This document shows, piece by piece, positions 1 through 52,646 of a DNA stretch of 52,646 nt. This DNA is from Bacteroidota bacterium (lineage in GTDB: Bacteria > Bacteroidota > Bacteroidia > Bacteroidales > Prolixibacteraceae). Below the pieces are notes generated by a model that worked only from the letters and a program-made list of their open reading frames with translations, had not been told where the DNA came from and made no database searches. How positions within the stretch are numbered: position 1 is the stretch's first letter; every line of letters begins with the position of its first letter. The translations under genes were made by a program, and so were the position numbers. The DNA is taken from NCBI GenBank assembly GCA_030684645.1, contig JAUXUF010000230.1:1-52646 (forward strand). The letters are read 5' to 3'.

Positions 1-427
<427 letters not shown>

Positions 428-430
428 AAA

Positions 431-470
431 ACAGTCCCCTTCCCGTTCCCCCAAATGGGGGAACGCTCTC
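431..470. repeat. G/C-run palindromic intergenic repeat (family A)
   Basis: Between hemB and hemL lies a perfect hairpin: GTTCCCCC (445-452), loop AAAT, GGGGGAAC (457-464), preceded by CCCCTTCCC. The same CCCCTTCCCGTTCCCCC core recurs on the other strand near 28170-28200 beside gltB. An upstream in-frame ATG at 455 would read hemL through this element, which argues for the hemL start at 503. Confidence 0.75.
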
Positions 471-502
471 GAAGGCGACCTGATACTTTAATATTCAACA
501 AC

Positions 503-1798
503 ATGAAAAATTACACTCAGAGCATAGCGGCTTTTCAAGAAGCACAAAAACACATTCCGGGCGGAGTAAATTCTCCGGTCCGTTCGTTTAAAAGTGTTGA
601 CGGTGATCCGCTGTTTATTGCCAGCGCCAAAGGTGCCAAAGTGTTCGATATCGACGGACATGAATACATCGACTATGTTGGTTCATGGGGTCCAATGATT
701 TTGGGTCACGCTCATCCGGATGTGATCATGGCCATTCAGAAAACCGCAGCCAAAGGAACCAGTTTTGGCGCCCCAACCCTGCTCGAAACAGAGATGGCCC
801 TGCAAATCAAAAAAATGGTTCCTTCGATCGACAGTGTCCGCATGGTGAACTCCGGAACTGAAGCAACCATGAGCGCCCTCCGGCTGGCACGTGGTTATAC
901 TGCCCGTGAATTAGTCATCAAATTTGAAGGTTGCTACCACGGCCACAGCGACAGTTTTCTGATTAAAGCTGGTTCTGGAGCGCTGACTTTTGGAACGCCA
1001 AATTCTCCGGGAGTTACATCCGGAACAGCAAAAGATACACTGACTGCACGTTTCAACGATTTGGATTCGGTGAATGAATTATTTGTTCGCTACCCTGAAC
1101 AGATTGCAGCGCTCATCATCGAACCTGTAACCGGCAACATGGGTGTTGTAATTCCTGAACCGGAATTTATGCAGGGAATCCGGAATTTGTGCACCAAATA
1201 TGGAACGGTGCTGATTTTCGATGAAGTCATGACCGGATTCCGGCTTTCAAAAGGCGGAGCCCAACAAATACTGGGGATCACTCCCGATCTGACTTGCTTC
1301 GGTAAAATCATCGGTGGTGGATTACCCGTTGGAGCTTATGGCGGCAAGCAGGAAATCATGGACAAACTGGCGCCCAAAGGTCCGGTTTACCAGGCCGGAA
1401 CACTCTCCGGAAATCCGCTTGCAATGGCAGCCGGACTTACCACCCTTAAAATTCTCGACGAAACCGATGGCTTCTACGATATGCTTGAAGAAAAATCGGC
1501 GCGTTTGGGTGATGGGATAAAGAAATGCCTTGAAGATTTGAATTTTCCAGGTGTCGTAAACCGTGTCGGCTCCATGTTCACCCTATTCTTTACTGAAGAA
1601 ACCCAGGTGGATTCGTTTGCCGATGCTTGCCGGTGCAACACAGCCACCTATGCAAGCTATTTTAAAATGGCTCTTGAAAGTGGAATCTATTTAGCGCCAT
1701 CGCAATTCGAAGCCGGATTTATGTCAGTTGCCCATACCACCAAAAAGATTGACAAAACTATTGAAGCAACATACGAGGCGCTGAAGGCGTTGAAATAG
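503..1798 (+). CDS. hemL: Glutamate-1-semialdehyde 2,1-aminomutase
   Basis: PLP-dependent enzyme converting glutamate-1-semialdehyde to 5-aminolevulinate (C5 pathway); cytosolic. From the ATG at 503 the protein is 431 aa, the usual family length, and begins MKNYTQS. The frame stays open to an ATG at 455, but that extension is encoded by a palindromic repeat. Family landmarks are [13 protein letters not shown] at the N-terminus, the PLP-binding NSGTEA and YHGHSD segments, FDEVMTGFR, and the catalytic lysine in [14 protein letters not shown] (about residue 268). It follows hemB and probably shares its transcript. HemL rather than ALA synthase shows that this organism makes ALA from glutamyl-tRNA. 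Confidence 0.96.
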
Positions 1799-1935
1799 CC
1801 CCATCCCCAACCCATCCCCAAAATTGGGAAGGGAGTTTGGGCAGAGAAAATACGGAAAATTTGCTCTTAAAAAAGTAATCTTTCGAACTTGCACAATCAA
1901 AAGTCCCCCGGGGGATTAGGGGGCTGAAGCCAAAT
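1799..1935. repeat. Two family A palindromic repeats after hemL
   Basis: Directly after hemL, 1799-1845 carries a CCCCATCCCCAAC...TTGGGAAGGGAG element. It is closely similar to the reverse complement of the element at 11279-11322 beside pepT. A second one at 1904-1935 has AAGTCCCCC GGGGGATTAGGGGGCT. No gene was seen. The remaining bases up to 2074 are AT-rich leader for the next gene, with a short direct repeat of ACTACATAAA around 1966-1986. Confidence 0.65.
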
Positions 1936-2074
1936 CAATTTACCGTATCAACTTGATATTCAATAACTACATAAAACTACATAAAACTGGCAGATTTTTT
2001 GAAGTAGTAATTGTGCTGTTATGAAATACAATTCGAATTTCAGCGAAAACAGAAAACAATTAAAACTTACGATC

Positions 2075-3289
2075 ATGAAAACAAAAATTAGAATCTTAGT
2101 TTTAGCCTTAAGCATAAGCTCTTTTACTGTGCAGGCACAACGCATGGAAACTAATGTTCGTGCAACAAGCTACGACATTAGTGACAACCTGGATTTGGAT
2201 GCGGTGGCTTCCATTTTTGGTGATTCTGAAAATCTGGAAGACTTCGAACGCAGCCTGAATGATCCGGATAACCGGATTTCGAACCTTGACCTAAATGAAG
2301 ATGGGTATATTGATTACCTCAGGGTCATTGAAAATTCATCCGACCGCAATTCACTGGTGGTTATTCAGGCGGTTCTCGATGAAGATGTTTATCAGGATGT
2401 TGCCACTATTGAGATTGAAAGAGTTCAAAACGGAAATCCCCGCATCCAAATCGTTGGTGACGCATATATCTATGGTCCGGATTATATCATTGAACCTGCC
2501 TATATTGGCAATCCTTTGATTTTCTCATTCTTCTGGGGTTCGCGTTACAGCACATGGCATTCACCTTACTATTGGAACTATTATCCGAAATGGTATCGTT
2601 ATTACAGGCCATATTCTCCTTTTAAATACCGCAGGCATATTTACGCACACATCAATATCGGGAACAAATATCACCGTGCGAACAACCGAAACATTCATTT
2701 TTCAGGAGATAATTATAATCACATCCGAAGAAATGATTATGCAACAAGATATCCTAACCGGGCTTTTGAAAATCGTAACGAAGGTTTTAAAAACAGGAAA
2801 GAACTGAACGAAAGACGGCCTAACAATCAGGATAGTCGTCAAAGGAATAATGACGTACAACGTTCAAAAGACCAACAATATCAGTACAACAGACCATCCA
2901 ATTCTGACAGAAATAATCGGCAAAGGAGTGGATATGAAGGCAGACATCCGGCTTCAACGAATCAATCAGGTTCGCCCCAGATCAGGACAAGAGAAAACAG
3001 TAATGTAAGATCAAATTCTAATAACGTAAGAATTCAGCCGAATTCAGAATCTGGCAACAGAACAAACAGCAGACCTTCTGTTTCAAGAAGTCAGTCAACA
3101 TCAAAACCCGTATCTGTAAGAACTCAAAATCGTGTTGAACCAAGCCGGAAAAGTTCTGTTTCAACAGAAAAATCGGCTACCCGATCAACCAGGGAAAGGT
3201 CAAATAATCAGGTGAGATCAAATTCAAAGAATGAAAAGAAGTCGGATTCGGTGAAGAAAGAATCTCGTGAAAGACGAAGAACCGAATAA
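2075..3289 (+). CDS. Secreted protein with EF-hand-like loop, aromatic-rich segment and N/S/R-rich tail
   Basis: I do not recognise a named family. The ATG at 2075 gives 405 aa starting with a signal peptide (MKTKIRILVLALSISSF...VQAQ). The upstream ATG at 2021 would put 18 hydrophilic residues before it and is less likely. Residues about 25-140 form an acidic globular region containing DLNEDGYIDYLRV, a dockerin/EF-hand-like calcium loop. A Tyr/Trp-rich basic segment (about 150-205) follows, and the last 200 residues are low-complexity Asn/Ser/Arg/Gln with no predictable fold. It sits between hemL and hemE but has no visible haem-binding motif. The layout resembles that of the lipoprotein at 14969-16486. 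Export is confident; the role is unknown, possibly envelope- or matrix-associated. Confidence 0.8.
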   Translation: MKTKIRILVLALSISSFTVQAQRMETNVRATSYDISDNLDLDAVASIFGDSENLEDFERSLNDPDNRISNLDLNEDGYIDYLRVIENSSDRNSLVVIQAVLDEDVYQDVATIEIERVQNGNPRIQIVGDAYIYGPDYIIEPAYIGNPLIFSFFWGSRYSTWHSPYYWNYYPKWYRYYRPYSPFKYRRHIYAHINIGNKYHRANNRNIHFSGDNYNHIRRNDYATRYPNRAFENRNEGFKNRKELNERRPNNQDSRQRNNDVQRSKDQQYQYNRPSNSDRNNRQRSGYEGRHPASTNQSGSPQIRTRENSNVRSNSNNVRIQPNSESGNRTNSRPSVSRSQSTSKPVSVRTQNRVEPSRKSSVSTEKSATRSTRERSNNQVRSNSKNEKKSDSVKKESRERRRTE

Positions 3290-3322
3290 CTCAATAAATT
3301 ATAAATCTAAATTTAAAATACA

Positions 3323-4357
3323 TTGACACAAAATTCAATACTACTAAAAACACTCCGGGGAGAAAAAAATGAACGGCCACCTGTTTGGTTTATGCGTCAG
3401 GCAGGAAGGGTATTGCCTTCATACATGAAGATTAAAGAGGATTACACGTTCTGGCAAATGATGCAGAATCCTGAAATTGCTGCAAAAGTTACCCTATTAC
3501 CAATTGAGGATTTGGGTGTGGATGCAGCCATTCTATTCTCCGACATTCTGGTTATTCCACATGCCCTCGGAATGGGACTCGAATTCAACGACAGTGGCCC
3601 TTTGTTCGATCAGCCGCTGGCATTTAGGGAAAACCCACTTAAAGGACTTCATCCGGATCCGACTAAGTTGAATTATATCTATTCGGTCATTGATGAGATC
3701 AACCGGACCAAATCACCTGACACTCCGCTTATCGGATTCTGTGGTGCACCGTTGACAGTTCTGCTGTTCATGCTTCAGGGACTGGGCCGTAAGGGCGATT
3801 TTCCGGAAGCCATCCGCTTCATATACCAAAACAAGGAAACGACGCGCCAACTGATTGATATTGTTACTGAACTTTCGATCGTTTACACACTTGGACAAAT
3901 TGATCACGGAATCGACGTATTTCAGTTATTCGATACCCATGCAGGTTTGATTCCTGCTGATTTGTACCAGGAACTGTTTATGCCATCAATCCGGAAAATA
4001 GCTGCTGCCGTGAGGGAAGAAGACATCCCGTTTATCTTCTTTCCGAAAGGACTGGGTACCGGAATTGCTCAAATCACACCCGACGATTGCGATTTTCTGA
4101 GCATCGACTGGCAAACCTCGCTCGGTACAGCACGGAAATTGGTACACCCGAAAATTGGTTTACAGGGCAATGTTGATCCGCGCCTGTTGTATGCCAGCCA
4201 GCATGAAATTGAGAAACAGTTGCAGCCTTACATTGAATTCGGCAAAAATAATCAGAACTGGATTTTCAATCTGGGGCATGGTTTTATGCCGGGAATTTCA
4301 TTCGAAAATGCACTTTTCCTTGCCGATTGGGTCAAACGAACCGATTGGAAACGTTAA
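3323..4357 (+). CDS. hemE: Uroporphyrinogen III decarboxylase
   Basis: Decarboxylates the four acetate side chains of uroporphyrinogen III to give coproporphyrinogen III. The protein is 344 aa, normal for HemE. The start is a TTG at 3323: no ATG exists before the conserved RPPVWFMRQAGR motif, and the family always has about 20 residues ahead of it. Other hallmarks are FSDILVIPHALGMGLEF, GFCGAPLTVLLFML, FDTHAGL, and GLQGNVDP near the C-terminus. The gene lies 33 bp after the secreted protein gene and 69 bp before hemN, consistent with a haem cluster. The TTG start may keep translation modest. Confidence 0.95.
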   Translation: MTQNSILLKTLRGEKNERPPVWFMRQAGRVLPSYMKIKEDYTFWQMMQNPEIAAKVTLLPIEDLGVDAAILFSDILVIPHALGMGLEFNDSGPLFDQPLAFRENPLKGLHPDPTKLNYIYSVIDEINRTKSPDTPLIGFCGAPLTVLLFMLQGLGRKGDFPEAIRFIYQNKETTRQLIDIVTELSIVYTLGQIDHGIDVFQLFDTHAGLIPADLYQELFMPSIRKIAAAVREEDIPFIFFPKGLGTGIAQITPDDCDFLSIDWQTSLGTARKLVHPKIGLQGNVDPRLLYASQHEIEKQLQPYIEFGKNNQNWIFNLGHGFMPGISFENALFLADWVKRTDWKR

Positions 4358-4364
4358 AAAGATC

Positions 4365-4417
4365 CGAGTTGCGAGTTACGAGCTAAAACCCGAAACCCGC
4401 ATCACGTAACCCGTAAC
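4365..4417. repeat. Heptanucleotide array between hemE and hemN
   Basis: Period-7 array just after the hemE stop codon. Three units of the CGAGTTR type (4365-4385) are followed by four units of the NAACCCG type (4386-4413), which is roughly the inverted sense. The same heptamer family occurs at 10895-10936 and 25547-25574. Bacteroidota genomes often carry such arrays at gene borders; the function is unknown. Confidence 0.75.
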
Positions 4418-4426
4418 AATAATATC

Positions 4427-5803
4427 ATGATTAACCGCGAATTACTCGAAAAATACAATCATCCGGTTCCCCGGTACACCAGCTATCCACCAGCCAATTT
4501 CTTTACCGAAGAATTCAGCCCGGCCAACTATCTGGATGCAATCGATCAGTCGAATCAGTGGAATCCACAGAACATTTCCATCTATATTCATATTCCGTTT
4601 TGCCTGAAAATGTGCTATTTCTGCGGATGCAATTCGTATGCATTAAGGAAGGCTGATGTAATTGATGCCTATATAAAAGCATTAATTCAGGAGATCAAAA
4701 TGGTGACTTCAAGGCTGGATAAAAACCGGAAGGTCTCGCAGATCCACTATGGTGGAGGTACGCCCAACGCCATTCCGGTGGAATATCTTCAGCAAATTAA
4801 CGAGTTGCTATTTTCAACGTTCCAGTTTATTCCCGAGCCTGAAATTGCCATCGAAGTCAATCCGGCCTACCTAACTTTCGAGCAGATGACCGGACTTAAA
4901 AAAGCCGGTTTCAACCGGTTCAGCCTCGGAATTCAGGATTTTGACACCCAGGTTTTGGATGCAGTGAACCGTGAAAAACCAGGAATGCCGGTGGAAGATA
5001 TTATTGCTTTCCTGAAACAGGATTCGCCCAACATGGCTGTCAACCTTGATTTCATTTACGGATTGCCCAAACAAACAGCCGCCAATTTTTCGGAAACTAT
5101 CCGGAAAGCCATCGAGTTGAAACCTGACCGGTTGGTCACTTTTTCTTATGCACACGTGCCATGGGTCAGCAAAATTCAGAAGAAACTTGAAAAAGAAGGA
5201 CTTCCTGCCAGTGACGAAAAGATCAAAATGTTCGAAGCTGCTTATTCGCTTTTGACACAAAATGGCTACGAAGCTATCGGGCTCGACCATTATGCAAATT
5301 CCGGCGATGAACTCGCGCTGGCACGCCGTAACAAGCAGCTTCACCGCAACTTTCAGGGTTATTGTACCCGCCGTACAACAGGACAGGTGTATGCATTCGG
5401 GGTAACCGGAATCAGCCAGTTGAGCGGCGTTTATGCGCAAAACACCAAATCGATTGACGATTACATTACCAAAATCAATCAGGGTGAACTGACAACCATC
5501 AAAGGATATAAACTGACGGATCAACAGGTGATTGTTCGCGAAGTGATTACTGAACTGATGTGCAACGAACAAATCGTTTGGAATTCGTTGAGCGAAAGGC
5601 TTGGATTCTCTTCCGAAGAACTCAAAAAACAAACAACATACAACACTGAGATTCTTGATGGATTTGAGAGTGATGGCCTTATCACCCTTTCCGAAGAAAA
5701 AATACAAATTACCCAGCAAGGACAGTTATTTATCCGCAACGTGGCGGCTTCGTTCGATCCGCTGATTCAGGCCGGACAAACTAATTTTTCAAAACCAGTA
5801 TAA
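4427..5803 (+). CDS. hemN: Oxygen-independent coproporphyrinogen III oxidase (radical SAM)
   Basis: Converts coproporphyrinogen III to protoporphyrinogen IX without oxygen, using S-adenosylmethionine and a 4Fe-4S cluster. The protein is 458 aa, essentially the length of E. coli HemN, and starts with the family N-terminus KYNHPVPRYTSYP. The cluster motif CX3CX2C is Cys59, Cys63, Cys66, with the additional Cys68 also typical of true HemN. This separates it from HemW/HemN-like chaperones, which lack that fourth cysteine. GGGTPNAI, EVNPAYLT and DFIYGLPKQT are the usual radical-SAM barrel landmarks. It is followed after 2 bp by the protoporphyrinogen oxidase gene, so the two are almost certainly cotranscribed. 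Confidence 0.95.
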   Translation: MINRELLEKYNHPVPRYTSYPPANFFTEEFSPANYLDAIDQSNQWNPQNISIYIHIPFCLKMCYFCGCNSYALRKADVIDAYIKALIQEIKMVTSRLDKNRKVSQIHYGGGTPNAIPVEYLQQINELLFSTFQFIPEPEIAIEVNPAYLTFEQMTGLKKAGFNRFSLGIQDFDTQVLDAVNREKPGMPVEDIIAFLKQDSPNMAVNLDFIYGLPKQTAANFSETIRKAIELKPDRLVTFSYAHVPWVSKIQKKLEKEGLPASDEKIKMFEAAYSLLTQNGYEAIGLDHYANSGDELALARRNKQLHRNFQGYCTRRTTGQVYAFGVTGISQLSGVYAQNTKSIDDYITKINQGELTTIKGYKLTDQQVIVREVITELMCNEQIVWNSLSERLGFSSEELKKQTTYNTEILDGFESDGLITLSEEKIQITQQGQLFIRNVAASFDPLIQAGQTNFSKPV

Positions 5804-5805
5804 TC

Positions 5806-7194
5806 ATGGCAGAATCTGTTAAAACCGAAATCATCATCATTGGCGCCGGATTAACCGGACTAACCATGGCATTCTACCTTAAGAAGGCAGGGATTGACTT
5901 CCGGATCATTGAAAAATCAGGTAAAACAGGTGGAGTCGTTCAAACTGTCAGCGAACAAGGATTTGTTTATGAAACCGGCCCTAACACCGGAGTTGTATCG
6001 CATGCGGAGATGACCGAATTATTTGAAGATCTTGCTGATAAATGTTCGCTCGAAACGGCTGATCCAAGCGCCAAACGCCGCCTGATATGGAAAAGAGGAA
6101 TGTGGCACGCTTTGCCTTCCGGACTCTGGTCAGCCATCAATACACCACTTTTCAGTTGGTACGATAAATTCAGGATATTGGGCGAACCCTTCCGCGAAAA
6201 AGGTAATAACCCGAACGAAAGTCTGGCTGAACTGGTAAAACGTCGCTTGGGAAAAAGTTACCTCGATTATGCGATTGATCCGTTTATCTCCGGAATATAC
6301 GCAGGTGACCCGAATAAATTGGTTACCCGGTATGCTTTACCGAAGCTTTATCAACTCGAACAGGAATATGGCAGTTTTATAAAAGGAGCAATAAAAAAAG
6401 CTAAACTGCCGAAGATTGAACGTTCGAAAAAAGCTACAAAAGATGTGTTTTCGGCCAAAGGCGGACTTAGCAGGTTGATTGATGCAATGACGGAATCGAT
6501 TGGATCAGAAAATATTCTCCTGAATGTTCAGGATACCTTGGTTAAGCCAAACGAAAGCGGATTTCAGGTTCAGGCAACCACAGAAAAGCAACTGATTATT
6601 TTGGAAACTTCTCATTTAGTTACCACCTGCGGAAGCTATGCGTTGTCCGGTTTATTACCATTTCTGAACGAAGAAGAGATTGTACCGTTCAACGAACTGA
6701 AATATGCAGCCGTAACACAGGTTCTGCTCGGATTTAAAACCTGGAAAGGCATGTCGCTGAAAGCTTTTGGCGGATTGGTTCCAGGGAAGGAAAACAAAAA
6801 TATACTTGGTGTGTTATTTACCTCATCGTTCTTTGAAGGCCGCGCCCCAAAAGGAGGAGCATTATTATCGGTATTCATGGGAGGTACAAAAAGGCCTGAT
6901 ATAATCGGGATGAATGACGAACAAATCAAGTCGCTTCTCGACAATGAACTTCCAAGAATGCTTGGTGACAGAACGTTAAGTCCGGATATGATCCGAATTT
7001 GCCGCTACCCGAAAGCCATTCCACAATATGGAGAAAGCACCGGGAAACGTTATGACATGATCGAAAAGCTTCAGCAGAAATACTACGGACTTATTTTAGC
7101 AGGAAACATCCGCGATGGTATCGGAATGGCTGATCGGGTGAAACAGGGTCGCACCATTGCAGAAGAGTTGATTGGGAAAATTCAAAGTCATTAA
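5806..7194 (+). CDS. hemG: Protoporphyrinogen oxidase, FAD-dependent (HemY/PPOX type)
   Basis: Six-electron oxidation of protoporphyrinogen IX to protoporphyrin IX, an FAD flavoprotein probably bound peripherally to the inner membrane. The protein is 462 aa. It opens with a Rossmann dinucleotide motif (IIIIGAGLTGLTMAF, then IEKSGKTGG), has the YETGPNTG and PFISGIYAGDP segments typical of HemY/PPOX, and ends with the FAD-contact region LAGNIRDGIGMADRVKQGR. The start codon lies 2 bp after the hemN stop. It is of the oxygen-using HemY type, not the unrelated flavodoxin-like E. coli HemG, although many annotation systems label this family hemG. Without a HemQ in view it fits the protoporphyrin-dependent haem route. 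Confidence 0.93.
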   Translation: MAESVKTEIIIIGAGLTGLTMAFYLKKAGIDFRIIEKSGKTGGVVQTVSEQGFVYETGPNTGVVSHAEMTELFEDLADKCSLETADPSAKRRLIWKRGMWHALPSGLWSAINTPLFSWYDKFRILGEPFREKGNNPNESLAELVKRRLGKSYLDYAIDPFISGIYAGDPNKLVTRYALPKLYQLEQEYGSFIKGAIKKAKLPKIERSKKATKDVFSAKGGLSRLIDAMTESIGSENILLNVQDTLVKPNESGFQVQATTEKQLIILETSHLVTTCGSYALSGLLPFLNEEEIVPFNELKYAAVTQVLLGFKTWKGMSLKAFGGLVPGKENKNILGVLFTSSFFEGRAPKGGALLSVFMGGTKRPDIIGMNDEQIKSLLDNELPRMLGDRTLSPDMIRICRYPKAIPQYGESTGKRYDMIEKLQQKYYGLILAGNIRDGIGMADRVKQGRTIAEELIGKIQSH

Positions 7195-7199
7195 TGGTC

Positions 7200-7370
7200 A
7201 TCAGAACACCGAAGGTGTTTAATATTCATCACCGCCGGTGAAACCGGTGGATAAACCGAAAAGTTCAACAGCAACCCGGTATCGGGTTGAATAAATTAAT
7301 AATTCAACCCCTTGACAGGGGTTGTTCTTTTATTTTGCTTTTTAACCCCCAATTTTATGGGGGGGTGATT
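7200..7370. repeat. Cluster of small palindromes between hemG and hemF
   Basis: A run of hairpins fills most of this 242-bp gap: ACACCGAAGGTGT (about 7206-7218), CACCGCCGGTG with a following ACCGGTGG, CAACCCGGTATCGGGTTG, CAACCCCTTGACAGGGGTTG (around 7305-7325) and ACCCCCAATTTTATGGGGGGGT. One may work as a terminator, since CAACCCCT...AGGGGTTG is followed by TTCTTTTATTTTGC. The whole resembles a composite dispersed repeat. Confidence 0.65.
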
Positions 7371-7436
7371 AATATTGTATCCTCCGGATACGCTCTTTTA
7401 AGTTGAAAAAAGAAAGATAACTAAAATAGGAAAATT

Positions 7437-8324
7437 GTGAACGTAACCCGCACTGCCGCCATCTACAAAAAAATTCAACAAACTATTTGCAGTTCATTGG
7501 AAGAAGCTGACGGTTCTGGTCGGTTTAGCGAAGACGCATGGGAAAAAGAAATTGGTTCAGGGCTGACCTGCGTGATGCAAAACGGATCGATCATCGAAAA
7601 GGCGGGAGTTAATTTCTCCTGTGTACGTGGAAGTTTCACCGAAAACATGGCAAAACTTTTGGGCGAAGATGCCACAAGTTTTGCAGCTACCGGAATTTCA
7701 TCGATTATTCACTCCGGAAACCCTTTTGTACCAACCATTCACATGAACGTGCGGTATTTTAATCTCGACAACGGTTCGTCGTGGTTTGGCGGCGGAATCG
7801 ATCTCACACCCACTTATATCAATCCTGACGAAGCTCAACTGTTTCATCAAACCCTCAAAGACATTTGTGATCGTTACGATATTACCTGGTATCCTGAATG
7901 GAAAAACTGGGCCGATGATTATTTCTACCTGCCCCATCGTCATGAAACCCGCGGCATTGGAGGGATTTTTTTCGACCGCATCCAGCCTGCGAATGAGAAC
8001 GATTTCGAAAAAATGCTGAATCTGACTTCTGATCTGGCCAGAGCATATCCACAAATTTACGGCAACCTGATGAAAGACAACGGTCAAAAGCCGTTTACCG
8101 AAGCTCAGAAAAAATGGCAAAAAATACGCCGTGGACGCTATGTTGAATTCAACCTGATACACGATCGTGGCACCAAATTCGGACTGGAATCAGACGGAAA
8201 CATCGAATCCATCCTGGTAAGTTTACCTGCTGAGGTGGAGTGGGTGTATCAATACCAACCCGAACCGGACAGCCCCGAAGCTCAAACTCAGGAACTGCTG
8301 AAAAAAGGAATTGAGTGGGTTTAA
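7437..8324 (+). CDS. hemF: Oxygen-dependent coproporphyrinogen III oxidase
   Basis: Oxygen-dependent oxidative decarboxylation of coproporphyrinogen III to protoporphyrinogen IX; cytosolic homodimer. The protein is 295 aa with the HemF signatures in order: SEDAWEKE, GVNFSCVRG, HMNVRYF, WFGGGIDLTP (residues about 114-123), FFDRI, and RGRYVEFNLIHDRGTKFGL near the C-terminus. The best start is a GTG at 7437; no upstream ATG is in frame and the distance to the conserved N-terminal helix is right. It duplicates the reaction of hemN three genes upstream by an unrelated, oxygen-requiring chemistry. A 242-bp repeat-filled gap separates it from hemG, so it may be transcribed separately. Confidence 0.95.
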   Translation: MNVTRTAAIYKKIQQTICSSLEEADGSGRFSEDAWEKEIGSGLTCVMQNGSIIEKAGVNFSCVRGSFTENMAKLLGEDATSFAATGISSIIHSGNPFVPTIHMNVRYFNLDNGSSWFGGGIDLTPTYINPDEAQLFHQTLKDICDRYDITWYPEWKNWADDYFYLPHRHETRGIGGIFFDRIQPANENDFEKMLNLTSDLARAYPQIYGNLMKDNGQKPFTEAQKKWQKIRRGRYVEFNLIHDRGTKFGLESDGNIESILVSLPAEVEWVYQYQPEPDSPEAQTQELLKKGIEWV

Positions 8325-8363
8325 AGCTAGCATTCAAACCTTTACTGATATTGAAAATCAATA

Positions 8364-8567
8364 GTGTCCGGTTAAAATTTTGCATTTTCCCTGAAATGGC
8401 TTATTTAGTTTAACCTCTACGAGGTAAGCCGAGTCCGCGGGTTGTTTTTTCTACAATACTAAATCTCCTGCGGAGAACTTTCCGCGTAGCGGATAAAGTC
8501 ATGTAGAACAACAGAATGAAAAACTAAATTCCGCGTAGCGGATAAACTATAATTTTTACCGGACAAC
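8364..8567. mobile_element. MITE-like element with 15-bp terminal inverted repeats
   Basis: TGTCCGGTTAAAATT at 8365-8379 and its inverted partner at 8551-8565 match at 14 of 15 positions and bound about 0.2 kb without a usable ORF. CAAT occurs just outside each end (near 8359 and 8568) and could be a target-site duplication. Inside are small hairpins, including two copies of TTCCGCGTAGCGGATAAA (about 8481 and 8529) and CTCCTGCGGAG. A TGTCCGGT-type terminus is, to my knowledge, common on IS4-like elements of Bacteroidota, so this could be a non-autonomous relative. It fills most of the 362-bp gap between hemF and the Bro-N gene. Confidence 0.6.
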
Positions 8568-8686
8568 AATGATTGAAAATATACTTCTTGTCTATCCTGA
8601 CAAATTACCATTTTTATCGAAATTTTAAGTAAATTGAGTTGTTCAATAAAGACATTTAAACAATCCAATTCCGAAAAATACTAAAA

Positions 8687-9541
8687 ATGAATTCAGACAC
8701 CTCCATCAAACTTTTTGAGAGCAAAAAAATTAGAAGCCATTGGGATACGGAACAGGAAAAATGGTATTTCTCAATAGTGGATATTGTTCAGGTTTTGACT
8801 GATCAATCTGATTTTCAAAAAGCGAGAAACTATTGGAAAGTCCTGAAAAACAGACTTACTAAGGAAGGAAATGAAACGGTTACAAATTGTAACCGGTTGA
8901 AATTAGTAGCCGAAGACGGTAAATTAAGGGAAACTGATGTGGCTGATGCCCAACAACTACTTAGGCTTATCCAGTCAATTCCCTCTCCCAAAGCCGAACC
9001 CTTTAAACAGTGGCTGGCAAAAGTTGGTTACGAACGGATGCAGGAAATATCCGATCCGGAGCAAAGTTTAGACCGGGCCAGGGAAAACTGGCAAAAATTG
9101 GGGCGAAGCGAAAAGTGGATTCAACAGCGCATGACCGGTCAGGAAACCCGCAACAAATTAACTGATTATTGGCAGGACGCAGGAATTAAAAAGCAGGATG
9201 AATTTGCACTGCTTACCAATATTATTCATCAGGAATGGACAGGCTTATCAGTAAAAAAGCACAAAGAACTTAAAAACTTAAAGTCTCAAAATCTGAGAGA
9301 CCACATGACCGAAGCCGAGTTGATTTTTACTGCTTTGGCTGAACTTTCAACCCGGCAAATTGCTGAAAGCGAAAAAGCCAAAGGATTACAGAAAAATGCA
9401 GTTGCCAGTAAAAAAGGCGGAGCAGTTGCCAAAAATGCACGATTGGAGTTGGAATCAAAAACAGGGAAAAGTGTTGTGACAGGAGAAAATTTCTTGCCAC
9501 TTGCTGAAAAGAAAAAAGAGATTGAACCAAAAAAGAAATAA
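8687..9541 (+). CDS. Bro-N / DinD-like protein
   Basis: 284 aa. Residues about 5-110 match the Bro-N antirepressor-type domain: IKLFESKKIRSHWD, WYFSIVDIVQVLTD, NYWKVLKNRL, and the very conserved LRLIQSIPSPKAEPFKQWL. The second half (ENLRDHMT-like segment NLRDHMTEAELIFTALAE, then KKGGAVAKNARLELE and a GKSVVT end) is the arrangement found in DinD-like DNA-damage-inducible proteins. E. coli DinD inhibits RecA filaments; whether that holds here is inference. The C-terminus is Lys-rich. It stands alone between a MITE-like element and the convergent tilS gene, with no phage genes nearby, suggesting an acquired orphan. No LexA-type box was recognised upstream. Confidence 0.8.
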   Translation: MNSDTSIKLFESKKIRSHWDTEQEKWYFSIVDIVQVLTDQSDFQKARNYWKVLKNRLTKEGNETVTNCNRLKLVAEDGKLRETDVADAQQLLRLIQSIPSPKAEPFKQWLAKVGYERMQEISDPEQSLDRARENWQKLGRSEKWIQQRMTGQETRNKLTDYWQDAGIKKQDEFALLTNIIHQEWTGLSVKKHKELKNLKSQNLRDHMTEAELIFTALAELSTRQIAESEKAKGLQKNAVASKKGGAVAKNARLELESKTGKSVVTGENFLPLAEKKKEIEPKKK

Positions 9542-9561
9542 ACAGAAAAGCTCTCCTTCTC

Positions 9562-10884
9562 CTATCCCAACCTAATCCTCAAAATCCTTTTCGTTTTGGA
9601 AGTAATTTTATAGCGATCATCTAAGCGTTTACCAGCTATCCAAACAACCTGGTTTCCGCTTGCCAAAATCCAGATATTCTCTTTGTCAGGAATGGAATAT
9701 TTTTCGTCGATAAAAAAGTCACTCAACTTTTTCAGACCTGACATACCAAGGGGTTGAAAATATTCACCTTCGTGCCAGTGCCGTAGAATCAGCGGGAAAA
9801 CAAGTTGATCCAAATCCAGATCTACTACATTCGAATGAGTTGAAAACCGGAAATCACGGGTCCGCTCCAGCTTTTCAACCGAAAGGTGCACCGGAAAACT
9901 CATTTTTATGCAATCTTCATCTATGTAATAAACTTTATCAGGCTTTGTTCCGAAGGGTGAGATGAGCAAATACTCCCGGTCTTTTACCAATCGGTAGGCA
10001 TCCGAAAAAAATTTACGTCCTGATTCTTTGGTCAACGAACTGACGATATCATCAATCTGCTCAGCCTGAAAACCAAACTCACGAACCAGTTCAAACAGAA
10101 TTGTTCGCAACGGACTTAATGTTAAAAGTTTATCGATGTGAATCATCGCTCCAAGGTCATCTTCAGAATAAACAAAAGCTTTGATTTCACTCATTCGCTG
10201 CTGGAAAAGCTGCCCTGTTTCGTGAAGGTTTCCGATGGTTTTAAGTGCATTTCGTCTGAAGGCAGGATTCACCTGTTCAAGCAAAGGAAGAATCTGCTGA
10301 CGAATCAAATTTCGTTTGTAAACGGTATCCAGATTACTCGAATCTGACCGGTAATCAATTTTCATTCGTCCGCAGTATTCCAGAATTTCATCACGGTTGG
10401 TAAAAAGCATTGGGCGAATGATCCGGCCCGATTTAGGCTGAATACCGCTCAATCCTTTGATACCACTGCCACGCGAAAGGTTGATCAGAAACGTTTCAAT
10501 CACATCGTCCTGATGATGAGCAGTAGCCAGAAAATCGTAACCGTGTTGATCGAGTAACTCATTGAACCAGTCGTACCGGAGATCACGTGCAGACATTTCA
10601 ATGGAAATACCTTCCTGTAAAGCAAACTCTTCTGTATTGAAATGTTTGACGTAACAAGCCAGGTTGTGCTGATCGCAATAAGCAGAAACAAACTGCTCAT
10701 CACCGTCCGATTCCTTTCCCCTCAATCCAAAATTACAATGAGCTACAGCCACCGGAAATCCGGCATTCGTGAACAAATGCAACATCAGCATCGAGTCGGC
10801 TCCGCCACTCACCGCCAGCAAAATACGCTGCGAGGAATGAAACAGCTTTTCTTCATGAATGTATTTTAAAAATTGCTCAACCAT
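9562..10884 (-). CDS. tilS: tRNA(Ile)-lysidine synthetase
   Basis: Ligates lysine to C34 of the tRNA-Ile CAU anticodon, changing its codon and amino-acid specificity; essential in most bacteria. From the ATG at 10884 the protein is 440 aa. The PP-loop ATP motif SGGADS is at residues 26-31, followed by AHCNFGLRGKESDGDE, and TAHHQDDVIETFLINLSRGSG is the second family signature. The C-terminal domain contains LILRHWHEGEYFQPLGM and KKLSDFFID, typical of TilS. A TTG at 10902 is in frame, but its six codons overlap a heptamer repeat array, so 10884 is preferred. It converges with the Bro-N gene, leaving only 20 bp. Confidence 0.94.
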   Translation of the reverse strand: MVEQFLKYIHEEKLFHSSQRILLAVSGGADSMLMLHLFTNAGFPVAVAHCNFGLRGKESDGDEQFVSAYCDQHNLACYVKHFNTEEFALQEGISIEMSARDLRYDWFNELLDQHGYDFLATAHHQDDVIETFLINLSRGSGIKGLSGIQPKSGRIIRPMLFTNRDEILEYCGRMKIDYRSDSSNLDTVYKRNLIRQQILPLLEQVNPAFRRNALKTIGNLHETGQLFQQRMSEIKAFVYSEDDLGAMIHIDKLLTLSPLRTILFELVREFGFQAEQIDDIVSSLTKESGRKFFSDAYRLVKDREYLLISPFGTKPDKVYYIDEDCIKMSFPVHLSVEKLERTRDFRFSTHSNVVDLDLDQLVFPLILRHWHEGEYFQPLGMSGLKKLSDFFIDEKYSIPDKENIWILASGNQVVWIAGKRLDDRYKITSKTKRILRIRLG

Positions 10885-10894
10885 AGCGTAAATA

Positions 10895-10936
10895 AGTTCC
10901 AAGTTTCAGGTTTAAAGTTCCAAGTTCCAAGTTCCA
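10895..10936. repeat. Six-unit heptanucleotide tandem array upstream of tilS
   Basis: Exactly six 7-bp units: AGTTCCA, AGTTTCA, GGTTTAA, AGTTCCA, AGTTCCA, AGTTCCA. The array begins 10 bp upstream of the tilS start codon, so it must lie in the tilS 5' untranslated region or promoter. It is related to the arrays at 4365 and 25547. Confidence 0.85.
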
Positions 10937-11320
10937 GTCTGTCCATGCCTAAATAACGTTGATCGATTTAGATTATTCTTCTTTATTTTACTCATCAAAA
11001 CTAAGAGACTGTTTAAATTTTATTTCAGAGCTATCATTTGTGAGATTTTTTATTCTTCTGAGTTTGGTACATTATCATAGGACTACGTTCCACTTCGTCC
11101 TATGCTGTTACAAATCGGGGCTTTGCCCCTTTAAAGTCCTGAAAGGACGACCTGTAAAAGCACAGGGTGAATTCCGTCGAAGACGGTAATCCTGTGGGAT
11201 AAATTCCAAAATCAAGTTTTTCAAAGAAATTTAAACAATCTCTAATAAAAGCCAAAAACATCCTGAACCTGCACGATCAAACTCCCTTCCCTATTTGGGG
11301 AAGCGTTGAGGATGGGGCTT
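10937..11320. repeat. Repeat-filled intergenic stretch between tilS and pepT
   Basis: No gene was seen. From about 11075 to 11205 there is a composite of hairpins: ATAGGAC...GTCCTAT (around 11077-11103), GGGGCTTTGCCCC (11117-11129), GTCCTGAAAGGAC (11136-11148), and a nested CACAGG...CCGTCGAAGACGG...CCTGTG (about 11161-11197). A family A element (CTCCCTTCCC...TTGGGGAAGCG) at 11279-11322 runs into the pepT stop region. The first 100 bp are plain AT-rich sequence. Confidence 0.65.
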
Positions 11321-12547
11321 TCACTGCTTCGCCACCAACTCCGCAATCCTGACAATCACTTCCACTGCCTTTTGCATCGACTGAACCGGTACAAATTCGT
11401 AGGGACCATGAAAATTATGCCCTCCGGCGAAAATATTGGGGCAAGGCAATCCTTTCCATGAAAGCTGTGCCCCATCAGTTCCGCCACGAATAGCTTTTAT
11501 TTTAGGTTTGACTCCTACGTCGTTCATGGCCTGTTCTGCCAGATCAACAATGTATTTCACCGGTTCGACCTTTTGTTTCATGTTATAATACTGATCAGTC
11601 AACTCAAGAGAAACCGTTCCCTGACCAAACTGCAGATTAACCAGACTGCAGATTTCTTTCAGCAAGTTTTTCTTTGCTTCAAATTTAACAAGGTCATGAT
11701 CGCGGATGATGTATTCAAGCTTACTTAGCGAAACATTTCCTTCAAAGGAGGTGAGGTGAAAAAAACCTTCATACCCTTCCGTGTGCTCCGGACGTTGATC
11801 TGGCGGAAGTGTTTGTATTATCTGAGTGGCGACCAGCATCGAATTAATCATGGTATTTTTTGCCGATCCTGGATGAACACTCCGGCCTTTCACCGAAATT
11901 TTTGCACTGGCTGCGTTGAAATTTTCGTATTCAAGTTCACCTATTTCGCCTCCATCCAGGGTATAAGCAAATTCAGCTCCAAATTGTTTCAGGTCAAAAT
12001 GTTTGGTTCCCTGCCCAACTTCCTCATCAGGGGTAAAGCAAATCCTGATTTGACCATGTTTGATTTCAGGATGACGGATCAAATAATCCATGGCAGAAAC
12101 AATTTCAGCAATTCCGGCTTTATCGTCGGCTCCCAGCAAGGTTTTTCCATCCGTAGTCAGGATATCCTGTCCAACATATTTCATCAACTCGGGAAAATCC
12201 GCCGGACTTAAAATCGTCTTCAACTCCTCATTCAGCACCAACTCTTGTCCCTGGTAATTCTTTACCAGTTGCGGATTTACGTGCTCGCCCGAATAGTCGG
12301 GGCTGGTATCCATGTGCGAAATAAAGCCAACCACCGATGTCGGATGATCCAGATTGGATGGCAAAGTAGCAGTTACATAACCAAATTGGTCCCGAACAAC
12401 ATCCTGCAACCCAATTTCGCGAAGCTCATTGGCCAGTTGGTCAGCAAAATCCAATTGGCGATCGGTACTAGGAAAAGTTTTACTTTCAGGATCTGAAGTA
12501 GTAAAAACCTTTGCATATCTTAAAAATCTGTCTAAGACTTGTTCCAT
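11321..12547 (-). CDS. pepT: Peptidase T (tripeptide aminopeptidase)
   Basis: Cytosolic M20-family di-zinc aminopeptidase that removes the N-terminal residue of tripeptides. The ATG at 12547 ([14 protein letters not shown]) gives 408 aa, matching E. coli PepT in length. Zinc and catalytic motifs are SHMDTSPD (His78, Asp80), LGADDKAG (Asp141), TPDEEVGQG (Glu175/176), LDGGEIGE, and the C-terminal [14 protein letters not shown] histidine. [17 protein letters not shown] is the usual substrate-site segment. An upstream non-ATG start adding 12 residues is possible but unneeded. The gene follows the hypothetical at 12630 on the same strand after 82 bp. Confidence 0.95.
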
Positions 12548-12629
12548 GGTTAAATAAATGAGATGAAAGATTTGCTGCGCCAATTGCTGAACACATTAAT
12601 CATTCATCATTAATAATTTATATTTTTTT

Positions 12630-13316
12630 TTAAACGTCGTCTGAATTAAATTTAAAGCCTAATCGTTTGCCTGTCTGAATCTTTGAATGATAAATTTCGG
12701 CATGCATCTGCTCAACAGATGCAATTTTTACCTGATCGTAAGGTGGAACCAGCAAATCAAAATTAGTGGCATACTGAATTGTTGTTTCGATTATTTCCTT
12801 GAGATATTCTTTGGTTAATTCATCTTTTTCGAAATCTTTAACGACTTCACCTGATTGTCTTTTCCCTTCAACAAAAAAATGATTTTCGTGGTTCACAAAA
12901 ATGCGGGTAACCAGGTAGCCCAAATCTTCCATACGGTTATACTTAAATGAATCGGCCAAAAAGTTATAGATGCTGAAAACGCCACAATACGCATTCAACG
13001 GATTATTCTTGATGTAGTTTAGTTTCCAGAGTGGATGTTCGCGGTTGAATACGAACACATTGGAATGCATACTGAAAATAAGTAAATCGCCTCCAATCCT
13101 GAATTCCGCTTCAAAAAGTCCTTTCTCCTGATAGGCAGGAAGTATATTCTCATAAACCTTATCCTTCAACTTTTCACTGTATTCTTCAGCAAGCTCTTTC
13201 AAGACTTCCTTCAGCAATGCAAACGAGCTGACCGTTTTCTGATATACTTCCTGTTTCAGGTTGGTCTTGATGATCATACTTTCCAGCTGATTCTCAACCG
13301 TATTTGATGGTTCCAT
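12630..13316 (-). CDS. Conserved hypothetical protein next to proS
   Basis: 228 aa from the ATG at 13316 (MEPSNTVENQ); an ATG three codons earlier is also possible. No signal peptide or membrane segment, so a soluble cytosolic protein is expected. The N-terminal third is helical and charged (KEVLKELAEEYSEKLKDKV), and the middle has a beta-rich part with FRIGGDLLIFSMHSNVFVF followed by an aromatic stretch (YCGVFSIYNFLADSF). I do not recognise a catalytic motif. It looks like an uncharacterised Bacteroidota family, but that cannot be tested here. It follows proS on the same strand, past a probable terminator. Confidence 0.8.
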   Translation of the reverse strand: MEPSNTVENQLESMIIKTNLKQEVYQKTVSSFALLKEVLKELAEEYSEKLKDKVYENILPAYQEKGLFEAEFRIGGDLLIFSMHSNVFVFNREHPLWKLNYIKNNPLNAYCGVFSIYNFLADSFKYNRMEDLGYLVTRIFVNHENHFFVEGKRQSGEVVKDFEKDELTKEYLKEIIETTIQYATNFDLLVPPYDQVKIASVEQMHAEIYHSKIQTGKRLGFKFNSDDV

Positions 13317-13340
13317 ATCGTACAAATTAATTAATTCATA

Positions 13341-13376
13341 AAAATAAGAAAAGCAGCCAACTTTGACTGCTTTTCC
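13341..13376 (-). terminator. Rho-independent terminator of proS
   Basis: Inverted repeat GAAAAGCAG (13348-13356) and CTGCTTTTC (13367-13375) with a 10-nt loop, followed on the minus strand by TTATTTTTA. It lies 21 bp past the proS stop and just ahead of the next gene. Confidence 0.8.
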
Positions 13377-13396
13377 GTACTATGAATTTTAAACTT

Positions 13397-14872
13397 TTAG
13401 TAAGCCAGTGCGAATAAAACCCTTCCTTTCGATGGTTTTCCCGAATACATGCATTTTCCTTCTTCCGGAACCTGATCAAAAGGAATACAGCGGATGGTAG
13501 CCTTCGTTTCATCCTTGATTTGCTGTTCAGTTTCGGAAGTTCCATCCCAATGTGCCGAAATAAATCCGCCTTTGTTCAGAAGAACCTCTTTAAACTCATC
13601 GTATGTTTCAACCGGGGTGGTCATTTCATTGCGGAAAACCAATGCCTTATTGTAAATATTTTCCTGAATATCAGTCAGCAATTGCTGAATATGCAATTCG
13701 ATTCCTTCCATCGAAACCACTTGTTTTTCAAGGGTATCCCGGCGGGCAACCTCAACCGTTCCGTTTTCCAGGTCACGCGGGCCAATGGCAATACGAACCG
13801 GAACACCTTTCAACTCATATTCGGCAAATTTCCAGCCCGGTTTTTTATTGTCGTTGTCATCGTATTTGACTGAAATACCCAAAACTTTCAGTTTGGCAAC
13901 AATACTATCCACTTTTTCTGAAATAGCATCCAGTTGTTCTGCTTTATTGAAGATGGGAACAATAACCACCTGAAAAGGAGCCAGTTTCGGAGGAAGGACT
14001 AATCCGTTATCGTCTGAATGAGCCATTATTAAAGCACCCATCAAGCGGGTTGAAACACCCCATGAAGTTGCCCACACGAAATCTTCCTTTCCTTCTTTGG
14101 TAGCAAACCGAACATCGAATGCTTTGGCAAAATTCTGACCCAGGAAGTGTGAAGTTCCTGATTGCAGCGCTTTTCCATCCTGCATCATGGCTTCAATCGT
14201 ATAAGTTTCAAGCGCGCCTGCAAAACGTTCGTTCGCCGATTTGGCTCCTTTGATAACAGGCATGGCCATGAAATTTTCGGCAAAAGTTGCATAAACATTA
14301 ACCATTCTCATGGTTTCCTCCAATGCTTCCTGACTGGTTGCATGTGCGGTATGCCCTTCCTGCCATAAGAATTCGGTTGTACGCAGAAATAAACGGGTGC
14401 GCATCTCCCAGCGAACCACATTGGCCCATTGATTGATGAGGAGAGGAAGATCACGATAGGATTGAATCCAGGTTTTATAAGTGCTCCATATAATAGTTTC
14501 AGAAGTCGGCCTCACAATTAATTCTTCTTCCAGTTTTGCATCCGGATCAACAATGATCCCTTTTCCATTCGGGTCGTTCATCAGGCGGTAATGCGTAACT
14601 ACGGCACACTCTTTGGCAAAACCTTCAACATGACTGGCTTCTTTGCTAAAGAAAGATTTTGGTATAAATAATGGGAAATAGGCATTCACATGTCCAGTCT
14701 CTTTAAACATCCGGTCAAGTTCAGCTTGTATTTTTTCCCAGATTGCATAACCATAAGGCTTGATGACCATGCATCCTCTGACTGCAGAGTTATCAGCAAG
14801 GTCAGCCTTGACAACCAAATCGTTGTACCACTGTGAATAATTTTCGCTTCGGGAAGTCAATTCTTTTGCCAT
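13397..14872 (-). CDS. proS: Prolyl-tRNA synthetase (eukaryote/archaeal-type)
   Basis: Charges tRNA-Pro. The 491-aa length and sequence are of the short eukaryote/archaea-like type: the N-terminus [20 protein letters not shown] leads directly into the catalytic core with no inserted editing domain. Class II motif 2 is seen as [26 protein letters not shown], motif 3 lies in the [21 protein letters not shown] region, and the C-terminus ends in FALAY, as is characteristic of this subtype. The editing domain found in most bacterial ProRS is absent, so mischarged Ala-tRNA-Pro must be cleared by another factor or tolerated. The gene is divergent from the lipoprotein at 14969. Confidence 0.95.
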
Positions 14873-14954
14873 TTTTTAAACTTTTGGTATGGTATTTGCC
14901 TTTTTCGTACTAGTTTTATGGGCTACAAAGAAAGTAAAATATTTATTCATTATA

Positions 14955-14968
14955 AAGGAGGGTTTACT
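14955..14968 (+). promoter_or_regulatory. Strong Shine-Dalgarno site of the lipoprotein gene
   Basis: AAAGGAGGGT lies about 6 bp before the ATG at 14969. A near-perfect anti-16S match is unusual in this window, where other genes have A-rich leaders without an obvious Shine-Dalgarno. It decides the start: the upstream ATG at 14918 would place this site inside the gene. Confidence 0.75.
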
Positions 14969-16486
14969 ATGAAAACAAAACTTCCAGTCATCGCAATTGT
15001 CGCAATTATGGTCAGTGCATGTACTACGGGAACTTACATGGCCAAAACATACGATGATGACATCTATTTCTCTCCCGCAGATGTACCACCCGTCGCAATG
15101 GTGGAAAATGAGGCTCCGGTAAAGGAAAAATCAGCAAAAATGAACAATTCTGACAACCGGGATCAAAAAGTCATTATCAGTCAGATGGATAAAAATGCTG
15201 ATGGATCAACTGCCGTGAACAATTACATCTACCAGCCGAACCAGGAAAACAGGAATTCAGACAATCAGGCCTACAACATGGACAACGAGGAATTGGTTGA
15301 ATCTGATACCACTGTTTACTACAACGACGACGATGTTAAATATGTGATAAATAATTATTACGACGAAAACGATAACGATATTGATTTCGCTTATCGTATC
15401 GGAAGATTCCACAGACCTTATTATTACAGTCCTTTCTTCTATGACGACTGGTCATACGGTTATTATTCTCCATTTTACTCTCCTTATTACTCCGGATTTT
15501 ACGGTGGATATGATCCCTGGTATTCCATGGGTTGGGGATATCCATACAGCTATTATGGATACTATTCACCTTTTTCCATCGGCTTTGGAGGATATTGGGG
15601 CAGTGGGTATGGTGGATATTATGGTGGGTATAATGGCTATTATGGAGGAGGCGGCATCTTCTATAATAATGATCATCAGATTGTCCGGAGAAGATCAACC
15701 GACATGAATGTACCTGGGAGCGGATTAAACAACAATCTAATCTACGGAACAAGATCACAGAACCTGAAAGGTGGAAATACTCAAAATCAGTCGGTCGGAC
15801 AAAGTAATAACGGAACAACACCAAATACCTGGGTTGAAAACGGACATGTCAGAAGCCGCACCATTGATGCTTCAGGCACTAATCAGGATACTAAAAGTGC
15901 TACGATAGTCAATGATCGCAGATCAAGTTCGAATACGGCCGGCAGTCAGGTTCAGGAAAGAACTGGTTCACCAAACCAAATGGTTCGCCCTGGAACGAAT
16001 ACCTCCGGAAATGCCCGCAGATCTTATGAACCATCAACTACGGGCAGAACCTATAACCAGGGAAATGTAGTCAGACAGAGCCAGAACTATACGCCCAGCT
16101 ACAACAAACCAAGAATTGTCAATCAATCGAATTATAATAACAACACATATACACGTCCACGAACATCCGATGGCAGCAACCAGGTCATAAAAAGTGCCAA
16201 TACAGGCAGAACACAAACCTACAGCGAACCAAGGAGTTCTTCGAGCATGCGTCAAACATACCGTTCCAGCTCATCCTATTCCAGCGGCTCCAGTTCTTCC
16301 GGAACCAGAAGTTCTTCCGGGTACAATAGTCCTGCAAGAAGTTCCGGTTCAGACTATAGCGCTCCTGCAAGAAGTTCATCCAATTCCTCTTCCGGAAGTT
16401 TTAACTCAGGCGGAAGTTCTTCGGGATCGAGTTCAGGCGGAAATTCAGGTGGTAGTTCAGGTGGCGGTTCAGGCCACAGAAGATAA
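14969..16486 (+). CDS. Tyr/Gly-rich lipoprotein with low-complexity Ser/Gly tail
   Basis: No named family recognised. The ATG at 14969 gives 505 aa. MKTKLPVIAIVAIMVSAC is a lipoprotein signal with lipobox VSAC and acylated Cys18. Residues about 20-140 are polar and acidic (VIISQMDKNADG, YNDDDVKYVINNYYDENDND). About 145-240 is extremely rich in Tyr, Gly, Phe and Trp (repeats such as YYSPFYSPYYSGFYGGYD). The rest is Ser/Thr/Asn/Gly-rich, finishing in SG-type repeats. Such sequence is probably disordered or amyloid-like and displayed on the envelope. The FadL-like gene follows after 54 bp and may be cotranscribed. Function unknown. Confidence 0.82.
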   Translation: MKTKLPVIAIVAIMVSACTTGTYMAKTYDDDIYFSPADVPPVAMVENEAPVKEKSAKMNNSDNRDQKVIISQMDKNADGSTAVNNYIYQPNQENRNSDNQAYNMDNEELVESDTTVYYNDDDVKYVINNYYDENDNDIDFAYRIGRFHRPYYYSPFFYDDWSYGYYSPFYSPYYSGFYGGYDPWYSMGWGYPYSYYGYYSPFSIGFGGYWGSGYGGYYGGYNGYYGGGGIFYNNDHQIVRRRSTDMNVPGSGLNNNLIYGTRSQNLKGGNTQNQSVGQSNNGTTPNTWVENGHVRSRTIDASGTNQDTKSATIVNDRRSSSNTAGSQVQERTGSPNQMVRPGTNTSGNARRSYEPSTTGRTYNQGNVVRQSQNYTPSYNKPRIVNQSNYNNNTYTRPRTSDGSNQVIKSANTGRTQTYSEPRSSSSMRQTYRSSSSYSSGSSSSGTRSSSGYNSPARSSGSDYSAPARSSSNSSSGSFNSGGSSSGSSSGGNSGGSSGGGSGHRR

Positions 16487-16540
16487 TTCAATACAATAGA
16501 AAGAAGACTGAAATCAGACAAACAAATAAATACCGATAAC

Positions 16541-18034
16541 ATGAAAAAGTTAATATACACAATCAGTATAGTGCTATTTGCATTCAGCACTTTTGCACAG
16601 GATCTGACCGATGCTTTGAGATATTCGAACTATCACATCAGCGGTACTGCCCGTTCAGCTGCCATGGGAAATGCATTTGGAGCGCTTGGTGGCGATTTTT
16701 CTTCATTGAGCATTAATCCGGCCGGTGTAGCTGTTTACCGCTCAGGAGAATTTACTTTTACTCCTTCGGTTGATAAGATCAGCATTGATGGAACATACAT
16801 GGGAAATAAAGCATCCGATTCGAAATATAATGTTGGCGTCAACAATTTAGGTTATGTCACGACCATTCCAACAGGAGAAAACAGCGAAACCGGATTAGTA
16901 AGCCTTAGTTTTGGATTAGGCTTTAACAAGTTGGGAAGTTTTTCGATGAATATGCTTGCTGAAGGTGTCAACGCAAACCATTCGCTTTTATCATACTTTA
17001 CAGATAATGCGAATAGATCGGGACTCAGCTCCAACAATCTTGATCCATATTATGAAAGGTTGGCCTGGGATACTTATCTTTTGAACTACGATGATCAAAA
17101 CAAGGAATATTATAACGATATCACCGATAACGGATATGGCCAATCGCAACGTAAATCTACCGACCGAAAAGGATCTATTAACGAATATCTTTTATCTTTT
17201 GGAGCCAATTTCAACCACAAATTATATGCTGGAGCAACAGTTGGCGTTCACGAAGTTAGCTTCAGGGAAAATGCAAATTTGTATGAATGGGATGCAAAAA
17301 ACAACATCCCGTATTTCAACGAATTTAATTTCAACACATATTTGAAAACTACCGGTACCGGATATAACCTCAAACTTGGAGTTATTTTCAAACCGAATGA
17401 CAATTTAAGACTGGGAGCATCCATTCATTCTCCGACTTTCTACAAATTCAATGATGTTTATAACAGCAGCATGAACTCCTCAATAACCTATGTTTCGGAC
17501 GGAGTAACGGAAAAATATTCAGCCAAACCAGATCAGCAGGGAATTTATGATTATGAAATTCAAACACCCCTAAAAGCCATATTTAGCGGAGCATATGTAA
17601 TCGGAAAATCCGGTCTGATCAGTGTTGATTATGAAATTGTTGATTATTCAACATCCAAACTGAAACACGGAAGTGACGGATACAATTATTACAATGAAAA
17701 CACGTCAATTCAAAATGCCTACAAAACAGTTGGCAACCTTCACATTGGCGGCGAATACCGTGTAAATAAAATTTTCAGCCTTCGTGCCGGTTACGAAAAC
17801 TTCCCGAGTGTTTATCAGGCCAGTTACCTGAATTCGAAAAACATGAACAGTGACACATCATATTCTACCATTTCAGGAGGTTTCGGATTTAAACAAGGTA
17901 ATTTCTTCCTGGATGCTACTGTAAAACGAATGATGAATGATGAGTATTTAAAACTTTATCCTGGCGCAATTAATTTGGCTAAATACGTTACTGCTCAGGA
18001 CAATGTCATTTTCACCCTAGGATATAAATTCTGA
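16541..18034 (+). CDS. FadL/OmpP1-like outer-membrane beta-barrel protein
   Basis: 497 aa with a signal peptide ending TFAQ. The mature N-terminus DLTDALRYSNYHISGTARSAAMGNAFGALGGDFSSLSINPAGVAVYRSGE is the typical FadL/TodX-like start (a plug-forming segment with the SINPAG motif). Alternating strands follow (SLSFGLGFNKLG, NLKLGVIFKPNDNLRLGASIHSP), and the protein ends in a C-terminal Phe (FTLGYKF), as barrels recognised by BAM do. Members transport hydrophobic molecules across the outer membrane; the substrate here is unknown. Genomes sometimes label these hemin receptors, but no haem ligand is visible. It is followed by a strong terminator. Confidence 0.85.
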   Translation: MKKLIYTISIVLFAFSTFAQDLTDALRYSNYHISGTARSAAMGNAFGALGGDFSSLSINPAGVAVYRSGEFTFTPSVDKISIDGTYMGNKASDSKYNVGVNNLGYVTTIPTGENSETGLVSLSFGLGFNKLGSFSMNMLAEGVNANHSLLSYFTDNANRSGLSSNNLDPYYERLAWDTYLLNYDDQNKEYYNDITDNGYGQSQRKSTDRKGSINEYLLSFGANFNHKLYAGATVGVHEVSFRENANLYEWDAKNNIPYFNEFNFNTYLKTTGTGYNLKLGVIFKPNDNLRLGASIHSPTFYKFNDVYNSSMNSSITYVSDGVTEKYSAKPDQQGIYDYEIQTPLKAIFSGAYVIGKSGLISVDYEIVDYSTSKLKHGSDGYNYYNENTSIQNAYKTVGNLHIGGEYRVNKIFSLRAGYENFPSVYQASYLNSKNMNSDTSYSTISGGFGFKQGNFFLDATVKRMMNDEYLKLYPGAINLAKYVTAQDNVIFTLGYKF

Positions 18035-18050
18035 TTCCAGAATACACAAA

Positions 18051-18085
18051 GAAAAGCCGGTTAAACCATTAGCCGGCTTTTTTTG
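18051..18085 (+). terminator. Rho-independent terminator after the FadL-like gene
   Basis: AAAGCCGGTTAA and TTAGCCGGCTTT form a stem with a short ACCA loop, followed by a T-run TTTTTTTG. It lies 20 bp past the stop codon. Confidence 0.88.
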
Positions 18086-18212
18086 TGTAATAACTGCCGT
18101 TAAACTATCAGGTTTAAATACTACTTTTGAGGTCGAACAATACTGATAATCTTAAGAAAGTTTTTTTTTCAACTTGCTTTACCCTAACTTAGCTAAAACT
18201 TACGATCTGAAT

Positions 18213-18485
18213 ATGTCCCAATTTATTGAAATCACTTTCGAAACAGCAATGAAATTTTTCGAAGAAGCAGAAGCGAATGGTAGAAGATGGCGTCTCGGAG
18301 ACTTTTTGACCTCAAAATGGCTTCAAAAAAACAACATTAATTTGGACGATGTCGTTTCCTTCTCAAAAAATATGCCTGACTCAAAAATTGTAGTCATTGG
18401 CGAGGGCCTCTCTGAAGGATTCTACATATACTCGCAAAAGCAAAAAACATGTTTTAAATTTGAGCAAAAATTGACTGAAGTTTAA
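18213..18485 (+). CDS. Small hypothetical protein (90 aa)
   Basis: Starting at the ATG at 18213 (MSQFIEITFETAMKFFEEAE); the earlier start at 18174 would add 13 unlikely residues. No signal peptide or membrane segment; basic-aromatic middle (RRWRLGDFLTSKWLQ) and a compact beta-like end (KIVVIGEGLSEGFYIYS). A possible promoter -7 element TACTTTTG lies at 18122-18129, but no good -33 partner was found. The gene is 18 bp ahead of the methyltransferase and is probably the first gene of that operon. Family unknown. Confidence 0.6.
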   Translation: MSQFIEITFETAMKFFEEAEANGRRWRLGDFLTSKWLQKNNINLDDVVSFSKNMPDSKIVVIGEGLSEGFYIYSQKQKTCFKFEQKLTEV

Positions 18486-18503
18486 TTCAGCAAAAAAACA
18501 GGT

Positions 18504-19229
18504 ATGACTTCACCATATGATGACCCGATCGGGCATGCGGTTTATGACTTTCATTTCAATTCCATTGAACGGCCAATAGTCGTCCATTCCAACGATTTTG
18601 ACGATGACACCATCGAAACATCTTATCTTTTCAGGACATACCAGCAAATGCCCGCATTGGAAAAAAAAGCCATGAGCCTTTGTTCCGGGAAAATATTGGA
18701 TGTGGGTGCAGGTGCAGGTGCCCATTCAGTTTATCTTCAGGAAAAGGGATTCGGGATTACCTCTTTGGAAACCTCTGCCCTTTGCTGCGAAGTTTTAACG
18801 AACCGGAATATTCGGGAGGTCGTTATGCAGGATATTTTCAAATTCAACAATCATACTTTTGATACCATCCTTTTATTGATGAATGGAACCGGAATTGCCG
18901 GAACCCTGAGCGGACTGGATGTGCTGTTTCATCACCTGAAATCCCTGCTTAATCCCGGAGGCCAGATTTTGATCGACTCTTCAGACCTGATTTATCTATT
19001 TGAACAGGAAGACGGGTCAGTACTGATTCATATTTCAGCTGAGAAATATTACGGTGAACTTACTTTTCAGACCGAATATGAAAACTGGAAAAGCCAGCCC
19101 TTTTCCTGGCTATATGTTGATCCTGACAACCTGAAAAATTCCGTAGAAAAAAACCAGCTCAAACTGGATAAAATATACGAAGGAGAACATTACGATTACC
19201 TCGCCCGGATAACTTTTAAAAATGAATAA
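18504..19229 (+). CDS. Class I SAM-dependent methyltransferase
   Basis: 241 aa, soluble. Motif I is GKILDVGAGAGAHSVYL (residues about 62-78), with acidic post-I region ITSLETS. Motif II is TILLLMNGTGIAGTLSG, and post-motif LLNPGGQILIDSSDL corresponds to motif III. The N-terminal 60 residues may form a substrate cap. Substrate unknown. Its last 8 bases (19222-19229) overlap the start of the DUF4954 gene, so translation is probably coupled. The chain with nagB suggests a role in amino-sugar or cell-envelope metabolism, but this is inference from position only. Confidence 0.85.
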   Translation: MTSPYDDPIGHAVYDFHFNSIERPIVVHSNDFDDDTIETSYLFRTYQQMPALEKKAMSLCSGKILDVGAGAGAHSVYLQEKGFGITSLETSALCCEVLTNRNIREVVMQDIFKFNNHTFDTILLLMNGTGIAGTLSGLDVLFHHLKSLLNPGGQILIDSSDLIYLFEQEDGSVLIHISAEKYYGELTFQTEYENWKSQPFSWLYVDPDNLKNSVEKNQLKLDKIYEGEHYDYLARITFKNE

Positions 19230-21249
19230 TTTGAAAAAGGATCAGGAATACCGGTCACTTTCTCTGCCGGAAGTGGAAATTCTAAAGCAACAAGGTTGCT
19301 CAGCGGATGATTGGAATCAAATTTCTGTAAGCGATAAGTTCGTTTTCGAAAATGTCCGGAATGTGCAGTTCTCCGGATCTGTCCAGATTGGCAATAACTA
19401 CGGAATAGTTGAGTTTAGCGGAGGCATCGTCCGGAATTGCGGAATCTATAATGCAAGCATTCACAACTGCACCATCGGAGACCATGTTTATATCAATCAG
19501 ATTCCCAATTACATTGCCAATTACGACATCCATGATCATGTGATCCTTGAAAACATTGAACTTTGTTTGGTTGAAAATGAAACCAGCTTCGGCAACGGAA
19601 TTAAACTGGCAACTCTCGACGAAACAGGTGGTCGCGGAGTCATGATTTACGATAAGTTATCAGCTCATTTAGCTTATTTTTTGGCCTGGTACAAACATCG
19701 GCATTGCCTGATCCAGGAACTGGAATCAAAAATTACGGCCTATGCCGATTCGGTAAAGAGTAGCCGGGGAACGATCGGAACCTATTCAGTGATCCGCAAT
19801 TGCCGGCAAATCAAAAATGTTAAATTTGGGCCATATAGCCAGGTTTTCGGATCCATGCGACTTGAAAACGGATCGGTAAACAGCAACAAATTTGCCCCGG
19901 TAATATTGGGCGCCGGAATTTTAGCCGAAAATTTCATTGTTTCTTCAGGAGCCGAAATATCAGACGGGACCATTGTTTCCAATTGTTTTATCGGGCAGGG
20001 ATGCATTTTGAGCAAACAGTATTCGGCTGAAAATTCGCTGTTTTTCGCTAATTGCCAGGGATTTCATGGCGAAGCATGCTCCATTTTCGGTGGACCATAT
20101 ACCGTAACCCACCATAAATCCACCTTACTGATCGCCGGAATGTTCTCTTTCTGTAATGCGGGCAGCGGTTCGAACCAAAGCAACCACATGTACAAACTGG
20201 GGCCGATTCACCATGGAATTGTGGAACGCGGATCAAAAACAACCTCCGATTCATATATTCTCTGGCCGGCAAAGATTGGCGCCTTTACGCTGGTTATGGG
20301 CCGGCATTATAAAAATACCGATACTTCGGATCTCCCTTTTTCATACCTGATCGAAAACAAGGACGACAGCTGGATTGCTCCCGGAATCAACCTTCGCAGC
20401 GTCGGTACCATCCGCGACGTACTGAAATGGCCGCGACGCGACCGGCGCAAAGATCCTGAAAAACTGGATTGCATCAATTTCAACCTGCTCAGTCCGTTTA
20501 CCATCAAAAAGATGCAGAAAGGGCTCGAAATCCTGAACAGCCTGAAAGAGATTTCAGGAGAAACTACTGAAGTTTTTGCCTACCGGAATACACTAATCAG
20601 TAAAAATGCCCTTGAAAAAGGAATCGATTTATACGAAAAAGCCATCTATAAATTTCTCGGAAATTCAGTAATTTCGCGACTTGAAAAATGCAATGTTCAA
20701 ACGCTGGAAGAACTTTTGGAATGTCTGAAACCAATGCATGAAATCGGCCAGGGAGAATGGAGCGATCTGGCAGGTTTAATTGCGCCAAAAACTGAAATCC
20801 ATAAACTGATTAAAAACATCGAGAAAAAAGAAAAATCAGATTTGACTGAAATCGAACAGGAATTCAAAAACCTTCATGCCAACTATTATGAATACGAATG
20901 GATTTGGGCTTCGGAATTACTGGTTGAAAAAACAGGCAAAAAAATTGAAGAGCTCCTGATTAGCGACCTGATCAACCTAATAAAAAAATGGCAGGAAAGT
21001 GTCATTGGATTAGATCAAATGTTGTATGAAGATGCAAAAAAGGAATTCAGGTTAGATTCGATGACCGGATTTGGAATGGATGGCAACAAAGCAACCCAAA
21101 AACTCGATTTCGAGAAGGTAAGAGGGAACTTTGAAAGCAACGATTTTGTAAATGAAATAGTCAATCACATCCAAAAGAAAACGATTTTAGGCGAGAAGAT
21201 GCTCGAACGATTAACAAACATTGAAAAATTACATCAAAATAAATTATGA
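19222..21249 (+). CDS. DUF4954 family protein, left-handed beta-helix
   Basis: 675 aa, cytosolic (no signal peptide). Residues about 40-390 are full of hexapeptide-type turns ([38 protein letters not shown]), as in the LbH fold of GlmU, LpxA and other acyl- or nucleotidyltransferases. Blocks I associate with the DUF4954 family are [48 protein letters not shown]-like and [18 protein letters not shown]. The last 280 residues are helical, with coiled-coil character ([17 protein letters not shown]). It overlaps the methyltransferase by 8 bp and nagB by 4 bp. From fold and neighbours it probably acts on a sugar or nucleotide-sugar, but no activity is known to me. Confidence 0.82.
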
Positions 21250-22073
21250 GACTAATTATCCAGGCCAACCACGAATTGACGTCCAAATGGGTTGCCAATT
21301 ACATCGCCAGAAAGATTATTCTGGCTGCCCCAACTGAAGAAAAACCTTTTGTCATGGGGCTTCCAACAGGATCATCTCCTCTCGGGACATACAACGAACT
21401 GATTAAATTGTATAAAAAAGGCATCATGTCATTCCGGAATGTGGTAACCTTTAACATGGACGAATATGTGGGTATTCCCAAAGATCATCCGCAAAGTTAT
21501 TACACTTTTATGTGGGAAAATTTCTTCAGTCAGATTGACATTCTTCCTGAGAATGCCAACATTTTAAACGGAAATGCTCCGGATATCAAAGCAGAGTGCC
21601 AGGCTTATGAAGACAAAATCAAAGCAGTCGGCGGAATCGATCTGTTCTTGGGTGGAATTGGTCCGGATGGACATCTGGCCTTCAATGAACCGGGATCGTC
21701 ACTGGCATCGCGCACTCGCGACAAAGAGCTGAATTATGACACGAAAGTGGCCAATTCGCGCTTCTTCGGAAACGACATTAACCAGGTTCCGGACTCTTCG
21801 CTAACCGTAGGAATTGCTACAGTCATGGATGCCAAAGAGGTTTTGATCATTGTGAATGGCTACAATAAAGCCCGTGCCCTGCAACATGCCGTTGAAGAAG
21901 GTGTAAACCACATGTGGACCATCAGCGCACTTCAGCTTCACCCGCGCGGAATGATTGTTTGCGACGAACCCGCCACCTACGAGCTGAAAGTGGGTACCTA
22001 CAAACATTTTAAATCAATCGAAGAAAAAAATCTCAATCCGGATAGTTTACTGAATTCGGATTTGGTTTGGTAA
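21246..22073 (+). CDS. nagB: Glucosamine-6-phosphate deaminase
   Basis: Converts glucosamine-6-phosphate to fructose-6-phosphate and ammonia, returning amino sugars to glycolysis. 275 aa. Active-site residues fall exactly on E. coli numbering: Asp72 in NMDEYVG, Asp141 and His143 in [11 protein letters not shown], Glu148 in NEPGSS. The phosphate loop [10 protein letters not shown] is at residues 38-47. The ATG overlaps the DUF4954 stop by 4 bases (ATGA), so it is translationally coupled. Placement after a beta-helix protein rather than with nagA or nagE suggests a dedicated use, not a general N-acetylglucosamine operon. Confidence 0.95.
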
Positions 22074-22092
22074 TCTGAAATTATTATCGTTT

Positions 22093-22126
22093 AGTCAGGG
22101 TTTCACTTCAAGTGAAGCCCTGACTT
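22093..22126. terminator. Bidirectional terminator between nagB and the ABC permease
   Basis: AGTCAGGG...TTCACTT (22093-22108) pairs with AAGTGAA...CCCTGACT (22110-22125), a long stem with one bulge in the 64-bp gap between convergent genes. T-runs are weak on both sides, so it may only stabilise mRNA ends. Confidence 0.7.
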
Positions 22127-22137
22127 ATGTTTGAGAC

Positions 22138-25100
22138 CTAATCATTCCTCAACGCCTGCACCAAATTCTGCTTAAAAGCCATCCGAATAGCCACAAAACT
22201 AAACAGTGCACCGCTTACAATAACCAGAACAGAAATGGCAGGCAACCAAATCCAAAGGTTGGAGTAGAGCGAAGAAATCAGCGAAGGCAGTGCGCTCAAA
22301 ACTGCCGGTATCAGGCCGATGAAAACGGAAACAGTCATTAGAAAAACCTTTTCGTTCATCACCATCCGGAAGATGACTGATTTCCGGAACCCAAGCGACA
22401 ACAGCAAAGCATATTCGGGAATCTGCTCAAAAGTGATCCGGAAGATTAAAATTCCCAGTCCAAGTGTGCCAATTAAAAGCCCCAGCGCACCCAACATCAG
22501 GAAAATATTGAGGTAAGTATTTTCGATGGTGTAAAAATTCAGCAACCGGTCGGTTGTTTTGCCGATTTCAGGACCGTAATTGCGCATTCCGTTCTGCAAA
22601 TCTTCAGCAACCAAGGTGCTGTTGGCTGTATCAATCAGGAACACATTCGAGCCGCTCACCGACGGAAAAGCCTGGATAAAATGGTTGTCGGCAATAATCA
22701 CATTCCCCTGGAAAACAGAATTGGCCAAACCGCCAATTAGTTTCAGTTTCAAATCGTGTCCATCTTCAGTTTTATAAATCAGCGTATCGCCAATGTTTTT
22801 AATCAATCCCCACTGAATAACGGTTTGGTCGGCAAACGCGGGGATAACGCCACCTGCCAACGTTTTATTCAGCGACAACCACGGATGGCCGGCATCCAAA
22901 TCGTCGGTTTTAGTAACAAAAGTAAAAGCCGATCGCGCATCGAAAGCCGCCGGATTGCAGGCAATAATGCGTGGCCGCGAAATCCGGTTCAGGTTCAGGC
23001 AACTGGCATCGTCGCCCGGCTGCGACTGAAACTGCACCACCTGCGCATCTTCGGGCAGGTTCAGCTCGTCCCTGCCCTGCTTGCTGTTCACATCAAAAAG
23101 CACCGGCATGGTCGTTTCCACCAGATAGTCGTAACCGCCCGTTCCCGACGAAGGCAATTCGGCATGCGAAGTCAGATCTTTGCGGTTCAGTCCTGTTGAA
23201 ACCACCATAAACACGCCCACCGACAGAAAACTTACGATCATCACCGTGCGTTTTCGCTCGCCCGACAAACGTTTCAAAAGCAACGAACGCATCGAAAACG
23301 CGGATGAACTTTCGTAACCGGCAATTTTCCGGAGCAGGTAACTGAACAGCAAAATGAGTGCGGGCAACAATCCAAAACCGCTGATAAAGAACATTTCCGG
23401 ATTAATTTCGCCGCTTCGGAAACCACTCATCAGCAAAACAACGATGGAAACAACCAGCAACCCAAGACCAATCCACAAAGTCAGGCGGCCACTTTTCGCT
23501 TTTCCTGAAGTCGCTTTTCGCTGCAAAACGATCACTTCATTTTTCAGGAAACGACTCAAAATCCAGTAAATAACGCCAATGGAAAGCACCGCGATAGTCA
23601 AACATCCGGTGATAATGGATTCCGGGCGAATTGAAATGTTGACAATGGAAGTGCGCACAATATCGACCCAAATGGAATTAATCGCTTTTAAAATCAGCTG
23701 ATTGTAGAATATGCTGAGTGGAATCCCGAGTACGATTCCGGCAAAAACAAATACCGAAGCTTCGGAAACAAAGATTTTGCGAACCGTGCGAAACGAAAAA
23801 CCGAGAGCGGTCAAGGTTCCGATTTCGGTTCTGCGGAAACCAAGATACAGTTTGAACAGCAGGAAAGCCAGCAGAACCGCGGCAAACAAAACAAAAAAGC
23901 TCAATCCGATAAACAGACCGCCAAAATCGGTTCCGTTACTTGCAGCCGAAAGTCCATCCGATTTCGCGTTTTTCACCTCAAAGCCTAATTGCGATGGTCG
24001 CAATCCGGCCAGCAATTCATTTTCAAATTCAACCTTTTTCAAACCGTCAATCCGAATAGCTGTTGACTGACCAAAACGGTTTCCCCAGAGTTTTTGCGCC
24101 GTTTCGAGCGACACAAAAGCTTTCGGAGTTCCTTTGTGTTGTTTCCAGTAGGCTTCGTCCTGTGGGCGTATTTTCTTCAGATCGACCGGCACACCGGTTT
24201 TCCAGTCGCGGCAGTTTCCGGCATCAGAAAGTCCCGGAATCACCGGCATCAGGTTTTGATCGGCCTTTTCGCCGGTCAACGCATATACAGCATTCACCAC
24301 AAAAGTGGTATCCTTCAAAACCAGTTTTCGCAGTGGTCCAACTTCGAAATACGAAAGTTGTATGGTATCGTTCGCTTTGACGTTAATGTCATCAGCCAGC
24401 CATTTACTCACCGTCATTTCATTTCCGGAGAGTTTGGGATCGGACGACACAAACGAATACGGCGTTTGCCTGCCGTTGAGGATAAATTCGTTAATGAAAT
24501 AGCTGAACACAGCCTGCGATCCGGGAATGTTCTTGGTACAAAACTCTTCCACCACCGGTTCAACAAAAACACGGTCCGAAATCAGCTCGGTGTAATTCAA
24601 TGCCTGATTCTCCCGAACTTCCAGGTTCACATCGTCCAACGTCCAGCACTTTTGCAGATTCTCAATCAGATCAGCATCCGAAACACCATCGGCAACCAAC
24701 AGTACATTGGCTTTTTGCTGAAGCCCCATTTGTTCGTTGAGCCATTTCAGGTTTACAAAAACATTGCGTGGCGCGGACTGTATATTCCGCAGGTTAAAAT
24801 TGCCCAGTTCATCCGGTTTCAGGATTCGCGCAACCGTCACCCGAAACGAAATCGTTGATTCCTGTTCCGAAACAAAAGGTGTATTGGCCGGAAATGTATT
24901 CAGTTTATCGACCCGGAGCAAAAACTCGTCGCCCGCTTTTAATCCGGAAAGCGAGGCCAGGTTTTCGTTGATTGCCACCTCATTGTTCTGCAACTGAAAC
25001 GATTCGGGATAATTGGTAAAATTTCCCATCGTTGCATCGACACCCCAAACGGCTAGTTGGTTCACCCGAAGCTCGCCGCCATTGATCACCCCAAATCCAT

Positions 25101-25371
25101 TCGCCCGAAGTAACGCAGCGGTTTCTGTACCGGTTTTTTCAGCCAATTCAGTGGCCAATTGCTGGCGAAACAATCGCTCTCCGGCCGTAATAACCTGAGA
25201 GGTATTTCCCAACCGCTGGACCGTGATTTGCTGCAAACTGTATTTCACCGAGTCGCCAATGATGAGCGCACCCACCAAAATGGCTGTACTAAGTGCAATT
25301 CCCAGTACAATCGTCAGGTTTAGTTTCCGGTAATACCAGACAGATTTCAGTATAAGTTTGTATAGCGGCAT
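22138..25371 (-). CDS. Large FtsX/YbbP-type ABC transporter permease
   Basis: From the ATG at 25371 (MPLYKLILKSVWYYRKLNLTI) the protein is 1077 aa, much longer than the 400-aa MacB/LolCE type. It has an N-terminal TM (about 18-40), a periplasmic domain of about 430 residues, a central membrane block (LFIGLSFFVLFAAVLLAFLLFKLYLGF onward, with several TMs to about 690), a second periplasmic domain, and three C-terminal TMs ending FKQNLVQALRND. Two FtsX-like repeats make it resemble E. coli YbbP. The partner ATPase lies 168 bp upstream on the same strand. It likely exports or extracts a lipid, lipoprotein or peptide; the substrate is unknown. Confidence 0.85.
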   Translation of the reverse strand: MPLYKLILKSVWYYRKLNLTIVLGIALSTAILVGALIIGDSVKYSLQQITVQRLGNTSQVITAGERLFRQQLATELAEKTGTETAALLRANGFGVINGGELRVNQLAVWGVDATMGNFTNYPESFQLQNNEVAINENLASLSGLKAGDEFLLRVDKLNTFPANTPFVSEQESTISFRVTVARILKPDELGNFNLRNIQSAPRNVFVNLKWLNEQMGLQQKANVLLVADGVSDADLIENLQKCWTLDDVNLEVRENQALNYTELISDRVFVEPVVEEFCTKNIPGSQAVFSYFINEFILNGRQTPYSFVSSDPKLSGNEMTVSKWLADDINVKANDTIQLSYFEVGPLRKLVLKDTTFVVNAVYALTGEKADQNLMPVIPGLSDAGNCRDWKTGVPVDLKKIRPQDEAYWKQHKGTPKAFVSLETAQKLWGNRFGQSTAIRIDGLKKVEFENELLAGLRPSQLGFEVKNAKSDGLSAASNGTDFGGLFIGLSFFVLFAAVLLAFLLFKLYLGFRRTEIGTLTALGFSFRTVRKIFVSEASVFVFAGIVLGIPLSIFYNQLILKAINSIWVDIVRTSIVNISIRPESIITGCLTIAVLSIGVIYWILSRFLKNEVIVLQRKATSGKAKSGRLTLWIGLGLLVVSIVVLLMSGFRSGEINPEMFFISGFGLLPALILLFSYLLRKIAGYESSSAFSMRSLLLKRLSGERKRTVMIVSFLSVGVFMVVSTGLNRKDLTSHAELPSSGTGGYDYLVETTMPVLFDVNSKQGRDELNLPEDAQVVQFQSQPGDDASCLNLNRISRPRIIACNPAAFDARSAFTFVTKTDDLDAGHPWLSLNKTLAGGVIPAFADQTVIQWGLIKNIGDTLIYKTEDGHDLKLKLIGGLANSVFQGNVIIADNHFIQAFPSVSGSNVFLIDTANSTLVAEDLQNGMRNYGPEIGKTTDRLLNFYTIENTYLNIFLMLGALGLLIGTLGLGILIFRITFEQIPEYALLLSLGFRKSVIFRMVMNEKVFLMTVSVFIGLIPAVLSALPSLISSLYSNLWIWLPAISVLVIVSGALFSFVAIRMAFKQNLVQALRND

Positions 25372-25538
25372 ATCAGATTGTTTTAAACACGAAGGCACAA
25401 AGTTGAAATTTAAAGATCCTTTTATAACAGAAATTAGAAAAATGCCCCGAGTCCATATTATCTGTGGCTAAAGCCACCAACTTCACTCACATCTCTGTCC
25501 GTCAGCTGAAGCAGACGGCAAAGGATATCGCGTTATAT

Positions 25539-26249
25539 TCAAGATTCGAAACCCGCAACCCGTAACTCGGAACTCTCTTTCAGTTTACCATTTTCAATTC
25601 TGTAAATTCGCTCCATTTTTTTGGCAAGATCCATTGAGTGCGTCACCACAATTAGCGTGACACCTTCCTCTTTGTTCAGTTCAACCAGTAAATCGGCCAG
25701 TATTCCCGAAGATTTCTGATCGAGCGCTCCGGTAGGTTCGTCGGCCAAAATCAAACCGGGGCGATTAATCAACGCGCGAGCCACAGCCGTTCGCTGACAT
25801 TCGCCACCCGACAGTTCTGAGGGTTTTTGATGAGCAACTTCAGCCAGTCCCATTCGGTTAATTAGCTTTTGAGCATGTTCGATAGTTTCTTTACCCTGAA
25901 GTTTTTTGTCAGTCAGGGTTGGCAAAAGAATATTTTCAAACAGCGTCAGTTGCGGCAACAAATGGTGCAATTGAAAGACGAATCCGATTTTTTCATTCCG
26001 GAACTGCGCCAATTGCTGGTCTGTAAATCCCGATAATTTCTGGTTTTCAAAAACCATTTCCCCCGAATCCGGACGATCCAGGGTTCCGATCAGATTCAGT
26101 AAAGTGGTTTTACCCGAGCCCGATGGCCCGACAATGGCAATCCGCTCACCGGAATTCACTTCCAGATCAAGCTGATCGAGTATCACCCTGCCTTTGGGAA
26201 TCTTTCCGGAGAAATAGGATTTGGAGATTTGATTTAATTTAAGAAGCAT
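25539..26249 (-). CDS. ABC transporter ATP-binding protein (LolD/MacB type)
   Basis: 236 aa from the ATG at 26249 (MLLKLNQISKSY). Walker A GPSGSGKTT, Q-loop VFQLHHLLPQ, signature LSGGECQR, Walker B LILADEPTG and the H-loop VVTHS are all present. It energises the large permease encoded downstream (gap 168 bp). The last roughly ten residues (SELRVAGFES) are encoded by a four-unit 7-bp repeat array at 25547-25574, so the C-terminus appears to have been extended by repeat insertion; homologues should end near the RIENGKL segment. This tail lies after the last conserved element and is unlikely to matter for ATP hydrolysis. Confidence 0.92.
   Translation of the reverse strand: MLLKLNQISKSYFSGKIPKGRVILDQLDLEVNSGERIAIVGPSGSGKTTLLNLIGTLDRPDSGEMVFENQKLSGFTDQQLAQFRNEKIGFVFQLHHLLPQLTLFENILLPTLTDKKLQGKETIEHAQKLINRMGLAEVAHQKPSELSGGECQRTAVARALINRPGLILADEPTGALDQKSSGILADLLVELNKEEGVTLIVVTHSMDLAKKMERIYRIENGKLKESSELRVAGFES
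25547..25574. repeat. Heptanucleotide array inside the 3' end of the ABC ATPase gene
   Basis: Four period-7 units CGAAACC, CGCAACC, CGTAACT, CGGAACT, read on the plus strand. The array is coding on the minus strand and ends 6 bp before the stop codon. It belongs to the same heptamer family as the arrays at 4365 and 10895. Confidence 0.82.
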
Positions 26250-26601
26250 ATATTTTTGTTTATTCAGGACCAAATAAATCTAAACACGAAGGTGTAAATA
26301 AAAAAACATAAGCTAAAATTCTTCGTTTAGTTAGCGACAAAACTAACTAACAAGTTGAAATCAGGCTTATGCGAACCGAAGTTACAAAAGATTCATCCAA
26401 GGAGCAATCTTTTTAGTTTGGGATTAATTAGCGCAGCGAAAATTGAGGCATGATTTTTTGGACAAACAGTTTTGACATAGTTCGATAAGTCAGAATCCAT
26501 ATCCTGAATTATCAGCAAATTATTTGAAGCAAAACTTTCCAGGCGGCACTTTTATTCCCTGTGACAAAAGCGCCGATGTGGTTCCCCGGAATAACAAATA
26601 C
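26250..26601. other. Intergenic region upstream of the ABC transporter, no gene seen
   Basis: A symmetric element TTAGTTAG (26327-26334), 8-bp spacer, CTAACTAA (26343-26350) overlaps TAGTTTTG on the minus strand (26338-26345), which matches the TAnnTTTG -7 consensus. No -33 TTTG at normal spacing was found. It could be the ABC operon promoter with an overlapping operator. From 26395 to 26600 I see no ORF, RNA or recognised repeat. Confidence 0.4.
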
Positions 26602-26635
26602 AAAGGCCGTCCCTAACTAAATGGAGACGGCCTTT
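26602..26635 (-). terminator. Rho-independent terminator of gltBD
   Basis: AAAGGCCGTC (26602-26611) and GACGGCCTTT (26626-26635) form a perfect 10-bp stem with a 14-nt loop, 20 bp past the gltD stop; TTTGTATTTG follows on the minus strand. Confidence 0.88.
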
Positions 26636-26654
26636 GATCGGTTGATTTTATAAA

Positions 26655-28079
26655 TTATTCCGGACAAAGAAACTCATCCACATTTACAGCTGCAATTTTA
26701 CCGGCTTCGATGGCACGAACCACCAAACTGGCGCCGGCTTCCACGTCGCCACAGGCAAACACTTTTTCGTTCGAAGTTTGCTTTTTAGCATTCACTTTTA
26801 CGTTACCGCAACCATCGTATTCAATTCCGAGCAGATCCAGTAAACCGTTGTGAACCGGCTGGGTGAAACCCATCGACAACAAAACCAGATCGACATCCAC
26901 AATTTCAGAAGATCCAGGTTTTTCAGTCATTACCCAACGTCCGGCTTCATCTTTTCCCCAATCCACGCTTACCAGTTCAACTTGTTTTATCTGGCCGTTT
27001 TCGCCGATAAACCGTTTGGTTGAAAGGCTCCAGCGGCGTTCACAACCTTCGAGATGCGAACTCGAAGTGCGCAAGGTATTGGGCCAGTATGGCCAGGGGT
27101 TATTGTCTGTCCGCGAGGCGGCAGGTTTCGGAAGAATCTCAATCTGTGTTACGCTTCTGGCCTTTTGGCGGATTGAAGTTCCAACACAGTCTGAACCCGT
27201 GTCACCTCCGCCAATGACCAACACTTTTTTATCTTTTGCATGAATGTTAAGTTCTTCAGGAATAGTTTCACCTGAAATCCGTTTATTCGACTGGCTTAGA
27301 AATTCCATGGCATAATAAACACCCTTCAGATCGCGGCCTTCAATAGGCAAATCACGGGCCTGTTCAGCGCCATTGGCCAGAACTAAAGCATCAAACTGAG
27401 CCAGTAATTCATCGTGGGTGATATCAACACCAACCAAAACATTGGTTTTAAAAATGATTCCTTCATCCAGAAAAATGGCCAGACGACGATCAATAACGGT
27501 TTTACTCAATTTGAAATCAGGAATACCAAAACGAAGCAATCCGCCTATGGCACTATTTTTTTCGAAAACCGTGACTTCGTGTCCTGACTGGTTCAGTAAA
27601 TCAGCAGCTGAAAGACCTGCCGGACCAGAACCAATAATCGCAACTTTTTTACCAGTTCGAACTTCAGGAATTCGTGGCTGAACAAAACCAAGATTAAACG
27701 CATGTTCAACGGTTGAAGCTTCGTTTTCGCGAATGGTTACAGCTTCATCATGAATGGCCAACACACACGACTTTTCGCAGGGAGCCGGGCATACACGTCC
27801 AGTAAATTCAGGGAAGCTGTTGGTTGAATGCAAAACTTCATAAGCAGCTTTCCAGTCGCTTTTGTAAATCAGATCCTGCCATTCCGGAATTTTACTTCCT
27901 ACCGGGCAGCCCCAGTGGCAAAAAGGAATACCACAATCCATGCAGCGAGATGCCTGGTCAATGCGGTCCTTGTCGTCGAGGGTTTGCTCTACCTCACCGT
28001 AATCGTAAATCCTGTCATTTAGCGGACGGTAACCAGCATCTTTCCGTCCTATTGTCATGAAACCTTTTGGATTTCCCAT
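26655..28079 (-). CDS. gltD: Glutamate synthase small subunit
   Basis: FAD- and NAD(P)H-binding beta subunit of glutamate synthase, passing electrons to GltB. 474 aa. N-terminal 4Fe-4S cysteines are in RCMDCGIPFCHWGCPVG and GRVCPAPCEKSCVLA. The FAD site is IIGSGPAGLSAADLL (about 148-162), and the NADPH site is VLVIGGGDTGSDCVGTS. FACGDVEAGASLVVRAI near the C-terminus completes the FAD pocket. The gene lies 126 bp downstream of gltB on the same strand, with a palindromic repeat in between. Subunit ratio may therefore be set by partial processing or termination at that repeat, which is inference. Confidence 0.95.
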   Translation of the reverse strand: MGNPKGFMTIGRKDAGYRPLNDRIYDYGEVEQTLDDKDRIDQASRCMDCGIPFCHWGCPVGSKIPEWQDLIYKSDWKAAYEVLHSTNSFPEFTGRVCPAPCEKSCVLAIHDEAVTIRENEASTVEHAFNLGFVQPRIPEVRTGKKVAIIGSGPAGLSAADLLNQSGHEVTVFEKNSAIGGLLRFGIPDFKLSKTVIDRRLAIFLDEGIIFKTNVLVGVDITHDELLAQFDALVLANGAEQARDLPIEGRDLKGVYYAMEFLSQSNKRISGETIPEELNIHAKDKKVLVIGGGDTGSDCVGTSIRQKARSVTQIEILPKPAASRTDNNPWPYWPNTLRTSSSHLEGCERRWSLSTKRFIGENGQIKQVELVSVDWGKDEAGRWVMTEKPGSSEIVDVDLVLLSMGFTQPVHNGLLDLLGIEYDGCGNVKVNAKKQTSNEKVFACGDVEAGASLVVRAIEAGKIAAVNVDEFLCPE

Positions 28080-28154
28080 GGTAATTGTTTTTTATAAAAT
28101 TTGATGAAAATTCATATTGAATCTTCATCAGGATAAAGTTCTAAAATTATTTTT

Positions 28155-28203
28155 ACACCTATCCGGAGCCCTAAGCTTTCCCTGCGGGGGAACGGGAAGG
28201 GGT
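28155..28203. repeat. Family A palindromic repeat between gltB and gltD
   Basis: On the minus strand it reads CCCCTTCCCGTTCCCCC, then GCAGGGAAAGC and TTAGGGCTCC, matching the element beside hemL at 431-470. It starts 2 bp past the gltB stop and lies within the presumed gltBD transcript. Confidence 0.7.
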
Positions 28204-28205
28204 TT

Positions 28206-31200
28206 TTATTCGTGCCGAGCAGGATCGTCTTCGGTTAACTGAAGTTTTTTCTCCAGTTCACGCAGTTTCAATTCTTCCAGCACCTTCTTGTATTCGAACG
28301 GAATCACCTTTACAAATTTGGGAAGATATTCATCCCAGTTTGTCAAAATGTTCGCCGCCATTGTACTTTGTGTATATAACAAGTGTTTGTTAATCATATC
28401 CTGCAATTCAACGATGTCTGCTTTATCTTCTACCGGTCCCAGTTCGACCAAACCTTTGTTACAGAAATATTCAAAATCGCCTTCCTGATCAAGCACGTAG
28501 GCAATACCTCCGCTCATACCGGCAGCAAAATTTCTTCCGGTAGTACCCAATACCACTACCCGGCCACCGGTCATGTATTCGCAGCAATGATCGCCACTGC
28601 CTTCAATTACCGTTTTGGCTCCTGAATTCCGAACGCAAAAACGTTCACCGGCTACTCCCCTGATGTAAGCTTCTCCTGAAGTTGCCCCATAAAAAGAAGT
28701 ATTTCCGACGATGATGTTTTCAGCAGGATTAAAGGTTGAACCAACTGGTGGAACAACAATAATACGGCCACCCGACAAACCTTTTCCAATGTAATCGTTG
28801 CAATCGCCCTCAAGCCTGAAACTAATCCCTTTAACCAGGAATGCGCCAAAGCTTTGTCCGGCAGTACCGGCAAAATTTGCCATGATTGTATTGTTTGGAA
28901 GTCCTTCTTCACCATATCGTCTGGAAATTTCGCCCGATAACATGGCCCCAATGGTACGGTCAACGTTGCTGATCGGATGTGAAAGCCAGACTTTTTCCTT
29001 GCTTTTGATGGCTTTGTTAGCCTCACGGATCAAGGTATGATCGAGGTGATCCTCAATCGATTTGATGTTGGTCAACGTATTTCTGATATCGTGTTTTTTA
29101 GCTTCCTCAGGCATGAAAATCAACTTCGAAAAGTCCATTTTTTTCATTTTCCAGTTCAGCACCTCGTTATTTTGTTCAAGCAAATCGGAACGGCCAACAA
29201 TTTCGTCGAAGGTTGAAAATCCTAATTCAGCCAGATGTTCACGAACTTCTTCGGCAATAAACCGGAAGAAATTTACCACATATTCCGAACGTCCAATAAA
29301 ACGTTTGCGAAGTGTTTCATCCTGGGTAGCAATACCGGCAGGACAAGTATTCAGGTGACATTTCCGCATCATGATACAACCCAATGTAATCAGGGCTGAG
29401 GTTGCGAAACCGAATTCTTCACCCCCTAAAAGTCCGAGTATCACCACATCGCGACCTGTTTTTAATTGACCGTCAACCTGAAGTTTCACACGTCCGCGGA
29501 GGTTGTTCATTACCAGTGTTTGTTGTGCTTCGGCAATACCCAGTTCGACTGGCAAACCCCCATATTTTATGGAGCTGGCCGGACTTGCGCCTGTACCACC
29601 TTCACATCCGGCAATGATAATCAGGTCGGAAAATGCTTTGGCCACACCGGCAGCAATAGTTCCAACACCGTTTTCAGCAACCAGTTTCACCGAAACTTTT
29701 GCCCGTGGGTTGGTCACCTTCAAATCGTAGATCAGCTGTGCCAAATCTTCAATGGAATAAATGTCGTGGTGAGGCGGAGGCGAAATCAGTGTAATTCCCG
29801 GAGTTGAATTCCGGAGTTTGGCAATGATTTTATTCACTTTGAAGCCGGGCAACTGTCCGCCTTCACCCGGTTTTGCACCTTGCGCGATTTTTATCTGCAA
29901 CTCATCGGCATTAATCAGGTAATTGTTGGTCACTCCAAAACGACCCGATGCCACTTGTTTGATGGCGCTGCGTTTGTTGGTTTTGAATCGTTCGGCATCT
30001 TCACCACCTTCTCCGGTATTACTTCGACCACCAATTGAATTCAGGGCAACTGCCAGGGCTTCGTGAGCTTCCTTGCTGATTGAACCATATGACATGGCTC
30101 CGGTCACAAAGCGTTTCATGATTTCTTCGACAGGTTCAACCTGCGAAATGTCGATCGGATTACGTTTGTATTTCAGGCAACCACGAATAAAGGTTGGTTT
30201 TGCATTTTCCTCATCAACCTTTTTACTGAATTCTTTAAACACGCTGTAATCGTTGGTGCGGGTAGCCCACTGCAACAATCCCACTGTCTCGGGATTCCAG
30301 GCATGATGTTCGCCATACTTCCGGTAATGGTAAGTTCCGGCACTTTCAAAGTTATTATTGGTCTGGTGTTTTTTCTTTCCATAAGCTTCCTTGTGGAAAA
30401 GCAATGACTCCTGACAGATTTCTTCGAAGCCGATTCCACCAAATTTGGAAGCCGTGCCGGTAAAATATTTTTCAATGATTTCGTTGCTCACTCCCAAAGC
30501 TTCAAATATCTGACAGCCCTGGTAGCTACGCAGTGTTGAGATGCCCATTTTTGACATGATTTTCAGCAAACCTTTGTCAATGGATTTAATGTAATTGTAA
30601 CGGGCCTCCGAATATTTCAGGTTAATTTGCCCGCTCTTTACCATGTCATCGATGGCTGCAAAAGCGAGATATGGATTTACAGAGCTGGCCCCATAACCAA
30701 ACAGCAAAGCAAATTGTGCCACTTCCCGTGCTTCAGCAGTTTCAACAATAATACCGATCTGCATTCTCTTTTGAGTCTGAATCAGGTGATGATGAACGGC
30801 TGCAACAGCCAGTAATGAAGGGATTGGCGCATAATCTTCCGAAACCGAGCGATCGGATAGAATGATGAAATTCTTCTGATCGTCAACCGCCTTTTCGGCC
30901 AGGTTCAGCATTTTTTCAAATGCTTTTTTGAATCCTTCAACTCCATCCTTCACCGGAAATACCATAGGAATGGTCGAATGTGAAAATTGTTGGTGTTTCA
31001 GATCTTTAATTTTTCCAAGATCAGTATTGGTAATGATTGGATCATCAAACTTGATCAAATTGCAATGTTCCGTTGATTCATCAAGAATATTGGAATGCAG
31101 CGAACCAATGTAATTGGTCAGAGACATGACCAATCCTTCGCGAATTGAGTCAATTGGTGGATTGGTAACCTGAGCAAATATCTGGCGGAAATAATTAAAA

Positions 31201-32732
31201 AAACGCTGTGGTTTCTCAGAAAAACAGGCCAAAGGAGTGTCATTACCCATTGAGCTGGTTGGTTCAACTGCGGATACTGCCATTGGTTTAATGAGCATCT
31301 CCATGTCTTCTTTCGAATAGCCAAATACTTTCGAATAGGTCAAAAACTGATCACCGAGCGAAGAAGAAACACGCTGTTTCACTTCGATGTCGTCCATAAC
31401 CAAACGATTTTCTTTCAGCCAGTTACCATAAGGATTCCGTGAACTCAACTGAGCTTTTACCTCTTTATCCGGAATGATAATTCCCAACTTGGTATCGACC
31501 AGCAGGATCTTTCCGGGACGCAAGCGCCCTTTTTCTTTGACATCTTCAGGAGCAAATACTTGTACGCCAACTTCCGAGCCCATTACAATCATATCATTTT
31601 TGGTGATGATGTACCTGGAAGGACGCAAACCGTTTCGGTCGAGTGTTCCGCCAATGTAACGACCATCGGAAAAAACCATGGAGGCCGGGCCATCCCATGG
31701 TTCCATTATCGTTGAATGATATTCATAGAAGGCCTTCAGACTATCCGGAATCGGGTTTTTCGAGTTGAACGATTCAGGAATCATCATGCACAAAGCATGT
31801 GGAATTGAACGGCCGGTCATGTGCAAAAATTCAAGTGTATTATCGAAAGAGGCGGAATCGGACTTATTGGGTTCAATAACCGGGAACAACTTTTTCAGGT
31901 CGTCGCCAAAAACTTCAGATTTTAGAAGTCCTTCGCGGGCCTGCATCCACATGCGATTGCCTTTTACAGTGTTGATTTCACCGTTGTGAGCCACCATTCG
32001 GAAAGGTTGAGCTAAATCCCAGGTTGGGAATGTATTGGTGCTGAAGCGTGAATGAACCAAAGCAATGGCGCTGGTAAATTTCGGATGTGAAAGGTCTTTG
32101 AAATATTCCCTTAACTGACCCGATGTAAGCATTCCCTTGTAAATGATTACTTTGGAAGACAAACTCGGAACATAGAATGCACCTTTGTATTTGAGTTTTG
32201 ATTCCCTGATTTCTCTTTCGGCCTGCTTCCTGGACAAGTATAATTTTTGCTCCAGTATATCCTGTTCCAAATCAGCTTTGACGAAAATCTGTCTCACATA
32301 TGGTTCAGTCAGCTTGGCAATTTCGCCCGGAGCTGAACTATCAACAGCTACATCGCGGTACTCAATTAGCTCCAGGCCTTCCTGTTTGATGTATTTACTC
32401 AGGATATCCTGGCACTGAGCAGCTTCATTTCTGTCCTGGGGTAGAAAAATCAAACCGGTTCCAAACTTACCTGTAGCTGGAATATTTACCTTCAACACTT
32501 CTTTAATATATTGATCAGGTATTTGCATTAAAATGCCGGCACCATCACCAGTTTTATTATCAGAACTGGTTGCACCACGGTGTTCCATATTTTCCAGGAC
32601 TTCTAATCCCCTCTCGATAATGTCGTGCGATTTCTGGCCCTTAATATGAGCTACAAAGCCGATTCCACAATTATCATGCTCATTGGCTGGATCGTACAAC
32701 CCCTGTGCTTTTGGCAATCCTAAATTCATCAT
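28206..32732 (-). CDS. gltB: Glutamate synthase large subunit
   Basis: Makes two glutamates from glutamine and 2-oxoglutarate, the second half of the GS-GOGAT ammonia-assimilation route. From the ATG at 32732 the protein is 1508 aa, the normal size. The N-terminal class II amidotransferase has its nucleophile at Cys22 (HDNCGIGFVAHIKG) after a short propeptide. Later come the FMN-barrel glutamate synthase domain (SVKLVAENGVGTIAAGVAKA, GGTGASPASSIKYGG), the 3Fe-4S cysteines in CIMMRKCHLNTCPAG, and the C-terminal GXGXG beta-helix (GDHCCEYMTGGRVVVLG). A second ATG follows directly (32729). An upstream TTG at 32765 gives an odd Lys-rich extension and is rejected. Confidence 0.95.
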   Translation of the reverse strand: MMNLGLPKAQGLYDPANEHDNCGIGFVAHIKGQKSHDIIERGLEVLENMEHRGATSSDNKTGDGAGILMQIPDQYIKEVLKVNIPATGKFGTGLIFLPQDRNEAAQCQDILSKYIKQEGLELIEYRDVAVDSSAPGEIAKLTEPYVRQIFVKADLEQDILEQKLYLSRKQAEREIRESKLKYKGAFYVPSLSSKVIIYKGMLTSGQLREYFKDLSHPKFTSAIALVHSRFSTNTFPTWDLAQPFRMVAHNGEINTVKGNRMWMQAREGLLKSEVFGDDLKKLFPVIEPNKSDSASFDNTLEFLHMTGRSIPHALCMMIPESFNSKNPIPDSLKAFYEYHSTIMEPWDGPASMVFSDGRYIGGTLDRNGLRPSRYIITKNDMIVMGSEVGVQVFAPEDVKEKGRLRPGKILLVDTKLGIIIPDKEVKAQLSSRNPYGNWLKENRLVMDDIEVKQRVSSSLGDQFLTYSKVFGYSKEDMEMLIKPMAVSAVEPTSSMGNDTPLACFSEKPQRFFNYFRQIFAQVTNPPIDSIREGLVMSLTNYIGSLHSNILDESTEHCNLIKFDDPIITNTDLGKIKDLKHQQFSHSTIPMVFPVKDGVEGFKKAFEKMLNLAEKAVDDQKNFIILSDRSVSEDYAPIPSLLAVAAVHHHLIQTQKRMQIGIIVETAEAREVAQFALLFGYGASSVNPYLAFAAIDDMVKSGQINLKYSEARYNYIKSIDKGLLKIMSKMGISTLRSYQGCQIFEALGVSNEIIEKYFTGTASKFGGIGFEEICQESLLFHKEAYGKKKHQTNNNFESAGTYHYRKYGEHHAWNPETVGLLQWATRTNDYSVFKEFSKKVDEENAKPTFIRGCLKYKRNPIDISQVEPVEEIMKRFVTGAMSYGSISKEAHEALAVALNSIGGRSNTGEGGEDAERFKTNKRSAIKQVASGRFGVTNNYLINADELQIKIAQGAKPGEGGQLPGFKVNKIIAKLRNSTPGITLISPPPHHDIYSIEDLAQLIYDLKVTNPRAKVSVKLVAENGVGTIAAGVAKAFSDLIIIAGCEGGTGASPASSIKYGGLPVELGIAEAQQTLVMNNLRGRVKLQVDGQLKTGRDVVILGLLGGEEFGFATSALITLGCIMMRKCHLNTCPAGIATQDETLRKRFIGRSEYVVNFFRFIAEEVREHLAELGFSTFDEIVGRSDLLEQNNEVLNWKMKKMDFSKLIFMPEEAKKHDIRNTLTNIKSIEDHLDHTLIREANKAIKSKEKVWLSHPISNVDRTIGAMLSGEISRRYGEEGLPNNTIMANFAGTAGQSFGAFLVKGISFRLEGDCNDYIGKGLSGGRIIVVPPVGSTFNPAENIIVGNTSFYGATSGEAYIRGVAGERFCVRNSGAKTVIEGSGDHCCEYMTGGRVVVLGTTGRNFAAGMSGGIAYVLDQEGDFEYFCNKGLVELGPVEDKADIVELQDMINKHLLYTQSTMAANILTNWDEYLPKFVKVIPFEYKKVLEELKLRELEKKLQLTEDDPARHE

Positions 32733-33081
32733 CTTTATTTTTTTATATTTTTTATATTTTTGCAAAAAGCTCTCAAATCCATCAAATATTAATCATTTTG
32801 AACAAAACAATCCACAAAAACATAAAAATTATAAGTAAAACTATCCTTTTTTCTTACGAACTGAAAGCGAAAGTAGCGATTTTAATAGAAAATTCCAATT
32901 TCAGAAATGGCTGTAAAAGGCAAAAAGTTATCATTTCACGGAAAAATAAAACAAACCAGCCACACATCTAATTAAAATACAATACTTTAAAAGCTTAAAC
33001 AAGGGAAGTGTTCAAAGGTTGGCTAAAATCAAAAAATAACGTTTAATTAACAGATCTTAGTGGACTATTCAAAATTAGTTT

Positions 33082-33212
33082 TTTTGTCCCGTCAGGGATT
33101 TAATATGGGTAGAAAATGAATTGAAATGCAAAGTTTCGTCCCATCCGGGACGAAATGTTTTTCGATAAACTCTCATTCTACCCACATTTTGTGCCTATGG
33201 CACGATCTTTCT
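33082..33212. repeat. Multi-hairpin dispersed repeat (GTCCCG element) downstream of argH
   Basis: Most of the structure in the 539-bp gap between gltB and argH is here. Hairpins are GTCCCGTCAGGGA, TTTCGTCCCATCCGGGACGAAA-like (around 33145-33166) and GTGCCTATGGCAC (around 33190-33202). GGGTAG (33107) can also pair with CTACCC (33178), bringing the ends together. I have met closely similar composite elements in Bacteroidota intergenic DNA, so it is most likely a dispersed repeat. The rest of the gap (32733-33080) is AT-rich sequence without features. Confidence 0.7.
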
Positions 33213-33271
33213 ATACACAGAATGGTGACCTAACAAATGCGAAATACGAAATATAAAAAATCACTTAGTTT

Positions 33272-34609
33272 CTATGACCTTCCAAGCAATTTTGCGTATG
33301 CTTTTTCTATGTCTTGAAACTCATAAGTCTGAATGATAAGTTTCATCCGGTCTGAAATCTGTTCCAGACAAAGATTACCGAGGCTTCCTTCGTGGGTATG
33401 ACTAATTTCCCGGCTTGGTTCATAAGTTCCGGCATTGATCTGCCCACCAACTTCTTTATAGGCGTCGCGAAAAGGAACTCCCTGCTGAACCAGTTTATTC
33501 ACATCTTCAACACTGAAAACGTATTTGTACCGATCGTCAGCCAGTAGATTTGTATTTATGGTCATCTGATCGATGGCAAAACCTGCAATGCTGATGCAAT
33601 CGAGTAATTCCTGAAATGCGGGAAGGAAAACTTCCTTCAGAATCTGAAGATCGCGAAAATAGCCACTTGGCAGGTTATTGGTCATCAGGCTAATCTGGTA
33701 TGGAATTGCCTGAATCTTGTTGCAATGCGAACGGACCAACTCAAAAACATCCGGATTTTTCTTGTGTGGCATGATGCTCGAACCGGTAGTCAATTCATCG
33801 GGAAGAGCAACAAACCCAAAATTCTGGCTCATGAACAAACAAACATCGTATGCAAATTTAGAGATGGTGGCGGCAATCGACGACATGGCATATGCAACGG
33901 TTTTTTCCATCTTTCCACGGCCCATCTGCGCATATATCACATTGTAATTCATCGATTCGAAACCCAATAAATCGGTGGTCATCTGCCGGTCAAGCAGAAA
34001 GGATGAACCGTATCCAGCTGCTGAACCTAATGGATTTTGATTGGTGATCTGGTAAGCAGCCTGAAGCAAAACCAGGTCATCGACCAGGCTTTCGGCGTAG
34101 GCGCTGAACCACAGGCCAAAGGAAGATGGCATCGCAACCTGTAAATGCGTATAACCTGGCATCAGGTATTGTTTATTGGCTTCAGCCTTTACCATTAATT
34201 TATTAAACAGTTCGCTGACAGCTTCAACAAGTTTCTGGATTTCTGCACGTGTAAAAAGTTTGAGATCCAATAAAACCTGGTCGTTACGCGAGCGTCCGCT
34301 GTGAATCTTTTTGCCGGTGTCACCCAATTTCCGGGTCAGCATCAATTCAACCTGGGAATGAACATCCTCCACTCCTTCTTCAATCCGGAAATCGCCCTTT
34401 TCGATGATTTGGTATATTTGAACCAGTTCATCCTGAAGTTCGACAAGCTCACTTTCCGTAAGTAAACCGATGGCTGCCAGCATTTTGGCATGGGCAATCG
34501 ATCCCAACACATCGAATTTGGCCAGGTACAAATCCAGCTCGCGGTCTTTTCCAACCGTAAAATTTTCGATGAGCTCATTTACCGTAATTCCTTTATCCCA
34601 GAGTTTCAT
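33272..34609 (-). CDS. argH: Argininosuccinate lyase
   Basis: Last step of arginine synthesis: argininosuccinate to arginine and fumarate. 445 aa from the ATG at 34609 (MKLWDKG). An ATG at 34618 adds three residues and is equally compatible with the family N-terminus. The fumarase/aspartase-superfamily signature GSSIMPHKKNPD, with the catalytic-loop serine, is present, as are FTVGKDRELDLYLAKFD, GEEDVHS-like EGVEDVHSQVE, HSGRSRNDQV and GYTHLQVAMP. Other arg genes are not in the window. A likely promoter lies very close upstream, giving a short leader. Confidence 0.95.
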   Translation of the reverse strand: MKLWDKGITVNELIENFTVGKDRELDLYLAKFDVLGSIAHAKMLAAIGLLTESELVELQDELVQIYQIIEKGDFRIEEGVEDVHSQVELMLTRKLGDTGKKIHSGRSRNDQVLLDLKLFTRAEIQKLVEAVSELFNKLMVKAEANKQYLMPGYTHLQVAMPSSFGLWFSAYAESLVDDLVLLQAAYQITNQNPLGSAAGYGSSFLLDRQMTTDLLGFESMNYNVIYAQMGRGKMEKTVAYAMSSIAATISKFAYDVCLFMSQNFGFVALPDELTTGSSIMPHKKNPDVFELVRSHCNKIQAIPYQISLMTNNLPSGYFRDLQILKEVFLPAFQELLDCISIAGFAIDQMTINTNLLADDRYKYVFSVEDVNKLVQQGVPFRDAYKEVGGQINAGTYEPSREISHTHEGSLGNLCLEQISDRMKLIIQTYEFQDIEKAYAKLLGRS

Positions 34610-34634
34610 AGTCTGCATATTTATTTTCGAAGCC

Positions 34635-34642
34635 CAAAGATA
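34635..34642 (-). promoter_or_regulatory. Likely -7 promoter element of argH
   Basis: TATCTTTG on the minus strand fits TAnnTTTG. No TTTG at standard -33 spacing; that position is occupied by one arm of the palindrome at 34663-34700. Transcription from here would give a leader of only about 10-20 nt. Confidence 0.5.
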
Positions 34643-34662
34643 AATCAAAATCAACGGTTTTG

Positions 34663-34700
34663 ATAAGGATCCAATCTTTTTCGAAAGATCGGATCCTTAT
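34663..34700. promoter_or_regulatory. 38-bp palindrome upstream of argH
   Basis: Arms ATAAGGATCC (34663-34672) and GGATCCTTAT (34691-34700) enclose ATCTTT, loop TTCG, AAAGAT, with only one A/C mismatch in 17 pairs. No T-run follows on either strand, so it is a poor terminator. Its position about 20 bp upstream of the argH -7 element suggests an operator. A cruciform or repeat is the alternative. Confidence 0.55.
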
Positions 34701-35160
34701 AGTTTCTCCAATAATCTCATTCGGTAAAAATTCATGGCCATTATTCCAGATATTTTATCTTCCGGTCTTTGATCATCTTATCCCATTCGAGCATTTCAAG
34801 AAAAATTTATCCACTAAACATATGACTCGAAAACATGGAACCCATGTACTTCGAGTTAAGCGCTAAAAGTGCAGAAGGTAAATCTGCACCAGCCTTAGCA
34901 ACATTAAGCTGTGGATTTATATTTCAACAATTCCGATGGAAGACATTTTTTACGATCAAAGCATTAACTTTGCTTCAACAAGAACAAATCAGTTCGATCA
35001 CATTCAGTTTCTGAATATAGAAATCAGTAAAACTGCGTCATAAATCATTTCAGGTGAATCGTTCTATAATCCGAATAGAGAACTAATCTAAAGTAAATAA
35101 ATACATTTCATATCAGACTGTTAATCAATTTCATAAAAACAATCAATAATACAAACTTAT
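34701..35160. other. Intergenic stretch before yebC, nothing recognised
   Basis: 460 bp with stop codons in all frames and no recognisable repeat, RNA gene or terminator. It must contain the yebC promoter, but no TAnnTTTG element with a good partner was found near 35161. Confidence 0.5.
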
Positions 35161-35901
35161 ATGTCGGGACACAGCAAATGGTCAACCATTAAACACAAAA
35201 AAGGAGCAACTGATTCGAAACGATCCAAGATGTTCTCCAAATTAGTCAAGGAAATAACCGTTGCAGTGAAGGAAGGCGGTTCCGATCCTGATAGTAATCC
35301 GCGACTCAGGGTAGCCATTTCGAATGCCAAAGGAGTAAGTATGCCAAAGGACAATATCCAGCGTGCCATCAGTAAAGGAGGGGACAAAGATTCGGCTTCA
35401 TTTATCGAGTGCACATTCGAAGGTTATGCCAACGGCGGTGTTGCCATTTTCCTCGAAGCTACTACCGATAACCAGCAACGAACCATTGCGAATGTTCGGA
35501 GTTATTTCAATAAGAACAACGGCAACCTTGGGACCAATGGCTCATTGAGTTTTATATTCGACCGCAAAGGTATTTTTAACATTCCTCAAGGTACGCTCGA
35601 TGCCGATGAATTTGAAATGGAAATGATTGAAGCCGGCGCCGAAGATATGCAGTTCGAAGATGGCTATTTTACCGTTACCACTGCCATGGAAAACTTTGGC
35701 TCGATGATGAAAAAACTGGAATCGCTGAATATCGAACCGGAGAGTGCACAACTGCAGCGGGTTCCGAAAGAAACCACGGTACTCGATCTTGAAAGTGCCA
35801 GGAAAGCAATGCGGCTCATCGAATTGTTTGAAGAAGACGATGATATACAATCCGTTTATCACAACCTTGAGATGACAGATGATCTGATGGAATCTCTTTA
35901 G
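35161..35901 (+). CDS. YebC/PmpR (TACO1) family protein
   Basis: 246 aa, cytosolic. The family N-terminus MSGHSKWSTIKHKKGATDSKRSKMFSKLVKEI is complete, followed by RLRVAISNAKGVSMPKDNIQRAI, the conserved YANGGVAIFLEATTDN block, NGSLSFIFDRKG and the acidic end LFEEDDDIQSVYHNLE. The family was long annotated as transcriptional regulators. More recent work on YebC and mitochondrial TACO1 points to a translation role at polyproline stretches; which applies here is not decided by the sequence. It is monocistronic by appearance. Confidence 0.93.
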   Translation: MSGHSKWSTIKHKKGATDSKRSKMFSKLVKEITVAVKEGGSDPDSNPRLRVAISNAKGVSMPKDNIQRAISKGGDKDSASFIECTFEGYANGGVAIFLEATTDNQQRTIANVRSYFNKNNGNLGTNGSLSFIFDRKGIFNIPQGTLDADEFEMEMIEAGAEDMQFEDGYFTVTTAMENFGSMMKKLESLNIEPESAQLQRVPKETTVLDLESARKAMRLIELFEEDDDIQSVYHNLEMTDDLMESL

Positions 35902-36040
35902 GCAAGTCGAATTAATGCAATAATCAGCATGCTACCCGCCGGGCATTCTGCTTCGTTGACAGGATTCTGATTGCTACCGGGAGAAATGAAGTTTCAGCCA
36001 GCGTTAAACTGCATAAGATTACCTAATTCTGCCTTACAAA

Positions 36041-36925
36041 TCATCTTTCACACCTCACCAAAATTTTCTCTGTATCAAGCTTTACAGTTGCAGGAACTTT
36101 CAATTTTCCGGGTTCTCCGTCAAAATGTAAAACCTGAGTGTTAGTAATTTCCAGATCAATTTGCCTGGCCTTGTAACAATCTACAAACGGTAATTTAGGG
36201 ACGAATCCGGCAAAAAGTGCCAATGCAAAAACAGGCATCCATATTTTAGCGAACTTTTTCACGACTACCACATCAATTAATCCATCGGTCATGCTGGCAT
36301 CCGGAGCAATAAACGCATTATTCCCGAATTGGGATGCATTGGCAAAAGTGATCAGGAACACCGGTTCTTCGATTTGAACACTGTCAATTTTCATCCGAAC
36401 ATCAAGCGGTTTATAAAAGAGACTCTCCTTAACCACTAACTTTACATATCTCAAAAAACCCCGCGATGAGGTCAGACTCATCTGATCCGCTATATGGGCA
36501 TCGAAACCAATTCCACAGGTACACAGAAAGCGCTGCTCATTCAATTTACATACGTCTAACTGAAGGTTTTTTCCGTTTATTAAAGTGTCTGCACTTTTTC
36601 GCATATTCATCGAAATTCCAAGTTCCCGGGCCAATCCATTGCCCGAACCTATCGGAATAATACCCATTGGGATGTTGGAACCAATTAGTCCCTGAGCAAC
36701 TTCATTTACGGTTCCGTCGCCTCCCACAGCGACCACCAGATCAAAACCGTCAGCTGAAGCTTTTACCGCAAGTTCAGTGGCATGTCCGGGATGATTTGTA
36801 AAGGAATATTCAACAGAATAACCTTTCCTCTTTAATATCGGAACAGCAATATCAATAGCCCGGACCCCTTTTTTGTGGCCCGCATTATTGTTGATAATCA
36901 GAAATATTTTTTTCTGTGCCGTCAT
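36041..36925 (-). CDS. Diacylglycerol/lipid kinase family protein (YegS/DgkB-like)
   Basis: 294 aa, cytosolic or peripheral. The DAGK catalytic domain is recognised by IINNNAGHKKG at the N-terminus, VVAVGGDGTVNEVAQGL (the nucleotide-binding GGDGT motif) and GIIPIGSGNGLARELGI. The C-terminal domain holds CGIGFDAHIAD and the DGLIDVVVVKK segment. It phosphorylates a lipid (diacylglycerol, sphingosine-like base or similar); the substrate cannot be told from sequence, though Bacteroidota do make sphingolipids. A TACTTTTG -7-like box lies on the minus strand at 36994-37001. Confidence 0.9.
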   Translation of the reverse strand: MTAQKKIFLIINNNAGHKKGVRAIDIAVPILKRKGYSVEYSFTNHPGHATELAVKASADGFDLVVAVGGDGTVNEVAQGLIGSNIPMGIIPIGSGNGLARELGISMNMRKSADTLINGKNLQLDVCKLNEQRFLCTCGIGFDAHIADQMSLTSSRGFLRYVKLVVKESLFYKPLDVRMKIDSVQIEEPVFLITFANASQFGNNAFIAPDASMTDGLIDVVVVKKFAKIWMPVFALALFAGFVPKLPFVDCYKARQIDLEITNTQVLHFDGEPGKLKVPATVKLDTEKILVRCER

Positions 36926-37150
36926 TTGGGATTCTGATGGTTATTATTTTGGGATTTAGGTATGAAAAAATCGATTGAACTTCAGATGCGAGGCAAAAGT
37001 AATAAGACCATAGGATTTAGGGCACGTGACCTAAAAATAAATTCGGCACAGAGTTTTTGGTGAATTACATTCCGCTCAAAAAGAAATAGTTCCACTATTC
37101 ACAATTCAATGCGACAACTAACTGTATTCTATCACAATACCCCTTAATAC

Positions 37151-39739
37151 TTATTCATACCTAAACACAATTTCATCATTTTCGACCTCAACTTTCACTT
37201 TGCTGCGTTCTTCCATTCTTCCTGAAAGGATTTCACGGGATAAATCGTTGATCAGGTATTTTTGGAGCATACGTTTTACCGGTCGGGCGCCGTGTGTTGG
37301 ATCATAACCAACTGCGGCCAGCCAGTCGATGGCTTCTTCCGACATTTCGATGGTAAACTGCTTATTTGGAATACGCTGTATAATCAGGTTGAGCTGCAAT
37401 TTTACAATGTTTCGTACATCCTTCCGTGTCAGTGGCATAAACATGATCACTTCGTCAATCCGGTTCAGAAATTCGGGCGAAATGGTTTTCCGGAGCATAT
37501 CGAACAAATCTGTGCGGGTTTGTTCCTCAATTTGAGCGCGATTGTGTTCATTCATCTGCTCAAACCGGTCCTGAATCAGGTGCGAACCCAGGTTCGAAGT
37601 CATGATGATGATGGTATTCTTGAAATTGGCTACCCGTCCTTTGTTATCGGTGAGGCGGCCATCGTCGAGCACTTGGAGCAAAACGTTAAAAACATCCGGA
37701 TGAGCCTTTTCAATTTCGTCAAAAAGGATCACTGAATAAGGTTTACGGCGAACTGCTTCGGTCAATTGACCGCCTTCGTCATAGCCAACGTATCCGGGAG
37801 GCGAACCAATGAGCCGGGTCACTGAGAACTTTTCCTGGTATTCCGACATATCAATGCGGGTCAGCATATTATCATCGTCGAACAGGTATTCGGCCAAAGC
37901 TTTTGCAAGTTCAGTTTTTCCGACACCGGTCGATCCTAAAAAGATGAAGGACCCAATGGGTCGTTTTTCATCCTGAAGCCCAGCCCTGCTCCGCCGCACA
38001 GCATCTGCAACCGCACGGATAGCTTCATGCTGGCCAATCACACGGTGGTGTAGTTCATCTTCGAGATGCAACAATTTTTCGCGCTCACTCTGCAACATCC
38101 GGGCGACCGGTATGCCGGTCCAGCGTGAAACAATTTGCGAAATATCTTCCGCATCGACCTCTTCCTTAATCAAATGTTGATCTTTATTGCTGCTTAATTC
38201 TGCTTTTAGTTTTTCAATTTCAGATTCTGATTCACGGATTTTGCCGTACCTGATTTCAGCCACACGTCCAAAGTCGCCCGATCGTTCAGCATTTTCAGCT
38301 TCCAGTTTCAGCGATTCGATTTCCTGTTTCTTTTGCTGAATACCGTCGATCAGCGATTTTTCGAGTTGCCACTGAGCCCTGAATTTGGATTGTTCCTGTT
38401 TGAGATTGGCAATCTCTTCGTTCAGAAAAGAGAGCTTCTTTTCATCTTTCTCGCGTTTGATGGCTTCCCGCTCGATCTCGAACTGCATGATTTTCCGGTC
38501 AATTTCATCGAGTTCCTGCGGTACCGAATCCATCTCCAAACGCAAACGTGCAGCGGCTTCGTCCATCAGGTCGATGGCTTTGTCGGGTAAAAACCGTTCG
38601 GTGATATACCGTTGTGACAGTTCAACCGAAGCAATGATCGCCTCATCTTTAATCCGGACTTTGTGGTGATTTTCGTACCGTTCCTTAAGTCCGCGCAGGA
38701 TTGCAATAGCGCTCAGGGTATCCGGTTCGTCCACATTTACAATCTGGAAACGGCGTTCCAGCGCTTTATCTTTTTCGAAATATTTCTGGTATTCATTCAG
38801 GGTTGTCGCCCCGATGGCACGCAGTTCACCGCGGGCCAATGCAGGTTTCAGGATATTGGCGGCATCCATGGCCCCTTCGCTTTTACCGGCTCCCACCAGC
38901 GTGTGAATTTCGTCGATAAACAGAACAATTTCGCCATCAGCATTGATTACCTCGTTAACGACCGCCTTCAGCCGTTCTTCGAATTCGCCTTTGTATTTGG
39001 CCCCGGCAATCAAAGCGCCCATGTCGAGCGAAAAAAGCTGTTTCGATTTCAGGTTTTCTGGTACGTCGCCACGAACAATGCGCTGAGCCAAACCTTCTGC
39101 AATGGCAGTCTTCCCTGTTCCAGGCTCGCCAATCAGGATCGGGTTATTTTTGGTTCTTCGGGATAAAATCTGAAGGATGCGCCGGATTTCATCATCACGG
39201 CCAATCACTGGATCAAGCTTTCCTTCCCGGGCCCGCTGATTCAGGTTTACCGCAAACCGATTCAGCGAATCAAATTTATCTTCGGCACTCTGGCTATCCA
39301 CCTTGGCGCCTTTCCGGAGCTCTTTGACCGCGATTTCCAACTCTTTTTTACTAATTCCTGAATCTTTCAGTAAGCGGCTAATGGTATCGCCGGTATCCAA
39401 AAGCCCCATCAGGATGTGCTCAACTGAAACAAACTGGTCGTTCATTTCCTGCATGATGGCGATGGACTTTTGCAATGCTTTATTAGCATCCGCCGATAAA
39501 TAGGGTTCGCCTCCTGTAACTTTGGGATAGCTTTCGACAATGCGGTCGAGCGCCTGCTGAATGACCACTGGATTTGCTCCCAGCTTTTTCAGCAAAAAAC
39601 CGGTCACATTTTCAGCTTCATGAAAAAGTCCTTTCAGGATATGACCCGTTTCAATGGCTTGCTGCTTATTGCCCTGAGCCACTACAAAAGCATGTTGAAC
39701 AGCTTCCTGTGATTTGATAGTGAAATTATTGAAGTTCAT
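37151..39739 (-). CDS. clpB: ClpB protein disaggregase
   Basis: Hexameric AAA+ chaperone that works with DnaK to dissolve aggregates. 862 aa from the ATG at 39739 ([18 protein letters not shown]). It has an N-terminal repeat domain, then D1 with Walker A GEPGTGKT (about residue 205) and Walker [10 protein letters not shown]. The coiled-coil middle domain (about 400-530, [20 protein letters not shown]) distinguishes ClpB from ClpA/ClpC, and no ClpP-binding IGL/IGF tripeptide loop was noticed. D2 has Walker A GSTGVGKT and [13 protein letters not shown]. The frame is open 30 codons upstream, but without family similarity. A pair of palindromic boxes lies 127-160 bp upstream. Confidence 0.95.
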
Positions 39740-39865
39740 CTTGTGAAATTGAATGTTTATGGCATAAATGATACGCTGTGCGAGTTTCAATAGTTTTGCC
39801 AATTGAAATAACAAAGAGTTGAAGGACAATTTGACCGGGGAATAAATGAGAATAGGAAGTATCTT

Positions 39866-39899
39866 CTGACAAAGGCCAGCAAATATGGCAATTTTGACA
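39866..39899. promoter_or_regulatory. Pair of imperfect palindromes upstream of clpB
   Basis: CTGACAAAGGCCAG (39866-39879) and TGGCAATTTTGACA (39886-39899) are each 14-bp imperfect dyads of TGnCA type, 6 bp apart. The minus strand here also contains CATATTTG, one mismatch from the -7 consensus. The location fits a stress-regulated clpB promoter or operator; no CIRCE element is present. Candidate only. Confidence 0.35.
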
Positions 39900-39908
39900 T
39901 TCCGGGAA

Positions 39909-39993
39909 TAAAAAAAGGGATGAAAACCTTCACCCCTTTTCTCACAAAACCAAACTTATTTCTATGAAAAAAAACTAACCTCTTTCTATTGCT
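39909..39993 (-). ncRNA. Candidate small RNA 1 (tandem pair, clpB-proximal copy)
   Basis: On the minus strand a promoter at 39999-40023 is followed by about 85 nt that end in a textbook terminator: AAAAGGGGTGAA, GGTT loop, TTCATCCCTTTT, then a T-run. Internally it shares TTTTTTTTCATAGAAATA and the preceding GTTAG with the copy at 40094-40187. There is no reading frame of note on this strand. Transcript ends are predicted from the promoter and terminator, not observed. It stops 170 bp before clpB. Confidence 0.6.
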
Positions 39994-39998
39994 CAGGA

Positions 39999-40023
39999 CA
40001 AATATAATCACGGATTACGTTAA
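39999..40023 (-). promoter_or_regulatory. Promoter of candidate small RNA 1
   Basis: Minus strand TTAACG (40018-40023), 11-bp gap, TATATTTG (39999-40006). The -7 element is a perfect TAnnTTTG. The same TTAACG-N11-TAnnTTTG layout occurs at the second copy. A TTTG further upstream is 27 bp away, too far for the usual -33 spacing. Confidence 0.6.
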
Positions 40024-40093
40024 TACATATGAATCAAAGTTAAAGAAACTTAAAAGATATGATTCGCAGGATTATCAGCAAATTTCTCAGAAG

Positions 40094-40187
40094 TAAAAAA
40101 AGGATGGCCTGTGCCATCCTTTTCTACCTAACCTAACCTAACCTAACCTATTTCTATGAAAAAAACCTAACTTTTTGCTTTTTACTA
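40094..40187 (-). ncRNA. Candidate small RNA 2 (tandem pair, ppdK-proximal copy)
   Basis: About 94 nt on the minus strand. It begins just after the promoter at 40193-40217, contains GTTAGGTTTTTTTCATAGAA like copy 1, then a GGTTA pentamer repeated about five times (plus-strand CCTAA, 40127-40151). It ends in the perfect terminator AAAAGGATGGC, loop ACAG, GCCATCCTTTT plus T-run (40095-40124). The pentamer run is degenerate in copy 1. On the plus strand the shared block reads as a four-codon MKKT/MKKN mini-ORF in the two copies, which I consider incidental. Confidence 0.6.
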
Positions 40188-40192
40188 CTCTG

Positions 40193-40217
40193 CAAAAATA
40201 CAACCGTTAATCGTTAA
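40193..40217 (-). promoter_or_regulatory. Promoter of candidate small RNA 2
   Basis: Minus strand TTAACG (40212-40217), 11-bp gap, TATTTTTG (40193-40200). Same spacing as copy 1. A second TTAACG overlaps the gap (40205-40210). Confidence 0.6.
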
Positions 40218-40279
40218 CTTCTATCAAGGATAGTTAAGTAATGTTAAGATTATTAAGAATTAAAAATGACGAACGGTTT

Positions 40280-40308
40280 TTTGCTTCATAAAGGAATACT
40301 TATATTTG
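40280..40308 (+). promoter_or_regulatory. Promoter of ppdK
   Basis: TTTG (40280-40283), 17-bp spacer, TATATTTG (40301-40308), a very good match to the Bacteroidota housekeeping promoter. Transcription would start near 40315, giving a leader of about 110 nt that includes AAGGGTGTGAAG. Confidence 0.78.
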
Positions 40309-40425
40309 CACCGCTTACCCTGAAAAACAATTTTGATTGTATTTTTTCAAGGGTGTGAAGAGATATTTAAAATACAATAATTTTGCTAATTAAAAAGATA
40401 TCAATAATTTATAAAATAAAACTCT

Positions 40426-43149
40426 ATGACAAAGTACGTTTATACGTTCGGAAACGGTGCAGCTGAAGGAAAAGCTGATATGAAAAATCTACTCGGAGGT
40501 AAAGGTGCGAACCTGGCAGAAATGAACCTCATTGGCGTTCCTGTTCCTCCTGGATTCACTATCACCACTGATGTTTGTACCATTTACAATAAACTGGGTC
40601 GGGAACATGTGGTCGAACTTCTTAAAGCTGACGTTGAAGCTGCCATTGCTCAAGTTGAAAAACAAACCGGAGGTAAATTCGGTGATGCAACAAATCCGCT
40701 TTTAGTTTCAGTACGTTCAGGCGCACGTGCCTCCATGCCTGGAATGATGGATACCATTCTGAACCTCGGGTTGAATGACACCGTAGTGGAAGGTATGGCC
40801 AAAAAGACCAACAACCCACGTTTTGTTTGGGATAGCTACCGCCGTTTTGTACAAATGTATGGCGATGTGGTTCTCGACATGAAACCAACTTCAAAAATCG
40901 ACATCGATCCTTTCGAAGAAATTTTGGAAGAAGTTAAGCATCAGGAGAATGTTATTAACGACAACGAGCTTTCGGTTGATGCTCTAAAAAAACTGGTAAC
41001 CAAATTTAAAGCTGCAGTAAAAGCGAAAACTGGCCACGATTTTCCTGAAAGTTCATACGAACAACTTTGGGGAGCCGTTTGTGCAGTGTTCAACAGCTGG
41101 ATGAATGACCGGGCTATCTATTACCGTCAGCTGAACCAGATTCCTGAAGAATGGGGAACAGCAGTTAGCGTGCAGGCCATGGTATTTGGCAACATGGGAC
41201 TTACTTCTGCTACAGGGGTATGCTTTAGCCGCGATGCCGGAACTGGTGAAAACATGTTCAATGGCGAATATTTGATCAATGCCCAGGGCGAAGATGTGGT
41301 GGCAGGTATTCGTACACCTCAGCAGATCACTATTGAAGGTTCAAAACGCTGGGCTGTACTGGCCGGAGTTTCTGAAGCCGACCGTGCTGCAAAATTTCCA
41401 TCGCTCCAGGAAGCTATGCCTGAAATGTACAATGAGTTGTTCACCATTCAGAATAAACTTGAAAAATATTTCAAGGATATGCAGGATATGGAATTCACCA
41501 TTCAGGAAGGTAAAATGTGGATGCTGCAGACCCGTAACGGAAAACGTACCGGCGCTGCCATGGTACAAATTGCCATCGACATGCTTAAAGAAGGATTGAT
41601 TGATGAAAAAACTGCTCTTCTCCGCGTCGAACCTAATAAATTAGACGAATTATTACACCCTGTTTTCGATAAAAGCGCGATCAAAGCAGCCAAAGTTTTG
41701 GCTAAAGGATTACCTGCATCTCCGGGTGCAGCTACCGGCCAGATCGTTTTCTTTGCTGACGAAGCTGAAGAATGGGTAGCACAAGGTAAAAAGGTAGTTT
41801 TGGTCCGTATCGAAACTTCTCCTGAAGACCTTCGCGGTATGAACGTGGCCAAAGGTATTCTGACTGCCCGTGGCGGTATGACCTCGCACGCTGCAGTTGT
41901 TGCGCGCGGAATGGGTAAATGCTGCGTTTCGGGTGCAGGTGCACTGCAGATTGATTACAAGTTACGCACCATGACAGTTGGCGGAAAGACTTTTCAGGAA
42001 GGCGATTTCATCTCACTAAACGGAACCACCGGCGAAGTTTATGAAGGTAAGATTGCAACGATCGATCCTGAACTGAGCGGCTACTTCGGCGAATTAATGA
42101 CCATTGCCGATAAATATAAACGGATGTCGGTGCGTACCAATGCCGATACACCAAAAGACGCTCAGATTGCCCGCAATTTTGGCGCTCAGGGTATCGGGTT
42201 GACCCGTACAGAACACATGTTCTTCGAAGGCGAACGTATTAAAGCCATGCGCGAAATGATCTTAGCCGACGATGTTGCCGGACGCGAACTGGCCCTCGAA
42301 AAATTACTGCCTATGCAACGCAGCGACTTTGAGGGTATTTTCGAAGCCATGGCCGGTTATGGTGTAACCATTCGTTTGCTCGATCCGCCACTGCACGAAT
42401 TTGTTCCTCACGAAGAAGCCAACCAGTTGGAAATGGCCAAAGAAATGGGCATTTCGGTTGAGCAGGTTAAACACAAAGTGGAATCGTTACATGAGTTTAA
42501 CCCAATGTTGGGCCACCGTGGTTGCCGTTTGGGAATTACTTATCCTGAAATTACCGCCATGCAGTCTCGCGCCATCATCGAAGCTGCACTTAACCTGAAG
42601 GCTAAAGGTGTTGATGCCCGTCCGGAAATTATGGTTCCGCTGGTTGGTACAGTAGCCGAGTTGAAAAACCAGACCGAAATCATCCGTGCCACTGCTGAAA
42701 AAGTATTTGCTGAAAAAGGCGACCGCATCGACTACCAGGTGGGTACCATGATCGAAATTCCACGTGCGGCTTTAACTGCCGACCACATTGCTGCCGAAGC
42801 TGACTTCTTCTCATTCGGAACCAACGATCTAACCCAAATGACTTTGGGTTACTCGCGCGACGATGCCGGAAAATTCTTACCTGACTATCTGAACAGAGGC
42901 ATCCTGAAACAGGATCCATTCCAGGTGTTGGATCAGAATGGTGTTGGACTCTTGATGGAAATTGGGGTTACACGTGGTCGTTCGGCAAAATCCAATCTGA
43001 AAATTGGTATTTGTGGCGAACATGGTGGTGAACCAAGTTCGGTTGAATTCTGTGATAAATTAGGAATGAACTACGTAAGTTGTTCTCCTTATCGCGTGCC
43101 GATTGCACGTTTGGCTGCTGCCCAGGCAAACATCAAACACGCCAAATAA
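40426..43149 (+). CDS. ppdK: Pyruvate, phosphate dikinase
   Basis: Interconverts pyruvate, ATP and Pi with phosphoenolpyruvate, AMP and PPi, a reversible glycolysis/gluconeogenesis step often used by anaerobes with PPi-linked energy metabolism. 907 aa. The ATP-grasp N-terminal domain starts VYTFGNGAAEGKADMKNLLGGKGANLAEM. The swivelling phosphohistidine domain holds His488 in GGMTSHAAVVARGMGKCC. The C-terminal PEP/pyruvate barrel ends with Cys863 in ICGEHGGEPSSVEFC. GTNDLTQMTLGYSRDDA is the PEP-utilising enzyme signature. Monocistronic, with its own promoter upstream and a strong terminator downstream. Confidence 0.96.
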   Translation: MTKYVYTFGNGAAEGKADMKNLLGGKGANLAEMNLIGVPVPPGFTITTDVCTIYNKLGREHVVELLKADVEAAIAQVEKQTGGKFGDATNPLLVSVRSGARASMPGMMDTILNLGLNDTVVEGMAKKTNNPRFVWDSYRRFVQMYGDVVLDMKPTSKIDIDPFEEILEEVKHQENVINDNELSVDALKKLVTKFKAAVKAKTGHDFPESSYEQLWGAVCAVFNSWMNDRAIYYRQLNQIPEEWGTAVSVQAMVFGNMGLTSATGVCFSRDAGTGENMFNGEYLINAQGEDVVAGIRTPQQITIEGSKRWAVLAGVSEADRAAKFPSLQEAMPEMYNELFTIQNKLEKYFKDMQDMEFTIQEGKMWMLQTRNGKRTGAAMVQIAIDMLKEGLIDEKTALLRVEPNKLDELLHPVFDKSAIKAAKVLAKGLPASPGAATGQIVFFADEAEEWVAQGKKVVLVRIETSPEDLRGMNVAKGILTARGGMTSHAAVVARGMGKCCVSGAGALQIDYKLRTMTVGGKTFQEGDFISLNGTTGEVYEGKIATIDPELSGYFGELMTIADKYKRMSVRTNADTPKDAQIARNFGAQGIGLTRTEHMFFEGERIKAMREMILADDVAGRELALEKLLPMQRSDFEGIFEAMAGYGVTIRLLDPPLHEFVPHEEANQLEMAKEMGISVEQVKHKVESLHEFNPMLGHRGCRLGITYPEITAMQSRAIIEAALNLKAKGVDARPEIMVPLVGTVAELKNQTEIIRATAEKVFAEKGDRIDYQVGTMIEIPRAALTADHIAAEADFFSFGTNDLTQMTLGYSRDDAGKFLPDYLNRGILKQDPFQVLDQNGVGLLMEIGVTRGRSAKSNLKIGICGEHGGEPSSVEFCDKLGMNYVSCSPYRVPIARLAAAQANIKHAK

Positions 43150-43190
43150 CAAGAACTGAATTGCTGATAAATCAGCAAACAAACTGAATA

Positions 43191-43226
43191 AAAAGGGAAC
43201 AATCCGAAAGGGTTGTTCCCTTTTGC
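43191..43226 (+). terminator. Rho-independent terminator of ppdK
   Basis: AAAAGGGAACAATCC and GGGTTGTTCCCTTTT with a GAAA loop (43191-43224). A smaller hairpin TTGCTGATAAATCAGCAA precedes it at 43161-43178. The remaining bases to 43464 hold no gene. Confidence 0.9.
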
Positions 43227-43464
43227 ATTTCAGGAAGATTGAAGTTTTTAAACAAGTGTTGGTTTAACACCTTTCTCGCTTGAACTGGGAGGTAAAAATC
43301 CGTGTGTGGTAGCGGTTTCTTGATTTGGGCGTTGGGCATTTCTACAGTAACCACTTTCCTGTTTTTGTGGTCAAAAAAAAACAGGAGAACAAACTATTAT
43401 CATTACGGTATTTTAGATGGAACCATGCTCTTGCAAGGGTTCCTGGTTTTAGTGTTTTACTATC

Positions 43465-44736
43465 TTACTCACAATTAATATCTATCATTTCCTGAATCGA
43501 TTTACTGCAAACGGGGCAGAACACATCGATCCGGTGCAGGTTATTCATCAGACAATTAATCCACGGACGGTAAATTCCTTTCGAAACATAACCGCCGCCT
43601 TCATAAATGCCAAGTTTTTCATAATTCTCTGACAGAACCGGTGTTGGTATTGTTGGACCTTCGGGCAATAAACTTTTCCATTTTTTACCAAAATCGACCA
43701 ACGTTGTCAGGTTCGGTTCCCAGGGTTCCACATCGCTCGGATAAAATTCGGAATACTCAACACCCCCCACATATTCATCAGCCAGTCCCGCAAACAAATG
43801 ACCAAATTCATGGATGTAAATCTTCCCGGATTCATCAACATGATGAGCGGCGCTTATTCCGTAGAAATTATAAATAGCGCCACCTCCATATTTATCGGTA
43901 TTGGCCAGAATGTAAATGTAATCGTAGGGCGCATTTCCAGCCAAATCGCGTATGCCCTGGAAATCCTTAACCATCAGATAGCGTTCAGAATCGAATGTAT
44001 AATACGAGCTGTTCAACAGGGTTTTGTTCCAAATATTATCACCGGGAATATCCGGGCCAGATTCCTTCGATGGGGACCAAACACCACGGATATTGAATTT
44101 CTTTTTGTTTTCGGAATAAGGGGCATACGAAAAAAAATCTTCTGCAAATTTCAGGCAATCATCCTTGAAAAGCTTTTCCTGATTTTTGGTGTATCCCTCC
44201 GGAAGCAGAACGATGTCAACAGATGTAGCTGGATTTCCGGATTTCAGTACATCAAAAACCGGGAGTTTCTCTTGCTCATTTTTTATGAAATGGCTTTTCG
44301 GATCAACCGCATATTCGAACTTTTTCTCAAAAATCCCCTTCCGGTTGCGGCTTTGAATGGAAACAACCACCTTCTCGCGGGGGAAAGGCATGATAACCGA
44401 TTCAGGATAACAGCAGCCGGTAGTTTTTGCTTCCGGCGTAGATTGCCATTCGTCGAATAGGGTGCTATACCCTCGCGAATAGATTAATTCTCCGGAATCG
44501 ACAGTGTGTACTTCCATCAACTGATTTCCATAACCTTTGGTGTCTATCAGGTTTGTTTGTGAACCTGCCCAGTATGGTTCCTGAATCAGTTCATCAAAGA
44601 AAAACCGTTCTGTTTCCACATTTCCGCAATGATAATAATCGAGCCGAAGAGTCTTCGTCTCAAAGACTTTACTGAATTGGGCGTTTGACTGATGGACAAT
44701 AACCAAAATAAAGGCAATGAATAAAATATGTTTCAT
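43465..44736 (-). CDS. Secreted M64-family metallopeptidase
   Basis: 423 aa with a signal peptide (MKHILFIAFILVIVHQSNAQ), so periplasmic, surface or secreted. The zincin motif HEFGHLFAGLADEY fits the M64 (IgA peptidase-like) family, with VDIVLLPEGYTKNQ and DYIYILANTDKYGGGAIYN as further family blocks. An N-terminal beta-domain of about 150 residues precedes the catalytic domain. The C-terminus has INCLMNN and VFCPVCSKSIQEMI, possible structural disulfides. The M64 prototype cleaves IgA, but environmental members probably act on other proteins. A perfect promoter lies about 80 bp upstream. Confidence 0.88.
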   Translation of the reverse strand: MKHILFIAFILVIVHQSNAQFSKVFETKTLRLDYYHCGNVETERFFFDELIQEPYWAGSQTNLIDTKGYGNQLMEVHTVDSGELIYSRGYSTLFDEWQSTPEAKTTGCCYPESVIMPFPREKVVVSIQSRNRKGIFEKKFEYAVDPKSHFIKNEQEKLPVFDVLKSGNPATSVDIVLLPEGYTKNQEKLFKDDCLKFAEDFFSYAPYSENKKKFNIRGVWSPSKESGPDIPGDNIWNKTLLNSSYYTFDSERYLMVKDFQGIRDLAGNAPYDYIYILANTDKYGGGAIYNFYGISAAHHVDESGKIYIHEFGHLFAGLADEYVGGVEYSEFYPSDVEPWEPNLTTLVDFGKKWKSLLPEGPTIPTPVLSENYEKLGIYEGGGYVSKGIYRPWINCLMNNLHRIDVFCPVCSKSIQEMIDINCE

Positions 44737-44814
44737 TCAAAAAGATTTTAATGAAATAATGGACCAGTCTTCCGGAAATAGTGATGAAGTTAATTCAGGC
44801 TAATTCCGGGATAT

Positions 44815-44845
44815 CAAATATAGCAGAATAAAATCCTCAACCAAA
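44815..44845 (-). promoter_or_regulatory. Promoter of the M64 peptidase gene
   Basis: On the minus strand TTTG (44842-44845), 19-bp spacer, TATATTTG (44815-44822): an exact fit to TTTG-N19-TAnnTTTG. The predicted start site near 44809 leaves a leader of about 70 nt. Confidence 0.8.
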
Positions 44846-44897
44846 TGGGCTACAACAGGGTTAATAAATGTAAAATTTCAGTCTTCTTATCGGTTTG

Positions 44898-44930
44898 TTT
44901 GAATGGGTTAATGTTGAATGATTATTTTTG
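44898..44930 (+). promoter_or_regulatory. Promoter abutting the start codon of the small membrane protein gene
   Basis: TTTG (44898-44901), 21-bp spacer, TATTTTTG (44923-44930). Start-site distance in this phylum would put the first transcribed base at or next to the ATG at 44936, implying a leaderless or nearly leaderless mRNA. Confidence 0.55.
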
Positions 44931-44935
44931 TACTC

Positions 44936-45328
44936 ATGATCTATATCACCGGCATCCTTATAATCGTACTTATACTTGCCTTTTTCGTTCTTAGGAAGAA
45001 AGGCATTACTTCTGAAACAACATCGGAGAGTGAAGAAACTCAAAAGCTGGTCGCCTCGGATTGTTGCGGAGCACATGAAATCTGCGAATTCGACGAGTCT
45101 ATTTTTAAGGAAAAGGAGATCGTTTATTTTAACGACGAAGAACTCGACGAATTGCGTAATGTGCGCGAAGATCAGTTTACGGGCAGACAAATTGATGATT
45201 TGAGGGAAGTACTTTACACGCTTCGTCCTGATGAAATCGGCAAATGGCTGACCAGCATTGGTCTCCGTCATATTCATCTGCCAGCCATTCTCCAGCAGGA
45301 AGCCCGGCAGTTGATGGCCGAAAAATAG
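44936..45328 (+). CDS. Small membrane-anchored protein with a Cys/His cluster
   Basis: 130 aa from the ATG at 44936; the ATG at 44918 lies inside the -7 region and is rejected. One N-terminal membrane helix (MIYITGILIIVLILAFFVL) then a cytoplasmic charged tail. CCGAHEIC (about residues 43-50) could bind a metal. The second half, EKEIVYFNDEELDEL through DLREVLYTLRPDEIGKWLTSIGLRHIHLP, is a compact helical part that looks conserved in type, but I do not recognise a named family. It is followed after 184 bp by the flavin reductase-rubredoxin gene. Possible redox or metal-related role; very uncertain. Confidence 0.72.
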   Translation: MIYITGILIIVLILAFFVLRKKGITSETTSESEETQKLVASDCCGAHEICEFDESIFKEKEIVYFNDEELDELRNVREDQFTGRQIDDLREVLYTLRPDEIGKWLTSIGLRHIHLPAILQQEARQLMAEK

Positions 45329-45512
45329 TGTTCCGTTGTATCCATTAAATTCTTATTCAGCGAATCCCCACAAACTTCAATTATAATTTGGTGATTTTCC
45401 ATCTCATTATCGATCAATTTCCCTATCGTGGGATTGGGTTATCAGGTGCAAGGAATCTTCGTGAAAAAGTCTAATTTCGTTCATCAGTAATAACAGTAAA
45501 ATATTCAGAATT

Positions 45513-46253
45513 ATGAAACTTAAAGCTTTCCATAAAATCTCATACGGATTGTACCTGGTGGCCTCCGAATATCAGGGTAAAAAGGCCGGATATATTGCCA
45601 ACACAACTTTCCAGGTAACTTCCGATCCGGAACAACTGGCTATTTCGTGTCATAAAAAAAACCAAACTACCCAAGTTATACTTGATTCAGGCATTTTCTC
45701 GGTTTCAGTCCTGAAGAAAGAGGTGAACATGAAAATCATTGGCGACTTTGGTTTTATGTCGTCCACCGATATCGATAAATTCAGCGGAATCAATACCTTC
45801 ACCGCGAAAACCGGCGCGCCCATCGTAATAGATAGTTCAGTGGCCTGGTTCGATTGCCGGGTAGTGAGGTCGGTCGATCTGGGCTCCCACTACCTGATAA
45901 TCGGCGAAGTCCTTGATGCCGACGAAATATCGGATGAAGAACCATTGACTTATCAGCATTACCGCGAAAAATACAAAATGTATTCTCCAAAGAATTCGCC
46001 GACTTACATCGAGAAATCCATTCTGGATGCTGAACTGTCAGATACTTCAGGAGAAAAAAAGGAAGAGGAACCTGAACATGAACACTTCTTTGACGGTGAA
46101 AGTTATGTTTGTGTGATCTGCGGATTCACTTATAATCCTGAAGAAGGCGATCCTGCCATGGGAATTCCTCCCGGAACACGATTCGAAGATTTGCCTGAGG
46201 ATTACAAATGCCCGATCTGCAATGCGGGGAAAGAATATTTTAAGAAAATCTAG
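45513..46253 (+). CDS. Flavin reductase-like protein fused to rubredoxin (Hrb-type)
   Basis: 246 aa, cytosolic. Residues 1-165 are a flavin reductase/FMN-binding split-barrel domain (YIANTTFQVTSDPEQLAISCHKKNQT, FSVSVLKKEVNMKIIGDFGF). After an acidic linker (GEKKEEEPEHEHFFDGE) comes a complete rubredoxin with CVICG and CPICN iron ligands and the usual YNPEEGDPAMGIPPGTRFEDLPEDYKCP core. The same fusion is known as high-molecular-weight rubredoxin, which in anaerobes passes electrons from NAD(P)H to flavodiiron proteins reducing O2 or NO. That role here is inference; no flavodiiron gene is in the window. Confidence 0.92.
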   Translation: MKLKAFHKISYGLYLVASEYQGKKAGYIANTTFQVTSDPEQLAISCHKKNQTTQVILDSGIFSVSVLKKEVNMKIIGDFGFMSSTDIDKFSGINTFTAKTGAPIVIDSSVAWFDCRVVRSVDLGSHYLIIGEVLDADEISDEEPLTYQHYREKYKMYSPKNSPTYIEKSILDAELSDTSGEKKEEEPEHEHFFDGESYVCVICGFTYNPEEGDPAMGIPPGTRFEDLPEDYKCPICNAGKEYFKKI

Positions 46254-46328
46254 CGTAGGGACAGGACATGTCCGTTCGAAGCAGTTTCTGAAATTTGATT
46301 ATTTTTACCCACCTAATTATTTGAAAGG

Positions 46329-47216
<888 letters not shown>

Positions 47217-47264
47217 TTCCTGAAAGGTCGAAAAACGATGCGATGCACCTTTATCCTATAAAAC

Positions 47265-48308
47265 ATGAACTCCACATCCCGACGATTCCCTGCCGAATGG
47301 GAAAAACATCAGGCTACTTTATTATCATTTCCTTCTGAAGGCCGCGACTGGCCCGGGAAATACCATGCCATCAAATGGGCATTTGTGGAGATGATCAAAA
47401 AAGTGGCCATTTACGAACCGGTTGTTCTGGTTGTGAAATCTGACGAACTGCGCGAAAAAGTAAATGTGATGCTCGAACAGGCACATGTTGATGCTGCTCA
47501 GGTCAGTTACATCATCAAAGATACCAACCGCAACTGGATGCGCGATTCGGGTCCGGCAATCGTAAAAACTACTGATGGCGGCAGCGAAGCCATCCGGTTT
47601 GGATTTACCGGATGGGCCAAATATAAAAATCACCGAAAAGACCAGGGAATTCCGGCAGCAATTGCCAATCATCTTGGGATTCCATTGACTCCGGCCCTAT
47701 ATAACAACAAATTGGTGGTTCTTGAAGGTGGCTCGATAGATGTCAATGGCTGTGGAACGCTGATTACTACCGAAGAATGTTTGATGGATCCGGTCCAACA
47801 GGTACGCAACAAAGGGTTCAAAAAGGAAGATTACGAAAAGGTATTTCAGGAATATTTAGGAGTGACCAACACCATCTGGCTGGGTGAAGGAATCGAAGGA
47901 GACGACACGCACGGCCATGTGGATGATATTTGTCGTTTCGTCAACCAAAATACGGTAGTTGCTGTTCAGGAAAAAAACACCAGCGATCCGAACCATTATA
48001 AACTGGAAGCCAACCTTGAAATTCTAAAAAATGCCAGGCTCGAAACCGGCGAAAAGCTAAATGTGACGATCATGCCCATGCCTGGCCGTCTCGACTTCGA
48101 AGACCTGCGTTTGCCGGCCAGTTACGTGAACTTTTTGGTTACCAACGGTTGCGTGCTCATGCCTACTTTTAACGACAAAAACGACTACAAAGCATTGGGG
48201 ATTCTCACAGAATTATTTCCTGATCGTGATGTAATTGGCATCAATGCTGTCGATTTGATTTGGGGATTGGGAACTTTACACTGTTTGAGTCACGAAATTG
48301 GTAAATAA
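47265..48308 (+). CDS. aguA: Agmatine deiminase
   Basis: Hydrolyses agmatine to N-carbamoylputrescine and ammonia, the substrate of aguB just upstream. 347 aa, guanidino-modifying enzyme fold (PAD_porph family). Visible active-site pieces are RNWMRDSGPA, VLEGGSIDVNG, GDDTHGHVDDICRFV, and the nucleophile Cys340 in GTLHCLSHE near the C-terminus. Many agmatine deiminases end in HCxTQQ; the SHE ending here is a mild departure that should be compared with close relatives. No arginine decarboxylase is in the window, so agmatine must come from elsewhere or be imported. Confidence 0.93.
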   Translation: MNSTSRRFPAEWEKHQATLLSFPSEGRDWPGKYHAIKWAFVEMIKKVAIYEPVVLVVKSDELREKVNVMLEQAHVDAAQVSYIIKDTNRNWMRDSGPAIVKTTDGGSEAIRFGFTGWAKYKNHRKDQGIPAAIANHLGIPLTPALYNNKLVVLEGGSIDVNGCGTLITTEECLMDPVQQVRNKGFKKEDYEKVFQEYLGVTNTIWLGEGIEGDDTHGHVDDICRFVNQNTVVAVQEKNTSDPNHYKLEANLEILKNARLETGEKLNVTIMPMPGRLDFEDLRLPASYVNFLVTNGCVLMPTFNDKNDYKALGILTELFPDRDVIGINAVDLIWGLGTLHCLSHEIGK

Positions 48309-48342
48309 AATTTCAGTGCTATATTTATTGCGCCAAATTGAT

Positions 48343-49650
48343 TTATTCAGTGATTTTATTCCTCTTTAGAAATTTCATCAATACATAAATCGCGCTGATT
48401 ATTGCGGTGAAGCTCACAATTCCAATCAGTTCATTTGTTGCCAACTTTGAAAGTACCCACAGAATAATCAGGATTGAAATGACCGGAACCGTAAAACCAC
48501 CCCATACTCTGAACGTTCCGGATTCTGCCTTTTTTGACAACCTCAACTTAATAAAAGCCAAAGCTACTCCTAGATAGATGAGTAAAACCGAAGCGCTGGA
48601 AAGGATAGCCAGTTGTTTAAATTCTCCGGTAATCGAAAAGAAACAACCCATTGTGGCATATAAAATAATTGACCAATAAGGTGTCGCATACCTTTTGTGA
48701 ATTTTCGACAAGCTATAAGGCAGAATCACCCGGTCGCGGGCTGCACTATAAATTACGCGTGGCATATTTAAAACATCTCCGCTCAAAAATCCAAACATCG
48801 AAATTGCTGCGCCCACAAGGATAAGCGTGACGCCAAATGGCCCCATAACATGCTTTGCAACTTCAGCCAGTGGAGCCTCTTTAAACGATGAAAGTGATCC
48901 TCCTAAAATCCCCTGTGCAACCAATTGAATGAAAACATAAAGCATAATTACAAAAGAAATACTGATCAGAATAGCTTTGGGGAAAGTCTTCTGCGGATTT
49001 TTTACTTCTCCGCCGGTATTTAGACCACTCTCAGCGCCTTGAAAAGCGAAGAAAAGGACAAGCGATACTTGTCCCAGATTATTGGCTGAGGGAACGGAAT
49101 CCCATACCAGATTGGAAAGGGATATCTTTGTGAATCCTATTAATACCAGAAGGACCAATGGCGTTAATTTAAGGATTGTGGTTATTCCCACCAAGGTTAT
49201 TCCCTGTTTGACTCCTTTAATATTGATCAGAGCCAGGCCAGTAAAAATGAAAATGAAAAATAAAGCTCTTACGAATTCATCCTTAAAAATGGGTATAAAA
49301 TAAGCGATAGTTCCGGCAAGTGCATTGGTAACTGCGGCATCTGCCATGATGGTTGCTCCCAGAATGAAAAAATTTACCGTTAAAAATCCAAAATATTTGC
49401 CAAAAGCTACTTCAATGTATGAATATGCGCCGCCCGATTGAGTTAATTTGCTACCAACTTCAGCGAAGCAAAGCATAATAAGCATGATCAGGAATCCACA
49501 AAAAAGATAGGCAACGATACTGGCGGCGCCAAGTCCTTCGGCCACAATAGCAGGAATCACAAAAATTCCGGCTCCCACAATCAGGTTAATAATATTGGCG
49601 CTTAAACCCCAGGTTCCGATTTCCCTTTTTAATCCTTCCGTCGTATTCAT
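48343..49650 (-). CDS. APC-family amino acid/polyamine permease
   Basis: 435 aa with about 12 hydrophobic segments; inner-membrane secondary transporter. The APC fingerprint is present at the N-terminus (GTWGLSANIINLIVGAGIFVIPA) and in FFAFQGAESGLNTGGEVKNPQKTFPKAI. GDVLNMPRVIYSAARDRVILP is the usual TM8-loop motif. It converges with aguA across 34 bp, so operon membership is excluded, but the neighbourhood makes agmatine, putrescine or arginine a reasonable substrate guess. Sequence alone does not decide this. Confidence 0.9.
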   Translation of the reverse strand: MNTTEGLKREIGTWGLSANIINLIVGAGIFVIPAIVAEGLGAASIVAYLFCGFLIMLIMLCFAEVGSKLTQSGGAYSYIEVAFGKYFGFLTVNFFILGATIMADAAVTNALAGTIAYFIPIFKDEFVRALFFIFIFTGLALINIKGVKQGITLVGITTILKLTPLVLLVLIGFTKISLSNLVWDSVPSANNLGQVSLVLFFAFQGAESGLNTGGEVKNPQKTFPKAILISISFVIMLYVFIQLVAQGILGGSLSSFKEAPLAEVAKHVMGPFGVTLILVGAAISMFGFLSGDVLNMPRVIYSAARDRVILPYSLSKIHKRYATPYWSIILYATMGCFFSITGEFKQLAILSSASVLLIYLGVALAFIKLRLSKKAESGTFRVWGGFTVPVISILIILWVLSKLATNELIGIVSFTAIISAIYVLMKFLKRNKITE

Positions 49651-49782
49651 GTATCAGTTTTTTTGTTTATCAGCTTTCAAAACAACAAGGAATGGAGACT
49701 AAAGGAAATAATAAAATGCAAATATTTGAAATTTGAGGGTAACCTTTTCCTGTAATTGGGAATATACATTAGTCTTGCGTAA

Positions 49783-49800
49783 ACTTTATTGTAATAAAGT
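49783..49800. promoter_or_regulatory. 18-bp dyad upstream of the secreted-module gene
   Basis: ACTTTATT, GT, AATAAAGT: an 8-bp perfect inverted repeat separated by 2 bp, 30 bp before the ATG at 49831. Operator-like; no consensus -7 element was found beside it. Confidence 0.45.
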
Positions 49801-49830
49801 AAATCATTCATATAAAACTATCGGATAAAA

Positions 49831-50385
49831 ATGAATACAAAAGGTCGCTATAAGGTCATGTTGGTCTTCCTTTTCACATTAGTCCTCCATGTTTCCACCT
49901 ATTCACAAATCCATAAGTATTTTATTATTTCCGGAAAAATTATTTCCGAAACTGAATTGGCTGAAAGCAGTTCCGTTCGAATCATCAAAAACAATAAGCT
50001 AACCGAATCTCAAATACCAGAACATGGCCGGTTCCGGCTCGAATTAGATTACAATGCTGAATATCAGCTGATCTTTAGCAAGAAAGGGTCCCGGACCAAA
50101 ACCATCATCGTGAATACCGCGATTCCTCAGAATCTGATGATCAGACCTGAAAATTTTCCACATTTCTTAATGGCTGTAAAACTGAATGATGTCAATCCTG
50201 TTGCATCAAATCCGTACTTTGAAGAGCATACCAATCAGATTTCTTATTCTGAACAAAAAAATTCTTTCCTTCGGGTAGGTTCCTTGTATGATTCAGAATA
50301 TGCAGAAACAGTTAAACCTGATCAAAATCAAGCACTTCGGTCTCAGAACAACAAATCAAAAATGCAGACCTATCAGGTCTTTTAA
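49831..50385 (+). CDS. Secreted protein, single KYF-type N-terminal module (paralogue of next gene)
   Basis: 184 aa with a signal peptide (MLVFLFTLVLHVSTYSQ). Residues about 28-120 form one beta-rich module: KYFIISGKI, VRIIKNNK, IPEHGRFRLEL, EYQLIFSKKG, TIIVNTAIPQ, FPHFLMAVKL. The same landmarks in the same order open the protein encoded at 50633, showing tandem duplication. After the module the protein has only about 60 polar residues and lacks the repeats of its neighbour. The family is not one I can name; the module resembles a carboxypeptidase-regulatory-like or other immunoglobulin-like fold, which is inference. Probably periplasmic or surface. Confidence 0.75.
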   Translation: MNTKGRYKVMLVFLFTLVLHVSTYSQIHKYFIISGKIISETELAESSSVRIIKNNKLTESQIPEHGRFRLELDYNAEYQLIFSKKGSRTKTIIVNTAIPQNLMIRPENFPHFLMAVKLNDVNPVASNPYFEEHTNQISYSEQKNSFLRVGSLYDSEYAETVKPDQNQALRSQNNKSKMQTYQVF

Positions 50386-50632
50386 TAAAAGAGCTTGTTT
50401 TCTGATTCGTTTAGATCAGTTAATACATCCACATTCCTTAATAATTCAGGCCATGACTTTCCTGAATGAAGGATATTTCACCATCCTACTCTTTATTTGT
50501 TGCATCCTTTCCCGAATAATCATGAACCCAAATACACGTTTTTACATTGATTTGGTTAATTTTACGGGATTTCAGATTTTTTTGAAAGAAATATATGTTG
50601 CCACTTTATTATTTCATAGAAAATAAATACAT

Positions 50633-52646
50633 ATGCACAAGATTGGTCGGATAGGGATGTGGTTATTTCTGATTTTCATGTTTTCGTTTCAGCTTCCATT
50701 ACAGGCACAAAGCAAAAAATATTTTGTTATCACTGGCAATATTGCACCTGAAGCAAAAGGACCTGAAAACGGGTCTATTGAAATTACTAAAAACGGGAAG
50801 GAAAAATCAACGATTGACATCCCTAAAAATGGCCGGTTTCGGTTCGAACTCGAATTTTTCAATGAGTACAATTTAACCTTCAAATACCCCGGGCATTTCA
50901 ATAAAATAATCATTGTCTCGACCGTCATTCCTCAGGAAGTTTGGAAACGTGACAACGAGTTTCCGCCATTTCCGGTGGTCATCCAGTTGCTAAAAGAATT
51001 TGAAGGAATTGACAAGAGTTTCACCCTAAAACCCTACGGAAGAATATACTACGGGAAAGACATCGACAATTTCGAAAAAGAAAGTTACATCTCCGACATT
51101 CAATTTGTAGAACAGATTGAAACGGCCAAGTCACAAGCCAATAAAGTTCAAAAAGAAGCACAGTCGATTTCGAAAGAGAATGCCCAGGAATTAGCCGCTA
51201 AACAAAAGAATTTTGACCAGCTGCTCAAAGAGGCAGATGCCCATTATCAGCGTGGCGAATACCAGATGGCTTTATTGAAATACCTGGAGGCTAAAAAATT
51301 ATTTCCTGAAAAAGCCTATCCGAATGATCGTGTGGCCGAACTTCAGGATTTAGTGAAAGCTCTCGAAAATACTGAAAAGCAAAAGGCAGAACTTGAGCAA
51401 AAATACAAGGCTGCCATTGCCAAAGCCAATGGATTTTTCGACCGGAAGAGCTATCCGGAAGCCAGGCCAGGCTATGTAGAAGCCCTTCAATACAAGCCTG
51501 GAGATGTTTTTGCCAACGGGAGGATTAACGAAATCGATCAGTTTTTGACTCTTCTTGAAAAGCAAAAGCAATACAAAGACCTGGTCGCCCAGGCCGATAT
51601 CAACTACCAATCAAAGAATTACGATCAGGCGATCGATTTATACAATCAGGCTAAACAGGCTGTACCCGAAGAACAATACCCGCAAAGTCAGATTAACCTG
51701 ATCGCTCAGGAAAAACTAAAGCAGGCAACCCTGGCTCAACTTGAAAAAGATTTCAACCTGGCCATTCAGTCGGCCAATGTGTCTTTCCAACAAAAGGATT
51801 ATCTGCAAGCCCTGAATTCCTACAAGAAAGCACTCAGTATAAAACCTGACAGCAAACTTGCTCAAGATAAAATTGCAGAAACAGAACTTGCCATCGTAGC
51901 TGTCGAGACCGACAAAAAATTCCAGGATGCCATTCGTTTAGCTGACCAGGCTCTGACTGCCAATGATTTGCCGCAGGCAAAATTGAACTATCAGGAAGCC
52001 CTGAAAATTAAGCCGGCAGAAGCCTATCCAAAAACCAAACTGGCAGAAATCGCCATGACTGAATCGGCAGAAATAAAGTTTAACGGACTGGTAGCTGATG
52101 CTGAAAAAGCTTATTCCATCAATAAACTCGACGAAGCTGTAAATCTATTTTCACAGGCGCTGGAAATAAAACCAAGAAATCCGGCCATTCAACAACGGAT
52201 CAATGACATTCAAATCCTGAAAAAGTCACAACTTGCAGAAAAGGAATATGCTGATTTCATAGCTCAGGCTGATCTTTCGTTCAGCAATGATCAGCTTGAC
52301 GCCTCGCTTTCGGCATACAACCGGGCACTTTTAATCAAAAAAACAGAAACATATCCCAAAGATCAGATCAAAAAAATCGAAACCTATCAATCGCTGATCC
52401 GGAAGGCTGATAAATTGTTCGGTTCGAAAGATTATCCAGGTTCGCTTGGTTCATTAAATGAAGCATTGGTCCAGAAGCCAAAAGATAGTTATGCCTCCGG
52501 AAAAATTGCAGAAATCAACAACATCCTGGCTGAAAAGAAAAAGCTGGAAGATCAGAATCTGGCTAAATTGACTGCATACACGGAGGTTTTAAAAAATGCC
52601 GACCAGTTGTTTAGCCTGAAAAATTATCCTGAAGCACTGAGTAAAT
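50633..52646 (+). CDS. Secreted TPR-like repeat protein, 5' part (runs off window)
   Basis: The ATG at 50633 opens a frame to the end of the window (671 codons, incomplete). Signal peptide MHKIGRIGMWLFLIFMFSF...LQAQ. Residues about 28-125 are the module shared with the previous gene (KYFVITGNI, IPKNGRFRFEL, IIIVSTVIPQ). After a coiled stretch (KSQANKVQKEAQSISKENAQEL) come at least nine repeats of roughly 50-60 residues with consensus ADxxFxxxDYxxAxxxYxxALxIKPxxxYPxxKIxEI, TPR-like but with an extra helix. Probably a periplasmic or surface scaffold. Its C-terminal domain is unseen. Confidence 0.82.
   Translation, partial: MHKIGRIGMWLFLIFMFSFQLPLQAQSKKYFVITGNIAPEAKGPENGSIEITKNGKEKSTIDIPKNGRFRFELEFFNEYNLTFKYPGHFNKIIIVSTVIPQEVWKRDNEFPPFPVVIQLLKEFEGIDKSFTLKPYGRIYYGKDIDNFEKESYISDIQFVEQIETAKSQANKVQKEAQSISKENAQELAAKQKNFDQLLKEADAHYQRGEYQMALLKYLEAKKLFPEKAYPNDRVAELQDLVKALENTEKQKAELEQKYKAAIAKANGFFDRKSYPEARPGYVEALQYKPGDVFANGRINEIDQFLTLLEKQKQYKDLVAQADINYQSKNYDQAIDLYNQAKQAVPEEQYPQSQINLIAQEKLKQATLAQLEKDFNLAIQSANVSFQQKDYLQALNSYKKALSIKPDSKLAQDKIAETELAIVAVETDKKFQDAIRLADQALTANDLPQAKLNYQEALKIKPAEAYPKTKLAEIAMTESAEIKFNGLVADAEKAYSINKLDEAVNLFSQALEIKPRNPAIQQRINDIQILKKSQLAEKEYADFIAQADLSFSNDQLDASLSAYNRALLIKKTETYPKDQIKKIETYQSLIRKADKLFGSKDYPGSLGSLNEALVQKPKDSYASGKIAEINNILAEKKKLEDQNLAKLTAYTEVLKNADQLFSLKNYPEALSK

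Follow-up and report, generated by a model that had tools for sequence, protein, structure and literature searches.

FopS, a family of small RNAs (sRNAs) of Bacteroides thetaiotaomicron (Ruttiger et al. 2025, PMC11697453), is the closest described system to the genes reported here. In the parts of that paper drawn on here, FopS-10 acts at the start codon to block susC translation, RbpB relieves the block and binds FopS over a 55-nt site, and FopS in Bacteroides also binds glycoside hydrolase mRNAs; the family occurs in phages and is called highly conserved within the Bacteroidaceae, from BLAST with a word size of 28 (PMC11697453). GibS, as far as the portion of PMC7366714 used here goes, has the R1 seed type common to FopS and binds translation starts, and it differs from the units described below in its second seed, its PM2 promoter (near-palindromic, with elements at -10 and -30) and its 142-position model.

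We analyzed a stretch of 52,646 nucleotides from a Prolixibacteraceae genome (contig JAUXUF010000230.1 of assembly GCA_030684645.1, hereafter the window), in which an earlier note had proposed, from the letters alone, a tandem pair of related sRNA genes between clpB and ppdK. We computed the gene anatomy, its conservation, the covariation of the terminators, the promoter array and a statistical preference for susC starts, adding to that note a family relation, a third copy, the promoter array and predicted targets.

Two tandem units between clpB and ppdK

The two tandem minus-strand units were borne out by the sequence, with predicted starts at 40187 and 39993, 194 bp apart. They and their flanking genes comprise the following features.

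37151..39739, minus strand: clpB, flanking gene, start set at the MNFNNF methionine
39909..39993, minus strand: sRNA gene copy 1, predicted RNA of ~85 nt, 5' end near 39993 as placed from the TAnnTTTG position
39910..39942, minus strand: intrinsic terminator of copy 1, from folding and stem covariation
39957..39979, minus strand: shared block and predicted seed of copy 1
39999..40053, minus strand: promoter array of copy 1, TTAAG-N5-TTAAC-N15-TTAAC-N12-TATATTTG, with one base changed in the first box and 0 mismatches in the last two
40094..40187, minus strand: sRNA gene copy 2, predicted RNA of ~94 nt, 5' end near 40187 as placed from the TAnnTTTG position
40095..40125, minus strand: intrinsic terminator of copy 2, from folding and stem covariation
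40126..40148, minus strand: GGTTA repeat within copy 2, four units being exact and the fifth partial
40149..40171, minus strand: shared block and predicted seed of copy 2, with GTTAG, a U-run and CAUAGAAAUA, the U-run + CAU being antisense to AUGAAAAA
40193..40247, minus strand: promoter array of copy 2, TTAAC-N5-TTAAC-N15-TTAAC-N12-TATTTTTG, 0 mismatches
40426..43149, plus strand: ppdK, flanking gene

Most elements named in the earlier note were found as stated there: copy 1 is preceded by TTAACG-N11-TATATTTG and copy 2 by TTAACG-N11-TATTTTTG, both copies hold a common internal block of GTTAG, a T-run and CATAGAAATA, and both have stems based on AAAAGG...CCTTTT that end in seven Ts. Others needed correction, as the TTAACG head element is present but forms one part of a longer TTAAC repeat array, and the "about five" GGTTA units of copy 2 are four exact units, the fifth being only partial. 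With up to three mismatches, the block GTTAGNTTTTTTTCATAGAAATA occurred in the 5.2-Mb genome only at the two sRNA copies (0 in a backwards control), while TTAACG at a gap of 11 before TAnnTTTG was confined to copies 1 and 2 across both strands of 450,755 genomic bases. An open reading frame at 39787..40011 (74 aa), which crosses copy 1's terminator, was not accepted as a gene, and a tRNA/tmRNA search gave none.

Both units gave marked folding scores (z = -3.46 and -3.77, with 1/200 and 0/200 shuffles folding as well). The predicted folds have a single-stranded 5' part, with weak extra pairing in the head, and a 3' Rho-independent terminator hairpin, as in FopS; the mostly single-stranded head holds the U-run, CAUAGAAAUA and GGUU, and a GGTT-rich segment lies before the stem. 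A simple terminator scan of 39700-40450 reported none, probably because the stem runs into the T-run.

Comparison with FopS and other copies in the genome

FopS (RF04319) was the best Rfam family for the two units, at 35.7 bits (E = 0.0016) for copy 2 and 23.5 bits (E = 0.38) for copy 1. Both miss its gathering score of 56 bits, the level at which Rfam gave no match in the window, and copy 2 was the best match to the FopS model in the whole genome (E = 0.0027). GibS (RF04182) gave no match in 39700-40450 up to E = 10. The earlier note expected similar blocks in other Bacteroidales but could not name a family; a closest named family can now be given, FopS, but since the curated threshold is missed, we class the pair as FopS-like rather than placing it in RF04319.

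Five bridge loci were found both by our covariance model R2 (see below) and by the FopS model above its threshold (56.1-78.3 versus 56 bits). Their R2 scores were 38.1 (L199), 38.3 (L202), 35.5 (L219), 28.6 (L220) and 28.6 bits (L228), the last two near chance level, and they sit in the anonymised families f26, f31 and f60, one or more of which may be the Bacteroidaceae itself. Among 20 relative loci given to the FopS model, 5 passed the threshold, L221 gave a match short of it, and 14 had no match at E ≤ 0.01, including the third sRNA described below (L211), a tandem array in another family (L212) and the Draconibacterium orientale locus (L118). Across loci, the sequences form a series from UUUUUCAUAGAAAUAGGUUUGGUUAGG via UUUUUUCAUAGUUAAGGUUUAGGUUAA to UUUUUCAUAGUAUUAGAUUUAAGGUUAAC, and on sequence grounds the window pair and FopS likely share descent.

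Like FopS, the window units have a single-stranded 5' head with a U-run + CAU(A/G)G seed followed by GGUUA, a Rho-independent terminator, a TAnnTTTG-type promoter (at both copies and at 46/48 related ones), several paralogs per genome and predicted susC targets. Set against the FopS R1/R1' seeds, the U-run + CAU(A/G)G and GGUU(A) are kept and the middle differs (AGAAAUAGGUU versus GGUAUUAGAUUUAAGGUUA). Unlike FopS, they also have an extra predicted 5' leader of ~20 nt before the U-run, a position between clpB and ppdK, 3 clear copies in the genome versus 14, and an array of TTAAC boxes that none of the five bridge loci showed, L202 having three TTAAC at other spacings.

The third of these three clear paralogs is on another contig (G000:C205:4454-4539, equal to L211:1455-1540, minus strand; R2 38.9 bits, E = 2.7e-5). 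It has TAnnTTTG, the U-run + CAU, a terminator and a long GTTTAG/GTTAG repeat in the gene, and its promoter reads TTAAC-N5-TTAAC-N32-TACATTTG. A related copy was seen in genome G032 (L226). Weaker matches in the window's genome are an R2 match on C148 (29.4 bits), an ambiguous FopS-model match on C7 (L060), and FopS-model matches at L061, L062, L064 and L065. A further FopS-model match, L059, looks like a bare terminator and was rejected, and two more (L058 and L063), read by eye as antisense to ATGAAA gene starts, were not counted as sRNAs; there the FopS model may partly recognise targets read backwards, an annotation trap.

Conservation in the Prolixibacteraceae

The motif was found in the named relatives Draconibacterium orientale, D. 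mangrovi, D. sediminis and D. aestuarii and in Prolixibacteraceae MAGs (21 stretches), D. orientale carrying the same locus as a pair (L118). From the motif matches, relative loci were chosen by eye, leaving out named loci on contigs already represented by G loci, as well as L111, L113 and L116, which are without a unit of the FopS-like family. A unit is present in 24 of the chosen loci, and 20 of these, Draconibacterium included, adjoin clpB and/or ppdK (11 adjoin both genes, 8 ppdK alone and 1 clpB alone), in flank calls limited by the several loci that are cut by stretch length; 16 of the 20 carry two or three copies.

For model building, 40 copies were aligned, all of them chosen by the seed motif. 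A first model, R1, was poor (3 pairs only), since hairpins of unequal length were misaligned, and was replaced by R2, which was built from 20 copies with similar stems, without window copy 1 and without any Draconibacterium copy. R2 detected window copy 1 with E = 2.4e-12, and the E values of four Draconibacterium pairs that it also matched ranged from 6.1e-10 to 1.4e-8. At E ≤ 0.01, a genome-level match was present in 22 of the 23 genomes of the genus, the single miss being 66% complete, and in 16/16 of those that are ≥90% complete and ≤5% contaminated; matches per genome ranged from 0 to 8, some of them weak.

In an alignment of 45 distinct rows, 99.8% of 492 terminator stem cells were paired, both sides had changed in 9 of the 11 pairs, and 0/500 shuffles showed covariation as high; as this alignment was fitted to the structure, the fairer comparison is with slid controls, of which 47-75% was paired. 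An unfitted alignment of 20 copies had 220/220 stem cells paired, with both-side changes in 3/11 pairs. In the 40-copy alignment, the differing stems of copies 1 and 2 each recur across the genus, so that the duplication, as read from sequence, looks older than the genus.

Loss of the promoter and shared block with only the terminators kept, which the earlier note had named as a refuting case, was not seen among these copies, themselves chosen by motif or model. Its argument that duplicated units with their own promoters and terminators are sRNA genes is supported comparatively, by matches in 22/23 genomes of the genus, covarying terminators and promoters in place at 46/48 copies, and both units are very likely real sRNA genes. 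The units lie upstream of clpB on the same strand in two genera, as would also befit cis-acting clpB leaders or attenuators, whose tandem terminators would regulate read-through into this heat-shock gene. We hold this to be very unlikely, given that 46/48 units have their own promoter in place, that 4/24 loci (L102, L114, L126 and L136) have neither clpB nor ppdK within the stretch examined, that the third paralog is on another contig, and that the predicted folds of both units keep the terminator hairpin. Scarcely credible is a mobile or repetitive element with no regulatory function and nothing more than a terminator: copy number varies and a tandem cluster is present in another family (L212), yet the position is repeated, promoter spacing is exact to the base in 44/48 regions, and stem pairs show both-side changes.

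An array of TTAAC boxes upstream of the sRNAs

Upstream regions were compared for 48 of 49 Prolixibacteraceae copies, one being left out for too short a stretch. They contained 126 TTAAC versus 19.0 expected from shuffles (highest shuffle, 30), with start-to-start distances of 10 (25 times), 20 (44) and 30 (25) and gaps to TAnnTTTG of 12 (44), 32 (45) and 42 (26), counts that are not independent, since the copies are related. TTAAC-N12-TAnnTTTG was found in 44/48 regions and TAnnTTTG was in place in 46/48, a looser count of 47/48 including one chance match within a TTAAC box. Spacing gave no clear peak for a common TTG element at -33. Across 35 upstream regions from other families, TTAAC was weakly enriched (20 versus 9.2 expected, highest shuffle 19).

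Within the window's genome, TTAAC-N15-TTAAC-N12-TAnnTTTG was exact at copies 1 and 2 only, with none at one mismatch. TTAAC-N5-TTAAC-N32-TAnnTTTG had just two exact occurrences in the 5.2 Mb, copy 2 and the third sRNA, and at one mismatch was found at copy 1 and two other places. Only exact and one-mismatch matches were used, since looser scans fell below their backwards controls (126 versus 296 for the former pattern at three mismatches, 17 versus 26 for the latter at two). One one-mismatch array, read by eye, precedes the start of a MoxR-type ATPase gene (L285, G000:C372:2900-2954), which is a possible non-sRNA target of the same regulator.

OmpR/PhoB-type response regulators bind direct repeats. 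By analogy, the ten-bp phasing, which keeps the boxes on one helix face, suggests an OmpR/PhoB-like regulator that binds direct repeats. For RprY as a candidate, the part of PMC3646045 consulted gives no site consensus, and a literature search of one collection found no TTAAC array in Bacteroides. The exactly spaced promoter array of these sRNAs is new here, and the TTAAC pattern may be a private on/off switch. Being nearly sRNA-specific in the genome, the array offers a direct handle on the regulator and on the signal that switches FopS-type RNAs.

Predicted pairing with susC starts

The U-run + CAU is the reverse complement of AUGAAAAA. Duplexes of the three RNAs were computed over -35 to +25 around mechanically chosen starts (the first ATG of each open frame). 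From 58 TIGR04056 matches, 30 were taken as the susC set and L161 was dropped, its stretch beginning inside the gene, leaving 29; controls were the 318 starts of the window and 20 stretches that remained of 321 after removal of 3 susC genes. Values are given for the three RNAs in turn or as the range over them. Mean duplex energies were -19.4, -18.5 and -19.3 kcal/mol at susC starts and -15.8, -14.7 and -13.9 kcal/mol at the others, a difference reached by 0/100 shuffled sRNAs for each of the three (shuffles keeping dinucleotides and using 100 of the 318 control starts). UUUUCAU was paired somewhere in the region at 27-29 of the 29 susC starts, and CAU paired the start codon itself in 26, 24 and 25 of 29 susC genes, versus 159, 132 and 140 of 318 others. 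Part of this preference stems from MKK starts, as the gap was smaller in MKK-matched genes, where 20 susC had means of -20.3, -19.1 and -20.2 versus -17.9, -16.8 and -15.8 for 17 others, and CAU paired the start codon in 20, 20 and 19 of 20 versus 15, 12 and 15 of 17. Over the wider region of -110 to +110, the best duplex covered the start codon in 15, 15 and 23 of 29 susC genes versus 141, 123 and 124 of 318 others, so that the modeled coverage is modest for copies 1 and 2; the 30 best starts included 5, 9 and 11 susC.

When up to three mismatches were allowed, the antisense of the long seed was confined to the two sRNAs plus three further sites (2 in a backwards control), and the long seed yielded no near-perfect target; target pairing must therefore be interrupted. 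In a cross-check with 40 shuffles on 29, 18 and 27 susC starts of the window's genome, G065 and G276 (12/30 loci being dropped for G065 and 3/30 for G276), the three RNAs of the window's genome scored best on their own susC set (z = -7.0, -4.5 and -6.3; on 80 control starts, -0.3, -0.9 and -1.3), and so did the G276 FopS (-8.0 versus -3.3 and -3.4). G276 FopS and G065_b also preferred control starts (-2.9 and -2.7), and both G065 RNAs paired better with the susC starts of another genome than with their own.

These RNAs might instead be FopS-type homologues aimed mainly at other mRNAs with AUGAAA starts (lipoproteins, secreted enzymes), susC being a minor target. Several non-susC starts are among the best duplexes, CAU pairs the start codon in 132-159 of the 318 other genes, and Bacteroides FopS has its glycoside hydrolase mRNAs (PMC11697453); as a class, however, susC starts score better, also when MKK-matched (20 versus 17 genes), and we consider a mainly non-susC role unlikely, if the least so of the alternatives.

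The genome has one RRM_1 match (L096:1255-1716; E = 1.4e-25), a protein of 153 aa with a long glycine-rich tail whose best solved relatives are eukaryotic RRM proteins, the Porphyromonas gingivalis RRM protein 7jly also being found (E = 1.6e-23). The idea that GGTTA repeats serve as binding sites holds in part: a GGTT-type segment usually follows the seed, but the long repeat is not a conserved feature, since exact tandem GGTTA units number 0 to 4 among 49 copies. Such a segment, the RRM_1 protein and the 55-nt RbpB site on FopS (PMC11697453) would all fit RNAs that act by binding protein, the U-run and GGUUA being a sponge for an RRM or other RNA-binding protein and start pairing incidental. 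This seems improbable, as the susC-start preference beats all 100 dinucleotide-keeping shuffles, the U-run + CAU ranks with the most constant segments in the alignment of 40 copies (chosen by that motif), and exact GGTTA is absent in 7/49 copies.

Proposed mechanism

Repression of SusC-type transporters under a common dedicated regulator is the best-supported of the proposed mechanisms, and we think it probable that the units are paralogous, trans-acting FopS-like sRNAs that block SusC-type start codons under one such regulator. We infer that a putative dedicated transcription regulator would bind the TTAAC boxes in their helical phasing and act with the housekeeping sigma factor, placed at TAnnTTTG, to drive the three clear copies together. 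Each RNA would have a mostly single-stranded 5' head and end at its own terminator. Its U-run + CAU would pair with AUGAAAAA(A), where secreted outer-membrane transporters, SusC-type above all, have their start codon and initial lysine codons, and the GGUU segment after the seed could extend pairing into the leader. Pairing at the start would block translation initiation and so tune SusC-type transporters, and the RRM protein may be a binding partner that modulates the RNAs, like RbpB with FopS. OmrA and OmrB control outer-membrane proteins through a shared 5' seed. Named as sibling sRNAs in the part of PMC11697453 used here, they are likewise a paralogous pair, an enterobacterial one, and are likened to the window units by way of working only.

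Distribution in the Bacteroidales and beyond

An R2 search matched 95 of 294 genomes of the order at E ≤ 0.01, a count probably inflated, since in own-genome DNA (398,109 bases) the top match other than the third sRNA reached 26.0 bits and only 21 of the 29 best order-wide loci have the strict seed core. These 21 seed-bearing loci are spread over 14 anonymised families, the window's own included, and L205 has a near variant. A literature search of one collection found no such RNAs in the Prolixibacteraceae.

The recurring position, the fixed array in the Prolixibacteraceae and the seed-bearing matches in 14 families suggest that FopS-type transporter control is older and wider than described, extending beyond gut bacteria. 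Draconibacterium are marine bacteria. Somewhat short of an even chance, in our estimate, is the broader idea that start-codon sRNAs directed against AUGAAAAA are an ancient, order-wide Bacteroidales device for setting outer-membrane transporter levels, with FopS as one branch, and that in the Prolixibacteraceae a single regulator, recognising TTAAC boxes phased at 10 bp, has few or no targets besides these sRNAs.

On viral contigs, 54 stretches had the bare block, the best scoring 30.6 bits by R2, and were read as chance or doubtful. Eight viral contigs (L143-L150) carry the FopS-type seed TTTTTCATGGTATTAGATTTAAGGTTA without mismatch, which agrees with the occurrence in phages given in the part of PMC11697453 consulted. 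In another genus of the Prolixibacteraceae, two very similar copies lie ~300 bp apart (L114:1608-1981), clpB and ppdK being absent from the 4 kb. Genome G065, from another family, has six matches at L212:1551-4053, five of them within ~0.9 kb, forming a tandem array with the variant seed UUUCUUCAUAG.
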